This document shows, in pieces, positions 1-64,000 of a stretch of DNA of 64,000 bases (position 1 is its first letter; each line of letters opens with the position of its first letter). Made by a program: the position numbers and the translations under genes. Source of the stretch: an archaeon (GTDB lineage: Archaea > Nanobdellota > Nanobdellia > Woesearchaeales > GW2011-AR9). Location of the stretch: contig JABHSG010000001.1 of assembly GCA_018697095.1 (NCBI GenBank), forward strand, positions 1-64,000, in the 5' to 3' direction. Under the pieces are notes generated by a model that was not told the origin of the DNA, did no database searches, and worked only from the letters and a program-made list of their open reading frames with translations.

Positions 1-5
1 AGGAG

Positions 6-89
6 CGCCCAGGCTGGGATTCGAACCCAGAAATCCGTAAGGAAACAGGATTAGCAATCCTGCGCAGTACCAGATTGTGCCACCTGGGC
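6..89 (-). tRNA. tRNA-Ser (anticodon GCT)
   Basis: The reverse complement folds as a class II tRNA: acceptor stem GCCCAGG paired with CCTGGGC, U at position 8, anticodon stem CAGGA/TCCTG around the loop TTGCTAA (anticodon GCT, reading AGC/AGU), a long variable arm, and a T-arm CTGGG/CCCAG around TTCGAAT. The discriminator is G73 and CCA is not encoded. The long variable arm is the serine hallmark. There is no intron, unlike most tRNAs in this window. Confidence 0.95.
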
Positions 90-117
90 GTCACTGCTAA
101 GCAAACCCACTTTAGCC

Positions 118-130
118 ATTATATAAAGAT
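118..130 (-). promoter_or_regulatory. TATA box of tRNA-Ser
   Basis: On the minus strand the stretch ATCTTTATATAAT lies about 35 nt before the tRNA-Ser 5' end, the usual place for an archaeal TATA box that allows a short 5' leader. Confidence 0.5.
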
Positions 131-269
131 TTCTAGAAATATTCGAAAAGTAAAGCTTTTTGCCATACACTGGATTCAAAGGAGTACTAAAAATTATAAA
201 AAGATTAAATTGAATGAACATAATAAATCCCTAAACAACAACAGAAATATAAAAAATTAAAAAAAATAA

Positions 270-2501
270 TCAGAGTTTCTTCTGATCTCTTTCTAAAACT
301 AACTTAGAAACAAATGCATCTACTTCTATTCCAAATTCTGTTTTGCCAGTGTTACGATCACGCACAGCCAATTTACCTGACTCTACTTCTTTATCACCAA
401 TTGTTAAAATATAACTTGCTTGCGATAACTGAGCTTCACGTATCTTTTTAGGAATAGTTTCTTGGCGATAATCCTTTTCTACTCGAAAATCTAACTCAGA
501 AAGTCGACCTACTACTTTGTCTGCAAATTCATTATGCCTATCAGCAACAGTCAAAACTTTTACCTGAATAGGGTTAATCCACAAAGGATACTTTCCAGCA
601 AAATGTTCAATAAGTACACTCATAAACCGTTCAAGTGAACCACTTACTGCGCGATGAATAACTACTGGTCTTTCCTTTTCACCTTTTTCATTCACATACG
701 ACAAATCAAAACGTTCAGGCAAATTAAAATCACATTGTACTGTTCCAAGTTGCCATTCACGACCAAGTGCATCTTTAAACATAAAATCTAATTTAGGTCC
801 ATAAAACGCAGCTTCCCCTGGCATTCGTTTAAATGGCAATTTATTTTCGCGAGCCACTTCCTCAAGATAATTTTCTGCTAGTTTCCAAACTTTTTCTTCA
901 CCAAGGTATTTACTTTTATCTTCACCACGTACCGACAAAGAAACCCAATAGTCTTTACTCATCCCAATAGTTTCATAAAATTTCTGAATGATTTTAACTA
1001 CAGTTTTTACTTCTTCTTTAATTTGTGAAACTCTACAAAATAAATGACCGTCATCCTGAGTAATAGAACGTACCCTACTTAGACCATGAAGTTGACCCTT
1101 TTTTTCATCACGATAGATAGTAGCTGGTTCAAAATATCTTATTGGCATATCCCTATAACTAAAATCAAAACCATCAAATATTTGCATATGATGTGGACAA
1201 TTCATAGGTTTCATAATGAAGTCTTCACTTTTACCTTTCACCTTGAAAAGCTCATCTCCAAATTTATCCCAATGGCCACTTGTCTTATACAATTCATTCT
1301 TTGCAATGTGCGGTGTCCAAACTCGTTTGTAACCTTTTCCTTTATGTAATTCCCATAAAAAATTAGTTATCTCGGTACGAATCACCATTCCTTTTGGTGC
1401 AATTAATGGCAAGCCTGAACCAACAAGTTCTGATTGTACAAAAAGTCCTTGTTCTTTTCCAATTTTTATGTGTGACCTATTTTTAGCATCTTCAAGTTTT
1501 TGCTTCCAAACTTCAAGTTCCTTCTCACTTTCAAATCCAACTAAACGTATTCGCATAAGTTGCTCATTTTCTTGATTGCCCTTCCAATAAACTGAACCAA
1601 GACCAACAAGTTCAAAAGCCCCAATCTCAGACACTTCAGAAACAAAAGGCGAAGAATACCTAGGAACAAGGCAAGCACTCACTTCTTCAGAACCAAAAGA
1701 ATATACAACTGCTTTTTTACCCAGGTCATTTGCAATATCTTTTTGCCATGAACTACTAAGTTCAGAAGTTTCCCCCTTAGATATTTTACCACCAGTTCTG
1801 AGAATTTTTCGCATTAGTTTAGAAATCTTACTAAAATTATTTTGTTGTAATTTAACACCACTAAAATCCAAATAGCATTGATCTTGATAAAATCCACAGT
1901 CCGCAATCTCAACATTAGAATACAATTTTTTAAGTCCAGCCGCAAGAAGCATCACAGAAGACAAATTAACTTTCTGCAAAGGATCAAGTTCATCTTCCTC
2001 AAAAAAAAACTTCTCATCACTAAACTCTTTCTTCAAATTGGTCTTCTTCTTTTCACCACTCACTTCTTCTTCACAGTTAATGCTCCGACTTAATTCAGAT
2101 AAAGGGTGCCCTTTGTTAGCAACAGTAAAGGCCTTATACCACCCAAAAGGTGCACGAGAGACTTCAAGACTATTACTTGAATCAGAAGCAAGTTCTTTCT
2201 CTGCTTTTTGCATAAGTTTTTGACCAAAAAGTGGAGCTGACAAACTGGAACTTAAATGAGCATAAGGATAAAGTACAACTCGGTCTGCACCTACCTGCTT
2301 AGCAATACTTTTTACCTCAACAAGATATTTATCCAAAATAACTTTTTCATTTTGCTCATCTTCTTTTTCAACTGCTGTAAAAACAACAAGACATTCCTCA
2401 ACACGAACAGAATCCTTTGATTTAAGGTCCTCTGCTCCCTTAAATGCCTTCTTTTTAGCTTGAAACTCAACATAATCTGCATGGATTGCTAATATTTTCA
2501 T
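270..2501 (-). CDS. thrS: Threonine--tRNA ligase, chimeric (archaeal editing domain + bacterial-type core)
   Basis: Charges tRNA-Thr in the cytoplasm. Residues 1-145 are the archaeal DTD-like editing domain (start MKILAIHADY, YPYAHLS near 78-84, GHPLSELSR near 131). Residues about 178-322 resemble the bacterial N2 editing domain, but its HxxxH is replaced (L180, M184) and its CxxxH is half lost (C277, R281). Residues about 325-640 are a bacterial-type class II core with Zn ligands C435 (MNCPHH), H472 (LHGL) and H616 (IHRA); the rest is the anticodon-binding domain. Euryarchaeal ThrRS cores look clearly different, so this is a domain chimera. At 743 aa it is longer than the usual 620-640. A GAGGTAG ribosome-binding site precedes the ATG. 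The function is certain; the origin is inference. Confidence 0.95.
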   Translation of the reverse strand: MKILAIHADYVEFQAKKKAFKGAEDLKSKDSVRVEECLVVFTAVEKEDEQNEKVILDKYLVEVKSIAKQVGADRVVLYPYAHLSSSLSAPLFGQKLMQKAEKELASDSSNSLEVSRAPFGWYKAFTVANKGHPLSELSRSINCEEEVSGEKKKTNLKKEFSDEKFFFEEDELDPLQKVNLSSVMLLAAGLKKLYSNVEIADCGFYQDQCYLDFSGVKLQQNNFSKISKLMRKILRTGGKISKGETSELSSSWQKDIANDLGKKAVVYSFGSEEVSACLVPRYSSPFVSEVSEIGAFELVGLGSVYWKGNQENEQLMRIRLVGFESEKELEVWKQKLEDAKNRSHIKIGKEQGLFVQSELVGSGLPLIAPKGMVIRTEITNFLWELHKGKGYKRVWTPHIAKNELYKTSGHWDKFGDELFKVKGKSEDFIMKPMNCPHHMQIFDGFDFSYRDMPIRYFEPATIYRDEKKGQLHGLSRVRSITQDDGHLFCRVSQIKEEVKTVVKIIQKFYETIGMSKDYWVSLSVRGEDKSKYLGEEKVWKLAENYLEEVARENKLPFKRMPGEAAFYGPKLDFMFKDALGREWQLGTVQCDFNLPERFDLSYVNEKGEKERPVVIHRAVSGSLERFMSVLIEHFAGKYPLWINPIQVKVLTVADRHNEFADKVVGRLSELDFRVEKDYRQETIPKKIREAQLSQASYILTIGDKEVESGKLAVRDRNTGKTEFGIEVDAFVSKLVLERDQKKL

Positions 2502-2657
2502 TTTAATCTACCTCATATGAATATCATTATTAATTGAATAATTTCCCAAATATACCTAATTATCTTACTAACTGAGCATATTCTACCTTTAAAAACATAC
2601 TTGTTTCAATGCCCAACCAACCCCTTGTGACAAAAGAAAAAAAGCACAAACCCTTTT

Positions 2658-2753
2658 TTAGCTAGTAGTTGTAGTAGCGTTAGAAGTAGTAGTAATAATA
2701 ATAGCAAGAATAAAAGAAATAAATAATTTATTAAATTTAGATCTAGCTGACAT
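2658..2753 (-). CDS. Putative 31-aa secreted or membrane microprotein
   Basis: A short open frame from ATG at 2753 to TAA at 2658 reads MSARSKFNKL, then a hydrophobic stretch (FISFILAIII), then a Thr-rich tail ending TTTTS. This looks like a signal peptide or a single membrane segment with almost no mature domain. Support: a TATA box (2772-2784) sits 25 nt before the ATG, matching leaderless starts elsewhere in the window, and a T-rich run follows on the same strand. It is unknown and could be an artefact of low-complexity DNA. Confidence 0.4.
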   Translation of the reverse strand: MSARSKFNKLFISFILAIIITTTSNATTTTS

Positions 2754-2771
2754 AAATCAATTTTTACTTAA

Positions 2772-2784
2772 GAATAATATAAAC
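2772..2784 (-). promoter_or_regulatory. TATA box of the 31-aa ORF
   Basis: The minus-strand sequence GTTTATATTATTC is centred about 25 nt upstream of the ATG at 2753, as expected for a leaderless archaeal mRNA. Confidence 0.45.
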
Positions 2785-2853
2785 AGTTTGACACAAATAC
2801 ATCAAAAAATAAAAAAAATAAAGAAAAGTGTGAAAAATCACACAACAAAAAGT

Positions 2854-3333
2854 TTAACGTTTTCGCTTCTTAGCTGGTTTTTTCTTAGCTGCCTTCTTTT
2901 TCTTAGCAGGAGCTTTCTTTTTAGCTACCTTCTTTTTCTTAGCAGGAGCCTTCTTTTTAGCAGCCTTCTTTTTCTTAGCAGGAGCTTTCTTCTTAACAGC
3001 TTTTTTCTTCTTAGCTACTTTTCTTTTAGTAGTCTTTTTCTTAACTGCCTTTTTCTTAGCTACTTTTCTTTTAGTAGTCTTTTTCTTTTTAGAAGCACTT
3101 CGTCCACGAGCCATCTTAGCACGACAAACATTTCCATTACCATCAATAAAATAAAGGTAACCTGATTCCTTCTTAACACCAACTTTAACTACTTTTTTAC
3201 GTTTAGCTTTACCTTTCTTACGTCCAGCTCGACTCATTTCAGCACGGCTCACGTCTCCATCTTTATCGATGAAGTACAAAAAACCTTTCTCTTTTTTTAA
3301 TTTAGTTTTAGCAACAACTTGTATTTTTGCCAT
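2854..3333 (-). CDS. Lys/Ala-rich histone-H1-like protein with duplicated motif
   Basis: 159 aa. The N-terminal half carries two copies of a short unit, K-K-E-x-G-[FY]-L-Y-F-I-D-x-[DN]-G-[DN]-V-x-R-A-[EK]-M, at about residues 14-34 and 54-74. The C-terminal half (about 78-159) is almost only Lys, Ala, Pro and Arg, with repeats of KKKAPAKKKK and KKTTKRKVAKK like eukaryotic H1 or bacterial HC1/AlgP tails. Inference: a nucleic-acid-binding, chromatin-compacting protein; the paired motif may be a small binding fold. A GAGAGGTAA ribosome-binding site precedes the ATG, behind a short GGTC/GACC hairpin. No enzyme signature is seen. Confidence 0.8.
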   Translation of the reverse strand: MAKIQVVAKTKLKKEKGFLYFIDKDGDVSRAEMSRAGRKKGKAKRKKVVKVGVKKESGYLYFIDGNGNVCRAKMARGRSASKKKKTTKRKVAKKKAVKKKTTKRKVAKKKKAVKKKAPAKKKKAAKKKAPAKKKKVAKKKAPAKKKKAAKKKPAKKRKR

Positions 3334-3586
3334 TCCATTTACCTCTCAGGTCTTTTGGACCCTATTAATTGGGATAACCCCCACAAAACAAAATAACCTT
3401 TTTTTGATATTTAAACCTATCTATTTTCTCGTCGAGCTAGCGTCGAAGTATAAAGAAGAAGACAGTCACAAACATAAAAAAAAATATATGTAAAATATGA
3501 AAAATAGAAAGAAGAAGAATAATAATAATAAATAAAATCAAAATACAAAGATAAAAATGATTATTTCAATAACAAACTGAGCCCAT

Positions 3587-4300
3587 CTAAAAAACCATTT
3601 TTTCAGAAGAGAAAAAGCCAATTTCTTTTAAATCACGCAAATTAACGCAATTAAAATCTTGAACTATCCTAGGGCAACCAGTGTTCACCCAAGAATCCAC
3701 ACAATTAAAATCTTCTAACTTCATAAAATTAATATTATCTGTAAGAAAAACTAAAATGTTTTTTCCTCTATTAGCCATAGCAGACCGAAATTGTTCAACT
3801 GACCTATTTTGGTTTTGTCCAGGTTTACGAGTAACTAAAATCCCAATATTTTTTGATTCAATAAATTTAGCAAGTCTAGCATTCTTCTGCTTCTTAAGTC
3901 TCCCAAGATAGCTTTGATCAAGTACAGTGACTTTTTTACCACGAGGTTCATACATAATTACTGGCATCTCATTACGAAACAAAAGTGCAGTTGGGTGAAA
4001 AAGACCATCTCCTAGGTACAAAAAACCATATCCATCAGTTAAAACCTCATCACTGTTATCAAGTTTAGCTTCGAATTTGAAAACATCACAGCCAAGTATT
4101 TGGCCAGGGTACTGCCCATGCCTTGATTTGAACAAAATAACTGTTTTCCCAGCTGCCTCTAATTTTAAACGAACAGAAGCTAAAAAATCTAAATATTGGA
4201 TATTAGAACAAAGTACAACAATAGAAGGTAATTTATCAAATAACTCGGTAGTCAATTCAACTTTCCCTTTGTATTTTACTTCAACAAATAGTGCTTTCAT
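3587..4300 (-). CDS. dph2: Diphthamide synthase Dph2, C-terminal part of a split gene
   Basis: Dph2 is the radical-SAM-like 4Fe-4S enzyme that moves the aminocarboxypropyl group of SAM onto a histidine of aEF2. This 237-aa protein matches only the last two thirds of archaeal Dph2: GQYPGQILGC holds the second cluster cysteine, and TGCPRI near the end holds the third. The N-terminal third with the first cysteine is missing here and lies at 55395-55676. Start: a GTG at 4318 would add six residues, but it abuts the TATA box (4321-4332), so the ATG at 4300, 26 nt downstream, is the leaderless start. Identification is firm; that the two parts assemble is inference. Confidence 0.9.
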   Translation of the reverse strand: MKALFVEVKYKGKVELTTELFDKLPSIVVLCSNIQYLDFLASVRLKLEAAGKTVILFKSRHGQYPGQILGCDVFKFEAKLDNSDEVLTDGYGFLYLGDGLFHPTALLFRNEMPVIMYEPRGKKVTVLDQSYLGRLKKQKNARLAKFIESKNIGILVTRKPGQNQNRSVEQFRSAMANRGKNILVFLTDNINFMKLEDFNCVDSWVNTGCPRIVQDFNCVNLRDLKEIGFFSSEKMVF

Positions 4301-4320
4301 AAACCTCAAAAAACACACTT

Positions 4321-4332
4321 TTTATTTATAGC
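4321..4332 (-). promoter_or_regulatory. TATA box of the Dph2 C-terminal gene
   Basis: GCTATAAATAAA on the minus strand, centred 26 nt upstream of the ATG at 4300. It decides the start codon and shows this half-gene has its own promoter. Confidence 0.6.
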
Positions 4333-4340
4333 TTACTAGT

Positions 4341-4412
4341 AAAAAACAAACTTTGCGAGAAACAAAGCAAACTTCACATTAGTGAAGGGTTAAAGGGCCC
4401 AGGAAATCTCAA
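4341..4412 (-). ncRNA. Candidate small RNA or dph2 leader
   Basis: On the minus strand, GGAAGGATATATTTTTGA (a BRE plus TATA-like element at 4431-4448) is followed after about 25 nt by a 70-nt stretch with a GGGCCC palindrome, a perfect hairpin CTTCAC-TAAT-GTGAAG (4372-4387), a second hairpin CTTTG/CAAAG and a T-run (TTTGTTTTTT). That is the layout of a small independent transcript ending before the dph2 promoter. It could equally be untranscribed spacer. No known RNA family was recognised. Confidence 0.25.
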
Positions 4413-4454
4413 AAAAAAAAAAAAAAATTATCAAAAATATATCCTTCCCCCCCA

Positions 4455-4466
4455 ATATAATTATAA
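4455..4466 (+). promoter_or_regulatory. TATA box of mre11
   Basis: ATATAATTATAA lies about 29 nt before the ATG at 4490, so the mRNA is probably leaderless. Confidence 0.5.
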
Positions 4467-4489
4467 GCTCAAACTAATACATTGAGAAA

Positions 4490-5785
4490 ATGAAATATGC
4501 GCACTTAGCTGATTTACACCTTGGTTCTTGGCGAGATGAAGAAATGCGTAAATTATCCACTGCAACTTTCGAAAAAGCAATTAATTCTTGTATAAACCAA
4601 AAAGTAGATTTCATTCTCTTCGCAGGAGACATCTTCAATAACGCATTACCAGCTATTGACATTGTTAATTTTTTAGCATTTACTCTTCAAAAACTTAAAA
4701 AATTAGATATTCCCCTATATGTCATCCCTGGTTCACACGATTTTTCTCCAACAAATCGTTCAATGATTGACGTATTAGAATCAGCTGGACTACTAACAAA
4801 TGTTTGCAAAGGTTCAATTAACAAAGAAACAAAGCTCCTAGAATTAAATTACACCACTGATCCAAAAACAAAAGCAAAAATCACCGGCATTCTTGGCAGA
4901 CGTGGAATGTTAGGGTCTACTTACTACGAAAATTTAAATCGTGAAAAACTTGAATCTGAACCTGGTTACAAGATTTTTATGTTTCATACAACTTTAACTG
5001 AACTAAAGCCAAAACATCTTGAGATGTTAGATTCATGTCCAGCAAGCTTTCTTCCAAAAAATCAAGATTATTATGCTGGAGGACACATTCACCACAGAAC
5101 TATTGTTGAGATCCCAGGTTTTGGCCCAATGACTTACACTGGTGCACTTTTCCCAAACAATTTCTCTGAGTTAAAAAAATATTCAAATGGAGGATTCTAT
5201 ATAATTGAAACTTCAAATCAAGATCTAAATAAAACAGAAATTACCTCTTCAGAACAAAAAAAATCAACTCAAATAATTACTTATCACCCAATAAAAATAA
5301 AAGACCACATTCACCTAGAAATTTCAGCTAAAAGTAAAACACCTGAAACACTACAAGAAGAGATAATAGATTATTTTCAAACCAAAAACAAACAAACTCC
5401 AATAATTGACAAGATAATAACAATTAGTGTTAATGGTAAATTAGAAAAAGGAAAAGCAAGTGATATTAAATGGGGAGATATATTCAAAACCCTAGGCACA
5501 TTAGGTGCATATCACGTGTTAAAAAATGATTTAAAAATTCAAACACAAGAATATCAAGAATTTTTACAAGCTGGAGATACAACAGACAGCAAACTAATTG
5601 AAGAGTCATTAATTAAAGAACACCTTGGTCAATTTAAAACATTCAATAAACAAACAGAACTAGATTTAATTAAAAATCTACTTTCCTCACTAAATACTTC
5701 AAAAAAAGAAGCAGAAAAAACTTCTGATTTTCAAAAAAGGATTAAACAAGATATAAATGTTCTTTTAGCAAATAATAATCATTAG
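4490..5785 (+). CDS. mre11: DNA double-strand break repair nuclease Mre11
   Basis: 431 aa, a calcineurin-like metallophosphoesterase of the Mre11/SbcD family that processes DNA ends with Rad50. Visible metal-site motifs: D8-x-H10 (ADLHLG), G46-D47, GSHD at 81-84 (GNHD in most homologues), H166 (FHTT) and GGHIHHR at 198-203. The C-terminal third is Lys/Glu-rich, as expected for the capping and Rad50-binding region. No rad50 or herA/nurA is adjacent, although in many archaea these form an operon; the partner would have to be outside the window. Confidence 0.92.
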   Translation: MKYAHLADLHLGSWRDEEMRKLSTATFEKAINSCINQKVDFILFAGDIFNNALPAIDIVNFLAFTLQKLKKLDIPLYVIPGSHDFSPTNRSMIDVLESAGLLTNVCKGSINKETKLLELNYTTDPKTKAKITGILGRRGMLGSTYYENLNREKLESEPGYKIFMFHTTLTELKPKHLEMLDSCPASFLPKNQDYYAGGHIHHRTIVEIPGFGPMTYTGALFPNNFSELKKYSNGGFYIIETSNQDLNKTEITSSEQKKSTQIITYHPIKIKDHIHLEISAKSKTPETLQEEIIDYFQTKNKQTPIIDKIITISVNGKLEKGKASDIKWGDIFKTLGTLGAYHVLKNDLKIQTQEYQEFLQAGDTTDSKLIEESLIKEHLGQFKTFNKQTELDLIKNLLSSLNTSKKEAEKTSDFQKRIKQDINVLLANNNH

Positions 5786-5880
5786 CAAAAAAGAATAAAC
5801 CCTAAAAAATACCATAAAATAAATCTTCAAAAGGTAAGAAATATAAATTAAAACTAATTGTTTACTTTTAGTGATAACAA

Positions 5881-7173
5881 GTGATTAAAAAACTCCTTAG
5901 TAAATTTGAAAAGTCAAGAGGGCAAAATTACGAAAACATCCCCCACTTAGCTGATTATAATCTAAAAAATAAAACTATTTTACTCAGGACTGACTATAAT
6001 GTTCCAATTAAACAAAATAAAAATAGAAAGCAATTTACCATTTTAGACGATTTCAAAATAAAGATAAGTATCCCTACAATAAAATATCTTCTAAAACAAA
6101 ACTGCAAGATAGTAATAATTTCACATCTAAAAAAACCAAAAAGTCATGATACTAGTTTAAGCCTAAAGCCAATTGCTAAAAGATTAGAAAAATTACTCTC
6201 TTTAAAAAAACAAAAAGTTATTTTTTTAGAAGATTGTATAGGAAAAACTATCCAAGAAAAGATACGATCAAAAAAACAAAAAACTATCTTTCTTTGTGAA
6301 AATATTCGTTTTTACAAAGAGGAGTACGAAAACGACAGTGCATTTGCCCACTCACTTGCAAAGATAGGAGATTTTTATGTAAACGAAGCATTTTCAGTAT
6401 CACATAGAAAACATACATCAATTGCAAAGTTACCTGCTATTCTTCCAAGCGCCGCTGGATTTCACCTTGAAAAAGAAAGCACCCACATTTTAAGAGCTTT
6501 CAAATCAAAAAGACCAAATATCTGGCTTCTTGGAGGGGCAAAATTAGATAAGCTGGACATTGTATTAGCAGCACTTGATCATGCAGATATAATATTAATT
6601 GGCGGAGCTATTTGCTTTTCATTTTTAAAAGCCAAAGGAAATAATATTGGACAATCACTTGTAACATCAAAATCCATTAACGATGCAAGAAAAATTCTTA
6701 AACATAAAAATGCTAAAAAGATAATTCTTCCAATCGACATCCTTGTTAGTAAAAATATCCCTGAAAAAAACAGCAATGATAAAACAAAAGTTTATTGTGT
6801 TCCAGTTACCGAAATTCCAAATGGAACTATTGGTTTAGATATCGCAGAAAAAACAACAGAATTATTCTCATTTTACTTAAATCAATCAAAAACAGTAGTG
6901 ATCAATGGCCCAGTAGGTTATGTTGAAAATAAATCATTCCAAAAAGGAACAAAGAAATTATTAGAACTTGTTGCAAATAAAAGCAAAAACCATCAAACAT
7001 TCAGTATAGTAGGTGGCGCAGAAACCACTCAAATGGTTTCTAAACTAAAAATTCAAAAAAAGATCAGCCATATTTCCACTGGAGGTGGAGCACTACTAAC
7101 TATGCTTTCAAAAAAAAAAATGCCTGGACTGATTGCTTTGTGTAAAAATAATAAAACTAAAAGAAAAAAATAA
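5881..7173 (+). CDS. pgk: Phosphoglycerate kinase (divergent)
   Basis: Transfers phosphate between 1,3-bisphosphoglycerate and ADP in glycolysis. Family landmarks in order: LLRTDYNVP near residue 34 (substrate-binding N-lobe), SHLKKPK, LCENIRFYKEE, LLGGAKLDKL, IGGAICFSFL, INGPVGYVE and HISTGGGALL near the C-terminus. Several positions differ from consensus (W to I before NGP; GGGDT is GGAET; the Glu after STGGGA is Thr), so it is divergent but complete at 430 aa. Start codon is GTG at 5881; the first ~25 residues are not conserved. Confidence 0.9.
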   Translation: MIKKLLSKFEKSRGQNYENIPHLADYNLKNKTILLRTDYNVPIKQNKNRKQFTILDDFKIKISIPTIKYLLKQNCKIVIISHLKKPKSHDTSLSLKPIAKRLEKLLSLKKQKVIFLEDCIGKTIQEKIRSKKQKTIFLCENIRFYKEEYENDSAFAHSLAKIGDFYVNEAFSVSHRKHTSIAKLPAILPSAAGFHLEKESTHILRAFKSKRPNIWLLGGAKLDKLDIVLAALDHADIILIGGAICFSFLKAKGNNIGQSLVTSKSINDARKILKHKNAKKIILPIDILVSKNIPEKNSNDKTKVYCVPVTEIPNGTIGLDIAEKTTELFSFYLNQSKTVVINGPVGYVENKSFQKGTKKLLELVANKSKNHQTFSIVGGAETTQMVSKLKIQKKISHISTGGGALLTMLSKKKMPGLIALCKNNKTKRKK

Positions 7174-7201
7174 GTAAATCAGAATCAAAAAAAAAAAAAA
7201 A

Positions 7202-8521
7202 TCAGGCTCTATTAAAAATAACTTCTATCTCTTTATCAAAATGTTTTTTCCATTCCTGTTCTATTTGTTCTTTGACATGAAGGGCCCGACCAATATGCTT
7301 TCCTTCTTCAGCCCTAGATTTTTCTTTTTTAGAAAAAAGCAATTCTTCTTGAGATTGATAATGTTCAATACGATAACGCAGATCATCTAATTTAAGCTCT
7401 TGTGGGTGCTGCAAACGCTGCAAGGGATTTTTACGCTGTTCTTCCAAAACTTCTTTGTAACGAAGATATAATTGTTCTAAATGTCCTTTATCCCAAAAAG
7501 AAAAAAGATCTAAAAAACAAAATTTTTTATCAGAAACATCTTGGATAACGCCATATTCGATACGCTCAGATATTTCTTGGAGTTTTGGACCAAATTTTTC
7601 AAAAACATTTCTTTCTAAAAAAATAAGTGAATTTGATTGATATTGCTCAACTTCTTTTGTAAAAGCAAGAAAATCATAATCAGAATTTAAATCAGCAAGT
7701 TCTACCAGAACATCTTTTAACCTTACTAAAAACAAAAAAGATTCATCTTCTATTTTTTCTATTTTTTTGCGGATACTATTTAATTCCTGAGTTTGAACTT
7801 CCTCAAAAGAAACTTCTATTTTTATCTGACTCTGCATCTCAAGAAGTTGTTTTTCTTTGGAATTTCTCTGAATTTTAAGATGATCAAGCCTTTTAGTAAA
7901 AGAATTAGTTTGTTCCTTAACATCATTCGCTGCTTTCAAATGGCTTGAAAAAAGATCTATTAAATCAAAAAGGCCAGAATAAGAATCTAATGCTGAAATA
8001 TTTAAAGTCAATAAAAGTTCGCTTACAATGGCATAAAGTCTAGATAATCTCCCCTCCAAATCATAATATTCATCATCGTCAAAAAACATTTCTTCAAGGT
8101 TACGTAAAAAACCAAGAAGCACCTTAACTTGTGTTTTAATAGTCATAAACCTATCTTGAAATAAACTCGCAGAATTTTCTCCCAATTTAATATCATTCAT
8201 AAGTGATGCAATATAACGTAAAACCCTATCAAAAGTAGTAATAAATTCTTTTAAATTTATGTTTTCATTTTCAACATCTAAATTATTATTAGAGGAGATA
8301 GATTTGTAAAGTGAAAATAAATTTTCTTGAAGTTGTCGCATTTCACCAAGAAGAACATCTTCCCTTAGCTTATGGACATCTCCATCATATTTTTGAAATG
8401 CTTCCTTTTCAAGAAATCCAGATAATTTGTGAGAATCAATACGTTTGGCGCGTTCAAAAATCTCGAAAATAGAGAAGATAAGATCATTAAAAGATTCAAA
8501 AAATCGTTTCATTATAACCAA
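7202..8521 (-). CDS. Hypothetical coiled-coil protein
   Basis: 439 aa, not recognised. Almost entirely predicted alpha-helix, rich in Leu, Glu, Lys and Gln, with no signal peptide or membrane segment. Heptad-like stretches occur around residues 205-275 and 370-430, suggesting an elongated coiled coil. The acidic patch FFDDDEYYD lies near 146-154. It ends 28 nt from the convergent PGK gene and is just downstream of ychF on the same strand (38-nt gap), so the two may be co-transcribed. A structural or chromosome-associated role is possible but unsupported. Confidence 0.75.
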   Translation of the reverse strand: MVIMKRFFESFNDLIFSIFEIFERAKRIDSHKLSGFLEKEAFQKYDGDVHKLREDVLLGEMRQLQENLFSLYKSISSNNNLDVENENINLKEFITTFDRVLRYIASLMNDIKLGENSASLFQDRFMTIKTQVKVLLGFLRNLEEMFFDDDEYYDLEGRLSRLYAIVSELLLTLNISALDSYSGLFDLIDLFSSHLKAANDVKEQTNSFTKRLDHLKIQRNSKEKQLLEMQSQIKIEVSFEEVQTQELNSIRKKIEKIEDESFLFLVRLKDVLVELADLNSDYDFLAFTKEVEQYQSNSLIFLERNVFEKFGPKLQEISERIEYGVIQDVSDKKFCFLDLFSFWDKGHLEQLYLRYKEVLEEQRKNPLQRLQHPQELKLDDLRYRIEHYQSQEELLFSKKEKSRAEEGKHIGRALHVKEQIEQEWKKHFDKEIEVIFNRA

Positions 8522-8559
8522 CCACCATTGGCAAGTAAATTTAGATCAAACCATATAAT

Positions 8560-9795
8560 CTAACGCGAACTCACAATCTCAACAACATCAAGATTTGAGA
8601 GTACATGTTCTTTACCCACCGTCTTTTTCGTTTTCACATCAATTGCACGAATAAAACCTCTTCCAAGGTCAGTATGCAATTTATATGCAAATTCTAAAGC
8701 AGTTGTTCCTTGCGGCATTAAAAAACAATCCGGAAGTACATTTCCATCTTTATCTTCAAGTTTGCTTGATCCACCTGGATGAATTGCAATATACTTCAAA
8801 ACATCAAACACAACTGTATCTAATGCTTTCTGTACACCAGTTCCAAATTCAAGTGGTTTAACAACCTCTTTTTCAATAAACTTTAAAGCCGCAATCTGCT
8901 TCTCAGTCAGTTTAGAAGCATCAAGGATATTAAAAGACTTCTCGCCTGGAATATATTCAATGAGACCTGCCTTTCCAGCTTCACGAAGTGCAAGTTCACT
9001 CTCACCACTTACCAAAACTAGTGGTAACAATGGAAAAGTCTCCCGTAACAAAGAGATGTTTTTTTTAGAACTTGGCATGTCTACTTTATTACACACAATA
9101 AGCATTGGTTTTGTTTTCTGGCGAAGACCAACCGCAATAGCTTTCAAATTATCCTCTGTCCAACTAAGTGGTCTTTCAATATCAAGGTCTAATTCTCCAA
9201 TTACTTCTTTTGCTATTTGTTCAGTCACCCGCAAACCACTAAGTTGTTTTGCAATAGCTACACTTGGGTCCTGTTTTTCTTGTTGCATTTGCCTAGAAAA
9301 CTTCGCCCATCCCTTCTCTAAGATACCTAAATACCATAAATCAAGTTCAAGTTCTAAAAATCTCACGTCATTACATGGATCATAAGTCCCAGGACCAACA
9401 CTTTCGCCCTTTTCATTTGTTGATCCACTAGCATCGATCACATGAATTAAGGCATCTGCCTGACGTAAATCATCTAAAAACTGATTCCCCATACCTTTAC
9501 CTTCAGAAGCACCAGGGACAAGGCCAGCAACATCAATAACTTGAATTGGAACAAACCGATAATGATCAACTTCAGAATTTAATTTATTTTTACTAGAGAT
9601 CACATATCCTTCCCTTGGATTCGCATTTTTTCCAGAGATCTCTTTTGCCACATCAGTTATTTTAACATAAGCCACTCCCGAATTTGGTTTTATTGTCGCA
9701 AAAGGATAATTTGCAATTTCAACATCAGCAAGAGTAATTGCCTTAAAAAAAGTACTTTTACCAACATTAGGTTTTCCTACGATTCCAATTAACAT
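8560..9795 (-). CDS. ychF: YchF/OBG-family translation-associated ATPase/GTPase
   Basis: 411 aa. A TRAFAC P-loop NTPase of the OBG family that associates with ribosomes. G1 GKPNVGKST at 7-15, G3 DVAGLVPGASEG, G4 NKVD (LIVCNKVDMP), and a C-terminal TGS domain (MPQGTTALEFAYKLHTDLG). Archaeal members keep NKxD where bacterial YchF has NxxE. Length is normal for the archaeal group. It is divergently transcribed from mqo. Confidence 0.93.
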   Translation of the reverse strand: MLIGIVGKPNVGKSTFFKAITLADVEIANYPFATIKPNSGVAYVKITDVAKEISGKNANPREGYVISSKNKLNSEVDHYRFVPIQVIDVAGLVPGASEGKGMGNQFLDDLRQADALIHVIDASGSTNEKGESVGPGTYDPCNDVRFLELELDLWYLGILEKGWAKFSRQMQQEKQDPSVAIAKQLSGLRVTEQIAKEVIGELDLDIERPLSWTEDNLKAIAVGLRQKTKPMLIVCNKVDMPSSKKNISLLRETFPLLPLVLVSGESELALREAGKAGLIEYIPGEKSFNILDASKLTEKQIAALKFIEKEVVKPLEFGTGVQKALDTVVFDVLKYIAIHPGGSSKLEDKDGNVLPDCFLMPQGTTALEFAYKLHTDLGRGFIRAIDVKTKKTVGKEHVLSNLDVVEIVSSR

Positions 9796-9937
9796 CCCCT
9801 GTCTCCATAAAACAGATTATAAATACTTTTTGTAAATAATCTACACTTAAAATAATTAAAAATCCACTATATTAACAAATAATTCACAAATCACCATTTT
9901 GTATCTATTATCATTATTATGATTATTATTCAAACAT

Positions 9938-9949
9938 AAATTTATATGT
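9938..9949 (+). promoter_or_regulatory. TATA box of mqo-like gene
   Basis: AAATTTATATGT is centred 28 nt before the ATG at 9972, which suggests leaderless transcription. Confidence 0.5.
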
Positions 9950-9971
9950 AAACTAGTGATCATATACCTCA

Positions 9972-11297
9972 ATGCAAACAGAACACCATGATGTCACAAT
10001 AATTGGCGGTGGAGTAGTAGGTACTGCGTTGCTATACACCCTAGCGAAATACACTGACATAAAGTCTCTAATGTTAATTGAAAAGGAAAAAAAAGTAGCA
10101 CAGATTAATTCTCATCACACAAAAAATGCACAAACTTTACACTTCGGAGATATCGAAACTCATTATACTGTAAAAAAAGCAGAAAAAGTAAAAAAAGCTG
10201 CAGATCTAATTGCTGGATATCTTGAAAATTACAAAAAAGATGGATATTACAAAGAACACAAAATTGCTCTTGGCGCTGGAGAAGAAGAAGTTAAAAAAAT
10301 AGAAAAACATTTTCATGAATTCAAAAAATTGTTCCCAAAATTAAAACTTATCAGAAACAAAGAAATTGAAAAAATAGAACCACTCATCACAAAAGGAAGA
10401 AACCCTAAACAACCCTTAGCAGCAGCAATTTCCGAAGATGGATTTGCAATAGACTATTCAACACTAAGCAGTAATTTTGTAAAAGATGCAAAAAAAATAA
10501 AGAATAAAGAGATAAAAATAAACTTAAATGAAAAAGTAAAATCAATTAAAAAATTAAAAAATTGCTTTCTAATAAAAACAAATCAACAAACACTTAAATC
10601 TAAAATATTAATAACGTCAGCTGGCGCACATTCTCTTGGATTTGCACACCTTCTTGGACTTGGAAAAGAATTTAGTTTATTAACAGTAGCTGGATCTTTA
10701 TTTACAAGCAAAAAAAAAGTATTGAATGGAAAATGTTACACCTTACAAAACAAAAAACTTCCTTTCTCAGCAATTCATGGTGACCCAGATGTTAACAATC
10801 AAAATGTAACTCGTTTTGGACCAACTGCAAAAGTAATCCCACTTCTTGAAAGACACAATTACAAAACGTTTTGGGAATTTTTAAAAGTGTCAATTATCTC
10901 TCCAAACGGACTTATTAGTATAATTAAAATAATGTCTGACAAAGTTTTTTTCAAATATGGAATTACAAACGCAATTTATGACTTGCCAGTCATAGGTAAA
11001 TGGTTATTTACAAAAAGAATCAAAAAGATCATACCTAGCATTAAAAACAGTGATATTAAACGCGCAAACGGTTACGGTGGAGTTAGGCCACAAATAATTA
11101 ATACAAAAACTAAAAATTTACAAATGGGTGAAGCAAAAATCATTGGTGAAAAATGTCTTTTCAATATAACCCCAAGCCCAGGCGCATCAGTTTGTCTAAA
11201 AACAGCCCAAGATGATGCAAAAATAATTGTCTCTTGGCTAGGGAAAAAGTATTCATTTGATGAAAAAAGATTTCTAAAAGATCATAAAAGAAATTAA
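9972..11297 (+). CDS. mqo: Malate:quinone oxidoreductase-like FAD enzyme
   Basis: 441 aa. N-terminal Rossmann dinucleotide motif TIIGGGVVGTALLY (residues 9-22). Then the signature NAQTLHFGDIETHYT, KLPFSAIHGDPD, TRFGPTA, YGGVRPQ and NITPSPGASVCL. These match the short Mqo type of Helicobacter and Campylobacter, which oxidises malate to oxaloacetate and passes electrons to quinone. No partner respiratory gene is nearby, and the acceptor in this organism is unknown. The related L-2-hydroxyglutarate oxidase family is the main alternative, but the GDIET and HGDPD motifs favour Mqo. Probable transfer from bacteria (inference); base composition is like its neighbours. Confidence 0.82.
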   Translation: MQTEHHDVTIIGGGVVGTALLYTLAKYTDIKSLMLIEKEKKVAQINSHHTKNAQTLHFGDIETHYTVKKAEKVKKAADLIAGYLENYKKDGYYKEHKIALGAGEEEVKKIEKHFHEFKKLFPKLKLIRNKEIEKIEPLITKGRNPKQPLAAAISEDGFAIDYSTLSSNFVKDAKKIKNKEIKINLNEKVKSIKKLKNCFLIKTNQQTLKSKILITSAGAHSLGFAHLLGLGKEFSLLTVAGSLFTSKKKVLNGKCYTLQNKKLPFSAIHGDPDVNNQNVTRFGPTAKVIPLLERHNYKTFWEFLKVSIISPNGLISIIKIMSDKVFFKYGITNAIYDLPVIGKWLFTKRIKKIIPSIKNSDIKRANGYGGVRPQIINTKTKNLQMGEAKIIGEKCLFNITPSPGASVCLKTAQDDAKIIVSWLGKKYSFDEKRFLKDHKRN

Positions 11298-11403
11298 TTG
11301 TAGATCTCAGCAAATTTTAAAACATAATTAATAACCAGAGATTTATTACTAGTATATCAATATAATTAGGTATTCTTATATATCCATTTTTATTTCTTAA
11401 CAC

Positions 11404-12054
11404 ATGCCAACCATAACAGGTCATAGAAACAAAAAAAAGCTAATCCAAGCTTTACCCTCAGAAATGAGAGTAAAATATAAAGATATTTTCAATCTCGTTG
11501 ATTTTTATAAGGCATTAAGGTATTGGCTCGAAGAATACAATTGGACCGCTGAAGATGATAGTGGAAAAACTGACGGAGATTTTTATGAAACATTATATCT
11601 TGAAAAAATCGGAACAGATGGTTCAAAAGAGATACGTTTCGAGTGGAGACTTTCAAGAAATTCTCCCAGCTCAGGAAGCATTGGTTCTGGTCAGGCAGTA
11701 AAACAGTACCTTGACCTAAATTTCCAATGTTATGGTGTCTCCAATACCGAAGTTATTCGTGATGGAATTAAATACAAGGCAAACAAAGGAGAAGTAGAAG
11801 TCAAAATGAATGCATATATAGAAAAAAGTTTTGAAAGCACATTTGAAAAACACCCTATATTAAAGCATTTCATAACGCTATTTAATAGAGAGATCTATGA
11901 TTGGAGAGAAAGAGAAAAAGAACTTTACCAAGAAGTATATGTTCTACAAAATTTCATCAAACAATGGTTCAAACTCAAGAGATATCTTCCGTATGAAGAA
12001 GCAAAAGCATTTCATGAAAGTCGTGCATGGCCATCACACCACAAAGAAGATTAA
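11404..12054 (+). CDS. Hypothetical protein
   Basis: 216 aa, not recognised. Soluble, no signal peptide. A beta-rich middle (roughly 60-135, alternating charged and hydrophobic residues such as ETLYLEKI and EIRFEWRL) is followed by a helical C-terminal part with aromatic and charged residues (IYDWREREKELYQEVY). The ATG at 11404 is the first start. Stand-alone gene between mqo and the tRNA cluster. I can offer no function. Confidence 0.75.
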   Translation: MPTITGHRNKKKLIQALPSEMRVKYKDIFNLVDFYKALRYWLEEYNWTAEDDSGKTDGDFYETLYLEKIGTDGSKEIRFEWRLSRNSPSSGSIGSGQAVKQYLDLNFQCYGVSNTEVIRDGIKYKANKGEVEVKMNAYIEKSFESTFEKHPILKHFITLFNREIYDWREREKELYQEVYVLQNFIKQWFKLKRYLPYEEAKAFHESRAWPSHHKED

Positions 12055-12169
12055 TCTAACGCCTAGAAATATAATTTTTTAATTTTATCTTAATTTAGGT
12101 TTAATTTTAATTAAACATACAAAAACTTAATAAAGCATTCTGTATCGCAAAAAGAACTTAAAAGAGCAT

Positions 12170-12296
12170 GCCTCGGTAGCTCAGTGGCTAGAGCACTTGA
12201 CTTGTAGTCACATTGGCCTTATCTGTTATGTCACCATAACTACCAATGGCATGATAAGATATCAAGAGGTCGCGGGTTCAACTCCCGCTCGAGGCT
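12170..12296 (+). tRNA. tRNA-Thr (anticodon TGT) with intron
   Basis: Acceptor GCCTCGG pairs with TCGAGGC (one G-U), T-arm GCGGG/CCCGC, discriminator U73. Anticodon loop CTTGTA-A gives TGT at 12203-12205. A 54-nt intron (12207-12260) sits at the canonical 37/38 position; the exon helix CTTGA/TCAAG flanks it. Inside the intron a GTTATG-TCAC-CATAAC hairpin is visible. The splice-site surroundings (GTCA ... AGAT before ATCAAG) resemble those of tRNA-Lys at 13151, so one endonuclease could process both. Confidence 0.93.
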
Positions 12297-12314
12297 CTTT
12301 TTTACAAAAAACAA

Positions 12315-12439
12315 CCTTCCTTAGTTCAGTGGTTAGAACGCTCCGCTGTAGAAGCCCTTTAGATTAGGTCGAAACGACCAAATATGAAAAAGGGCCAGCG
12401 GTGACGGAGAGATCCCCGGTTCAAATCCGGGAGGAGGGA
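12315..12439 (+). tRNA. tRNA-Tyr (anticodon GTA) with intron
   Basis: Acceptor CCTTCCT pairs with AGGAGGG, T-arm CCCGG/CCGGG, discriminator A73. Anticodon stem CTCCG/CGGAG encloses C-T-GTA-G; a 52-nt intron (12352-12403) follows position 37 and contains a GGTCG/CGACC hairpin. The C1-G72 acceptor pair is the archaeal tyrosine identity pair. It starts 18 nt after tRNA-Thr, so the two are probably one transcript. A T-rich run follows. Confidence 0.93.
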
Positions 12440-12440
12440 C

Positions 12441-12485
12441 TTTTTTTCTTAATTTTTTTTTATTTATCCTAATTTATTTTTTATG
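12441..12485 (+). terminator. Poly-T terminator after tRNA-Tyr
   Basis: Several T-runs (TTTTTTTCTT, TTTTTTTT) directly follow the tRNA-Tyr 3' end, the typical archaeal termination signal. Confidence 0.5.
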
Positions 12486-12609
12486 CTTTTTTTATTTCAG
12501 CATTTTATTCAAATTTAACCACAATAAACATAAAACATAAAACGGCAAATTTATATACCAAAAAATACTACTTAGAAGATATAATAAATTCATAATAAGA
12601 GGACTTAAG

Positions 12610-12879
12610 ATGGCAAAAAGAAAAGTAGCAAAGAAAGGAAAAAGAAAAACTACCAAAACTACAACTTCAAGAAAAAAAGTGACAAAAAGTAAAATTACCA
12701 AGAGATCACCTGCTCGCAAAGCAACTCGCTCTTCTAAAAAAAGGTCTCCCAGAACTATTGGCCCTCGTGGACCAGCAATCATTGCACCTTCACCTAGTAA
12801 AGGTCCAAATAAAGACACATATTTAATGGCTATCGCTGCAATTATTGCAATCGTAATCATTGTTCTTTTAGTCTTGTAA
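12610..12879 (+). CDS. Lys/Arg-rich protein with C-terminal membrane anchor
   Basis: 89 aa. Residues 1-55 are extremely basic and Ser/Thr-rich (MAKRKVAKKGKRKTTKTTT and onward), like a histone tail. A Gly/Pro linker (GPRGP, SPSKGP) leads to a C-terminal hydrophobic helix (about 71-89, AIAAIIAIVIIVLLVL), so it is a tail-anchored protein with a cytoplasmic nucleic-acid-binding tail. Inference: it could tether DNA or ribosomes to the membrane. A TATA-like AAATTTATATACC near 12545 and an AGAGGA ribosome-binding site support expression. It resembles the basic tail of the protein at 2854-3333 but lacks the duplicated motif. Confidence 0.75.
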   Translation: MAKRKVAKKGKRKTTKTTTSRKKVTKSKITKRSPARKATRSSKKRSPRTIGPRGPAIIAPSPSKGPNKDTYLMAIAAIIAIVIIVLLVL

Positions 12880-12917
12880 GGGACTAAAATTACACTTTTT
12901 ACCTTTGCCACCAAAAC

Positions 12918-12926
12918 CTTTATAAA
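12918..12926 (+). promoter_or_regulatory. TATA box upstream of tRNA-Asp
   Basis: CTTTATAAA with A-rich sequence before it. Start of transcription is expected near 12945-12950. The ~75-nt leader before tRNA-Asp opens with an imperfect hairpin (GCAGAGGG ... CCCTTGC, 12941-12961). It is the only clear TATA box before tRNA-Asp, tRNA-Lys and rpoH. Confidence 0.5.
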
Positions 12927-13023
12927 GCGACTGGCTTCCCGCAGAGGGATGTGGCCCTTGCAGCGATCTATGACATTCTAAGACTAAAATCTAAGAAGAT
13001 AGTGTTAACGCTAACAAGATAAT

Positions 13024-13095
13024 GCCCTGGTAGTGTAGTGGTTATCATGGGGCCCTGTCGAGGCCCCGACCCGGGTTCGATTCCCGGCCAGGGCG
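13024..13095 (+). tRNA. tRNA-Asp (anticodon GTC)
   Basis: Acceptor GCCCTGG/CCAGGGC, T-arm CCGGG/CCCGG around TTCGATT, anticodon loop CTGTCGA, discriminator G73. No intron and no encoded CCA. Its anticodon stem is GC-rich (GGGCC), unusual against the AT-rich surroundings but normal for tRNA. Confidence 0.95.
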
Positions 13096-13111
13096 CTCTT
13101 TACACAAAAAA

Positions 13112-13127
13112 GGTGGAACTATCCACC
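13112..13127 (+). other. Perfect hairpin between tRNA-Asp and tRNA-Lys
   Basis: GGTGGA-ACTA-TCCACC, a 6-bp stem with a 4-nt loop in the 55-nt spacer. No T-run follows, so it is more likely a processing signal in a joint tRNA precursor than a terminator. Confidence 0.4.
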
Positions 13128-13150
13128 ACAAAGGCAACTACAAAATGCAC

Positions 13151-13240
13151 GGGCTGGTAGCTCAGCTTGGTAGAGCACTTGACTTTTAAGTCAATCGCAA
13201 AGATATCAAGTGGTCGCGGGTTCAAATCCCGTCCGGCCCG
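13151..13240 (+). tRNA. tRNA-Lys (anticodon TTT) with short intron
   Basis: Acceptor GGGCTGG pairs with CCGGCCC, T-arm GCGGG/CCCGT, discriminator G73. Anticodon TTT at 13185-13187. A 16-nt intron (13189-13204) follows A37; exon helix CTTGA/TCAAG. The bases after G73 read CCA, which may be an encoded CCA end or chance. rpoH starts only 33 nt downstream. Confidence 0.93.
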
Positions 13241-13273
13241 CCATTTTACTCCAAACAATCACAGGTTAACAAA

Positions 13274-13504
13274 ATGACAGAAAACACACATGTACTCGTT
13301 CCAGAGCAAAGAATTCTTTCAACTGAAGAAAAAACACAATTATTACAAGAACTTTCACTAAATGCAGTAGATCTTCCAAAAATAGATTCAACTGATGCAG
13401 GAATTAAAGAATTATCGCCTGAAAATGGAGATATTGTCGAAATCATAAGAATTTCCAAAAATGCCGGGAGATCAAAATATTACCGGGTTGTTATAAACGG
13501 GTAA
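13274..13504 (+). CDS. rpoH: DNA-directed RNA polymerase subunit H
   Basis: 76 aa. The archaeal counterpart of the eukaryotic Rpb5 C-terminal domain; it binds the polymerase jaw near downstream DNA. Family features: HVLVPEQRILS at 6-16, the conserved LPKI motif (LNAVDLPKIDSTD) and the C-terminal GRSKYYRVV. First gene of the polymerase run, 5 nt before rpoB''. No TATA box lies in the 33 nt between tRNA-Lys and its ATG. Confidence 0.95.
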   Translation: MTENTHVLVPEQRILSTEEKTQLLQELSLNAVDLPKIDSTDAGIKELSPENGDIVEIIRISKNAGRSKYYRVVING

Positions 13505-13509
13505 ACAAA

Positions 13510-14985
13510 ATGGACACATCAATATTAGTAAAAAAGTATTTCGAAGAAAAAAAATTCGTTGAAAGTAGTATTCGCTCATTTAACAATTTCATAGAAGTTG
13601 GTCTTAAAGATGTAGTAGAAGAAAATAAAGAAGCAGAACCAAACATTATCCCTCATAATATTGAATCATTCAAAATCCGTTTTGGGAAAATTACTGTTGG
13701 AAAACCACAAATTATTGAAGCTGATGGGTCAAAAAGGCCAATCTTTCCAGCAGAAGCAAGACTTAGAAAAATTTCTTACTCAGCACCTATTTTCTTAGAA
13801 ATCAGTTCATATATTAATGATGTACAAAGAGAAAATTTCAAAGCAGAAATTGGAAAATTACCAATCATGCTAAGAAGTAAATATTGTAACCTTCATGGCC
13901 TTAATAGGGAAGAACTAATCAAAAAAGGAGAAGATCCAACAGACCCAGGTGGATATTTTATCATCAATGGAACAGAACGTGTTTTAGTAACTATTGAAGA
14001 TTTAGCAGAAAACAACTTTCTTGTAGAAAAAGGACCTAAGGACAATATGGTTGGAAGAATCTTTTCAACACAGGGTTCTTATAAAATCCCACATCAACTT
14101 GAAATTAATAAAGAAGGGATATTCACTGTCTCCTTCACAAGAATGAAAGAAGTTCCAATTATAGTTGTTCTAAAAGCAATCGGTATGCTTAAAGATGAAG
14201 ATATAATGAAGGCAATTTCATCTGAAAAAATGTATGATGAAGTTTTACTAAACTTATTCGAATTTGCAGAAATTAAAGACCAAGAAGAAGCAGTTGACTT
14301 TCTTGCACGAAAATCTGGTTTCACTCAAGCAAAAGAGATAAGAGTTGAAAGAGCAAGAGACATGTTAGATAAATTTCTTCTTCCTCATTTAGGAAGAGAC
14401 AAAAATTCTCGTAAAGCCAAGGCTCAAAATCTATGTAAAATGCTCAAAAAAATTGTTAGGGTCCAAAGAAAAGTACTCCCAACTGACGACAAAGATCATT
14501 ATATGAATAAACGTCTAAGATTAAGTGGAAATCTTTTAACTGACCTTTTTCAAGTAAACTTCAAATTACTAGTAAATGATATTCTTTACAATTTTCAAAG
14601 AATCATCAAAAGAGGAAAGCTTCCTTCAATCAAAGTAATTATTCGTGAAAAGCTTCTAACTTCTAGAATCTATTCTGCTATGGCAACTGGAGAATGGGTT
14701 GGTGGCAGACAAGGAGTTTCACAAAGAATTGATAGGGTAAATTTTCTTGCAATGGTTTCTCATTTGCAAAAAGTAAACTCTCCTCTTTCAAGTTCACAAG
14801 AAAACTTCGAAGCAAGGGCTCTTCATTGTACACACATTGGAAGATTGTGTCCAATTGAAACACCAGAAGGAACAAACATTGGTCTTCGTAAAAATCTAGC
14901 AATGCTTTGTTCAATCTCTCAAAATATTGACGAACAAAAGCTTCTTGAAAAAATAGAAGAACTCGGCGTAAAAGCAATACAATAA
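13510..14985 (+). CDS. rpoB2: RNA polymerase subunit B'' (N-terminal half of B)
   Basis: 491 aa, the upstream part of the second-largest subunit (protrusion, lobe and fork). Motifs include PGGYFIINGTERVLV (about 152-166), VGGRQGVSQ and the fork segment CPIETPEGTNIGLRKNLA near the C-terminus. The split from B' lies after the fork, as in methanogens and related euryarchaea. A 53-nt gap separates it from rpoB'. Confidence 0.95.
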   Translation: MDTSILVKKYFEEKKFVESSIRSFNNFIEVGLKDVVEENKEAEPNIIPHNIESFKIRFGKITVGKPQIIEADGSKRPIFPAEARLRKISYSAPIFLEISSYINDVQRENFKAEIGKLPIMLRSKYCNLHGLNREELIKKGEDPTDPGGYFIINGTERVLVTIEDLAENNFLVEKGPKDNMVGRIFSTQGSYKIPHQLEINKEGIFTVSFTRMKEVPIIVVLKAIGMLKDEDIMKAISSEKMYDEVLLNLFEFAEIKDQEEAVDFLARKSGFTQAKEIRVERARDMLDKFLLPHLGRDKNSRKAKAQNLCKMLKKIVRVQRKVLPTDDKDHYMNKRLRLSGNLLTDLFQVNFKLLVNDILYNFQRIIKRGKLPSIKVIIREKLLTSRIYSAMATGEWVGGRQGVSQRIDRVNFLAMVSHLQKVNSPLSSSQENFEARALHCTHIGRLCPIETPEGTNIGLRKNLAMLCSISQNIDEQKLLEKIEELGVKAIQ

Positions 14986-15038
14986 AGATAATAATACGTA
15001 ATAAATTATATCCAAAAATAAAGAAAAGGCAAACTAAA

Positions 15039-16844
15039 ATGGCAGCAGAAGTATATCTTAACCGTAAATTCATTGGAAATGTAGAATCAGCTAACGGGTT
15101 CATCGAAAATTTTAAAGATCAAAGACGTAAAGGACAGATAGCAGAAGAAGCAGGAATCTTCTACGATGAAATTGCAGAAGAGATCCACATTAATTCTCAA
15201 AAAGGAAGGGCACTTCGTCCATTAATTGTTATCAAAGAAGGAACACCCCTTCTTACAGAAAAACATTTAGAACAATTAAAGGCAGGAGAAATCACATGGG
15301 ACGATCTGGTTCACAGTGGGGTAGTTGAATATCTTGACGCTGCAGAAGAAGAAAACGCTCTTGTTGCATATAAAGGAGAATTTCTAACCAAAGACCATAC
15401 TCATTTAGAAGTTTCGCAAGGATCAATTGTAAGTATTACTACTTCATTAGTTCCATTTGGAAATTTCAACCCTTCCTCTCGTTTAATTATTGGAAGTAAA
15501 AACCAAAAACAAGCCGTTGGATACTATGCTGCAAATTACCATATCCGTATGGACATGGATTCAAACCTAATGCACTATCCTCAATTCCCTCTTGTAAAAA
15601 CAAAAATTCATTCAATTAGTAATTATGATGAACATCCAGCTGGACAAAATGTTGTAGTTGCAGTTATGTCTTACAAAGGATATAACATGGAAGATGGAGT
15701 TATCCTTAACAAGTCCTCAGTAGAAAGAGGAATGGCTAGGTCAACCTACTTTAAACCAATCTCTGCAGAACTTTTACGTTATAGCGGTGGGTTAACTGAT
15801 GAACTAGAAATTCCTGACAAAGAGACTAAAGGATATAGAACTGAAAAACAATATACTTCTCTAGAGGCTGACGGTATTGTTCACACTGAAGCAAAATTAA
15901 CTAATAGTGATGTTATTATTGGAAGAACTAGTCCACCTAGATTTTTGAACAGCCTTGATGAGTATAACCTTTCGGCAGGCGTGCGAAGAGAATCAAGTGT
16001 TGCGCTTAAGCACGGAGAAAGTGGAATTGCTGACTTCGTAACATTAACTGAAAGTAGCGAAGGAAATAGATTAATTCAAGTTCGTCTTCGTGAAGAAAGA
16101 ATTCCAGAAATCGGAGACAAGTTTACTTCTCGTCACGGTCAAAAAGGAGTAGTTGGAGTTTTAGTTCCTTCTCAAGATTTACCTTTTACTAATTCAGGAG
16201 TAATCCCGGACTTAATTTTTACTCCACACGGAGTATCTTCTCGTATGACTGTTTCACACTTACTTGAATTACTTGGATCTAAAGTTTCTGCTCTTTCAGG
16301 TAGATTAGTTGACGCTACACTTTTTGATTCAGAAAAAGAAACCGACCTAAGAAAAGAACTAGCAAATTTAGGATTTCAAGAAAATGCAACCGAAGTAATG
16401 TATGATGGAATTACTGGTAAGAAAATGGTTGCAAGAATCTACATTGGAAACATGTACTATCTAAGATTAAAACACATGGTTTCAAAGAAGATACAATCAC
16501 GTGCTCGTGGACCAATTCAGCTTTTAACAAGGCAACCTACAGAAGGTAAAGCTCGTGAGGGTGGACTTCGTTTAGGGGAGATGGAAAAAGATACATTCAT
16601 AGCACATGGAGCGACTCTTTTACTTAAAGAAAGATTCGATTCAGATAAAACTGCAATTCCAGTTTGTACAAAATCTGGATTGATTGGATTTTATGATGGA
16701 AGAAGCAAAACTCTGAAGTCACCAATTTATGGGGAAGACTCAGACATGGCTTATGTTGAAATGAGTTATGCTTTCAAATTATTACTTAACGAATTAATGT
16801 CTCTTGGAATTTATCCTAAGATAAAATTAATTGACAAATTTTAA
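15039..16844 (+). CDS. rpoB1: RNA polymerase subunit B' (C-terminal half of B)
   Basis: 601 aa, with the external, hybrid-binding, wall and clamp parts. Motifs: NVVVAVMSYKGYNMEDGV, GDKFTSRHGQKGVVG, DLIFTPHGVSSRMT and RQPTEGKAREGGLRLGEME near the C-terminus. The typical C-terminal zinc-binding cysteines (CxxC...CxxC) are not evident; only a single C-T-K-S-G segment (VCTKSGLIGFYD) remains, so the clamp zinc site seems lost. Co-linear with the other polymerase genes. Confidence 0.95.
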   Translation: MAAEVYLNRKFIGNVESANGFIENFKDQRRKGQIAEEAGIFYDEIAEEIHINSQKGRALRPLIVIKEGTPLLTEKHLEQLKAGEITWDDLVHSGVVEYLDAAEEENALVAYKGEFLTKDHTHLEVSQGSIVSITTSLVPFGNFNPSSRLIIGSKNQKQAVGYYAANYHIRMDMDSNLMHYPQFPLVKTKIHSISNYDEHPAGQNVVVAVMSYKGYNMEDGVILNKSSVERGMARSTYFKPISAELLRYSGGLTDELEIPDKETKGYRTEKQYTSLEADGIVHTEAKLTNSDVIIGRTSPPRFLNSLDEYNLSAGVRRESSVALKHGESGIADFVTLTESSEGNRLIQVRLREERIPEIGDKFTSRHGQKGVVGVLVPSQDLPFTNSGVIPDLIFTPHGVSSRMTVSHLLELLGSKVSALSGRLVDATLFDSEKETDLRKELANLGFQENATEVMYDGITGKKMVARIYIGNMYYLRLKHMVSKKIQSRARGPIQLLTRQPTEGKAREGGLRLGEMEKDTFIAHGATLLLKERFDSDKTAIPVCTKSGLIGFYDGRSKTLKSPIYGEDSDMAYVEMSYAFKLLLNELMSLGIYPKIKLIDKF

Positions 16845-16914
16845 CACCAAATAAATTGGAACAAAACAATAATTACCATTTTAAAAAAAAATCACCACAA
16901 GAGGACAAATACAA

Positions 16915-19491
16915 ATGAAACCAGCATTCATCTCCAAAAAAATCGGCGCAATTAGCTTCGGTGTTTTTTCACCAAAAATCATCAAACAAATGGCAGCTGC
17001 AAAAGTAGTTACCCCAGAATTATACGACCGTGAAGGTTACCCTGTTGATGGTGGTTTAATGGACACAAGGTTAGGAGTTATTGATCCAGGTCTTGTATGT
17101 AGAACAGATGGTCTTCGTTTAAAAGATTCTTTTGGTCACTTTGGATACATTGAACTAGCTCGTCCAATCGTCCACATTAAATTTGTAAGAAAAATTTATG
17201 ATTTTTTACGTTGTACTTGTAAAAGCTGTGGTCGTGTACTAATTCCAGAAGAAAATATCAAAAAATATCTTGACATAATTAAAGCAGTTGGTGAAGAACA
17301 AAACGTTGATGCACAAGCAAGAAAAGTACGCGACGTAGTAAAGAAATTTACTGGTAAAGGGAAATGCCCTCATTGTAATGTTAAACAAGGTAAAATCAAA
17401 CTAGAAAAACCATATTCTTTTAATGAAGATGACCAAAAACTTTCTCCAATTGAAGTTAGGGCTTGGCTCGAGAAAATACCAGATAGTGACCTTGAAATTT
17501 TTGGTATGAATGCTGAATCAATTAGACCAGAATGGATGATCGTTACTGTCCTACAAATTCCACCAGCAACCATGCGTCCATCAATCACTCTTGAGAGTGG
17601 AGAACGTAGTGAAGATGATCTTACTCACAAACTAGGCGATGTTGTAAGAATAAACCAACGTCTTTTTGAGAATATCAACGCTGGTGCACCAGAGATTATT
17701 ATCGAAGATCTTTGGGATCTTCTTCAATATCATGTGACAACTTATTTTGACAACGCAGTTGCTCAACTTCCTCCTGCTCGTCACCGCGGTGGTCAAATTC
17801 TTAAAACTCTTGTTGCAAGAATCAAAAGTAAAGAAGGAAGGATCCGAAACAATCTTGCAGGAAAACGTGTTGATTTTTCAGCAAGAACAGTTATCAGTCC
17901 AGACCCACTTATTGAATTAAATGAAGTTGGAGTTCCAAAAATAATGGCAATGCGTCTTACAATTCCTGAGCGTGTAACTGCCTGGAATAAAGAACATCTG
18001 ATCAAATTTATCAAAAATGGACCAACTAAATATCCTGGTGCAAATTACGTTATCCGTCCAGATGGAAAACGTAAAGCAATTGTTGATATAACTACTGAAG
18101 AAATTCTTGAAGAACTTGAAGAAGGATACATTGTTGAGCGTCATTTAATGGATGGAGATGTTGCACTTTTCAACCGTCAACCTTCCCTTCACAGAATGAG
18201 TATGATGTGTCACATGATCAAAGTTTTACCTGGAAAAACTTTTCGTTTAAATCCATCAGTTTGTAACCCATATAACGCAGATTTTGACGGAGATGAAATG
18301 AATTTACATGTTCCTCAAACAGAAGAAGCAAGAGCAGAAGCAAGAGTACTGATGCTTGTCCAATACCAAATTATTAGTCCACGTGATGGACTTAGTGTTG
18401 TTGGTTGTATTCATGATGCAATTACTGGAAACTATTTGTTAACAAAAGAACTTGTTTTAACAAGAGAAGAAGCAATTGACATATTATATTCTTGTGGAGT
18501 AACTGACTTTTCAAATTTAGTTTCAAAAGCAAAAATTGATGGGAAAGAAGTATTCTCTGCATTACTACCTTCTGATTTCACATTTTATGGGAAAGACAAA
18601 AGTGGAAATGAAGTAAAAATCATTAACGGAAAATTAAAAGCTGGACTAATGGATAAAGCAAACCTTGGGGATGGCTCAGGACTTATGCTAAGAAATTTAT
18701 TTTCTCAGTACGGTGCAGCATTCACAGCAGATTTACTTGGAAAAATTTCAAAACTTGGTATTGCAACTCTTCTTCGTAGAGGATTCTCAATTGGAATTGG
18801 CGACTTAGATTTAATGAGGGAAACCAAAATTCAAGTTGCAAAAATAATTGATGACTCCCAAAAAAGAGCATTAGCTTTGATTGCAGAATTTGAAGCAGGT
18901 AAATTAAAAGCTCTTCCTGGAAGAACAATCCAAGAAACTTTAGAATTAAGACTTTTAGAAGCTTTGAACAAATGTCGAAACAAATCAGGGGAAATCGCAA
19001 TGAAACAAATTCATGAAAACTCTGCTTTAGTAATGGCTCGTTCCGGGGCTCGTGGTAACATTCTAAACATCGCTCAGATGTCTGCAGTTGCAGGGCAACA
19101 AGCTCTTCGTGGAAAAAGAATTGATAAAGGGTTCAAACAAAGAACAATGTCATACTTTCCAAAAAACGACATCTCTCCAGATGCAAGAGGATTCATCAAG
19201 AATAGTTACAAAAGTGGACTAACTCCTGCGGAATTCTTTTTTGGAGCAATGACTGGTCGGGATGCATTAATGGATACTGCTTTAAGAACACCTAAATCAG
19301 GATATTTATATCGTAGATTATCAAACGCTATGCAAGACCTAAAAGTTGAATATGATGGATCAGTAAGAGATGCATCAAGTAAAATAATTCAATTCAAATA
19401 TGGTGAAGACGGATTAGATGTTTCACGAACTAAAAAAGGAATTATTGATGTTAAAGAAATTGTCCACTCAGTGGTTGGAGAACAAAAATGA
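16915..19491 (+). CDS. rpoA1: RNA polymerase subunit A' (N-terminal part of largest subunit)
   Basis: 858 aa. Holds the catalytic Mg site NADFDGDEMN, with D456, D458 and D460. An N-terminal zinc site is visible: CTCKSCGRVL near 101 and CPHC near 151. The expected first zinc cysteines near residues 55-70 are not obvious. The ORF ends with ATGA, overlapping the start of rpoA'' by 4 nt, so translation is coupled. Confidence 0.95.
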   Translation: MKPAFISKKIGAISFGVFSPKIIKQMAAAKVVTPELYDREGYPVDGGLMDTRLGVIDPGLVCRTDGLRLKDSFGHFGYIELARPIVHIKFVRKIYDFLRCTCKSCGRVLIPEENIKKYLDIIKAVGEEQNVDAQARKVRDVVKKFTGKGKCPHCNVKQGKIKLEKPYSFNEDDQKLSPIEVRAWLEKIPDSDLEIFGMNAESIRPEWMIVTVLQIPPATMRPSITLESGERSEDDLTHKLGDVVRINQRLFENINAGAPEIIIEDLWDLLQYHVTTYFDNAVAQLPPARHRGGQILKTLVARIKSKEGRIRNNLAGKRVDFSARTVISPDPLIELNEVGVPKIMAMRLTIPERVTAWNKEHLIKFIKNGPTKYPGANYVIRPDGKRKAIVDITTEEILEELEEGYIVERHLMDGDVALFNRQPSLHRMSMMCHMIKVLPGKTFRLNPSVCNPYNADFDGDEMNLHVPQTEEARAEARVLMLVQYQIISPRDGLSVVGCIHDAITGNYLLTKELVLTREEAIDILYSCGVTDFSNLVSKAKIDGKEVFSALLPSDFTFYGKDKSGNEVKIINGKLKAGLMDKANLGDGSGLMLRNLFSQYGAAFTADLLGKISKLGIATLLRRGFSIGIGDLDLMRETKIQVAKIIDDSQKRALALIAEFEAGKLKALPGRTIQETLELRLLEALNKCRNKSGEIAMKQIHENSALVMARSGARGNILNIAQMSAVAGQQALRGKRIDKGFKQRTMSYFPKNDISPDARGFIKNSYKSGLTPAEFFFGAMTGRDALMDTALRTPKSGYLYRRLSNAMQDLKVEYDGSVRDASSKIIQFKYGEDGLDVSRTKKGIIDVKEIVHSVVGEQK

Positions 19492-20633
19492 AAAAAGAAA
19501 TCCAAGAACTAATTGATGCTTGCAAAGATGAATTTTCTGCAAGAATGATCACAGAGTTAAATGAATTTATTCCTAATTCTGCTAGTAAAAAACAAGTAGA
19601 ACTAATTCTTGAAAAAACAAAAGCTGCTGTTAAACAAGCAAAAGTAGCTCCAGGAGAATGTGTTGGACTTGTAAGTGCAGAAAGTATTGGGGAACCAGGA
19701 ACTCAGATGACTTTGAACACATTTCATTTCGCAGGAGTTGCTGAGATGAATGTAACAGTTGGTCTTCCTCGTCTAATTGAAATTTTTGATGCAAGAAAAA
19801 CTATTAAAACACCAATCATGGAGATCTTACTTAAACCAGGACAAGATAGTCTTGAAGATGTCAAAGAGTTTGCAATCAAAATTAAAGCAACACATTTAGC
19901 AGAAGTTATCAATGATATAGCTATTAATATTCTTGAACAAAACCTTTTAATCACTTTAGATGAAGAGATGATGGAAGAATTTCATGTAGAAAGTAAAGAT
20001 ATCTTAAAACTTCTAAAAACAAAATTAAAAACTCACACTATCTCAGAAGTTAGTGAGGGAATTCAAATTAGTCCAAAATCAGCTAAAGCTGAAGACTTAA
20101 AAGAATTATATGCCTTAAAAACAAAACTTAAAAAGATAAAAGTTGGCGGTCTAAAAGGTATTAAACAAGTTCTTCCAGTAGAACGTTCAGGAAAATACGT
20201 TATTTTAACTTCCGGAACAAACCTTAAAGATATTCTTGCAATGGAACAAGTTGATGCTATAAACACTCATTCAAATGATCTTCATGAGATTGCTAGTGTT
20301 TTAGGTATTGAAGCCGCTAGAGAAGCAATTATTTCAGAAACTCTTAAAGTAATTGAATCTCAAGGACTTAATATTGACATTAGACACATCATGCTTGTAG
20401 CAGATATTATGACATCATCAGGGTTTGTTAAAGGAATAACCAGGTTCGGTGTTGTAAGTGAAAAGTCTTCAGTACTTGCACGTGCAAGTTTTGAAACACC
20501 AGTAAAACATATTTTTAGTGCAGCAATGCGTGGAGAAACAGATTACTTAACAAGTGTAGTAGAAAATGTTATGATTAACCAACCAGTACCTCTTGGAACT
20601 GGACTCCCAAGTCTAATCACTAAAATGAAATAA
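19488..20633 (+). CDS. rpoA2: RNA polymerase subunit A'' (C-terminal part of largest subunit)
   Basis: 381 aa. Contains the trigger-loop region GLVSAESIGEPGTQMTLNTF (about 61-80) and the C-terminal LVADIMTSSGFVKGITRFG. Starts inside the stop codon region of rpoA' (ATGA overlap). Normal length; no intein. Confidence 0.95.
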   Translation: MKKEIQELIDACKDEFSARMITELNEFIPNSASKKQVELILEKTKAAVKQAKVAPGECVGLVSAESIGEPGTQMTLNTFHFAGVAEMNVTVGLPRLIEIFDARKTIKTPIMEILLKPGQDSLEDVKEFAIKIKATHLAEVINDIAINILEQNLLITLDEEMMEEFHVESKDILKLLKTKLKTHTISEVSEGIQISPKSAKAEDLKELYALKTKLKKIKVGGLKGIKQVLPVERSGKYVILTSGTNLKDILAMEQVDAINTHSNDLHEIASVLGIEAAREAIISETLKVIESQGLNIDIRHIMLVADIMTSSGFVKGITRFGVVSEKSSVLARASFETPVKHIFSAAMRGETDYLTSVVENVMINQPVPLGTGLPSLITKMK

Positions 20634-20692
20634 AAAAATTAATTAAAATATATAACAAAAATAAAAATTTACCTTGAGGTTCAACTAATAAA

Positions 20693-20971
20693 ATGGCAGC
20701 AAAAGAAACAAAAACAATTGAGCAGATTAAAACATTACTAACAGAAGAAAAAGCAATCATTGGAAAAAATGAAGTATTAAGAGCGATAAAAAGTGGTAGT
20801 GCAAACAAAGTTTTTTTAGCTAAAAACGCTCCAGAAGATCTTAAAGCAGATCTTGCATATTATAATAAAATAAATCCTATTGAGATTGTTAATCTTGAAA
20901 TTGATAATGAAGAACTTGGAGTTCTTTGTAAGAAAAACTTTTTCATTGCAGTAATTGCTTGTTCTGCATAA
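20693..20971 (+). CDS. rpl30e: Ribosomal protein eL30 (L30e)
   Basis: 92 aa, a kink-turn RNA-binding large-subunit protein. Typical features: GKNEVLRAIKSGSANKVFLA and ELGVLCKKNFFIAVIA. Placed between rpoA'' and nusA, as in most archaea. AGGTTCAACTAATAA before the ATG gives a weak ribosome-binding site. Confidence 0.9.
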   Translation: MAAKETKTIEQIKTLLTEEKAIIGKNEVLRAIKSGSANKVFLAKNAPEDLKADLAYYNKINPIEIVNLEIDNEELGVLCKKNFFIAVIACSA

Positions 20972-21013
20972 ATTTTATTTTTTTAATAAATATTTTTTAA
21001 AAAGAGGACAAAG

Positions 21014-21430
21014 ATGTCAAAACGCGTAAAACTAAATCTTGACTCGTTTGCATATGCAAACATAGCTACAAAAGTAATGAAATTACCTCCAAAAGCTGTT
21101 TTTGAGGCAGAGGACCAATTCCACATTGTAGTACCCATGGGAACTGTCGGAAAGGCAATTGGTAAGGGAGCCCAGAATGTCAAAAGATTAGAACAACTTC
21201 TCAAAAAAAAAATCAAAATCATTGAATTTCATCCTCACATCAAAACATTTGTAGCTAAACTAATCGCTCCTTTAGATTTAGAATCAATAGAAGAAAAGCA
21301 AGCACAGATAATCTTAAAAACTAAGGATAAAAAAACAAAAGGTTTATTAATAGGCCGTAGCGGAAAGAACTTAAGATTACTATCTACGGTAGTACAACGC
21401 TTCTTTCAAAAAGAAGTTAAAATCGAATAA
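21014..21430 (+). CDS. nusA: NusA-like KH-domain transcription factor
   Basis: 138 aa with two KH domains (GTVGKAIGKGAQNVKRL about 45-61; GLLIGRSGKNLRLLSTV near the C-terminus), the archaeal short NusA lacking the bacterial N-terminal polymerase-binding and S1 domains. Its position downstream of L30e and before S12 is the standard archaeal order. GAGGACAAAG precedes the ATG. Confidence 0.93.
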   Translation: MSKRVKLNLDSFAYANIATKVMKLPPKAVFEAEDQFHIVVPMGTVGKAIGKGAQNVKRLEQLLKKKIKIIEFHPHIKTFVAKLIAPLDLESIEEKQAQIILKTKDKKTKGLLIGRSGKNLRLLSTVVQRFFQKEVKIE

Positions 21431-21459
21431 AAAAATAAAACAAATCAGGTATAATCAAA

Positions 21460-21879
21460 GTGGCTAATAAATCACGTGGACTAAACGCAGCAAACAAACT
21501 GCAAAAGCGCCGAAAGGCATCTAAAATTGGTAATAAAACCAAACTTAAAAGAAAATTCGATCCATTGGCTGGTTCATCTCAAGCAAAAGGAATTGTTCTT
21601 GAAAAAGTACAAATTGAAGCTAAACAGCCTAATTCTGCAATGCGAAAATGTGCAAGAGTACAATTAGTTAAAAATGGTAAACAGATCACAGCTTTTATGC
21701 CTGGTGATGGTGCTATGAAACTAATTAACGAGCACGACGAAGTTATAATTGAATGTATTGGTGGAAAAATGGGACGTGCAAAAGGAGACCTTCCAGGTGT
21801 TCGTTGGCAAGTTCTTAAAGTGAATGATCAAAGTCTTAAAGCTCTACTTGGCGGAAAACTTGAAAAAGCAAGAAGATAG
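21460..21879 (+). CDS. rps12: Ribosomal protein uS12
   Basis: 139 aa, decoding-centre protein. Start is GTG at 21460. Recognisable [15 protein letters not shown] and [15 protein letters not shown]; the PNSAxRK loop is the region altered in streptomycin-resistant bacteria. A CAGGTATAATCAAA stretch precedes the GTG. 28 nt before uS7. Confidence 0.95.
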
Positions 21880-21907
21880 ACAAATAAATAATAAAAATTA
21901 TACGAAA

Positions 21908-22507
21908 ATGGTAGAAATCAAATTTTTTAACAAATGGGGAATTGAAGGAGTTTCCGTTGAAGACGCAGGCCTTTCAAGATACATTACAATTCAACCACGT
22001 TTAATCCCAAAAACTGGTGCAAGATACGCAGGAAACCGTTTTCACAAGTCTAGCACATCAGTTGTTGAGCGTCTTGCTGTAAAATTAATGGGTTCCGGGC
22101 ACAAATCTAAAAAACACGTAATGTCTTCTGGTCATAACACTGGGAAAAAAAATGGTGTTCTTCGTGTTGTTGAAGAAGCTCTCGAAATCATTGAAAAAAC
22201 AATGAAACAAAATCCTATCAAAGTTCTTGTAAAAGCAGTTGAAATGGGCGCACCACGTGAAGAAGTTATCGCAATTGAGTATGGTGGAGCAAGATACCCT
22301 AAGGCTGTAGATGTAGCACCACAACGTCGTGTAGACTTAGCTCTAAGGTACATCACACAAGGAGCATACATTAAATCTTTTAATAAAAAAACTTCAGTAG
22401 CTCAAGCTTTAGCAGCTGAATTAATGAATGCAGCAAAAGGTTCTCTGCAATCTGCAGCTATTGCTAAAAAGCGTGACACAGAACGTCAAGCATCTAGTAG
22501 TAAATAA
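21908..22507 (+). CDS. rps7: Ribosomal protein uS7
   Basis: 199 aa, 30S head protein nucleating 16S assembly. The open frame extends back into uS12, but the ATG at 21908 (MVEIKFFNKWGIEGV) gives the archaeal family start. Conserved YITIQPRLIP, ERLAVKLMGSGHKSKK and PQRRVDLALRYI. Last gene of the polymerase run; the EF-2 gene that usually follows is absent here. Confidence 0.95.
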   Translation: MVEIKFFNKWGIEGVSVEDAGLSRYITIQPRLIPKTGARYAGNRFHKSSTSVVERLAVKLMGSGHKSKKHVMSSGHNTGKKNGVLRVVEEALEIIEKTMKQNPIKVLVKAVEMGAPREEVIAIEYGGARYPKAVDVAPQRRVDLALRYITQGAYIKSFNKKTSVAQALAAELMNAAKGSLQSAAIAKKRDTERQASSSK

Positions 22508-22516
22508 ACTAAAATC

Positions 22517-22545
22517 ATTCTTTATTTTTTTAAACATTTTTTTTA
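22517..22545 (+). terminator. T-rich terminator after uS7
   Basis: ATTCTTTATTTTTTTAAAC followed by TTTTTTTT, directly after the end of the nine-gene polymerase/ribosomal run. Confidence 0.5.
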
Positions 22546-22584
22546 CCTCTATTTTTTAAATCACTTTAATTTCTTAGACACATT

Positions 22585-23565
22585 ATGATAATCCTTGGAA
22601 TCGAAAGTACTGCTCACACTTTTGGAATTGGTATAATTAAAGCTTCACAAAATGCTTGTCAAATACTTACCAATTGTAAAGATAGCTATTCATCTAGTGA
22701 TATTGGTATGATCCCAGGTGATATTGCCATCCATCACAAAAAAGTTGCAACAGACGTTCTAAAACGCGCCCTAAGCGAAGCAAAATTATCTTGGGAGCAA
22801 ATAGACTCAATAGCTTATTCAGCAGGCCCAGGCCTTGATCCTGCGCTTTGGGCTGGGTTTAACTTCGCAAAAGACTTAGCAAACAAACAAAATAAGCAGT
22901 TAATTCCTGTAAATCACTGTACAGCTCACCTTTCTATTGGGAAAATTATCAATCATGCTAAAGATCCAGTTTATCTTTATGTGTCTGGAGTTAATACTCA
23001 AGTAATTGTTCAACAAGGTGTTAAAAACAAAAATAAACAAGGAAAATATAAAATTCTTGGAGAAACTCTTGACCTTGGAATGGGAAATATGCTAGACAAA
23101 TTCGCACGTACTCTAAAACTAGGTTTTCCTGGAGGTCCAAAAATAGAAAAAATTGCAAAACTTGGATCTTTCATCAAATTACCATACACTGTAAAAGGAA
23201 TGGATGTCAATTTCTCTGGCCTTCTAACAAAATGCACCCAACTTTTTGAAAGAAAACAGGCTTCAACAAAAGATCTTTGCTTCTCACTTCAAGAACACGC
23301 CTTTGCTATGACAATAGAAATTGCTGAACGTGCGATGGCTCACACTCAAAAAGATGAATTAATTTTAGTAGGTGGTGTTGGTGCCAATAAACGTTTTTGT
23401 GAAATGCTTGAAACAATGTGCAAGGAACGCGGAGCAACTTTTTACAATGTTCCCATGAGTCTTGCTGGAGATCAAGGAGCTATGATAGCTTGGGAAGGAT
23501 TCTTAAGAAAAGATAACTATCCAAAAATGGAAGTTGATCCACATTGGCGAACAGATGAAGTATGA
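22585..23565 (+). CDS. kae1: KEOPS subunit Kae1 (tRNA t6A37 synthesis)
   Basis: 326 aa, ASKHA-fold enzyme that transfers threonylcarbamoyl to A37 of ANN-reading tRNAs. MIILGIESTAHTFGIG at the N-terminus, metal-site HCTAHL (H111, H115), MLDKFARTLKLGFPGGP, and GGVGANKRF. The length corresponds to Kae1 alone, without the Bud32 kinase fusion found in several euryarchaea. Leaderless-type start after a T-rich spacer. Confidence 0.94.
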   Translation: MIILGIESTAHTFGIGIIKASQNACQILTNCKDSYSSSDIGMIPGDIAIHHKKVATDVLKRALSEAKLSWEQIDSIAYSAGPGLDPALWAGFNFAKDLANKQNKQLIPVNHCTAHLSIGKIINHAKDPVYLYVSGVNTQVIVQQGVKNKNKQGKYKILGETLDLGMGNMLDKFARTLKLGFPGGPKIEKIAKLGSFIKLPYTVKGMDVNFSGLLTKCTQLFERKQASTKDLCFSLQEHAFAMTIEIAERAMAHTQKDELILVGGVGANKRFCEMLETMCKERGATFYNVPMSLAGDQGAMIAWEGFLRKDNYPKMEVDPHWRTDEV

Positions 23566-23633
23566 TTAGTAGAGTAAAAACTAATTAATTTTATATACCA
23601 ATTCTATTCCTTTAACTAACTAGGTGATGGTTA

Positions 23634-24125
23634 GTGAAGTTCAGACAAGCTTCTAGTGAAGATATAAAGCAGATAATGACGCTTCTTCCAAATGATATAA
23701 TAGATAAAAGTAGATTCAAAAATCTAAACAAACTTCTCAAAGAAAAAGGTATCATCTCACAAGTAATTGAATCAGAAGAAAAAAACATAATAGGTGTTTC
23801 TTTAGGGTACACAAAAAAACTTCTTCAAAAATCATATTTCAAACAAGACAAGATCATTGCTCACCTACTTGCTACAATTCAATATGACTTTATATTTTTT
23901 GATATCTTTAAAGTTGGAAAACAAGAACAAAATAAAGGCTTCGAACGTATGCTAATTTATTCATTTCTAGATGAATGTAAGGGCAAAACAATCATTGCTG
24001 CCATCCCAGAAGATGGAAAAGAAGAGCTCATAAAATACACTCAAATAACCTTCATGCGTTTTGATCAAATTGCCCAAATTACAATCAATAACGCTAACTA
24101 CTTAATCTACGAAAAAGACAACTAA
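23634..24125 (+). CDS. Probable GNAT-family N-acetyltransferase
   Basis: 163 aa. The start MKFRQASSEDIKQIMTLL is typical of GNAT enzymes (beta-1 and alpha-1), and a later strand-loop-helix, FKVGKQEQNKGFERMLIYSF, sits where the acetyl-CoA loop (R/Q-x-x-G-x-G/A) is expected, though only partly conserved. GTG start at 23634 with AGGTGATGG upstream. It follows Kae1; in some archaea a RimI-type acetyltransferase neighbours Kae1, but this protein is too divergent to call RimI. Confidence 0.55.
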   Translation: MKFRQASSEDIKQIMTLLPNDIIDKSRFKNLNKLLKEKGIISQVIESEEKNIIGVSLGYTKKLLQKSYFKQDKIIAHLLATIQYDFIFFDIFKVGKQEQNKGFERMLIYSFLDECKGKTIIAAIPEDGKEELIKYTQITFMRFDQIAQITINNANYLIYEKDN

Positions 24126-24190
24126 TTCTACTTTTAATGATCATAATTATATGCTACAAACTATGTTTATAGGACTAAAAATTTCACAAA

Positions 24191-24203
24191 GTTTTATATA
24201 GCT
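24191..24203 (+). promoter_or_regulatory. TATA box of gyrB
   Basis: GTTTTATATAGCT implies a transcription start near 24221 and a leader of about 70 nt with a strong AAGGTGA ribosome-binding site 7 nt before the ATG. Confidence 0.5.
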
Positions 24204-24250
24204 CAAACAACCAAAAAACATAAGAAAATCAAGCTAATTTATCGACGTAA

Positions 24251-26332
<2,082 letters not shown>

Positions 26333-26353
26333 AAGATCAAAAATCCCAAAAAA

Positions 26354-26380
26354 TTTATTCTATTTTTTATTCTTTTTTAT
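26354..26380 (+). terminator. T-rich terminator after gyrB
   Basis: ATTCTATTTTTTATTCTTTTTTATT in the 44-nt gap between the convergent gyrB and metalloprotease genes. Confidence 0.4.
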
Positions 26381-27450
26381 TGACAATCAAAATCAATCAA
26401 TGCAGTATCATAAACTGGTTCCCAAATTATTTGATAATCTTTTGCCATCCCTTCAAAAGTTGGTCGAAGTTCCTCAGGTCCAATTCCAAGACCAGAATCA
26501 TCAAACAAAAGATTACCATCACGCATAACTTCATCTCCACTCCCCTCATACAATAATGAACCAATAACTTTTTGTGCAAATCTTTCTTCAGAACCAGGGC
26601 CATAATAATTTTTTAAATGATCACAAGCTCTTTCGCTAGTATAATCTGAAAATAAAATTTGTTCTTCCAAAAATTCAACGTGATTAGCCAAAACTAAATC
26701 TGGATCTTCTGGAAAATAACTGTCCAAACTAACAAATCCCGCTAAACAACTTAATGTATTTGAAAATTCATTATATTCAGCAAAAATTCCTTCACTTACT
26801 CCCTTATAACAATCTTTTAATTCAGAATCATAGTTAGAATTATTTATATCAAAAACAGGATCATGATGTCCTCCAGAATGCCCTCCCTCATGTAAAATCA
26901 AAGTTAAATTAATATTTTCAGATGCATCCCATTCATCACAAGGTGCAACATAACCTGTATCCTCATATTCATTTCTTTGATCAGAAGACATTTCTGCACG
27001 AAAAACAATTTTCCCATTTCTAAAAAAAGCTCCCCTATTATCTAGTAATTCATCTCCAGGAAGGACACAATATTTTCCAACTAAAATTTCACCATTATTG
27101 GAATTCCCATCATCTTGAACCTTCCAAGAAAATAAAGCTTCATAAGTCAAATCAAGAGATTCTAAAAAATCAAGCTCTTTCCATGAAGCTAATCTATCTG
27201 AATTATTAGCTAAAGAACCTACTGCTACAAAGTATGGTTCATAAATTTCAGCAACTCTAACTAACTTATCAAACTCATTTTTTTCAAAATCATCTAAAGA
27301 ATAAACACATTCATCACCATACTCTACCTTATCTTGGCATGTTGGTAGTTCTACCCTTCCACTAGAACAAGCTGGCAAACTTAAAGCTACCACTAAACTA
27401 ATTGCTACATTTGAGCGTATAAATGGAGTTAATATTTGATCTATTCCCAT
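26377..27450 (-). CDS. Predicted lipoprotein zinc metalloprotease (metzincin-like)
   Basis: 357 aa. The N-terminal signal ends in a lipobox-like LPAC (C28), so the protein is probably lipid-anchored outside the cell. The motif HEGGHSGGHHD gives HExxHxxGxxD with H187, E188, H191, G194 and D197, the extended zinc site of metzincins that use Asp as third ligand (snapalysin type). Numerous Cys (C38, C48, C128, C171, C213, C234, C273, C356) suggest extracellular disulfides. The rest is acidic and unrecognised. Inference: a surface protease; the substrate is unknown. Confidence 0.65.
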   Translation of the reverse strand: MGIDQILTPFIRSNVAISLVVALSLPACSSGRVELPTCQDKVEYGDECVYSLDDFEKNEFDKLVRVAEIYEPYFVAVGSLANNSDRLASWKELDFLESLDLTYEALFSWKVQDDGNSNNGEILVGKYCVLPGDELLDNRGAFFRNGKIVFRAEMSSDQRNEYEDTGYVAPCDEWDASENINLTLILHEGGHSGGHHDPVFDINNSNYDSELKDCYKGVSEGIFAEYNEFSNTLSCLAGFVSLDSYFPEDPDLVLANHVEFLEEQILFSDYTSERACDHLKNYYGPGSEERFAQKVIGSLLYEGSGDEVMRDGNLLFDDSGLGIGPEELRPTFEGMAKDYQIIWEPVYDTALIDFDCQ

Positions 27451-27579
27451 TGCTAAGTATTAATCCCAAAACCACGTTAAGCACACTTTCTAAACTTACT
27501 TTAAATACCTTCCCTACCACTAAAGTAAAAGTAGCTAAAAACACTAAAACTAATAAAGAACTAAAAAAACAAAAATCCA

Positions 27580-28065
27580 ATGAAACGTACAAGAATTAAA
27601 GCCAAGGATCTGCAAAAAGAACTTATTACTAATGGCTATGACTTCAAAGTTTCTAAAAAAGATGCTGTTGAAATCCTAAAAATAACTTCAAAAAAAGATA
27701 AACAGATCAAAATAGTCTCAATTAACAATTTACCATCATTTTTTTATTATAACATCAATAATGAAGAGGTTATTATTCCTACACTAAAACTTCTTCAAAC
27801 TAGCCAAAATCTTCTAAAACACATCACAATAGATATGGGTGCAATCAAATTTGTTGTAGGTGGAGCAGACATCATGCGTCCAGGCATTACTAAGGTGCAA
27901 GAAGAAATTGAAACAAGCCAGCCAATAGTAATAGTAGATGAGACTCATGGTAAATCTATAGCTGTTGGGATTGCTCTTCTAAATTCAAAAGAAATGCAAA
28001 CACAAGAAAAAGGAAAATCAATCAAAAACATTCACTTTGTTGGCGATGACATCTGGAAAATCTAA
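27580..28065 (+). CDS. PUA-domain RNA-binding protein (MCT-1/Tma20-like)
   Basis: 161 aa. The C-terminal ~80 residues form a PUA domain: HITIDMGAIKFVVGGADIMRPGI is the classic PUA core, followed by VIVDETHGKSIAVGIAL. The N-terminal half fits the archaeal pre-PUA domain of MCT-1-like proteins, which bind the small ribosomal subunit in eukaryotes. No pseudouridine synthase or transglycosylase domain is attached. Exact RNA target unknown. Confidence 0.85.
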   Translation: MKRTRIKAKDLQKELITNGYDFKVSKKDAVEILKITSKKDKQIKIVSINNLPSFFYYNINNEEVIIPTLKLLQTSQNLLKHITIDMGAIKFVVGGADIMRPGITKVQEEIETSQPIVIVDETHGKSIAVGIALLNSKEMQTQEKGKSIKNIHFVGDDIWKI

Positions 28066-28112
28066 CCCATAAAAAATAAAAATAAAACAATCCTAAACAA
28101 AGAATCTAAATT

Positions 28113-29408
28113 CTAATCAACATAATCTATGCCAAGTTCGTTTTGCATAGCGCCACGCCTACGGCTAAAATAAGTTGTTTCAGGTCCAAAAATCTGCTCA
28201 CTTTTAACTCCAGTCACAATTACCATTGTCCGAATTGTTTTTTCTAAATCCTGATAAATCTGTGCTCCCCAAATAACTTTAGCTCGATCTGAAAGTTTCT
28301 CAGAAACAGTTTGTACAATAGTTCTACTATCTTCAAGAGTCAAACTTTCGCCCCCAGATATATTTACTAAAGCACCAGTAGCAGTAGAAAGGTCTACATC
28401 AATAAGTGGATTTTCAAGCGCCTTTTGTACAGATTCAAGTGCTCGATTTTCAGAATCGCTTTCACCAACTCCAATTAGTGCAACTCCTCCTTCACCCATA
28501 ATAGTTTTAATATCTGCAAAATCCAAATTCACAAGTCCAGTTTTGGTTACAAGTTCAGCAATTCCCTTAACTGAATTAGTCAAGATTTCATCAGCTACTT
28601 TAAACGCAGTATGAAGTGGCAAATTAGGAGCTAAGTCAAGTAATTTCTCATTTGGGATCACAATTAATGTGTTTACATTTTGTTCTAATTTCTCAAGCCC
28701 AATTACTGCATTTTCAAATCTGTGGTTCCCTTCCATTTGAAATGGCATGGTCACAATAGCTACAGTAAGTATTCCCATTTTCTGAGCAACTTTTGCAACA
28801 TAAGGTGATGACCCAGTTCCAGTTCCTCCACCAAGTCCGCAAGTAATAAAGACCATATCAGATCCTTCTACTAATTTTTTAATATCATGTTCATTTTCTC
28901 TAGCTGATTCTTCTCCAATTTTAGGATTACTTCCAGCACCAAGTCCACGTGTGAGTTCCTTCCCAATTAGAAGTTTTTTTTCAGCATTACAATAAAGTAA
29001 ATCTTGAGCATCAGTATTAATTGCTACAGTCTGAACTCCTTTAATTCCAACCTCGCGAATACGAGTCACGGTATTGTTTCCACCACCACCACAACCAATT
29101 ACTTTGATTCTAGTGCGGTTAATTGCAATTAATTCTTCAAGCTCTTTATCAATATTCAAATTTGCATCTTTGTGAGAAATTTCTTTAAGTGTAAAATTCT
29201 TTTCTCCAGGTAATTGTCCAAGAACTTTTGGTGCACCAGGGTTGCCTTGCTGCCCACCTGAAGAAGGATTACTCTGCCCAGTTTGGCTTTGATTGTATTG
29301 TACTGAAGGTTTCGGTTGATTATTTTGTCCAGCTTGAGAATTATTATTTGATTGATTCTGGTTTTGTGAACTTTCTTGATTCTGTGCTCCGTTAATGTAT
29401 GTATCCAT
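28113..29408 (-). CDS. ftsZ: Cell division GTPase FtsZ
   Basis: 431 aa tubulin-fold GTPase forming the division ring. [10 protein letters not shown] near 106-115, the tubulin signature GGGTGTG at 193-199, and NTDAQDLLY. Residues 1-68 are an unusually long Gln/Asn/Ser/Pro-rich disordered extension ([15 protein letters not shown]). The C-terminal tail [10 protein letters not shown] is like archaeal FtsZ tails that bind SepF/membrane adaptors. FtsZ rather than CetZ, judged by the signature and length. Confidence 0.93.
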
Positions 29409-29541
29409 TCTTCTCTAGCCTCGTGTTTGTTTGCATTATAGGCTGTCTTGCCTACTACAAAATAAATGTTCGAGAACGAGTTTACCACCCTCTATCCTCA
29501 CCTACCACTGCAAGCCCAAAATCCGTATTTAAGCTTTATGA
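29409..29541 (-). promoter_or_regulatory. ftsZ leader with TATA box
   Basis: A TATA-like GCTTAAATAC at about 29530-29541 predicts a leader of roughly 100 nt. It holds a TAGGC-AAGACA-GCCTA hairpin (about 29441-29456). A long structured leader is unusual here, where many genes are leaderless. No open frame in it looks real. Confidence 0.35.
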
Positions 29542-29610
29542 GTTTCTGGGATATACATATGAAAATCAAAAATGAAAAAGTTAAAAAATTAAAAAGAAAT
29601 ATCAAAAAAT

Positions 29611-30342
29611 CTAACCATGATTACAGTTAGGCCCATGTTCATGATGATGGTGACCAGGAATTTTACCTTCCATTCCTTCTGGAACTTTAACGCTAAATTC
29701 AACAGTATCTAATCCATCAATAATTATTCCTAGTTTTTCACTTAGAGCATCTACAAATTGTTCTGGAAGTTGAAATGGCATCTCAATATTTGCTTTTTTG
29801 GCAGCAGAATCAACACTAACTTTTACAAATTCAGGTTTTAATTGTAATACGTTTCCTAAAAATGATTCAAGTTGTTCCTTAGAATCTGTAATCTCTCGTA
29901 AAATTTCAACATCATAGATCAAATCTTTTCCAGAAAGAGGATGATTAAAATTCACCATAACTCTTCCGCCACTAATTTTCATAACAACCCCAATTTTACC
30001 ATCAAAATCAACTTGAAGTCCAGTGAACGGTTTAACTTTGTGCTCATTAAAAGTAGACATAGGTACAAGTTCCACATTTTTAACATCTCGCTTACCAAAA
30101 CCTTTTTCAGGACTTATTTCAATAGTATATTTTTCGCCAGCTTTTCTGTCAACTAAACTTTCATCAAGCCCAGGTAAAATTTGTCCTTGGCCAACACAGA
30201 CTCTTGCTGGTTCATACTTCTGTTTAGGATTAAACACTTTAGCTGCTTTTGCAATATCAGCGCTACTTGTATCAAACACAAGCCCTTCTTTGGTTTTTCC
30301 TGTATAACTAACTTCTACAAATGAATTTTCTTTGATTGCCAT
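29611..30342 (-). CDS. slyD: FKBP-type peptidyl-prolyl isomerase (SlyD-like)
   Basis: 243 aa. FKBP domain with inserted flap (IF) chaperone domain: SYTGKTKEGLVFDTS, GLDESLVDRKAGEKYTI, EKGFGKRD, FNHPLSGKDLIYDVE. The C-terminal ~90 residues are an extra alpha/beta domain found in long archaeal FKBPs, ending in a His/Cys metal-binding tail (GHHHHEHGPNCNHG). Catalyses Xaa-Pro isomerisation and assists folding in the cytoplasm. AGGTAATAACC ribosome-binding site before the ATG. Confidence 0.93.
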   Translation of the reverse strand: MAIKENSFVEVSYTGKTKEGLVFDTSSADIAKAAKVFNPKQKYEPARVCVGQGQILPGLDESLVDRKAGEKYTIEISPEKGFGKRDVKNVELVPMSTFNEHKVKPFTGLQVDFDGKIGVVMKISGGRVMVNFNHPLSGKDLIYDVEILREITDSKEQLESFLGNVLQLKPEFVKVSVDSAAKKANIEMPFQLPEQFVDALSEKLGIIIDGLDTVEFSVKVPEGMEGKIPGHHHHEHGPNCNHG

Positions 30343-30470
30343 GGTTATTACCTCAATAAATGCTTTCTAATAATTAACCTATATTTCAAATTGCCTTTTA
30401 TAATATTTTTGCATTAGATAGTACTCAAAAAGCAAAATCAATATATATCTCCAAATAAACTTTCAAATTA

Positions 30471-31400
30471 ATGACTATAGATGTTCTTAGAAATTGGAAT
30501 AAAACTCTTTATTCCCATATAGCTTTTGAAAAAAGATTACAAACAGCAATTAAAGAAGCAAGAGCCCCATGGCTTAGGTTCATGAATGATCTTCCAGAAG
30601 AAGATAGAAGGATTTTCCATTGGACACATTTCAGGATAAGTGATTTTGGTTACGAAAGAAAAACTAGTGGCGAAGATCAAAGATCTGAACGTAAAGCTTA
30701 CTTCCATTTCGGAGAAAGAGCAATTGGGCAAATCTTAGCATCAAACAAAAAAGCTAGAGAATTTGCCAAAAATGAAATCGTGAGAGATTTTCTAGAAACA
30801 CAAAAAGAATTAGCAATAACTTCAGATGCTCCTGTTCTTGTAATTGCAAATCAACTAGAAGAATATTTACCTGGAATTAAAGCAGCTATAAAAGCTAATC
30901 TTGACGAAGCAAAAGTAAGGTCATTAGTATATTTTAATCCAGAAACAGGAGACGCACAAGAGATAACAACTGTTGATCCACATGTAGATAAATCTGCATT
31001 GACAATTCAACTCTTCCAAGATCCAAGAGAATACGTTTCAGAAGATGGTTCAAAGATAAAAGGTGGTTTTCAAGGAAGGTCTTGGAATGGAGATTACAAT
31101 GTTGTTCAAATGATAGATCAACATGGAGTCACTTTTCCTGGAAGACAAATTGCTTTATGGACAAATAGAGAATTTGAAGATGATAGATATATCCCTGGTT
31201 TAATTCATCAGGTACCAAAATTACAACTTTTAGATGGACAACCTCTTGACGCAAGGGTTGCCTTCATAAAATTTGCATATCTTCCTGGAACACCAATTCC
31301 TGAAGAAATTGCAGGTTTAAGAATGCACGATATCAAAAAAGAATACACAAATCCAAGAAATAGAAAAATAGTTCATTCACTTGGAAGTATGCTAAATTAA
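30471..31400 (+). CDS. Putative 2-oxoglutarate/Fe(II) dioxygenase-like protein
   Basis: 309 aa, not a characterised family. The second half matches the isopenicillin-N-synthase-like layout: PHVDKSALTIQLFQD gives HxD (H171, D173), GLIHQVPKL gives the distal His (H246), and DARVAFIKFAYLPG gives the Arg 16 residues later (R262), which would bind the 2-oxoglutarate carboxylate. The N-terminal half is helical. This is motif reasoning, not homology. A TATA-like AATATATATC lies 30 nt before the ATG. Substrate unknown. Confidence 0.55.
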   Translation: MTIDVLRNWNKTLYSHIAFEKRLQTAIKEARAPWLRFMNDLPEEDRRIFHWTHFRISDFGYERKTSGEDQRSERKAYFHFGERAIGQILASNKKAREFAKNEIVRDFLETQKELAITSDAPVLVIANQLEEYLPGIKAAIKANLDEAKVRSLVYFNPETGDAQEITTVDPHVDKSALTIQLFQDPREYVSEDGSKIKGGFQGRSWNGDYNVVQMIDQHGVTFPGRQIALWTNREFEDDRYIPGLIHQVPKLQLLDGQPLDARVAFIKFAYLPGTPIPEEIAGLRMHDIKKEYTNPRNRKIVHSLGSMLN

Positions 31401-31417
31401 TTATTACAAAAATAAAC

Positions 31418-32032
31418 TCAAAGTAAAAAAGACTCTATTATCTCTTTAAATTCACCAAACCTTAAACTATTGTATAAATGCCCTTCCCAGCCCGCATTTC
31501 TAGCACCGAAAATGTTTTGCTCCTTATCATCAAAAAATAAAACATCCCTGGGCTTTAAGCCAGGATGCATTTTAAGCAGGTCACAAAAAATCATATCATA
31601 AAATAAAGGATCTGGTTTTTTATAACCAATATCTGCTGAAGAAAACACTTCTTCAAATAATTGTGAAAAACCAAGCGTATCTTTCATATACTTAGTCCGA
31701 GTATTTGCTTGATTTGTTGCCATATAACAAGATACTCCTTTTTGAGTTAACTTTTCTACAACATTAAGTACACGAGCATCAACTAGTGAATCCCCTTCAT
31801 GCCAATAAGAAAGAAGAGATTCAACGCTCCAAGAAGTTCCTTCTACATAACGCTCAAGTTCATCTTCTACATCAGCTTCCCCAACTAAACATTTATCATA
31901 ACTTCCTTCAGAAAAAAAACGTAAGATTTGCCTGGCATCTTTTGAGTACTCCTTAGCAAAACGAGAGCTAAATTTTTCATCTGGGAATAAATTTACAACA
32001 CCATCAGAATCTAAAACTAAAACTTTTACCAC
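31418..32032 (-). CDS. HAD-superfamily hydrolase
   Basis: 204 aa. Motif I LDSDGVV (D8, D10), motif II MATNQAN, motif III Lys in YKKPDPLFY, and motif IV FFDDKEQNI. The helical cap inserted after motif I (about 15-95) is the subclass I type. Likely a phosphatase for a small phosphorylated metabolite; substrate not predictable. Last of four closely spaced minus-strand genes (gaps 30-43 nt). Confidence 0.85.
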   Translation of the reverse strand: MVKVLVLDSDGVVNLFPDEKFSSRFAKEYSKDARQILRFFSEGSYDKCLVGEADVEDELERYVEGTSWSVESLLSYWHEGDSLVDARVLNVVEKLTQKGVSCYMATNQANTRTKYMKDTLGFSQLFEEVFSSADIGYKKPDPLFYDMIFCDLLKMHPGLKPRDVLFFDDKEQNIFGARNAGWEGHLYNSLRFGEFKEIIESFLL

Positions 32033-32062
32033 AAAAATTAAGCCATCTTTGTTTTTATAAAC

Positions 32063-32638
32063 CTAACTTTTACTCTCAACAAACTCTAATACCTTTGCAA
32101 GAGCTTCTTCGCGACTTAGAGTTTTAGTGTCAAGAACATAATCATAATTACTTTCCTTCAAATAATCTACACCATAAATTTTTTTGTACTGTTTTTGATT
32201 ACGTTTTCTAATTGAAACTATTTGTTCTTCAAGTTCTTTTTTGTCATTATACTCTTTTTCATTTCGGTTCAACTTACCCTCTATTGTTTGCAAATCTTCC
32301 CAGATCCTATTTGCTGCAACTTTTGAATCAACTTTCACAAAAATTTTCAAACTTTCTGGCAAAAAGTGAAATTGTGCTCTTCCTTCTACTACTACAGTTT
32401 GTTTTTTAGAAGATAATTTACGTGCTAATTTAGAAACCATTTCATCAATTTGCAAATCAATTTCTGGTTGTAAATCAACGAACAACAAAAATTCATCAAC
32501 AGTCATATCAATACTTCTGGCTAAATTTCTAAACAAACCCCCAGCATAAACTCTTTTTGCATTAAGTTTCGCAATCAGACTTTTAGCTAGAGTAGATTTA
32601 CCTGAACCTGCAGTTCCAGAAATAGTAATTATTACCAT
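32063..32638 (-). CDS. cmk: Cytidylate kinase, archaeal type
   Basis: 191 aa. Phosphorylates CMP/dCMP. P-loop GTAGSGKST at 8-16, YAGGLFRNLA (nucleotide monophosphate binding), VVEGRAQFHF and a lid with VSIRKRNQKQYKKIYGVDY. Length and features match archaeal Cmk, which is shorter than the bacterial form. Confidence 0.9.
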   Translation of the reverse strand: MVIITISGTAGSGKSTLAKSLIAKLNAKRVYAGGLFRNLARSIDMTVDEFLLFVDLQPEIDLQIDEMVSKLARKLSSKKQTVVVEGRAQFHFLPESLKIFVKVDSKVAANRIWEDLQTIEGKLNRNEKEYNDKKELEEQIVSIRKRNQKQYKKIYGVDYLKESNYDYVLDTKTLSREEALAKVLEFVESKS

Positions 32639-32681
32639 AGCAGAAGCTCTATATTCTAGTTAATAAACTTAACTGCAATTA

Positions 32682-33008
32682 TCAATATACTTCTACAGTA
32701 TCATCTATTTCCTTCCAAGCAAGTATCCCTCCAATCAAATTAGCTACATTAAAAAATCCCTGCCTTTCTAAAAATTTACAAGCGCGCATAGATCTGCCAC
32801 CAGTTCTGCAATACACAACTATTTCTTTGTCCTTAAAATCAGCTAACTCAGAAAAACGGCTTTCAAGTTCCCCAACTGGGATCACAATATCTTCTTCGCC
32901 CCTAATAGTTCCAAACTTTCTCTCAGAAACTTCACGTACATCAAGCAAAATTATTTCAGCCTTACTTTTTAATTTTTCATCCAACTCATTTACAGTTATT
33001 TCTTTCAT
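32682..33008 (-). CDS. Rhodanese-domain sulfurtransferase
   Basis: 108 aa single rhodanese domain. LLDVREVSERKFGTIRG at the N-terminus and the catalytic loop VVYCRTGGRSMRA with persulfide Cys at residue 67. Probably carries sulfane sulfur for thiolation or detoxification in the cytoplasm. The partner is not shown by the context. Confidence 0.88.
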   Translation of the reverse strand: MKEITVNELDEKLKSKAEIILLDVREVSERKFGTIRGEEDIVIPVGELESRFSELADFKDKEIVVYCRTGGRSMRACKFLERQGFFNVANLIGGILAWKEIDDTVEVY

Positions 33009-33043
33009 TCAAAAACAAAAGCTCTTCAATTTTAAAAAGCATC

Positions 33044-33937
33044 CTAAAATGGGATTTCATCATCACCAACAGTCCCATCACTATAACTCCAACCAAGATT
33101 AACTTTTTTATTTGATGGTATTGGGGAATGCATCTTTGGTAGTGGGGTTTGAGAAAGGTCAACTAAGCGAGAATCCAAAATAGGAGTTCTTCCAATAATT
33201 TTTTCTAAACCAATTCCTGGCTGATAAGAGATAGGATGATAATTCGCATCGTCACCAATAACATTGTACGCAGCAAATCCAAGTCCGCGTGAATCTAGCA
33301 ATTGTTGAACTGACCTTAAATTTAAACGTCTATATCTTCCTTTATAGCCAGGACAATCCAAAACTTTATTCCCTTGTAACTCTGGGTCCATCACAAGTTT
33401 ATAATCAAAAAAATGTACTTCACGATTAACTATTCTTGTAAAATCAATTAAGTTTTTGTCCTCTTTTAACCGTTCTTTAAAACCACGGACTTCTGAATCA
33501 AATTCATCTGAATCAACAAGTTTGCCAGTACCTCTATAAAATACACTTACTTCAAGAGAATATTTCATATAAGCAAAAAACAAATTAAGGCCTTCATTCA
33601 AAGGTTCTTCTAAAACTGCTTGATATTGATCTTCTCCAACAATAACTTTATTCCCATTAGTAGTTCCAATTTGAACACCATTAACCATTAGCCTCTCACG
33701 AATAGATTTCATCTCAACCCCAAAAGGAAAAGGGAACTGTTCATCTTCTGCTGGACCAGTAGGATAAAAGCTCCCTACAATATCCATACCGTGCACTCCT
33801 GAACGACTATGAAAAATAGATCTTCGAGGGTCTACTCGATGCAAAGCCTTAGCAAACCACCAAGAATTATAATCACCAGCCCTATGCTGTAAATGACCAA
33901 AAGAATTTTCTTCAGTCATAGGTAAATGTCTAAACAT
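33044..33937 (-). CDS. Hypothetical protein with SSB-like C-terminal tip
   Basis: 297 aa, not recognised. The last residues are GDDEIPF, like the acidic DDDIPF tip by which bacterial SSB recruits repair proteins. Near the N-terminus, GMDIVGSFY (D52) then FGVEMKSI (E75, K77) and a Gln at 104 fit the spacing of a PD-(D/E)xK nuclease core. Inference: a DNA-processing enzyme that contacts the replication machinery through its tail. Both signals are short and could be chance. First of four tightly spaced minus-strand genes. Confidence 0.7.
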   Translation of the reverse strand: MFRHLPMTEENSFGHLQHRAGDYNSWWFAKALHRVDPRRSIFHSRSGVHGMDIVGSFYPTGPAEDEQFPFPFGVEMKSIRERLMVNGVQIGTTNGNKVIVGEDQYQAVLEEPLNEGLNLFFAYMKYSLEVSVFYRGTGKLVDSDEFDSEVRGFKERLKEDKNLIDFTRIVNREVHFFDYKLVMDPELQGNKVLDCPGYKGRYRRLNLRSVQQLLDSRGLGFAAYNVIGDDANYHPISYQPGIGLEKIIGRTPILDSRLVDLSQTPLPKMHSPIPSNKKVNLGWSYSDGTVGDDEIPF

Positions 33938-34022
33938 ATTAGAAAAATCTAAGAATTACTATTAAAGAAGATGAATCACCAAACAATAGTTTCAAACACA
34001 TGAATAAAATAATAAAAAAGAG

Positions 34023-34135
34023 CGGGCCTGGGAGGATTCGAACCCCCGACCTATTCCTCACACCATGATACTAGATACATATGAATCTAGTCCCATTAGG
34101 AGGGAATCGCTATATCCAGGCTAAGCTACAGGCCC
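34023..34135 (-). tRNA. tRNA-Arg (anticodon CCT) with intron
   Basis: Reverse complement: acceptor GGGCCTG/CAGGCCC, T-arm GGGGG/CCTCC, anticodon stem ATTCC/GGAAT with anticodon CCT (34098-34100, complement AGG codon), discriminator G73. A 38-nt intron (34059-34096) sits after position 37 and contains a long hairpin (ACTAGATTCATATG ... TATCTAGT). Confidence 0.93.
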
Positions 34136-34230
34136 ACTAGCCCTCTCTAACCAAATTTCTTTATTAGTGTTTCGCGCACAAAATATCATTAAACAACAAG
34201 ATTATAAACCTCTCCCACTCCTTCAACTCT

Positions 34231-35217
34231 GTGGTGCTTGGAAGAAGAAAAGGTTTTACTCTAATTACTAAACAAGCTAGTGCATATTATAATTATAAAT
34301 TTGAAAACTATGTAGCTGGAGTTTATAACGCGATCAGAGTATTCTATCAAAAAACTGCTCCAGAAATAGAAATTCTCAAAATTGCACTTGAAATTATTCA
34401 AGAAGAAAAATTCCAACTTGTAACTCCAGAAGAGATGGATAAATTATTAAGAACAGATTTAGCTTCTGCAATAAAAGGACTAAGGGCATACAAACTTATA
34501 ATTAACATAATAGACAATAGAAGGGTTTCTCTAAACTCAAATGCAAGAGAATTCTTTAAAAGACAATCTGGAATCTCGCCAAGCGATTTTGATTTTGACA
34601 AAGACGCATTTGATGCTATGATATATGCAAGTTATGGTAGCATATTAAAAAGAATTCAACTAATGTATATTCAGTTGCACATTATGAAAAACGTTCTTGA
34701 AAGACAAATAAAAATTCTTAAAAGTCTTAGGGGCACAAGTCATGGATTTATAGAAGGTTTAGCTCAAGAAGAAACAGCACTAAAATTATTTTACAAAGAA
34801 AGAGCTGCATTGCAAGAGATTAACAGAATATACAATTTAGGTTCAGAAGAAGTAGAAAATATGACTTCACATGTAAGAACATATTCAAACAAACTAAAAA
34901 TAGTATTAGAAGCATATTCAAGAAAAATTAGTCGGGATTCTAAATCTGAACTAGATAAATCAAAAACAAAAGTTGAATGGGCTCTTACCATGTTGGTACT
35001 TGGATCAAGACTTCTAGTAACCACCCTCGAAACAAGAGATTATCTTAAAAATAAAAGTCAAAAATCTGTTCAACAAAAAAGAAGAGAGACCTTTAGTTTT
35101 CTAATCCAAAAAAGCAAAGAACTAGGTGTTGCTGTTGATAAGCAAGATTTAAGAAATATTGAATTACTAAGTAAAGTTGTAAAAAATACTATTACGGCAA
35201 TCTTTGCAGCAGCATAA
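34231..35217 (+). CDS. Hypothetical helical protein
   Basis: 328 aa, not recognised. Almost wholly helical with high Lys/Glu/Leu/Ile content, no membrane segment and no cysteine. Two tandem GTG codons open the frame; a TATA-like GATTATAAACC about 28 nt upstream fits the first. Residues 48-110 (helix-turn-helix-like pieces, PEEMDKLLRTDLASAIKGLRAY, then short strand-like NRRVSLNSNA) could be a winged-helix fold, suggesting a regulator with a long helical C-terminal domain. This is speculative. Confidence 0.7.
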   Translation: MVLGRRKGFTLITKQASAYYNYKFENYVAGVYNAIRVFYQKTAPEIEILKIALEIIQEEKFQLVTPEEMDKLLRTDLASAIKGLRAYKLIINIIDNRRVSLNSNAREFFKRQSGISPSDFDFDKDAFDAMIYASYGSILKRIQLMYIQLHIMKNVLERQIKILKSLRGTSHGFIEGLAQEETALKLFYKERAALQEINRIYNLGSEEVENMTSHVRTYSNKLKIVLEAYSRKISRDSKSELDKSKTKVEWALTMLVLGSRLLVTTLETRDYLKNKSQKSVQQKRRETFSFLIQKSKELGVAVDKQDLRNIELLSKVVKNTITAIFAAA

Positions 35218-35290
35218 AATTAAAAATTTCTAAAATTAATTAAACATTATGTCAAGAAATACTTAAATAATAGCAATCGCAAACAAACAC

Positions 35291-36616
35291 ATGACACAAA
35301 AAAAATACATTTCAATTCAAAAAGCAATAGATATTGCAGCAAAAGGTGGCGAAGTCTCAATTCGCGGCTGGGTACACCGAGAGCGTGGATCCAAAAAACT
35401 CAAATTCGTAGTTTTGCGAGATTCAAGTAACATTATTCAATGCATTTTCAAAAAAGATCAATTCGAAGATGACAAAGAAGGAAAACTCTGGGACTCAATT
35501 GACAAACTTCAAGTTGAAGCGAGTATGCAATTAACTGGAACCATTAAAGCTGATGAACGTGCTCCTACTGGTGCTGAATTATTAGTAACCTCTTTTGAAA
35601 TTGTAGGAGAAAGTCATGAATTCCCAATCCAAAAAGATGCAAGTAAAGAGCATCTAGCAAACAACCGTCATCTTCATTTAAGATCACGAAAAATGACTGC
35701 AATTCTAAAAATTCGATCAACAGTTTTTGGAGCAATTGATGAATATTTCAAAGGACAAGAGTTTTACGAATACCATTCACCAACACTTCAAGCAGTCCAA
35801 TGTGAGGGTGGATCAGATTTATTTGATGTAGATTATTTTGGGAAAAAAGGAGTATTTTTAGCACAGACTTGGCAATTATACGCTGAGCCTGCAGTGTTTG
35901 CTCTTGAAAAAATTTATACAATCGCTCCAAGTTTTCGTGCAGAAAAAAGTAAAACATCTCGTCACCTAACAGAATACTGGCATGCTGAAATGGAAATGGC
36001 ATGGTCTGATTTCCAAGACATCCAAAACCACGGTGAAGCACTAATCAAACATGTATTCAACTGTGTGCTCAAAAAACACCAAGCAGACCTAAAACTCCTT
36101 GATAGAGACATCACTAAATTAACACCAATTGTAGAAAAACCATTCATTCGTATGACTTATACAAAAGCTCTTGAAATCTTAAAAGAAAAATGTAACATGG
36201 ATATTGAATGGGGTAAAGATCTAAGAACCATAGAAGAAGACAAACTTTCTAGGTTATATGACGTCCCAGTTATCTGTACACATTATCCTAAAAAGGTTAA
36301 GGCATTTTACATGATGGAAGATCCTGATGATAAAAGAACAGTACAAGGTTGCGATTTTATTGGAACAGAAGGTTATGGAGAAATCATTGGTGGATCACAC
36401 CGTGAGCATGACATTGAAAAAGTTAAAGAGAACCTAATTGCAGATGGTGAAGATCCAGCTGAATATGAGTTCTATCTTGACACCAGGCGTTATGGAACAG
36501 TTCCACACGGTGGCTTTGGTATGGGTGTAGAAAGATTAATCTCATGGATCTGTGGTCTTGAAACAATTAAAGATGCAATTCCTTTCCCAAGAACCATGGA
36601 ACGGTATAAACCTTAA
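35291..36616 (+). CDS. asnS: Asparagine--tRNA ligase
   Basis: 441 aa class IIb synthetase. N-terminal OB-fold (EVSIRGWVHRERGSKKLKFV), then catalytic core: motif 2 FRAEKSKTSRHLTEYWHAE and motif 3 GFGMGVERLISWICGL. The residues QTWQLYAEPAVFALEKIY and the RHLTEYW pattern are those of AsnRS; AspRS has RHLNE in this place. Direct AsnRS means the cell need not rely only on the AspRS/GatCAB route for Asn-tRNA. Leaderless-type start. Confidence 0.9.
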   Translation: MTQKKYISIQKAIDIAAKGGEVSIRGWVHRERGSKKLKFVVLRDSSNIIQCIFKKDQFEDDKEGKLWDSIDKLQVEASMQLTGTIKADERAPTGAELLVTSFEIVGESHEFPIQKDASKEHLANNRHLHLRSRKMTAILKIRSTVFGAIDEYFKGQEFYEYHSPTLQAVQCEGGSDLFDVDYFGKKGVFLAQTWQLYAEPAVFALEKIYTIAPSFRAEKSKTSRHLTEYWHAEMEMAWSDFQDIQNHGEALIKHVFNCVLKKHQADLKLLDRDITKLTPIVEKPFIRMTYTKALEILKEKCNMDIEWGKDLRTIEEDKLSRLYDVPVICTHYPKKVKAFYMMEDPDDKRTVQGCDFIGTEGYGEIIGGSHREHDIEKVKENLIADGEDPAEYEFYLDTRRYGTVPHGGFGMGVERLISWICGLETIKDAIPFPRTMERYKP

Positions 36617-36671
36617 TTTTTATTTTTCTTTACTAAATCTTTTTATTCTCTTATTTTTCTAATACTTACTA

Positions 36672-37226
36672 ATGGCAATATCCTTTACACACACTCTCCA
36701 AGAAGCACTTCAATCTATTAATCACCAAAGCTCTTCTCATCAAAATCACAAAACACACGAATTCGAAGTCCATAACAATAAAATCCACAAAATAAACCCA
36801 CAGTGCCCTAATTTTCTCTCAAGATACTCAGAAGCTTTGCATCAAGTAACGAGCCTTACTAACACCCATTTCAAACAATTACCTCATACAAGCCAAATCA
36901 TCATAGATATGCCATTCAACCTTCATAACTGGATTAATCACAACGAATCAGACGAACTTGCATACTTTCTATCTGAAACTGGTAACAATTGCCTAAACCA
37001 CGCACCCAGCAATGCTCCACACAAATTCACACTTCATCTTGGAACCAAAGGATTCGTAATATCTATTAGCCATCAAGGCCAAGGTTTCAACGCAGAGCAC
37101 ATAAACAAAAATAAGCTCTACAAGAACGAAGGGGCAGCTTTTGACTTTTATAGAAACTGCCAAAACACCATTTTCTTCAATAACCCACAAAATACTACAG
37201 AAATCTTCATGCTACACTTATTCTAG
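36672..37226 (+). CDS. Hypothetical His-rich protein, possible GHKL-ATPase fold
   Basis: 184 aa, not recognised. The N-terminus is very rich in His, Asn and Gln. The C-terminal half has an N-box-like SETGNNCLNHA (E102, N106) and a G1-box-like ISISHQGQGF, in the order of anti-sigma-factor kinases and histidine kinases. The usual Asp of DxGxG is His134, so ATP binding may be lost or altered. Alternative: unrelated fold. Confidence 0.55.
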   Translation: MAISFTHTLQEALQSINHQSSSHQNHKTHEFEVHNNKIHKINPQCPNFLSRYSEALHQVTSLTNTHFKQLPHTSQIIIDMPFNLHNWINHNESDELAYFLSETGNNCLNHAPSNAPHKFTLHLGTKGFVISISHQGQGFNAEHINKNKLYKNEGAAFDFYRNCQNTIFFNNPQNTTEIFMLHLF

Positions 37227-37232
37227 AAATTC

Positions 37233-37520
37233 CTAAGTGTAAAATTGACCAGTCACTGTTAAACCATTATTCCCATAACATACTTCTACAACACACACAT
37301 CATAACACCGACTTATTCTTGCAGCTAAAGCAAGTTGAAAATATGCTGAGTGATCACTTCCTCCTAAAATAAAATTTCTAATTGGTCCAGATCCCACAGT
37401 CATTTTTTCACCTTCAGATAAACCAATTGGTTTTTCTCTTAAATGAATATTTACACCTAAAACTACTTCTATTCCGTTAGTATCTTCTGCTTGACTTGCA
37501 ATATCTCCTAAATTTGCCAT
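37233..37520 (-). CDS. Hypothetical small protein
   Basis: 95 aa, not recognised. Starts MANLGDIASQAEDTNG; Gly-rich middle (GSGPIRNFILGGSDHSAYF) and two cysteine positions near the C-terminus (CYDVCVVEVCYG). A clear TATA box (37540-37551) lies 26 nt before the ATG, giving a leaderless mRNA, which supports a real gene. It may fold as a beta-rich domain. Confidence 0.55.
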   Translation of the reverse strand: MANLGDIASQAEDTNGIEVVLGVNIHLREKPIGLSEGEKMTVGSGPIRNFILGGSDHSAYFQLALAARISRCYDVCVVEVCYGNNGLTVTGQFYT

Positions 37521-37539
37521 TCAAAAAAAATCAAAGGCC

Positions 37540-37551
37540 CTATATATAAAA
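37540..37551 (-). promoter_or_regulatory. TATA box of the 95-aa gene
   Basis: Minus-strand TTTTATATATAG centred 26 nt upstream of the ATG at 37520. Confidence 0.5.
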
Positions 37552-37637
37552 TATACTCCTAAAACTAAAACTGCGCCTAACATGGCGCCGGCTTAGAAAT
37601 TGAAACAATTTCAAAGAATTTCACTACCAACAGATAA

Positions 37638-37801
37638 CTTTAAATAGCATAAACGTAAAATCATGCTTGTACCGTATAATTCTAAAGTGAATTAAATCAT
37701 AAACAATTATACGTTATTAAAAAACAAACTACAGAAAAAATTTCTGCTAGTTTAGAAAGCATAAGCTTTCAAAAAAATAAAATAACAAGAGTGAATTAAA
37801 C
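37638..37801 (+). promoter_or_regulatory. Promoter and long structured leader of the cold-shock gene
   Basis: TATA box AACTTTAAATA at 37638-37648 places the transcription start near 37668, so the leader is about 134 nt. It begins with a 9-bp perfect stem CGTATAATT (37673-37681) / AATTATACG (37705-37713). The loop carries AGTGAATTAAA (37686-37696), and the same 11 nt recur just before the start codon (37790-37800). A second perfect hairpin GAAAGC-ATAA-GCTTTC spans 37755-37770. Long structured leaders control bacterial cspA; a similar role here is inference. Confidence 0.5.
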
Positions 37802-38074
37802 ATGAAAGGAACAGTAAAATTTTTTAACAACAGTAAAGGCTACGGATTCGTATCCTCAGAAGACGGAAAAGACTATTTTGTACACATCACAGGTATTGTT
37901 GATGAAGCAGAATTACGTGATGGCGACGCAGTTACCTTCGAAGTAGAACAAGGCGACCGTGGTCCTAAAGCAGTTAGTGTGAAAAGAGACGACGGAACAT
38001 CTAGTGAAGAACCTGTTGCTCAAGAAGAAACAACTGAAGAAAACGCAGAAGAAGCTTCCGAAGACCAAGAATAA
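37802..38074 (+). CDS. cspA: Cold-shock domain protein
   Basis: 90 aa. OB-fold cold-shock domain with RNP1 KGYGFVSS (13-20) and RNP2 DYFVHIT (25-31), which binds single-stranded RNA/DNA. The last ~25 residues are a Glu-rich acidic tail (about 65-90), not found in standard CspA. Csp proteins are uncommon in archaea and are often viewed as acquired from bacteria. It is preceded by the long structured leader described separately. Confidence 0.95.
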   Translation: MKGTVKFFNNSKGYGFVSSEDGKDYFVHITGIVDEAELRDGDAVTFEVEQGDRGPKAVSVKRDDGTSSEEPVAQEETTEENAEEASEDQE

Positions 38075-38081
38075 ATCTAAA

Positions 38082-38115
38082 TCTTTTATTTCATTTTTTT
38101 TCTTTATTTTTTTTC
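38082..38115 (+). terminator. T-rich terminator after cspA
   Basis: TCTTTTATTTCATTTTTTTTC and TTTATTTTTTTTC directly follow the gene. Confidence 0.45.
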
Positions 38116-38218
38116 TAAGTACCCAATATTTTTAATAACTGTAAAACGCATATTTTACTGGTTTAAAAATCTGAACAGATAAAGGTTTTTAATAAGAATC
38201 AATTTCTAAACACTAAAG

Positions 38219-39409
38219 ATGTACATCCTGAAACAAATTCCAGAAGATTTTATTGTTGAAGAAATTTCTAAAAACAATTATTCTCAAAAAGAAAACAAAT
38301 ATCTAATTTGTAAACTCACAAAAAATAATCTCAGTCAACTATTAGCTATCAAAATAATTGCAAGCGCTCTTAACATACCACTCAAAGACATAGGTATTGC
38401 TGGAACTAAAGACAAACATGCAATCACCTATCAAAACATCTCAATCAAAACTAGTGGCAAAACTAATCAAACAAAAGAAAAAGTTGAAAAAATAGTTTTA
38501 CCTAACAAAAACAATGAAAAAAGAAATCTCAGTCTAGAAGTACTTGGGTTTGCTAGCATTCCTCTTTCCCTTGGAGATCACAATGGCAATAGGTTCACAA
38601 TCACTATCAGAAACCTTTCTAATCCCAACAACTCTGTTGTTCTGAAGCTAGGTCTAAACCACAATATCAAAGAAATTAATTCTAGCTCCAAAGATTTCAT
38701 CTTCTTAAATTACTTCGATGAACAACGTTTCCAAAAAAATAATTCTCAAATTGGGTTCGCTCTGATCAAAAAAGATTGGAAACAAGCAGCTAATCTACTA
38801 AAAACCAATAAAGAAGTAGAATCCACTTTAAAGCAATATCCAAACCAACCTCTTAAAGCAATCAAAACTCTCACAAAACGCGAATTAATGATGTATCTAC
38901 ATGCATATCAAAGCTTCATTTTCAACAAAACAGTTTCAAGGTTCATAAACCAAACTACAAATAAAACCTCTCAAAAAATCCAAAAATATTCATTAGGTGA
39001 GCTAAATTTTACATCCCAAGAAGAACTCATAAAATTAAACTTTGCAAATAGCAAAGGTTTAGAAATTAAAAGTTTCAAAAAAAATCAAGATTCATTAATT
39101 CAAGTTCCTCTTCCAGGATTTTTAAAACACAAATCAAAAAATCAATTAATTAATCAAATTCAAGAGCAAATTCTCAAAGAAGAAAATGTAAAACATAGTG
39201 ATTTCATAATTAAACAACTAAGTAACCTAAGCCAAGAAGGCGATTTAAGAGATATTATCAAAATTGCAAAAGATCTAATAATAAAAAAACCAGAAACTGA
39301 TGACCTAAACCAAGATAATCAAAAGAAAAAGGTAACTATCAGCTTCTCTTTAAACAAAGGATCTTACGCTACAATGTTCATTAAACAATTAATAATAGAA
39401 AAAAAATAA
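38219..39409 (+). CDS. truD: tRNA pseudouridine(13) synthase TruD
   Basis: 396 aa. Start MYILKQIPEDFIVEEI is the family N-terminus. Catalytic motif GIAGTKDKHA with the conserved Asp at 65, then LGDHNGNRFTITIRN, FLNYFDEQRFQ, and YLHAYQSFIFN. Makes pseudouridine at position 13 of tRNAs (Pus7 family). Lys/Asn-rich and slightly shorter than most archaeal members in the C-terminal part. Confidence 0.93.
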   Translation: MYILKQIPEDFIVEEISKNNYSQKENKYLICKLTKNNLSQLLAIKIIASALNIPLKDIGIAGTKDKHAITYQNISIKTSGKTNQTKEKVEKIVLPNKNNEKRNLSLEVLGFASIPLSLGDHNGNRFTITIRNLSNPNNSVVLKLGLNHNIKEINSSSKDFIFLNYFDEQRFQKNNSQIGFALIKKDWKQAANLLKTNKEVESTLKQYPNQPLKAIKTLTKRELMMYLHAYQSFIFNKTVSRFINQTTNKTSQKIQKYSLGELNFTSQEELIKLNFANSKGLEIKSFKKNQDSLIQVPLPGFLKHKSKNQLINQIQEQILKEENVKHSDFIIKQLSNLSQEGDLRDIIKIAKDLIIKKPETDDLNQDNQKKKVTISFSLNKGSYATMFIKQLIIEKK

Positions 39410-39440
39410 TAAAATAAAAAATATCTTGTAAACAAAATTC

Positions 39441-39899
39441 TTAACTAACTGGGCCAGTAGACAATTTTTCAACAGCAATTCTACTTACTGGATAACGAGA
39501 TCCTTGATAACCAATTGTCTTTACGCCTAGCTCATTCATTGTCTGATCAAAACTGCCTTCTATTACCCAATCAATAGGTAGAGTAATCTGTACTCCTTTT
39601 TTGCCATAATAAGTTAGTTCATAAGCGCTTACTTCTTTGCCATTAAGCAAAAAATTTGTAGTAGAAAACTCATCAATTACTTCATTTACAAAAGCGCAAC
39701 TTCCTGGGCTATCACAGTAAGTCAATAAATCACGATTAATATTTTTTGCTTGTTCAACTTCAAGACCTAAACTATAAGCCTGTCCTTGAGCTGGAAAATC
39801 TTGTGAAAACCAAACAAGAACCACTAATACAAGAACTCCTAGAATTGCAATAATAATTGTTTTTTCTTTTTCTACTGTCAAACCATGTTTTGCTGCCAT
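39441..39899 (-). CDS. Hypothetical membrane-anchored protein
   Basis: 152 aa. One N-terminal membrane helix (about 14-30, TIIIAILGVLVLVVLVWF) with the remaining 120 residues expected outside. Two Cys in YCDSPGSCAF (about 63-70) may pair. Not recognised; the size and layout match small archaeal surface proteins. AGAGGTTATGT precedes the ATG. Confidence 0.7.
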   Translation of the reverse strand: MAAKHGLTVEKEKTIIIAILGVLVLVVLVWFSQDFPAQGQAYSLGLEVEQAKNINRDLLTYCDSPGSCAFVNEVIDEFSTTNFLLNGKEVSAYELTYYGKKGVQITLPIDWVIEGSFDQTMNELGVKTIGYQGSRYPVSRIAVEKLSTGPVS

Positions 39900-40042
39900 C
39901 TACATAACCTCTATAATATCATCATAATTTAATGTTAATTAACAAAAATAAAGAGCTTGGAGTTTTTATACTTAACTACTAAAGACAACTTAGTCATACG
40001 ACTTAATCAATATAAGAAATACTAAGATACTAAAATCCTCTT

Positions 40043-40612
40043 TCAAAATCCTCTTTCAAAAAGAGCTTCTTGAACTTGTTGCCAAACACCATCTTTGTCT
40101 AAGCTAGCGTTTATTTCTACAAGTGTTTCTTTTTTTGAAAAAAATTCTTTCATTGGAGAAGTTTTACGTTGAAATTCTACAAACCGTTTGTGCATAATTT
40201 CTTTTTTATCATCACTACGAATTTTTCCACCAGCAGCTTTTGTTTCAGCAATTCTAGAATGAAGTCTGGTATAAGCTGTTTCAAAATCCAAATCGAAAAA
40301 CAAAACTAAATCAATATTTTCTCCACTTACTAAAAATGCTTCAGCTTGTGGAACAGTACGAGGAAATCCATCTAATACATAATTCTCCTTCCCTTCAAGT
40401 TGCGCCCCTACAACTCCTAAAGTCACGTCATCTGGAACAAGATGTCCTTTATCAATAAAACTGCGAGCAAGTTTCCCTATTTCGCTTCCTTGTGCCATCT
40501 CTGAGCGAAAAGCATCCCCAGTTGAAACTTCAAAAAGATCATACTTCTGAGCAACCTTCTCTCGAACAGTTGTTTTACCAGCACCAGGCGGGCCTAAGAT
40601 TACTATCTTCAT
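40043..40612 (-). CDS. adk: Adenylate kinase
   Basis: 189 aa. P-loop GPPGAGKTT at 7-15, VSTGDAFRSE, DGFPRTVPQA and a short lid (LHSRIAETKAAGGKIRSDD). The bacterial-type short form, without the zinc lid, converting AMP + ATP to 2 ADP. Euryarchaeal AK is a different trimeric family, so this is the bacterial-like version seen in several DPANN. Confidence 0.93.
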   Translation of the reverse strand: MKIVILGPPGAGKTTVREKVAQKYDLFEVSTGDAFRSEMAQGSEIGKLARSFIDKGHLVPDDVTLGVVGAQLEGKENYVLDGFPRTVPQAEAFLVSGENIDLVLFFDLDFETAYTRLHSRIAETKAAGGKIRSDDKKEIMHKRFVEFQRKTSPMKEFFSKKETLVEINASLDKDGVWQQVQEALFERGF

Positions 40613-40783
40613 AATTCAAAAAAGTCAAACTACCCCTTTATAAGGTTTAGCCAAAAATCATGATCTGAAAATCAGAAAATATTATAAGCAAAAACGCTTA
40701 CAAATTTGGAAATGACTTCTTAGATTTGATAATTTAATAGAACAACAAATATATCATCACAAAAATCTTCATCTTAATGAGTA

Positions 40784-40794
40784 ACATTTATAAG
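40784..40794 (+). promoter_or_regulatory. TATA box of MBF1-like gene
   Basis: ACATTTATAAG is centred about 27 nt before the ATG at 40817 (leaderless). Confidence 0.5.
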
Positions 40795-40816
40795 CCGCTA
40801 TTTTTCCAAACTGTTT

Positions 40817-41356
40817 ATGGGTAGATACTCAAGAGAAAAAAAGCCGCTAACAATCAGCCAAATGAAAGTTCAGATTGAAAAAATCGAGACTAGACTTGAA
40901 ACTGAAGCCCTAAAATTCTCAGAAGAAAAAAAGCTCCGTGATCAAATTAAAAGTATGAAAAAAGAGATCAAAAAAGCAGTTCCTGTTAGATCCTCTTTTA
41001 GACCAAAAAATGTTAACACTCCTGGAAAAGCATCTGGACCAGAATACGACCTTAAAGATAATATCTCGGGCATCTTAAAACAAGAAAGGCTTAAACGTAA
41101 AATGAGCCATGACGAGTTTGCTTCCTTAATTTCAGAAAAAGTTAGTGTTGTCCAAAAATGGGAAACAGGGGCTATGGTTCCAAAACTTGATACTGCGCGG
41201 CGTGTTCAAAGGTTACTAAAGGTAGGCTTAGTTAAACAAATAACTAGCGAAGCTGATGGTGATACTGATAAACTTCTTGAAGAGATCACTAAAAGTTCAA
41301 GGAAAAAAATAGCAACATTAGGCGATATGATCAAAATCACAACCAGAAACCGTTAA
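40817..41356 (+). CDS. MBF1-like HTH transcription factor
   Basis: 179 aa. An XRE-type helix-turn-helix at about 82-140: LKQERLKRKMSHDEFASLI followed by VVQKWETGAMVPKLDTARR. That matches the core of multiprotein-bridging factor 1. The N-terminal zinc ribbon of archaeal MBF1 is absent; instead there is a charged helical segment (MKVQIEKIETRLE). C-terminal ~35 residues are Lys/Ser-rich. Likely interacts with TBP or ribosomes; inference. Confidence 0.78.
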   Translation: MGRYSREKKPLTISQMKVQIEKIETRLETEALKFSEEKKLRDQIKSMKKEIKKAVPVRSSFRPKNVNTPGKASGPEYDLKDNISGILKQERLKRKMSHDEFASLISEKVSVVQKWETGAMVPKLDTARRVQRLLKVGLVKQITSEADGDTDKLLEEITKSSRKKIATLGDMIKITTRNR

Positions 41357-41398
41357 TTAAATTCAAAAATTAATTTCTCACTTTTTTCAATTATTAAA

Positions 41399-41908
41399 TC
41401 AGAAAAAATTAACAACTAATATCCAACTAACTGTTCCAACTATTGCCCCAACACCAACATCCCATAAATCATGTTTCTTAAGTTCCAATCTACTCCAAGC
41501 AACAAGTACTGCTAAAACATACATCATAGCCCAAACACTAACTATTCCAAAAAAACTAGCAAATAACGGTGCTAAAAAAAATACGCGAGAACTATGTACA
41601 GATGGAAAACTGCTTGCATCCATTTTCCCAATAAAAGAACTATAATTGATTTTTTTTGGACGATTCTTAAAATAGAATATTCTAACTACAACGCATATCC
41701 CAATAGTCAAAATAAATCCAACTAGCAAATCAAATCCTAAGTCAAAGTAAGAAGATCCAAGCAAATAAGCAAACAAAATAAGTCCAAGAAATAAAGGTGT
41801 TCCTCCAAAAGTTGTGATATCACGAACTATATTCTCAGAAAACCGACCATATACTTGGTCAATATTACCAGTTTTAACTCCTTTACTCAGTTTAGCTTCT
41901 TCCATCAC
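41399..41908 (-). CDS. PAP2-family membrane phosphatase
   Basis: 169 aa, about five membrane helices. The acid-phosphatase triad is visible: KNRPKK (KxxxxxxRP-like), FPSVHSSR (PSGH with Gly to Val) and SRLELKKHDLWDV (SRxxxxxHxxxD). Probably dephosphorylates a lipid such as a polyprenyl or phosphatidyl phosphate at the membrane. Gly-to-Val in the second motif is a mild deviation. Confidence 0.82.
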   Translation of the reverse strand: MMEEAKLSKGVKTGNIDQVYGRFSENIVRDITTFGGTPLFLGLILFAYLLGSSYFDLGFDLLVGFILTIGICVVVRIFYFKNRPKKINYSSFIGKMDASSFPSVHSSRVFFLAPLFASFFGIVSVWAMMYVLAVLVAWSRLELKKHDLWDVGVGAIVGTVSWILVVNFF

Positions 41909-42003
41909 AAATCAAGATAAATAACACATATTTCCTATATAATTCTGCCGCAACCCAAAAATGTGTCACGAGCTTAAAATACAAAATAGCATATACTATC
42001 CTT

Positions 42004-42300
42004 ATGACAATAGATTATGTTCTAAATTCATCAACAGATGACACTACCCCAATTAACCAAGGATGGCACCAACCAGGGATCATATTACCAATTATCCCCA
42101 GCAGAATTTATCAAACTCCATCTGCTCAAAAAGAAAGAATGCCTTTACATATCGACCAAGTCGTTGACCAAAGACCACCACCACCTGGCTATGATGGAGG
42201 TAACGCTACCCCAGATACACCCAAAAGAGGGATTGACCATGATGTTGGAAATTTTGGAAATATACCAGGTGAAACTCCTGGACTTTGGAAGTACTCCTAA
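42004..42300 (+). CDS. Hypothetical Pro/Gly-rich protein
   Basis: 98 aa: starts MTIDYVLNSSTDDT, Pro-rich and probably disordered (QRPPPPGYDGGN). A TATA box AGCTTAAAATAC (41971-41982) lies 27 nt before this ATG, which favours this frame over an overlapping 92-codon frame (42038-42316). Not recognised; low certainty that it encodes a protein. Confidence 0.4.
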   Translation: MTIDYVLNSSTDDTTPINQGWHQPGIILPIIPSRIYQTPSAQKERMPLHIDQVVDQRPPPPGYDGGNATPDTPKRGIDHDVGNFGNIPGETPGLWKYS

Positions 42301-42347
42301 GAGAATTAATCAATAGAAAAATTATAATAAAAAAATAAAGTAAGATT

Positions 42348-42983
42348 CTAACCAATAAGACCTAGTAGCACATCATGCGCAGTTGCCAAATCTTTCATCT
42401 TAACATATAATAAGATCTCAGGCATAGCTTCGATAAATCCATAAACACACACATTAGATAGTGCCATCTCAAGACCAATTCTTGACAAGATACCAACTGC
42501 TTCATGAGCATCTTTTGGAAACTCTATTCGCATCTCTGCTAAATCCAAATCTACATAACGCAAATCTTTTCCAGCAAACAATTTTTTCTTTTCTTCAAAA
42601 TCTTTTTGATTCAAAAAAATCCGAATATTTTCTTTGCTTTTAAGCAATCTAAAATTTTCTTTTAGTTTTTTATCACCTAAAAAATCAGTCGCAATTATTT
42701 TGAATTGCCTATCACTAAGAGTCATAGAAGCAATATTACTTTTTGTAGTAATTATAGCATTTTCAAAAACTACTTCTACTTCTTGTGCTTGTTTTGCTAA
42801 ATCACTTTCAGCTTCAAAACGTCTAATTGCAGAAATTACAGCATCAATACTACCAGTAATTCCTTTCTTCTGAATCAAATATCTTGCAAGTGCCCGGACA
42901 TTAATTAATTCACGGCGCATATCTTTTTGTACACTCAAGTCTTCTGCTAAAACTTTCCAAACTTCCGTATTTACTGAAGCCAT
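42348..42983 (-). CDS. Hypothetical protein with ACT-like C-terminal domain
   Basis: 211 aa. The N-terminal ~60 residues (VWKVLAEDLSVQKDMRREL, INVRALARYLIQKKG, then SIDAVISAIRRFE) form a helical module like that of haloarchaeal proteins with an N-terminal helical bundle. The C-terminal half has the beta-alpha-beta pattern of ACT domains (MRIEFPKDAHEAVGILSRIG ... SNVCVYGFIEAMPEILLYV). A ligand-sensing regulator is possible. Good GAGGTAA ribosome-binding site. Confidence 0.65.
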   Translation of the reverse strand: MASVNTEVWKVLAEDLSVQKDMRRELINVRALARYLIQKKGITGSIDAVISAIRRFEAESDLAKQAQEVEVVFENAIITTKSNIASMTLSDRQFKIIATDFLGDKKLKENFRLLKSKENIRIFLNQKDFEEKKKLFAGKDLRYVDLDLAEMRIEFPKDAHEAVGILSRIGLEMALSNVCVYGFIEAMPEILLYVKMKDLATAHDVLLGLIG

Positions 42984-43173
42984 AGAATTACCTCGTGATT
43001 TTTAGCCAAAAAATTTTCAATTATCATATTTATTGTCCCCTCTAGCAATTAATGCTAAAATAACAGTAATGTGTCAAAGTATATATAGTTTATGTTCCTA
43101 AAAATAAGTAATCTAAATAAGAAAATTATCAATTATCAAAAAATAATTTCAAAAACAAAAATACATAACTGCA

Positions 43174-43947
43174 CTAGACACACAATTTATCAAAATGTTG
43201 AATTAAGCAAATTTTCTTTCCCAAATCTTCTTTTGAAATATAGCCTGGATAATCTACCCCGCCGATCACAATACTAGGATATTCTTCAACACCATAAAGC
43301 GATAATAAGATATCAACCATCGGTTCTTCCTGAACTAAATCAGCATCAATTGGAAAAACAAGTAATTGGTCACCTAGGAGCTTTTTGTAATAGGTCAGAA
43401 CTGTTCCTTGGTTGGCACAATCTCTGCACTCTTTAGAATGAAAATACAAAATTGGAACAACTTCAAGTTCACAACTTTCAAGCGCTTTTTCTGCAAGTAA
43501 AAAATACCTGATATTATCAAGAGCATATCTTCTTGAAATTAATGTGAAATCTTCTTGTGCAAATCCTTGATAGTTATCTTCAAATTCAAGTATCTGTGCA
43601 AGTGACTCACTCAAATCCGCCACTGTCTTTTGTAATGTAGTACTAAGTACAGCGCAACTCTCTTGTGTTTGAGAAGACCCTAATAGTAAATACTGAAGTT
43701 GTAAACTAAGATATTCAACATCTTGGATATCATTAACTTCTTGTGCAAAATCATACCTTTCTTGTTGAAATAGTGAACCCAAAGAGATACCAAGTGAAAA
43801 AATAAGTAATGTCAATATTCCTGCCACAATATATGTTTGTACACTCACCTTGCGTAAAGTACTACCTCTTGGCATAGCTTTTGAAGAAACAGCTGGCTTT
43901 GAAAAACTAGTCTTATCTCTACTTTCTTTGCTTTTGTCAACTGACAT
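43174..43947 (-). CDS. Membrane-anchored thioredoxin-like protein
   Basis: 257 aa. A cytoplasmic Lys/Ser-rich N-terminus (1-34), one membrane helix (about 35-58), then a helical stalk and a C-terminal thioredoxin-like fold: LYFHSKECRDCANQG with CxxC (CRDC), a strand, LLVFPIDADL, and the cis-Pro segment VEEYPSIVIGG. The order matches extracytoplasmic disulfide oxidoreductases. It begins 18 nt after the GT2 gene, so they are probably co-transcribed. Confidence 0.78.
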   Translation of the reverse strand: MSVDKSKESRDKTSFSKPAVSSKAMPRGSTLRKVSVQTYIVAGILTLLIFSLGISLGSLFQQERYDFAQEVNDIQDVEYLSLQLQYLLLGSSQTQESCAVLSTTLQKTVADLSESLAQILEFEDNYQGFAQEDFTLISRRYALDNIRYFLLAEKALESCELEVVPILYFHSKECRDCANQGTVLTYYKKLLGDQLLVFPIDADLVQEEPMVDILLSLYGVEEYPSIVIGGVDYPGYISKEDLGKKICLIQHFDKLCV

Positions 43948-43965
43948 CTCAATTCAAGAAAAATA

Positions 43966-45321
43966 CTACCATTTAAACTTTTTCGATCTATTACCCATAT
44001 TTTCAGATGATTCAGCTGTTTGTCTATGCCAAAATCGCCATGAATCTTGTTTAACACCAAATTCTAGTGCAGATACAAGTAAAATCCCACCTACTAAAAT
44101 AAAATAAACAAATAAGTAAGGAATTACTTCCAAATATCCAAACTTAAACAATTTCTCATTTGAATTTTTGTGTGCCATAAGAAAGAAAAACAAAGTCAAA
44201 CTAAGAAGTACTAAAAACGGTAATAATAATTCTAAGTTCACAAATAATCCACGAAAAGAAAAATCAAGAGACAACAAAAATGGTATAAAATCAAACCCTA
44301 TTGCAAAAGCTCCAGAAAGCCATTCAAAAAATGGTAAAAATAAATATTTAATTGATAGAAAAACAGCTGCTCCTCCAAATAAAAAACCAAAAACATTCAT
44401 ACACATCTGAATAAGACCAAAATCACCATAAGACAAATTACCAATTATTCCCCTATACTTATATGCACATTGCATACTTCCAATGTACCACCTGCGACGT
44501 TGTCGATAAAACGGATAGAAATTTGGTGGAGCTGTTGTGTGGACATATCCAGTAGGACAATGTTTAATCCTATAGTTTTGTTTTTGTACTCGATAAGCAA
44601 TTTCTTGGTCTTCAGCTACAGTTTCCAAATCAAACCCACCTAATTCTTTAATAACACCTGTCCTATAAAGTGAGAATGGACCTGGAGCAACATACAAACA
44701 ATCTAAAAAGCTACTAATTCTAGATAGTAAAATCATAACTAGATATTCCATCCATTGAATTCGTTGCAAAAATGTTTTTGGACTATCAACTTTCATCGCT
44801 GGAGTAATAATCACTAAATTAGGGTCATTCTCTTGATAATACAAAGACAACATATCTTTAAGAGATTTTTTTTCCACAAAAGAGTCTGCGTCAAGACAAG
44901 CAAAAAATTCCCCACGAACTAATTCTAATGCTTTATTTAACGAAGCTGCCTTCCCCATATTTTTATGTGAAATTACTTTCATAAAACCCTTAGAATTGTT
45001 TTTTGAAATAAATTTATTAGCAACTTCTAAAGTCCCATCAGTTGACCCATCATCAATTATAATAACATCTAATTTTTCATGAGGATAATCCAAGTCAAAA
45101 ATAGACTGCAATGTTTTTTTAACAACATCTTGTTCATTATAAGCAGGAACAAGTATAGAAACAATTGGGAAATCTACAAAGCTTTCAAAAGAAAAATTAT
45201 TTTCAGCATCCTCTTTTTTAGCTCTAAAATAAACTTCCAAATATGTTAAGAATAAAAATAGGCTAAAGTACAAAGATACAAAATAAATTCCAAGTAATAT
45301 AATTGTTTGATAATCTGCCAT
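43966..45321 (-). CDS. Family 2 membrane glycosyltransferase
   Basis: 451 aa. N-terminal membrane helix, then a GT-A domain: VSILVPAYNEQDVV, VIIIDDGSTDGT, LDADSFV (DxD), VAEDQEIAYR and RQRRRWYIG (QxxRW). Several C-terminal membrane helices (about 310-430) probably form an export channel, as in cellulose- or hyaluronan-synthase-like processive enzymes. It likely makes or exports an extracellular polysaccharide. First gene of a two-gene unit with the thioredoxin-like protein. Confidence 0.88.
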   Translation of the reverse strand: MADYQTIILLGIYFVSLYFSLFLFLTYLEVYFRAKKEDAENNFSFESFVDFPIVSILVPAYNEQDVVKKTLQSIFDLDYPHEKLDVIIIDDGSTDGTLEVANKFISKNNSKGFMKVISHKNMGKAASLNKALELVRGEFFACLDADSFVEKKSLKDMLSLYYQENDPNLVIITPAMKVDSPKTFLQRIQWMEYLVMILLSRISSFLDCLYVAPGPFSLYRTGVIKELGGFDLETVAEDQEIAYRVQKQNYRIKHCPTGYVHTTAPPNFYPFYRQRRRWYIGSMQCAYKYRGIIGNLSYGDFGLIQMCMNVFGFLFGGAAVFLSIKYLFLPFFEWLSGAFAIGFDFIPFLLSLDFSFRGLFVNLELLLPFLVLLSLTLFFFLMAHKNSNEKLFKFGYLEVIPYLFVYFILVGGILLVSALEFGVKQDSWRFWHRQTAESSENMGNRSKKFKW

Positions 45322-45480
45322 TTTAGTCTATAGTAAGAAAAAAGTTGCTAATATATATAGATATTCCCACATAAATATCCTTACATAGATATCATCACTC
45401 GATTTGCAATAACCAAAATCTCCAATTCTATTCTTTAGCAACAAAAACCTTTTTAGAGCGAACAAAAATGAAAACTTATA

Positions 45481-46236
45481 ATGGACAATTTAAATTTCCA
45501 AAAACAAGAGATAAATAAGATATCAGAAATAGAAAAAATACAAAATATAGTTTCTACTGGCTCAAATGAATTAAACATCTTTTTAGGAGGTGGCTATGAA
45601 AAAGGAGTAGTAACTACTATTTTTGGCCCCTCTGGTTCAGGCAAAACAAATCTTTGCCTTTTAGCTGCAGCAAATATTGCAAAAACAAACCAGAAAGTCC
45701 TAATTATTGATACAGAAGGTGGGATTGCTGCGCAAAGAATTAAACAACTTACTGGTGAAAATTATAAAGAAGTTTTAGAAAATATTCTTTTTTTGCAACC
45801 ATTAACTTTTGAAGATCAGATCTTGGCTTTTGAAAAAATTAAAACTATAATCAAAACAGAAAATATTATTGCAGTAATTGTTGATTCCATTGCTATGTTA
45901 TATCGCTTAGAGTTAGGTAAACCACAAGCTATTTTCGAAACAAATTCTGCATTAGCTCGACAAATTGGGACGCTCGTAGAAGTTGCAAGAAAACAAAACA
46001 TCCCAGTGATTATGACAAACCAAGTATATTCTGATTTTAATAACCGCAATGAAGTCAAAATGGTTGGTGGAGATTTGTTAAAATACAGCAGCAAATGTTT
46101 AATTGAATTAAAAAAACAAACAAACCAAAAAGAAGAATCAGCCCATAAACTAATTCTTCACAAACACCGTTTTTTAAGTCCAAATAGTTCATTTATTTTC
46201 ACGATAAAAAAGAAAGGAATAGAAGAAGAAAAGTGA
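45481..46236 (+). CDS. radB: DNA repair recombinase RadB
   Basis: 251 aa RecA-fold ATPase. Walker A GPSGSGKTN at 49-57, Walker B AVIVDSIAML near 128-137, and MTNQVYSDF. It lacks the N-terminal HhH domain of RadA and is the size of archaeal RadB, the recombination mediator paralog. Conserved LILHKHRFL in the C-terminus. A TATA-like CTTTTTAGAG lies about 30 nt upstream. Confidence 0.9.
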   Translation: MDNLNFQKQEINKISEIEKIQNIVSTGSNELNIFLGGGYEKGVVTTIFGPSGSGKTNLCLLAAANIAKTNQKVLIIDTEGGIAAQRIKQLTGENYKEVLENILFLQPLTFEDQILAFEKIKTIIKTENIIAVIVDSIAMLYRLELGKPQAIFETNSALARQIGTLVEVARKQNIPVIMTNQVYSDFNNRNEVKMVGGDLLKYSSKCLIELKKQTNQKEESAHKLILHKHRFLSPNSSFIFTIKKKGIEEEK

Positions 46237-46280
46237 AAAAATAGCTCCTAGAACACAATTAACAACGTGAAAAACACAAA

Positions 46281-46292
46281 AGTATTTAAAGG
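46281..46292 (+). promoter_or_regulatory. TATA box of the surface-protein operon
   Basis: AGTATTTAAAGG implies a start near 46314. The short leader holds two GAGGTG copies (around 46326 and 46345); the second is the ribosome-binding site of the first gene. Confidence 0.5.
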
Positions 46293-46357
46293 GAAATTGC
46301 CTCCTAAATCACAAGTGTCTATTTAGAGGTGGACGCTTAGTAAAGAGGTGAATGGAA

Positions 46358-46600
46358 GTGAAATCAAAAAAACAAGTTTCTAATAGAGCAATTTTCGCAT
46401 TAATTATAGCAGTTGCTGTTGTAACAATCATCAGTACATATTTTATTGTAGACGCTGCAATGTCAGTGTCTGCCCCAGAGGGTGACGTTGAAGAAGCTAC
46501 AGCTCACGCAACAATCACAATCGAAGGTAACGAAGAGGTAGCAATTGAAACAGTTGGCGTAAGCGAAGCTGCTGCTACAGCATCAGTAACAATAGAATAA
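46358..46600 (+). CDS. Small surface protein with N-terminal membrane helix
   Basis: About 80 aa. The basic N-terminus (KSKKQVSNR) and hydrophobic helix (AIFALIIAVAVVTIISTYFIV) look like a signal anchor or pilin-type signal; the rest is Ala/Thr/Glu-rich (TAHATITIEGN ... ATASVTIE), with two similar segments. Start: an ATG at 46352 abuts the GAGGTGA ribosome-binding site (46345-46351), leaving no spacer. The in-frame GTG at 46358 gives 6 nt spacing and is preferred. First gene of the five-gene surface run. Confidence 0.6.
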   Translation: MKSKKQVSNRAIFALIIAVAVVTIISTYFIVDAAMSVSAPEGDVEEATAHATITIEGNEEVAIETVGVSEAAATASVTIE

Positions 46601-46640
46601 AAAATAATAACAAAATAAAAAGTAAAATCAGAGGTGTAAA

Positions 46641-47309
46641 ATGGAAGAACATAAATTATTAACAGGAATGCTTTTAGTGGCATTAGTAGTAGGAATTGGT
46701 GGAACTATGATTGCAGTAGACCACTTAAATGGATTAAACTCAGGAGTAACTGGAGCAGCAACAGGAACAGGAACAAGTTACACAACAGTTGCCGAAGATA
46801 TTACAATTTCAATACCAAATTCAACAGTTGATTTCGGATCTGGTTCAGTTGATGTTGGTTCAGATTGGGCAGTATTATCAAGTTCTTCTTTTAGAGGAAC
46901 GCACAATGGGTCTTGGGCAAACATTAGTGATAATATTTCAATTCAAAATGATGGTAACAGAGATATTAATGTAACAGTGAACGCATCAAAAATTAACGGA
47001 AGTAGGGGAGACGCAATTATTTGTGACCCTAACTGTCCTGTTGGAACATCAAATCAAACTAACGCAACAATGTTTGAATTTACAAGTGACAATTTAGAAC
47101 TTAATGCTTGTTCATCAGGCGCTGTTGGACAAAATACTGCGTTCGAAAGTTTAGAAGAACACTACGACATTTGTACTTGTTTACAATGGGAAGACCACCA
47201 AGACACCTTGGGATTATTTCTAGATATTGGGGTACCTTCAACAGCTGCAGGTATTACACACTCAGTTGACTTTGTATTCACAAGTTCATCCCTAACCCAA
47301 GGGTGTTAA
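46641..47309 (+). CDS. Secreted/surface protein, candidate major surface subunit
   Basis: 222 aa. N-terminal signal (MEEHKLLTGMLLVALVVGIG) and then GVTGAATGTGTSYTT, a motif also at the start of the mature part of the 681-aa neighbour (ITGSATGTASL). The rest is a Ser/Thr/Asn-rich beta-sandwich-like domain with many N-glycosylation sequons (NST, NGS, NIS, NVT, NAS, NQT, NAT) and several Cys near the C-terminus (CDPNC, CTC, final C). GAGGTG ribosome-binding site 4 nt before the ATG; followed by a T-run. Inference: abundant envelope subunit. Confidence 0.75.
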   Translation: MEEHKLLTGMLLVALVVGIGGTMIAVDHLNGLNSGVTGAATGTGTSYTTVAEDITISIPNSTVDFGSGSVDVGSDWAVLSSSSFRGTHNGSWANISDNISIQNDGNRDINVTVNASKINGSRGDAIICDPNCPVGTSNQTNATMFEFTSDNLELNACSSGAVGQNTAFESLEEHYDICTCLQWEDHQDTLGLFLDIGVPSTAAGITHSVDFVFTSSSLTQGC

Positions 47310-47325
47310 AAGAAACAAAAAAACT

Positions 47326-47349
47326 ATTTTTTTATTTTTTTTATTTTTC
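47326..47349 (+). terminator. Poly-T terminator within the surface operon
   Basis: ATTTTTTTATTTTTTTTATTTTT after the 222-aa gene. A partial stop here would give more of the first two proteins than of the downstream three. Confidence 0.45.
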
Positions 47350-47396
47350 TAAATAATCAATTTTAATCATAATATAGAAAAAAATAGGCATATAAA

Positions 47397-48560
47397 ATGA
47401 AAAATTTAACTTTATCTTCATTAATCATATTCATTATTTTAGCACTATCATTAGTTCCTTCTGTAAATGCAATTGGCATAATGGGATCAACTTTAACTTA
47501 TGAAGATGCATACGTAGAGCCAATTTCTTTTGACTATGCATTTAGGGCATCAACAACCCCTACAGCTTCAGTTAATGTTAATGGTAATCTTGCTCCATAT
47601 GTTACTCTTTCAGAAAAAATATTCACTTCTACTAGTGATTCTTTTACTGCTGAAATTGATTTGGGAGAAAACCCTGAAGCTGGAACTTACAATGGACAAA
47701 TTTGTGTATCTGAAGTCCCAGTAGAATCTGATGGGTCATTCTCAGTTTCAACTGCTTCTTGTGCCCACATCAGAGTTTACGTACTTTATGACAACTCATA
47801 CTCAATCATACATCAATTAAACTCATGGAGTGGTGACATCGCAAAAAGCGTAGTTACAATCACAAATTACGGAAAACAAGACACAAGTGAATTAGATCTT
47901 GAAGTAACCTTAATTTCACCAGAGGAAGAAACAATTACTAGTTCAACACAAAGCACAGAAACTATTGTTTCAAGAGCAGCACAAGAATTAATTTTTGAAT
48001 TTGACACAACAGATTTTGAAGCTGGAGTTTACACAATGCTTGTTGAAACTACAGAAAATGGAGAAGAACTAAGTTCAGAAAAAACTGTTCGCATAGGGAA
48101 ATCTCAACTTATCCTTACAGAAACATCGTTTGCAATTGATAATATTGGAATTCAAAAAATCACCATCCCACTTGAATCACAGTGGTTTGAATCAGTTCAA
48201 GCATATGTAGAACTAGAGATTGAAAATATTATTTCAACTTCATCAGTAATTACAATCAATGAATGGGGCACAGCAAGCGCAGACATATTTTTAGACACAG
48301 CAAGCCTTCCACTTGGCAAATATTCAGCACTCACTACTGGATACCTTAATGGCGAAAGAACATTTGTCGAAGAAGTAACTATCACAATTTCAGAGCCAGA
48401 AATAATCAAAGAAGTTTCAAAAACGCAAGGAAGAAATCTCGGTCTAAAAAGCATCGCAATTATTTCAATTTTAGTAGTAATTTTACTAGCGGTTGCAGCA
48501 GTATACAATCAAAAAAATAAAAAAACTTCAAAAAATTACGAAGATAACGAGGATTTTTAA
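47397..48560 (+). CDS. Surface protein with beta domains and C-terminal anchor
   Basis: 387 aa. Signal peptide (LSSLIIFIILALSLVPSVNA, probable cleavage after Ala25), an extracellular part rich in Thr/Ser/Val with Ig- or CARDB-like beta domains, and a C-terminal membrane helix (about 352-370) followed by a charged KNKKTSKNYEDNEDF tail. One Cys pair in ICVSE...SCAH. Topology: outside domain, single anchor, cytoplasmic tail. The repeated type of ELDLEVTLI and KITIPLESQW strands suggests at least two domains. Confidence 0.75.
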   Translation: MKNLTLSSLIIFIILALSLVPSVNAIGIMGSTLTYEDAYVEPISFDYAFRASTTPTASVNVNGNLAPYVTLSEKIFTSTSDSFTAEIDLGENPEAGTYNGQICVSEVPVESDGSFSVSTASCAHIRVYVLYDNSYSIIHQLNSWSGDIAKSVVTITNYGKQDTSELDLEVTLISPEEETITSSTQSTETIVSRAAQELIFEFDTTDFEAGVYTMLVETTENGEELSSEKTVRIGKSQLILTETSFAIDNIGIQKITIPLESQWFESVQAYVELEIENIISTSSVITINEWGTASADIFLDTASLPLGKYSALTTGYLNGERTFVEEVTITISEPEIIKEVSKTQGRNLGLKSIAIISILVVILLAVAAVYNQKNKKTSKNYEDNEDF

Positions 48561-48562
48561 CA

Positions 48563-48997
48563 ATGAATACCAAAAACACTATCCTCACGTTATTAACTAC
48601 AATTGTTGCATGTATCTTCCTAACAATAATCGCATATAATTCTGTTGTTGTTGTAGAAACAATTTATTTTGATGCACATTTAAACGTCTCTGACCACCTT
48701 GGATTCAATAATGACATTGACAAAATATACTTTGGGTCAGTAATAGCTCAAATGGGCGGAGTTTCAGAAAGAGCTGTTATTTACATGAATACTAACAATT
48801 TCACTGTGATGATAAAAGTAAAAGCAACCGGAGACATAGCACCTTACCTTACAGCTCCAAAACAAGACATCATTGTTGAACCTCAAGAGATAATCAAAAT
48901 ACCTCTTAAAGTGCAAATTTTACCAACAAATGAGTATAAAGAATTAAATGGCATTGTCACATTAAATGTAAAAAGAGACCTGTTTAATAACAATTAA
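48563..48997 (+). CDS. Small membrane-anchored surface protein
   Basis: 144 aa. N-terminal membrane helix (ILTLLTTIVACIFLTIIAYN) followed by a single beta-rich extracellular domain (residues about 35-140) with NVS and NFT sequons. Its C-terminal part, VEPQEIIKIPLKVQI, resembles the domains of its larger neighbour. The start is 2 nt after the preceding stop, and its own stop overlaps the next ATG by 1 nt, so it is translationally coupled. Confidence 0.72.
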   Translation: MNTKNTILTLLTTIVACIFLTIIAYNSVVVVETIYFDAHLNVSDHLGFNNDIDKIYFGSVIAQMGGVSERAVIYMNTNNFTVMIKVKATGDIAPYLTAPKQDIIVEPQEIIKIPLKVQILPTNEYKELNGIVTLNVKRDLFNNN

Positions 48998-51042
48998 TGA
49001 ATTGTAATTTTTCATCTTATATAAGACACAACTTTAGCAATGAAATGGCACAAAAAAAAGCTTTGCGCAGCAAAGTCACGAGAACAGAGTTTGACTCAAA
49101 ACCAAGATTCTCTATTTCAAAACAGAACCATATTCTGTTCATAATAGTTGCTATCCTTTTAGTTTGGAACATAGTCCAATTTGGCATTGCTATTGAGATA
49201 ACTGGTAGTGCAACTGGAACTGCAAGCCTTTGCATAAATCATATCCCTACTCTAGATTCTATTGCAACAAATCAAACAAACCACACTGAAAATTTCTTAT
49301 TAAATATTTCAGCATCAGACACAGATAATCAAAACTTAACTTTCAAAAGTAACACTAGTTTCATAACCTTCATTCATATAAATAACACAACTAGTACTAT
49401 GAATATCTCTTCTAATATCGCACTTGTTGGAACATACAACATTACTATTTTTGCAAATGATTCTCAAAGTTGTACGCCTAATCCAGGAAGTACTAACTTC
49501 CAATTCACTATCTTAAACAATGCTCCAGTAAATAATGGCACTATTCCAAATCAAAGTTGGGAAGAAGACACCAGTCTTGCAAGTTTCAACATATCAAAAT
49601 ATTTTACAGACGCAGACAATAACACACTTTCGTTCAGAGCTGACACTGTAAGAAATATCACTATAAATTTCACTAGTAATGGCACTGTTCTTTTTTCACC
49701 AACCACTGATTTTTATGGAAACACATCAGTCACATTCTATGCAAACGACTCAGTAAATGAAACTGCTTCAAACAATGTTTCTTTAGAGATAACTAATACC
49801 GCTGATATTTGTGGTAACTTAATTTGTGAATCTAGTGAAACTTGTTCTGTTTGTTCAGCTGATTGTGGTGCTTGCGCATCAACAACTCCTGAAGGTGGCG
49901 GAAAAAGCAGTTCTCATTTAAGCAGTGATTCTAATTCAAAAGAAGAAACTTCAAAAGAATCTACTAGTGATGAACAAACATCAACTTGGGATTCAATTCC
50001 AGTTGACTGGACAGCAAATACTATTATTGATAGTGAAAATGTTGCAGTAAAAAGATTTGATTTTGATGTAATAAAAGAAGTATTTAATCCACATTTAAGA
50101 ATTGGAAAAGTTGAATCATTTCCAATTTCAGTAAGTAAAGTAAAAGATAAAATTTACCAAAAATTAAGAATTACTACAAATGAACCACTTCAAGATAAAA
50201 TAGAATTAGCTGAAATGACTTTTGAAGTTGAAGTCTCTTGGTTAGAAGATAATAACCTTGAAAAAGAATACATCTCAATGTATCGTTTCGTAGATAGTGA
50301 ATGGACAAAACTTGACACTTTCCTTTTAGAAGAAACAAGCACTATTATCTCATATATCGCGCAGACACCTGGGTTTAGTTATTTTGCAATTGCGCAAAGT
50401 GATACTCCTATCCCTATTTATTCACAAAAAACTTGTACACCTAATTGGATTTGTAATAATTGGGGACCAGAAAGTTGTCCAAAAGAAGCTTTACAAAAAA
50501 GAGAATGTAATGATGAAAATTCTTGTGGATCAGAGTACCCACCTGAAGAGATTAGAGAATGCGTTTACTTAGAACAAAGCTTTTTTGCAAAAGCTTCAAA
50601 TTACATTACTGATCTTTTCAAATCAACTGGCTTTGCTTTAGCATCAAAAGAGAATAAATCATTTTCCATTGGAGCAATTGCTATTATGATGATTTTTATT
50701 AGTACAATTATAGGTCTTATTATTTACCTTAATTACAAAGCAAAATCCAAAAAAAATCTAGAAGTAAGTAAACAAACACTTTTTTCAGTTGAAAACAGGG
50801 TAAAAAAAGATTCAAAAATAATTTCAAATCAGCAAGATATAACACACACACTAAATATCAAAGTTAAAAATAAATCTCAAGATGAACTTTCAATCAAAAG
50901 TGATTTTCATGCAATTGATCCCAGAAAAAGAAATTTGCCACCTAGCTATAGGCAATTAAAAACTCAGGAGGATCAAAATAACTTACAAAATCAAAGAAAT
51001 GATCTGCCTGAAGACCCTGATATTGAGCACATAGATTTATAA
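48997..51042 (+). CDS. PGF-pre-PGF-type multidomain surface protein
   Basis: 681 aa. Membrane helix near 45-66 (FIIVAILLVWNIVQFGIAI), then ITGSATGT, two Ig/cadherin-like domains (SASDTDNQNLTF; SKYFTDADNNTLSF) full of N-glycosylation sequons, a Cys cluster (CGNLICESSETCSVCSADCG), a Ser-rich linker, a PGF-pre-PGF-like domain ending TPGFSYFAIAQ, a thrombospondin-like WICNNWGPESCP segment, a second membrane helix (about 555-575) and a ~100-residue cytoplasmic tail. The ATG overlaps the previous stop by 1 nt; ATG at 49045 is an alternative. Likely a large adhesin or envelope scaffold. Confidence 0.8.
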   Translation: MNCNFSSYIRHNFSNEMAQKKALRSKVTRTEFDSKPRFSISKQNHILFIIVAILLVWNIVQFGIAIEITGSATGTASLCINHIPTLDSIATNQTNHTENFLLNISASDTDNQNLTFKSNTSFITFIHINNTTSTMNISSNIALVGTYNITIFANDSQSCTPNPGSTNFQFTILNNAPVNNGTIPNQSWEEDTSLASFNISKYFTDADNNTLSFRADTVRNITINFTSNGTVLFSPTTDFYGNTSVTFYANDSVNETASNNVSLEITNTADICGNLICESSETCSVCSADCGACASTTPEGGGKSSSHLSSDSNSKEETSKESTSDEQTSTWDSIPVDWTANTIIDSENVAVKRFDFDVIKEVFNPHLRIGKVESFPISVSKVKDKIYQKLRITTNEPLQDKIELAEMTFEVEVSWLEDNNLEKEYISMYRFVDSEWTKLDTFLLEETSTIISYIAQTPGFSYFAIAQSDTPIPIYSQKTCTPNWICNNWGPESCPKEALQKRECNDENSCGSEYPPEEIRECVYLEQSFFAKASNYITDLFKSTGFALASKENKSFSIGAIAIMMIFISTIIGLIIYLNYKAKSKKNLEVSKQTLFSVENRVKKDSKIISNQQDITHTLNIKVKNKSQDELSIKSDFHAIDPRKRNLPPSYRQLKTQEDQNNLQNQRNDLPEDPDIEHIDL

Positions 51043-51203
51043 AACAAACTCTCTACAAAACAATCATAGCCAACGCTAATTGAATATTCAAATGTCAATT
51101 AACACCGCTGCATGAGGCAAAAAAAACTGCAGACAAGTAGAAATTCTATTTGTTGCATTTCCTCAGTAAAAATAGCTAAAAAATAATACAGGAAGTGAAT
51201 AAT
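51043..51203. other. Spacer before uS2
   Basis: About 160 bp with an imperfect CTGCA ... TGCAG inverted repeat (near 51110-51135). No ORF or RNA recognised. Confidence 0.3.
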
Positions 51204-51806
51204 ATGAGTGAAGAACAAAATTTACTAATTGACTCCGCTGAATATCTAAAAACCGGAGTTCATATTGGAACAAAATTTAAAACTAAATATATGAAAGAAT
51301 TCATCTACAAAACCAGGCCAGATGGATTAAGCGTACTTAATTTGCAAAAAATTGATGAAAGATTACGCCTTGCAGTTAAATTTCTAGCAAACTATGATGC
51401 AAAAGATATCCTTTTTACTTGTCGTCGTGAAAACGGTTGGAAAGGCCTTAGAAGACTTAAAAAGTATACTGGAATCAATGTAATCACTGGAAGATATCCT
51501 CCTGGGATTCTAACAAACACAAATCTCGATACTTTTATTGAACCAAAAGTTCTGTTTGTTTGTGACCCTTGGCCGGACAAAAACGCAGTTGTTGACGCTG
51601 GAAAAGCTGGAACACCTGTAGTTGCTCTTTGTGATACCAATAATGAAGCAAACAATGTTGACTTGGTTATTCCTGCAAACAATAAAGGGAAAAAATCAGT
51701 TGGAATTGTATTATATCTTATCGCAAGAGAATTTCTTCGAGCTAAAGGAGCCCTTAAAGCTGATGACGAACCACCTTTCACAGCAGAAGACTTCATGGAA
51801 GAATAA
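51204..51806 (+). CDS. rps2: Ribosomal protein uS2
   Basis: 200 aa. GVHIGTKFKTKYMKEFIY, NVITGRYPPGILTNTNL, EPKVLFVCDPWPDKNAVVDA, VVALCDTNNE: archaeal uS2. A GTG at 51195 would give three more residues, but it lies inside the GGAAGTGA ribosome-binding site, so the ATG at 51204 is chosen. It is monocistronic here, not with enolase or mevalonate kinase as in many euryarchaea. Confidence 0.94.
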   Translation: MSEEQNLLIDSAEYLKTGVHIGTKFKTKYMKEFIYKTRPDGLSVLNLQKIDERLRLAVKFLANYDAKDILFTCRRENGWKGLRRLKKYTGINVITGRYPPGILTNTNLDTFIEPKVLFVCDPWPDKNAVVDAGKAGTPVVALCDTNNEANNVDLVIPANNKGKKSVGIVLYLIAREFLRAKGALKADDEPPFTAEDFMEE

Positions 51807-51825
51807 GTACAAACACAAAACTATT

Positions 51826-51850
51826 ATTTTTTTATTTTTCTATCTTTTCT
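51826..51850 (+). terminator. T-rich terminator after uS2
   Basis: ATTTTTTTATTTTTCTATCTTTT about 20 nt after the stop codon. Confidence 0.45.
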
Positions 51851-51919
51851 AACAAGTAATCCAATCATATTTTCACAACTACCTACATAATTAAAAACTA
51901 ATCCTCTCAATATTAGTTT

Positions 51920-52486
51920 ATGAGTCGCTCAATAAGTCTTCTAGAAATGCTTCGAGCAAGTGATGGGCATCCCTATGTAGACCAAACATTAAATATTGCA
52001 AAACATGTTCGATCATTATCAGAATTCAATAGATTCCCATCTCAAATAACTACTGGGCCATATGGTGGACTACATCTCTTTGGAGATTTAGGCGAAGGGA
52101 CATTTGGGTTTTGGTCATCCCAAGGCAGCCAAGCAGAATTATTCAGTTACAGGTTCTTTTTTGAAACTAGACTACAAGACTTCAGCCCCACTACTGTGTA
52201 TAAACATGCTCATTTAGTCAAAGACCTTGATCAAAAACTTCTACAAACATCAAAAAGTGAACCAGAAAAACGAAGAACTTGGAACGTTACAGGGTCATTC
52301 ATAGGTTCACGTAGCGATCTTGCAAACGATGAACCATTTACATTATATGGATTAAATATAGGGAGCCCATATATCCTTTGGGCTGGATTAAGTCAAACTA
52401 AAGAACAGATCAAAGCAAGAATAGATCTATTCCAAGAATTCAGTAAGAAATATTTTGCTGCAACAACAAGATCAAATTCAAGATGA
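51920..52486 (+). CDS. Hypothetical protein
   Basis: 188 aa, soluble, not recognised. MSRSISLLEMLRASDGH start; a Gly-rich beta stretch (TTGPYGGLHLFGDLGEGTFGF) and an RRTWNVTGSFIGSR segment. Ends with ARIDLFQEFSKKYFAATTRS, a likely helix. No membrane part, no Cys. Same length class as other orphans here; function unknown. Confidence 0.65.
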   Translation: MSRSISLLEMLRASDGHPYVDQTLNIAKHVRSLSEFNRFPSQITTGPYGGLHLFGDLGEGTFGFWSSQGSQAELFSYRFFFETRLQDFSPTTVYKHAHLVKDLDQKLLQTSKSEPEKRRTWNVTGSFIGSRSDLANDEPFTLYGLNIGSPYILWAGLSQTKEQIKARIDLFQEFSKKYFAATTRSNSR

Positions 52487-52515
52487 AATGACTAGAAATC
52501 CCCTTACTATTTCTA

Positions 52516-52531
52516 CGAAAACTTTATAAAG
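52516..52531 (+). promoter_or_regulatory. Promoter of the EF1A gene
   Basis: CGAAAACTTTATAAAG: a BRE-like CGAAAA followed by the TATA core. It predicts a start near 52550 and a leader of about 67 nt with GGAGG at 52602-52606. Confidence 0.6.
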
Positions 52532-52616
52532 CACTTGCTGTCCAAACGCATATAAAACAATATCAAAACATCAGCATCATACTCTTATATATGGTGAGCA
52601 TGGAGGATTATAAAAA

Positions 52617-53909
52617 ATGGCAAAAGAAAAAGCACATATTAACTTAGTTTTTATTGGTCACGTAGACCATGGGAAATCCACAACTGTTGGACGTCTTCTC
52701 TTTGATACAGGAAATGTACCAGAGCAGGCAATGCGTAAGCTTAAAGAAAAAGCTCAGATGCTTGGAAAAAGCGGTTTCGAGTTTGCTTTCGTAATGGACG
52801 GACTTAAAGAAGAGCAAGAACGTGGAGTAACAATTGACTTAGCTCACAAAAAATTCCATACTGACAAATACTACTTTACCATTATTGATGCACCAGGTCA
52901 CAGAGACTTTATCAAAAACATGATCACAGGAGCTTCTCAAGCAGACTGTGCTGTTCTTGTAGTTGCAGCAAACGATGGAGTTAACTCACAAACAAAAGAG
53001 CACCTAAAACTATCCAAAATTTTTGGAGTAGGACAATTAGTTGTTGCAGTTAACAAAATGGATATTTCTGGAGTAGACTGGAGCGAAGACAGATTCAACA
53101 AAGTAGTTGAAGAAGTTAAAGCTGAAGCTCGAACTGCAGGTTGGAAAGTTGACCAAATCAGATTCGTTCCTATCGCATCACTTCCTGGAGCTAACATCAC
53201 TAAAGCTGATGAAAACTTAGGATGGTGGAAAGGAGACTCTCTTCTAGATGCTATTAACAAATTCGAAGTACCTGGAAAACCTACAGATCTTCCTTTAAGA
53301 TTACCAGTACAAGACGTATACAACATCACCGGTATTGGTGTAGTTCCAGTTGGTCGTGTTGAAACAGGCCTTCTAAAAGTTGGTCAAAAAGTAATGATCG
53401 TTCCTGGCCGTGAAGGTAAAGGAGTAACTGCTGAAATTAAAACAATCGAGATGCACCATGAAATGGTTCAACAAGCAGGTCCTGGAGACAATGTTGGTTT
53501 CAACGCAAAAGGTGTTGGTAAAAAAGATCTTGCACGTGGAGACGTTCTAGGTCCAGCTGAAGCACCACCAAGTATTGCTACAGAATTCACCGCTCAAATT
53601 GTTATCATGAACCACCCAACTGTTGTAACTGTTGGATACACACCAGTATTCCACATTCACACAGCACAAGTAGCATGTCAATTTGTTGAGATTGTTAAGA
53701 AGTTAAACCCAGCTACTGGTCAAGAAGTAACTGAGAACAAAGACATCCTTCGTAACGGAGACGCTGCAATCGTAAAACTACGACCACTTCAGCCTCTTGT
53801 TATTGAAAAACAAGGAGAAATCCCACAGATGTCCAGATTCGCAATTCGTGACTCCGGTGTTACCGTAGCTGCTGGTATGTGTATTGACATGACTAAAAAA
53901 CAATTATAG
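52617..53909 (+). CDS. tef1a: Translation elongation factor EF-1 alpha
   Basis: 430 aa GTPase delivering aminoacyl-tRNA. G1 GHVDHGKS at 14-21, [12 protein letters not shown] (G3), NKMD (G4), plus domains 2 and 3 ([37 protein letters not shown]). Typical archaeal length. It is separated from the uS12-uS7 pair, its usual companions, by 30 kb. Codons such as GGA, CTT and GTT are strongly preferred, as expected for a highly expressed gene. Confidence 0.96.
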
Positions 53910-53939
53910 GATCTTTTCCTATAACTTTTTTATTTTTTA
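53904..53939 (+). terminator. Hairpin plus T-run terminator of EF1A
   Basis: A perfect 7-bp stem TTATAGG-ATCTTTT-CCTATAA (53904-53924) is followed by CTTTTTTATTTTTTAT. The stop codon TAG (53907-53909) is inside the stem. This looks like a bacterial intrinsic terminator. Confidence 0.6.
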
Positions 53940-53997
53940 TTAATTAAATTTCAAACTTTACATCAGTAAAAAAACAAAGCCACTTATTTGGAACAAA

Positions 53998-54011
53998 AAG
54001 ATTTAAATAGG
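53998..54011 (+). promoter_or_regulatory. TATA box of uS10
   Basis: AAGATTTAAATAGG is centred about 31 nt before the ATG at 54037, giving a very short or absent leader. Confidence 0.5.
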
Positions 54012-54036
54012 GGCCAAAAACATAGCGAGATATAAA

Positions 54037-54351
54037 ATGGCGCAAAGAGCAAGAATCAAATTAGCATCCACCGAGATCGCAAAAATCAATCAAGTTTCCG
54101 AAAGTATCAAAGGTATCGTCGAGAAAACTGGTGTAGACATGCGTGGGCCAATTCCACTCCCTACTAAAAAACTTAAAGTAACAACCCGTAAATCTCCAGA
54201 TGGGGAAGGAAAAGCTTCTTGGGAACGTTACCAAATGAATATCCATAAACGTCTAATCGATGTTCAAGCTGATGAAAGAACTTTAAGATTGATCATGAGA
54301 ATTTTGATCCCTGAAGGACTTAACATCGAAATTGAAATGGTTAATGTTTAA
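54037..54351 (+). CDS. rps10: Ribosomal protein uS10
   Basis: 104 aa. [37 protein letters not shown] and [20 protein letters not shown] are the archaeal/eukaryotic S10 pattern. It keeps its usual place after EF1A but from its own promoter. Confidence 0.95.
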
Positions 54352-54413
54352 TTTCTTTAATAATTTTTATTTTAAATTACAAACTTTTTATTTTTCTAAC
54401 AATTTTCTTTTAA

Positions 54414-55325
54414 TTAAAACAAATGTTTAGGTCCACTATTTGCTTCTAAAATCCAAGGTTGCACTTCTTTTGACAAAGCAGACTTCACCATTTTTTCCAA
54501 ATTTGCCAAAACAGAATTATGCAATTTACTTCCTCTTCTATAGTCTGCCTCAAATGCATCTTGGGCATAACCATTATCAAGCAAAAATTGTGCATTCAAA
54601 CGCATTTGTTCTGCCTTAGTGCCATAAACAGCGATCGTACTTCCTCCAGCTCCAGATACAACTGACATCGCTGGAACATCACTTGGTCCATCACCAATGT
54701 AGATCATATCTTCTATTGGAACATGCAACTGATTTCTTTGCATAACTGTATCTGCATTAACACCTTCTCGTACATAAGCTCCTTTACTAATTTTAATTAT
54801 CTCTGCAGTTTTTTCAGCATGAGTTACTGCTTTTGCAACTCCAACAAGCCCACCTTTATTATTATAAAAAAATTCTCCTGCGGCAATACCTGTCATTTCA
54901 TTTTCAAGAATAGATCCACGAAGCATCTCTCGAAGTCCAGTACTAACAACGTATTGTTCTAATTCAACTTTACCTTCACCTCTTTGATTAACATAAGCAC
55001 TCATTTGCTTAAAAAAATCAGGAATCCCTGGAAAATATTTTATGTCTCTTCCAGCTAGATTAAGAACTTCCCTATCAAGCCCTTCAAGCGGTCCACCAGT
55101 TTGACTTAAAACCACCATTGCATGCAAATATGCAGTGTCAGAATTAATATCAAGTCCATTCCCTTTATGTTCATCAATTATTTTTTGAGTATACTTAAAC
55201 AATTCAGATGCTTCAAAATCAAATCTTTCTAAGAACAAATATTCTTGCATATAACCTGGAGTTAATGTCAAATCACAATCATATACTACTGCTACTTTTC
55301 TTATATCTTTTATTATCTCTTTCAT
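54414..55325 (-). CDS. HAD-superfamily phosphatase (PSP-like)
   Basis: About 303 aa. Motif I VYDCDLTLTPGYMQ (DxDxT), motif II VVSTGLREMLRG and motif IV YIGDGPSDVPAM; the order resembles phosphoserine phosphatase-like HAD enzymes, with a large helical cap. Start: an upstream GTG would add 15 residues, but a TATA-like TAAGTATTTATTTA lies within that segment, so the ATG at 55325 (MKEIIKDIRK) is preferred. Substrate unknown. Confidence 0.82.
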   Translation of the reverse strand: MKEIIKDIRKVAVVYDCDLTLTPGYMQEYLFLERFDFEASELFKYTQKIIDEHKGNGLDINSDTAYLHAMVVLSQTGGPLEGLDREVLNLAGRDIKYFPGIPDFFKQMSAYVNQRGEGKVELEQYVVSTGLREMLRGSILENEMTGIAAGEFFYNNKGGLVGVAKAVTHAEKTAEIIKISKGAYVREGVNADTVMQRNQLHVPIEDMIYIGDGPSDVPAMSVVSGAGGSTIAVYGTKAEQMRLNAQFLLDNGYAQDAFEADYRRGSKLHNSVLANLEKMVKSALSKEVQPWILEANSGPKHLF

Positions 55326-55394
55326 AAAAAAAGAATTGTTAAATAAATACTTAATTCCCTGGGGGGACACAATTCCCCACTATAAACAATAGAA

Positions 55395-55676
55395 TCAATA
55401 CTTCCAAACACTATGTCCAAAAGCTAAAAATAAATCAAATCCATTTACATTCGGAGTATCACAAGCACCATAACAATCTCCTGCCCAAAAAGTGATTAAA
55501 AGCTCAGGGATCGCAGCCAATAATTCTTCTTGGATAACAGCAGCCTTTGGTTTCAAACCATCTGGAAGCTGAACTAAGACAGTTTTATGGCCTTCTGCTT
55601 TAATTTTAGAAATTGCTTTATCAAGTTCTAAGTTTAGTGTCAAATTACTTCCTTCAAAAGCTTCACTTATTTCCAT
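55395..55676 (-). CDS. dph2: Diphthamide synthase Dph2, N-terminal part of a split gene
   Basis: 93 aa. Matches only the first third of archaeal Dph2: KTVLVQLPDGLKPKA, then GDCYGACD (first cluster cysteine, C72) and FLAFGHSVWKY, after which a TGA stop follows exactly where the family continues with the second domain. The rest of the enzyme is the separate gene at 3587-4300, which begins at the matching point. A TATA-like ATGTTTAAAAAAG at 55697-55709 lies 27 nt before the ATG. Not a frameshift: the continuation is 51 kb away. Confidence 0.88.
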   Translation of the reverse strand: MEISEAFEGSNLTLNLELDKAISKIKAEGHKTVLVQLPDGLKPKAAVIQEELLAAIPELLITFWAGDCYGACDTPNVNGFDLFLAFGHSVWKY

Positions 55677-55696
55677 AAGCCACTATAAACAAAGCT

Positions 55697-55709
55697 CTTT
55701 TTTAAACAT
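55697..55709 (-). promoter_or_regulatory. TATA box of the Dph2 N-terminal gene
   Basis: Minus-strand ATGTTTAAAAAAG, 27 nt from the ATG at 55676; the fragment has its own expression signal. Confidence 0.5.
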
Positions 55710-55809
55710 TATGAATAGTATGAACAACATTCAAAAACAAATTTTCTTCAAAATTAATTCTCTAAATTAGCAACATAAGCCTTATAAAACAACTAAAGAT
55801 AAAGCAAAC

Positions 55810-56163
55810 ATGGTAAAAAGACCAGTAGTAGGGCTAACTGAAAACATTATCTTACTTAGTAAAAACCAAAATCAAGCTACAAAACAACTAATTGCTAGAA
55901 TAGATACAGGTGCAACACTTTCTTCAATTGACCAGAAACTAGCTAAAGAATTAGAATTAGGACCTGTAATTAGAGAAAAGATTGTCAAACAACAAACTGG
56001 AAAAACAAGACGTCCAGTAATTAAAGCTACAATCACAATTAAAAATCTAAAAATCACAGATGAATTTTCAGTAGCTGACAGAAAAAACATGAAATTCCCA
56101 GTACTAATTGGCCAAAACATCCTAAAAAAAGGAGCATTCATGGTTGATCCATTAATCAAATAA
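55810..56163 (+). CDS. rimB: RimB-like retropepsin-fold protease
   Basis: 117 aa. Contains IARIDTGATLSSID with D32-T-G-A, the aspartyl-protease active-site motif of the retropepsin-like Zn_protease/RimB family, and VLIGQNILKKGAFMVDP at the C-terminus. In bacteria RimB trims the glutamate tail that RimK adds to ribosomal protein S6. RimK follows 74 nt downstream, supporting the pair. A TATA box GCCTTATAAAAC is about 30 nt before the ATG. Confidence 0.87.
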   Translation: MVKRPVVGLTENIILLSKNQNQATKQLIARIDTGATLSSIDQKLAKELELGPVIREKIVKQQTGKTRRPVIKATITIKNLKITDEFSVADRKNMKFPVLIGQNILKKGAFMVDPLIK

Positions 56164-56237
56164 ATAACATCTTCAAAAATTAAAATAATTATTAAATCAA
56201 AATACTAACACAAGTTACAAATTCAGAGAAAAATAAC

Positions 56238-57320
56238 ATGAAAGGCGCAGTAATTTCACTTGGATCCAAGTCATCAAAGATGACAGTAGAAGCTATGCAA
56301 GAATATTTTGATGAAGTAGATATGATTCAACTCAAAAAGATAGAAATTGTACTTGGTAAAGATGCTGGAGTTTACTATGAAGGAAAACCCATGCAACACT
56401 ACGATTGTATTTATGTGAAAGGTTCATTTCGCTACGCAAATCTTCTCAGGTCCATCACAAGCATGTTAGAGAAAAAAATACCATACCTCCCACTCCCTTC
56501 AAGCGCATTTACAATTGTACATAATAAATTATTAACTCATCTTGCCCTGCAACAACATAATATTCCAATGCCAAAAACTTATCTTTCTTCAACTGTTGAA
56601 GAAGCAAAAGTACTTCTTAAAAAAGTTAATTATCCAATTGTAATGAAGTTTCCTGAAGGAACCCAAGGTAAAGGGGTAGTCTTTGCAGATTCAATTTCAT
56701 CAGCTTCTTCACTTCTTGACGCTTTTTCAGCACTTAATCAACCATTCATCATTCAAGAATACATTGAAACAGGCGGAGAAGACCTTCGAGTGATTGTAGT
56801 AGGAGACAAAGCAATTGCTGCTATGACTCGTAAAGCAACTACTGACGAAAAAAGAGCTAATATTCATGCAGGTGGAACTGGGCAAGCAGCTCAAATCAGC
56901 CATGAAGTTGCAACTCTTGCAATTAAAACCGCTAGAGCACTTGGAGCAGACGTTGCAGGCGTTGATATTTTAGAAAGTCCAAAAGGACCACTTGTACTTG
57001 AAGCAAATATATCTCCAGGTTTACAAGGAGTAAGTGCTGCTCACCCTAATTTAAACATCGCTTTAGAAATTGCAAAATATTTTGCAAAAAAAACGCAGCA
57101 TGCTCTAAGATCTTTACATATTGAAGACACCAGAGTCACCCTTAAAGAGATGCAAAATAAAGAAGAAGGTAAAAACGAACTTATTACTGGATTACAATTT
57201 AAAGGAGATAGAATTGTTCTTCCAACTGTGATCACAAAAACAACTGGTTTTAACGCCCACGAGAATTATGTCATTAAAAGTAAAAAAGGCAAATTAGAAA
57301 TCACAGAATTCAATTTATAA
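56238..57320 (+). CDS. rimK: RimK-family ATP-grasp glutamate ligase
   Basis: 360 aa. N-terminal RimK domain then ATP-grasp: YLPLPSSAFTIVHNKLLTHL, PIVMKFPEGTQGKGVVFAD, FIIQEYIETGGEDLRVIVVG, DVAGVDILESPKGPLVLEAN. Adds glutamates (or another amino acid) to a protein or small molecule such as a coenzyme. The extra C-terminal ~70 residues (ITGLQFKGDRIVLPTVITK) are a small beta domain typical of archaeal RimK/LysX relatives. The target in this cell is unknown. Confidence 0.9.
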   Translation: MKGAVISLGSKSSKMTVEAMQEYFDEVDMIQLKKIEIVLGKDAGVYYEGKPMQHYDCIYVKGSFRYANLLRSITSMLEKKIPYLPLPSSAFTIVHNKLLTHLALQQHNIPMPKTYLSSTVEEAKVLLKKVNYPIVMKFPEGTQGKGVVFADSISSASSLLDAFSALNQPFIIQEYIETGGEDLRVIVVGDKAIAAMTRKATTDEKRANIHAGGTGQAAQISHEVATLAIKTARALGADVAGVDILESPKGPLVLEANISPGLQGVSAAHPNLNIALEIAKYFAKKTQHALRSLHIEDTRVTLKEMQNKEEGKNELITGLQFKGDRIVLPTVITKTTGFNAHENYVIKSKKGKLEITEFNL

Positions 57321-57349
57321 AAAAAAATAAAAATTAATACTAAAATAAA

Positions 57350-57598
57350 ATGGTTATCGAATATTTAAGAGCAGCAGCAAAACACTTCAAAGGTGGAATG
57401 CACGATACAAGACATACTTCACTTCTTGAAGCAGAAGTTTCAGCAGGTTTATACGTTGACGGCATCAGACCAGATGGAACAGAAGCACCCAGCAGTGTTG
57501 CATATATGGTAGGAAGAGCAATGCCAACTTCACTCTATGGTCTTGTAGAAAAACATACTCCAACAGTAAAATCGATGCTTAGATATTTAAGAAAATAA
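57350..57598 (+). CDS. Small hypothetical protein in the rimB-rimK unit
   Basis: 82 aa. MVIEYLRAAAKHFKGGMHD start, basic C-terminus (TPTVKSMLRYLRK). Not recognised, no membrane part. It starts 29 nt after rimK on the same strand. It could be a modification target or accessory of the RimBK pair, or an unrelated orphan. Confidence 0.6.
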   Translation: MVIEYLRAAAKHFKGGMHDTRHTSLLEAEVSAGLYVDGIRPDGTEAPSSVAYMVGRAMPTSLYGLVEKHTPTVKSMLRYLRK

Positions 57599-57624
57599 AA
57601 GAAAAAAATATTTCTAAATTCTAT

Positions 57625-58284
57625 TTAACAGCTATCCAAAATACTTGCATCTCTATCATCACAATCTTCTTCATTTTCTACCCATCCCTCACCTGGATGA
57701 GAACAAAATTGATCACGAATACCAGTATTACCATAACCATCTCCATCTGCATCTCCGTAATATTGACCATAACTTGAAACATCTGAAAAAGTAATACTTC
57801 TACTTGGATCTTCATCATCCATTAAGCCATCACAATCATTATCAATCCAATCGCAAATCTCAGTAGCATCTGGGCTCAAAGAAGAATCCATATCATTACA
57901 ATCCCCACGAACTAAAACATATCCTGTTGGTTGTTCACATGCTGTTGTAATGGTTGCATATAATCCATACCCATCTTCATCACGATCTTCAAACCATTCT
58001 GTTCCTGGATTCAAGCTTGCATCACTATCATCACAATCTCCTTGTAAAATAGTATAACCATCACCATCACTATCAGAATCTACTCTCGCACTTGTTTTTA
58101 TTTTTGTTTTTGGAGAAAGTCTCCATGCCTGTCCAGCAATTGCTGAGTCAGAGTCTTCAGAATATTCTGAATCACTCAAACCTAAATCAAAATCAGACCC
58201 ACCATTAAACATTAATACTAAACCTACAACTGCAACAATTGACACAATTGCAACCAAATAATTTCCACCTTTTTCCATCATCAT
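57625..58284 (-). CDS. MopE-like metal-binding repeat surface protein
   Basis: 219 aa. N-terminal membrane helix (YLVAIVSIVAVVGLVLMF) then three copies of an acidic DxDxDGYG...GDCDDxDxxxxP unit, e.g. SDGDGYTILQGDCDDSD, DRDEDGYG and DADGDGYGN...EDCDDRD, with paired Cys. This is the putative metal-binding motif of MopE-type proteins; calcium binding is likely by analogy with thrombospondin-type DxDGDG loops. Displayed outside the cell. AGAGGAA ribosome-binding site; TATA-like AGTTATAAAG near 58364. Confidence 0.8.
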   Translation of the reverse strand: MMMEKGGNYLVAIVSIVAVVGLVLMFNGGSDFDLGLSDSEYSEDSDSAIAGQAWRLSPKTKIKTSARVDSDSDGDGYTILQGDCDDSDASLNPGTEWFEDRDEDGYGLYATITTACEQPTGYVLVRGDCNDMDSSLSPDATEICDWIDNDCDGLMDDEDPSRSITFSDVSSYGQYYGDADGDGYGNTGIRDQFCSHPGEGWVENEEDCDDRDASILDSC

Positions 58285-58422
58285 TTCCTCTTAAAATAAT
58301 ACTAAAATATTAAATAATTGAATATTTTAATAATAACCAATTAAAAAAGAAGGGTTTATGCTTTATAACTATTACTCTAAAACAGCCAAATTCTGACCAC
58401 TATAACATTATTTAACATGCAA

Positions 58423-59079
58423 TTAATATTCAATCCCACGTCGTGCATTAACACCCTTATCAAAATAATGTTTCTTCAAAGTCATCTCAGTAACTAAATC
58501 AGCAGCAGATACAACAGCATCTGAAACTCCTCTTCCTGTCAGAACTAATTCCACGTGCGCTGGTTTAGCTGCAATCAATGCCAATACTTGTGAATCACTA
58601 AGCATTTTAAGTTGCAAAGCTACATTAATTTCATCACAAATTACAACACTATGTTCACCTGCTTTTACAATTTCCATCACTCGAGAATAAGCTTGTTCTA
58701 TATAATCACGTTGTACATCATCGTTAAGAAAACAAAACCTGCAAGTTCCACATTCAATATCACCACGAATATAATCAAAAATCCTAGACTTTTGTTCAAC
58801 TTTTGTTAAATCAAAATACCCTTTAATTTTCATTTGCTTTTGTTGTTTGATACAATGCCGACCAAACTGTTCAATTTCAAGTCCAGGCAGATAATTTTGC
58901 GCAGCCACATATTCTCCAGTGTAAGCACCACCTTTCATGAATTGAACCATAAATACTTTGAAACCCTGGCCTACTGCTCTAAGTGCCAAACCAAGGCTAG
59001 CAGTAGTTTTACCTTTACCATTGCCTGTATAGACCTGAACTTTACCTACTCTTTCCATTACATTCACTTTCTCATTCAT
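58423..59079 (-). CDS. cobO: Cob(I)alamin adenosyltransferase CobO/BtuR
   Basis: 218 aa. P-loop YTGNGKGKTTASLGLALRA (about 17-35), VICDEINVAL (Walker B-like) and VLTGRG near 180. Attaches the adenosyl group of ATP to cob(I)alamin. An insert with CGTCRFC (about 116-122) adds two or three cysteines that could bind metal. It lies 38 nt downstream of the class II ribonucleotide reductase that uses the product; the pair is probably one operon. No other cobalamin gene is in the window, so the cell may salvage the corrinoid. Confidence 0.93.
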   Translation of the reverse strand: MNEKVNVMERVGKVQVYTGNGKGKTTASLGLALRAVGQGFKVFMVQFMKGGAYTGEYVAAQNYLPGLEIEQFGRHCIKQQKQMKIKGYFDLTKVEQKSRIFDYIRGDIECGTCRFCFLNDDVQRDYIEQAYSRVMEIVKAGEHSVVICDEINVALQLKMLSDSQVLALIAAKPAHVELVLTGRGVSDAVVSAADLVTEMTLKKHYFDKGVNARRGIEY

Positions 59080-59117
59080 TTTTTATCTATTTTTTATTTC
59101 CTCTAGAACAGATAAAA

Positions 59118-61190
59118 TTAATAGCCATTAAGCACTTGATTATCTAAACTCCCATCCCTATACACAGTAATACCTTTACAACCCAAATCATACGCTAGCA
59201 TAAACACTCTTTGAATATCATCTACAGTTGCATGGTGAGGAAAATTAACTGTCTTACTAATTGCATTATCTACATGCTTTTGAAAAGCAGCTTGCATTTT
59301 CACATGGTCATCTGGAGATAGATCCATTGCTGTCAAAAAAAGATGACGAACATCTTTAGGAATTTCTTTAATATCTTGAATTGAAACTTTTCCTGCGATT
59401 TTTCTAAAAATTTCATCTGAATAAAATCCACGCTTTCTAGCAATCTCTTCAAAAAGAGGATTAACCTCTAAAAATTCAAACTGCGCTGTTCTACGTAAAA
59501 ATGAGACACCATAAAGTGGTTCAATACTAGGACTACATCCTGCAATATGTGAGATAGTTCCAGTTGGTGAAATTGATGTTAAACAAGCATTCCTAAGTTT
59601 ACCTTCTTCCCCTTTAGCTGCATAAATACTAATATGATGGTTCAAAAAAACCCCTCGTACATTTGCAAGTTCTCTTGAAGCAGCCCTAGCTTCAGAATCA
59701 ATAAATTTCATTATTTTAGAAGCTATTTTACGTCCATCATCGCTCCCATAAGAATACCCTAAACGAATAAGTAAGTCCGCAAAACCCATTATTCCAATCC
59801 CAATTTTTCTATTCCCATGAACTATTTCGCGACTTTTGCGAAGAGGAAAACTATTCATTTGAGTTGCATCATCTAAAAAACGTACAGCTAAACGAGCAGT
59901 ACTCCTTAATTTCTCCCAATCCACGTCCCATCTATTAGAACTATCAACTAAACTTACATGTACATGTTGAGACAAATTAATTGAGCCCAAGATTACAGCT
60001 TCATAATTCTGCATAGGATATTCCCCACAAGGACTTGTAGTTTCATTACGTCCTAAACTTGGAACAGGATTATTACGCACATTATTCATTCTATCAATAA
60101 ATACAATCCCTGGGTCTCCATTTTTCCAAGCCATGAGTGAAATTAGATCCATTATCCTTTTAGCATTCAAACTCCCAGCTGCTTCTTTTGTTCTAGGGTT
60201 ATACAATGTATATTCTGTTCCTCGTTTAAGTGATCGCATAAAAGCATCTGTAATACCAACAGATAGGTTATAATTATTCACAGTTTCCTTATCATCTTTA
60301 ATTGTAATAAAATCAATTATATCTGGATGATCAACACGCAGTATTCCCATGTTACCACCAGGTCTAACCTGCCCTTGTTTAATCAAACTTGTAGCCCTAT
60401 CAAAAAGTTTCAAAAAAGCAAGTGGTCCTGATGCAACCCCTGGTTTTCCCTTAATACTATCTCTTCTTGGCCGTAAAGAACTAAAAGAAAATCCAGTCCC
60501 ACCTCCACGTTTATGAATAATAGCTGCTGACTTTAAAGTACTAAAAAGTCCTTCTGTACTATCCTCAATTGGAAGCGCACAAATAGAAGACAAAAGTCCA
60601 TCACGTTTCCCAGAATTCAAAAACATTGGGCTGTTTGGCAAAAAATCTCTAGATATAAGTAAATCTAAAAATTCTTGATAATACTTCGCCTCATTACCTT
60701 TTGGAAAACTTCTCTCAGCCCGACTTACATGTTTTGCTACCCGCTCAAACATTTGTCTAGGAGTTTCAATAACTGACCCTTCTGAATCACGTAGTAAATA
60801 ACGTGATTCCAAAATGCGAATCGCATTCAAACTAAGTTTAATATCATCAATAACTCCACTTCTTTCTTTACGTTCGCGAAGTTGTGTACGTTTATATCTA
60901 TACAAAATAAAATTTTTAGCAATTCTAGAATATCCTTCTTCCATCAAAACTTTTTCAACATAATCAGAAACAGTTTCTACGTTCACTGGATCAGTTTCGA
61001 GTAGTTCTAAATAATCACAAACCTGGCCACTAAGTGCTTGAACTGGAATCGCGGCTCCAACTGGCTCATCTTTAGAAACTTTATCTTTACTCTCAAAGAT
61101 TACAGAATCAGCTCCACGAGAGATAACAGACATAATTTTAGCTCGATCAAACTCTACAATTGACCCATCACGTTTCTGCACAAATTCCAC
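59118..61190 (-). CDS. nrdJ: Class II (adenosylcobalamin) ribonucleotide reductase
   Basis: 690 aa. N-terminal ATP-cone (VQKRDGSIVEFDRAKIM), then the ten-stranded barrel: first redox Cys C204 (SSICALPIED), GGGTGFSFSSLRP, catalytic SPCGEYPM (thiyl Cys C388, E390) and LGSINLSQH. Two features differ from the family: the partner redox Cys, 11 residues after C388, is V399; and the protein stops at DGSLDNQVLNGY, without the C-terminal CxxC tail. The Asn before PCGE is also Ser386. GTG start with GGAGG 9 nt upstream. Function as dNTP maker is likely but its reductant is open. Confidence 0.93.
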   Translation of the reverse strand: MEFVQKRDGSIVEFDRAKIMSVISRGADSVIFESKDKVSKDEPVGAAIPVQALSGQVCDYLELLETDPVNVETVSDYVEKVLMEEGYSRIAKNFILYRYKRTQLRERKERSGVIDDIKLSLNAIRILESRYLLRDSEGSVIETPRQMFERVAKHVSRAERSFPKGNEAKYYQEFLDLLISRDFLPNSPMFLNSGKRDGLLSSICALPIEDSTEGLFSTLKSAAIIHKRGGGTGFSFSSLRPRRDSIKGKPGVASGPLAFLKLFDRATSLIKQGQVRPGGNMGILRVDHPDIIDFITIKDDKETVNNYNLSVGITDAFMRSLKRGTEYTLYNPRTKEAAGSLNAKRIMDLISLMAWKNGDPGIVFIDRMNNVRNNPVPSLGRNETTSPCGEYPMQNYEAVILGSINLSQHVHVSLVDSSNRWDVDWEKLRSTARLAVRFLDDATQMNSFPLRKSREIVHGNRKIGIGIMGFADLLIRLGYSYGSDDGRKIASKIMKFIDSEARAASRELANVRGVFLNHHISIYAAKGEEGKLRNACLTSISPTGTISHIAGCSPSIEPLYGVSFLRRTAQFEFLEVNPLFEEIARKRGFYSDEIFRKIAGKVSIQDIKEIPKDVRHLFLTAMDLSPDDHVKMQAAFQKHVDNAISKTVNFPHHATVDDIQRVFMLAYDLGCKGITVYRDGSLDNQVLNGY

Positions 61191-61304
61191 TAGTTATAGC
61201 CTCCTAACACAAATAAAATTAAGAAAACCTAACTATAAAAGCTTAATGTCAAAGAAAAACATTCATAAAAATTAAAAAATAACCAAAAGATAAAAAATTA
61301 AATT

Positions 61305-63497
61305 CTACTCCAAGGGAACTCCAGTCCAAAGTGTCCAATCCTCACTTGGCGAATATCCTCCAAACACAAAATAAGGCGGGCTTGCCATTCCTTGATGATT
61401 ATAATGAATCGAACTCCATTTTTTACCACCATAGCCACTTTGGAATCCTTTACCAGTTCCAGTCACTTTAGCGCCAAATAAGTCCCATGTCTTCTGCACA
61501 GACCTCCATCCACCTTGATCAAGCGTAAAGTCTGCTCCAGGTTCTACAATTAGTTCACCTTTATACCCATTATCTTTTAGAATTTTCACCATTTCTTTAA
61601 TTGGTGCAATTCCTTCTCCTGGCGCCAAATGCTCATCTTGATAACCATAATTATCATCTAAGTGTACGTGACCAACAACTCCAGCTTTAGCAAGTTTTGC
61701 AGTCATATCAAGCATCCAACCTTGAAAATCCTTATCATTATCTTCAGGCTGTTTCATTGGATCATCTTTGAAATATTTTCGCCACATGTTCATATGTCCA
61801 ACATCAAAAGTCATACTAATAGTTTTTTCAGCGGCCTTTGCGGCCTTTTCATGATCATAACCAAGATTTTTTCGTAGTTGTTTTGCCATTGACCTACGCG
61901 AATTAGTAACAAGTTCAATAATTTCATCAGGGTGCGCACCATGTGCTTCTGGAAACAAATTCTCCATAGCCACCATTAAATTTTTCTTAAGTTTACCTTT
62001 ACGTTTTAACTGCTCACTTTGCCGCCATGCATAAACTCCAGCTTGACCATACGCGTCATAAGCTTCTTTAAGAGCATAAGTTCTTCCACTTTCAATATTA
62101 CGTGCAGTTTCCATTTGTTCTTCTGCTTGTGACCACTGACCTGCAGCTGCATCTTGAGCTTGTTTCATTGCTGACTCCATATTACGAATTTCCTTATCAA
62201 TAATTTCAGAAGGCAATTTTTTATCAGGAGCAACCAAACCTAAATGTTCTGAGTTTAATGCACGAAGTTCTTTTTCAAGTCGCCACTTATCTTTTTCATC
62301 TGTTGATCTTTCAATTTCAAGATACATTTTTTTTGCTTTTTCAAGTTTTTTCATTCGCTCAACATTCTCTTCGAAGTCACGAGAATACTGTAGTCCAAAA
62401 GCCCTGGAATTCGCTGCATTTGTCTCTAGTGAAGAAATAATATACGCTTCTTCTGCCATTACGTTTACTTGTTTTTCGCTTTCAGCTTCTCTAAATCGAT
62501 ACCACAGATCTGATTTCCATTTAGGATTATTTTTATCTTTTTGATATTCTCTCCAAAAAGCCCTTGCATCTCTAGTCATCTCTTTTGCTTCACTTTCAAG
62601 TTTATCCCAACCTAACTGTTCAATTTCAAATATTCCTTCTTTTTTATTCCAAATAGGAACCCGATGTGCTCTCTCAAGTTTATTTCCCCAATAATCAATA
62701 TAATCTCCTTTACGAACAGTTTGCCCATTCTCATCTTTGTAAGATTCACGGTTTCCTTTTTTGCCCCAGAATTCATCTTTTTCACTATAACGTTTCCAAA
62801 GTGGCCGACTAAGTGTTTTTCCTTTTCTTGCTTGTTGCACAATAGAACCAGTTCTGGTATCAATAATATCATAAGTACCTCTTTTTGCTTCATCATCATA
62901 CATCTCAAATTTCCCTGCCCATTTTCCTTCTTTATTCCAACTAGCATCAACTACTGGCCTATCGAATTCTCCAGTATGTACAACAACAGGTCCTCCTTCA
63001 GCAACATCTGCAGCAAACTCTATTGCCCGTTTAATCTCTTGAATAGACATAACTTTTTGTTCTTTAGAAAAATTTCCTTGCCGATCTTTTCCAGCAAGTC
63101 CAGAAACACCTACACTTGTGTGAAGTGTCCAATCAACTCTGTTAGCACGCGCCTTTTCTCGGAGTGCCTGACGTTGTTTTTTACCATACATTCCAGCGGT
63201 GTGTCCTTGACCATTTCCTTTTCCCATTCCAAAAAAACTCAGCTCGAGTGTTTTTTGACCTGAATGAATCTTACTCATTGCAGCAGGTAAATTAGGTACT
63301 GGGCCAAGACCAAAACTAGTTCCAAAATCTCCAGCAGTCACTCCCACATCGCCAGTAGACTTGGGGCTCCCATGATCATGTCCACAATCATGATGTCCTC
63401 CACCAGCACTATGCCCATGCCCAGAAGCTCCTTCGCGGTCCATAGCACTAGCATAACCAGTTTCAAATTCAAAATTACCGTTACCAAAATCTACCAA
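61305..63497 (-). CDS. Large TIM-barrel protein (AP-endonuclease-2/xylose-isomerase-like) with ~380-aa insert
   Basis: About 730 aa. Barrel strands with metal-site residues: VVVHTGE near 183, MTFDVGHMNMW near 571, VGHVHLDDNYG and GELIVEPGADF toward the C-terminus, as in sugar-phosphate isomerase/endonuclease IV folds. Between the HTGE and DVGH strands lies an insert of about 380 residues, very Lys/Glu-rich and helical. The N-terminus is His/Gly-rich (GHGHSAGGGHHDCGHDHG). Start: an upstream TTG (63533) is too near a TATA box (TATATAG); TTG at 63497, with GGTGG before it, is preferred. Substrate unknown. Confidence 0.75.
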   Translation of the reverse strand: MVDFGNGNFEFETGYASAMDREGASGHGHSAGGGHHDCGHDHGSPKSTGDVGVTAGDFGTSFGLGPVPNLPAAMSKIHSGQKTLELSFFGMGKGNGQGHTAGMYGKKQRQALREKARANRVDWTLHTSVGVSGLAGKDRQGNFSKEQKVMSIQEIKRAIEFAADVAEGGPVVVHTGEFDRPVVDASWNKEGKWAGKFEMYDDEAKRGTYDIIDTRTGSIVQQARKGKTLSRPLWKRYSEKDEFWGKKGNRESYKDENGQTVRKGDYIDYWGNKLERAHRVPIWNKKEGIFEIEQLGWDKLESEAKEMTRDARAFWREYQKDKNNPKWKSDLWYRFREAESEKQVNVMAEEAYIISSLETNAANSRAFGLQYSRDFEENVERMKKLEKAKKMYLEIERSTDEKDKWRLEKELRALNSEHLGLVAPDKKLPSEIIDKEIRNMESAMKQAQDAAAGQWSQAEEQMETARNIESGRTYALKEAYDAYGQAGVYAWRQSEQLKRKGKLKKNLMVAMENLFPEAHGAHPDEIIELVTNSRRSMAKQLRKNLGYDHEKAAKAAEKTISMTFDVGHMNMWRKYFKDDPMKQPEDNDKDFQGWMLDMTAKLAKAGVVGHVHLDDNYGYQDEHLAPGEGIAPIKEMVKILKDNGYKGELIVEPGADFTLDQGGWRSVQKTWDLFGAKVTGTGKGFQSGYGGKKWSSIHYNHQGMASPPYFVFGGYSPSEDWTLWTGVPLE

Positions 63498-63579
63498 AAA
63501 AAATCCACCATCAATATTAATACTAAAGAACAACTATATAATCCTTACTAGACATCAAACTCAAAAAATAAACCAAAAA

Positions 63580-64000
63580 TTACCTTAAATCAAAATTAAC
63601 TTTAATTTTATGCCCAGGATGTTTGTTAAAATATTCAACATAATGAGTAATAAAATGCATATAAGCCCTAAATACTTTTTTACAATCCCCAACACTAATT
63701 CTATGTCCTGAAACAATTACTCTATTTTTTAGATAATCCATCATTTTTTTATTCTCAGATTTAAAATTTTCTGGGTCACGAAACAATTCTAAATGCATTA
63801 CGACTGAAAATGGTTTTTCATTTCTTGCATATGCTTTTTGAATATGGCTAAGTAGTAATTTGTAATTAAACCTTTTACCTTCATATGCATGGTGAAACAA
63901 AAAAGCTAATTCTTTACTATGTGCTCTAAGTTCACCTTTATCCATCAAATAAAGTAAACTTGATTCAACTCCTTCATTTTCTGATTTTCCCTGAGAATAA
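63580..64000 (-). CDS. Hypothetical protein, 5' end beyond window
   Basis: Reads MDKGELRAHSKELAFLFHHA and ends HPGHKIKVNFDLR. TTG/ATG codons occur at 63948/63945, but the frame stays open without a stop to the window edge (upstream codons read SENEGVESSLLYL), so the gene most likely starts outside. Helical, basic, with many aromatic residues. Not recognised. Confidence 0.6.
   Translation of the reverse strand, partial: YSQGKSENEGVESSLLYLMDKGELRAHSKELAFLFHHAYEGKRFNYKLLLSHIQKAYARNEKPFSVVMHLELFRDPENFKSENKKMMDYLKNRVIVSGHRISVGDCKKVFRAYMHFITHYVEYFNKHPGHKIKVNFDLR

Follow-up and report, generated by a model that had tools for sequence, protein, structure and literature searches.

A two-gene Dph2 in a Woesearchaeota-type archaeon, a further example of a split diphthamide synthesis enzyme in DPANN archaea

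The locus analyzed here raises the question of whether an archaeon can encode a single Dph2 in two genes that lie far apart on its chromosome. Diphthamide synthesis begins with Dph2, a non-canonical radical-SAM [4Fe-4S] enzyme that cleaves SAM to a 3-amino-3-carboxypropyl (ACP) radical and adds this group to a histidine of the protein-synthesis factor aEF2. In the 64,000-nt stretch of DNA that we analyzed (the window), which forms the start of a 288-kb contig from a Woesearchaeota-type DPANN archaeon, two ORFs resembling different parts of this enzyme occur 51,094 bp apart. We consider it highly probable (roughly 0.9) that the two genes encode two parts of one Dph2, that they are transcribed apart and their products associate after translation, and that the ancestral gene was split once, deep in the class.

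The N-half of dph2 is located at window positions 55395 to 55676 on the minus strand and encodes 93 aa, including C72 in a GACD motif; its product terminates in DLFLAFGHSVWKY, shortly past GHSVWKY. The C-half (3587 to 4300, minus strand) encodes 237 aa with C71 (in ILGC) and C209 (in TGCP). In profile searches, the N-half matched TIGR00322 above that model's cut-off (E=3e-13) and PF01866 over positions 1-56 with 23.7 bits, under the Pfam cut-off of 33.2. The C-half matched positions 64-271 of PF01866 above the cut-off (E=2e-34) as well as TIGR03682, the archaeal Dph2 equivalog model (E=7e-35). The two ORFs together span positions 1-271 of PF01866 with zero overlap, which bears out the initial annotation of their products as complementary parts of Dph2, and strong matches of both halves in a PDB search were to Dph2 only. 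The start of the C-half, an ATG at 4300, is common to relatives (M[KE].LF), and an in-frame GTG is present six codons upstream of it. Adjoining the C-half is a gene (window 2854-3333, minus strand) for a 159-aa protein, possibly nucleic-acid-binding, in which a FLYFIDKDGDVSRAEMSR-like motif occurs twice and which has a long tail rich in lysine and alanine. Divergent from the N-half (window 55810-57320, plus strand) is a gene for a 117-aa retropepsin-like protein of the Zn_protease family (PF05618), followed by one for a putative RimK-type ATP-grasp ligase of 360 aa.

The cysteines expected to bind the cluster are divided between the two products. When aligned residue by residue with Dph2 of P. 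horikoshii, C72 of the N-half corresponds to C59, and C71 and C209 of the C-half to C163 and C287. These three residues are the established [4Fe-4S] ligands of the P. horikoshii enzyme (PMC11048331), and the alignment agrees with the earlier proposal that the halves together rebuild all three. Since the full ligand set is absent from either half alone, each half would be needed. The motif G[ASG]CD is kept in all 61 distinct N-halves, whose ends fall 3 to 17 residues past the GH motif, and C71 and C209 are invariant among aligned C-halves (22 and 34 aligned relatives). As far as tested, relatives showed no loss of conserved residues.

The place of the cut was examined in a relative (L111) with neighbouring halves in the same reading frame (GW-TAA-N-M), by folding an artificial read-through chain in which the TAA was kept as a residue; in this chain the TAA falls at residue 91 and the C-half methionine at residue 93. 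The prediction had a pLDDT of 89 and a pTM of 0.84. Its 15 best PDB matches were all Dph2, with TM-scores of 0.68-0.84 across ~330 columns (the whole length), and no non-Dph2 structure with a TM-score >0.3 was among the matches listed. Read as one chain, this relative of the window pair is therefore predicted to adopt the three-domain fold of Dph2. Strands of domain 1 in the model lie at 22-27, 49-52, 74-78 and 94-98, and domain 2 runs from 121. The repeat in domain 2 comprises a strand with GDG at 180-184, a helix and a strand at 206-211, and N-half tails resemble the GDGxFHP motif of that domain. Because of this repeat pattern, strand 94-98 appears to be the last of domain 1, and the cut therefore lies inside domain 1, at the boundary of strands 3 and 4. 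The initial annotation had put it between the first and second domains, a placement at odds with both the model topology and the internal repeat. To judge from the topology, the C-half would complete the domain 1 sheet by strand pairing.

By analogy with the known chemistry of Dph2, the two products most likely assemble into a normal [4Fe-4S] enzyme. The halves would be transcribed separately and associate once translated. The N-half would supply the first cluster cysteine and the opening three strands of domain 1; the fourth and final strand of that domain, domains 2 and 3 in full and the remaining two cysteines would come from the C-half. The [4Fe-4S] site would then be built from one N-half cysteine and two C-half cysteines. 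Since known Dph2 is a dimer, the active form would presumably be a 2+2 complex, and the assembled enzyme would transfer ACP to aEF2. Separate transcription is consistent with the TATA-like boxes on the minus strand upstream of the N-half (TTTAAAAA, approximately 55696 to 55706) and the C-half (TATAAATA, approximately 4320 to 4332), each centred 26 nt before its ATG. Both 8-mers score 7/8 consensus matches at -26. An equally good box precedes 23% of window ORF starts for ORFs of at least 120 aa vs. a background of 3.7% for window ATGs that do not start such an ORF. The TATA box previously ascribed to each half was thus recovered; the leaderless ATG ascribed along with it agrees with the position of the box, as far as a consensus match can suggest.

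The remainder of the pathway is represented in the same genome. Both Dph5 (E=2e-83) and Dph6 (E=3e-56) are encoded, and the aEF2 loop LHEDAIHRGPAQMYP (HEDAIHRGPAQ) contains the target histidine. Dph6 occupies the C-terminal region of a protein of 714 aa (contig C1, L056:1474-3618, minus strand), and the N-terminal region of this protein consists of a class-II glutamine amidotransferase and an asparagine synthase. AsnB-Dph6 fusions are known from a few archaea and are a possible ammonia source (PMC3541065).

Related genomes carry the same cut. Most relatives that have a name are Candidatus Woesearchaeota, and the nearest are ~50% identical. We compared 58 genomes from the window's family and order, counting its own: a dph2 family match was found in 57, an intact dph2 ORF in none, and both halves with the same cut were visible in at least 51. 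The halves are unlinked in 26 of these 51 pairs (on different contigs in 22, and 11.7 to 289 kb apart on a shared contig in four), close to each other with N preceding C in 20, and in tandem in five, of which four share a reading frame and are parted by one stop. In a larger sample of 147 genomes from the window's class, 145 had a dph2 family match and nearly all were split; N-matches end at ~58 of the profile and C-matches begin at ~62. Ten genomes of this sample have an intact dph2 ORF (330-347 aa). The expectation that relatives share the cut is thereby borne out in the family and order and throughout the class sample. Several individual cases were also recorded. Woesearchaeota-type dph2 C-halves occur on contigs named as bacterial (L068, Aminicenantes; L118, candidate division LCP-89), which are probably mis-binned, and one C-half (L099:1764-2480) is broken by an in-frame stop. 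In three close relatives (L152, L159 and L164), a putative Spt5/NusG-like gene lies directly upstream of the N-half or overlaps it. The window N-half has no such gene upstream, unlike those three; it is placed elsewhere and has therefore moved and been retained.

These data bear on three other explanations of the pair. The split could be an assembly artefact, or an intact dph2 could reside in sequence absent from the assembly, which is an incomplete draft (94.5% complete, 1.28 Mb in 4 contigs); ten genomes of the class do have an intact gene. One of them, G108 from the same order, has three family matches, among them an intact dph2 (L032) and a split C-half (contig C1:741126-741671). We give this explanation very little credence, since the halves lie on one contig, each with its own start, stop and TATA-like box, and none of the 58 genomes has an intact ORF. 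A frameshift or a contig-edge artefact is ruled out by the 51-kb distance on one contig together with the same cut in relatives, which upholds the view of a stable split gene. A full-length dph2 elsewhere in the genome was not found by a family search of the 4 contigs (1.28 Mb, 94.5% complete).

The two remaining explanations concern function. That the halves are decaying remnants in an organism that no longer makes diphthamide might be expected from the reduced genomes of DPANN archaea and from an N-half that scores under the Pfam cut-off (23.7 vs. 33.2 bits). However, open frames and cluster cysteines are retained across dozens of genomes, the window's genome retains Dph5, Dph6 and the aEF2 histidine, and the N-half has persisted even after relocation beside other neighbours, so that decay is highly improbable, if perhaps marginally less so than an artefact. 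The halves might instead work separately, the C-half at another task and the N-half as an independent small protein, as their lack of linkage in many genomes could suggest. We find this as hard to credit as an assembly artefact: each half has only a partial ligand set, both co-occur in most sampled genomes, the C-half alone would be three domain 1 strands short in the L111 model, and in one clade the halves are adjacent, N then C. The reading that we prefer is thus still that of two parts of one Dph2.

The split is ancient in this archaeal group. In a tree of C-halves, every split copy fell in one clade (support 92) and all but one of the ten intact copies from the class in a separate clade (support 100); the copy from L040, on a very long branch, lay outside both. 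A tree of concatenated N- and C-halves gave the split clade a support of 99. Within it, linked pairs formed one clade (99) nested among unlinked pairs, and the window grouped with an unlinked pair from G003 (99). The linked-pair clade mixes members of the window's own family with Pacearchaeota-named genomes and is scattered over several families. In an AU test on the C-halves, a tree with the unlinked copies on one side of a branch was not rejected (p=0.56), so that linkage may be either ancestral or regained. A single origin of the split is suggested by support values of 92-99, obtained without bootstrap. We picture one split event deep in this DPANN class, after which the halves would have separated or rejoined across lineages. 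A fuller scenario, to which we give somewhat less than an even chance, is that dph2 was cut a single time, long ago, at a set position in domain 1, which made a two-gene Dph2 obligate in nearly the whole class, with the sheet and the Fe-S cluster completed in trans; that the linked clade re-formed (or kept) a unit passed between lineages; and that in a few genomes an intact gene was gained or retained.

The pair resembles archaeal Dph2 (TIGR03682/PF01866; PDB 3lzc, 3lzd, 6bxk-6bxo, 6q2d, 6q2e) in sequence, in its three cysteines, in predicted fold and in pathway context. In contrast to archaeal Dph2 of known structure, whose subunits are single chains, each subunit here would come from two genes, and no intact copy was found. 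This two-gene state is the mark of a published split variant and is distinct from the chemistry that defines the Dph2 family. Split DPH2 was reported in the Nanoarchaeota for Nst1 (Nst 222-440; Podar 2013, PMC3655853, Table 1), likewise as two non-neighbouring genes in a DPANN archaeon. The likeness is to the published description, and Nst1 belongs to a different lineage from the window's organism. Split Dph1/2 genes are also noted by Dombrowski 2019 (PMC6349945), with reference to Narrowe 2018 (doi 10.1093/gbe/evy154), for some members of the Woesearchaeota, Pacearchaeota, Parvarchaeota and Altiarchaeota. On that second-hand account, they represent the same phenomenon in the same lineage, of which the window's genome is a further case. 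The eukaryotic Dph1-Dph2 heterodimer also requires two gene products for the first diphthamide step; however, Dph1 and Dph2 are full-length paralogues with a cluster each (PMC11048331), in contrast to two parts of one chain with one cluster. The window pair thus fits the published description of split Dph2 in DPANN archaea, two genes for one Dph2 in a Woesearchaeota-type host, and is a well-documented further example of a phenomenon reported from 2013 to 2019, not a discovery. Our literature searches returned no reports of split dph2 beyond Podar 2013 and Dombrowski 2019, the latter citing Narrowe 2018. The class-wide count, the tree, the position of the cut in domain 1 and the linked-pair clade may go beyond published accounts, with Narrowe 2018 represented here through its citation in Dombrowski 2019.

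Annotation pipelines may overlook a short N-half such as this one, which is under the Pfam cut-off, and Dph2 may then be called truncated or diphthamide synthesis incomplete. With its cluster ligands divided over two independently expressed proteins, the split Dph2 would be a natural split Fe-S enzyme. It could serve as an evolutionary marker inside the DPANN archaea, and it could also be used to study how a [4Fe-4S] site is completed in trans.
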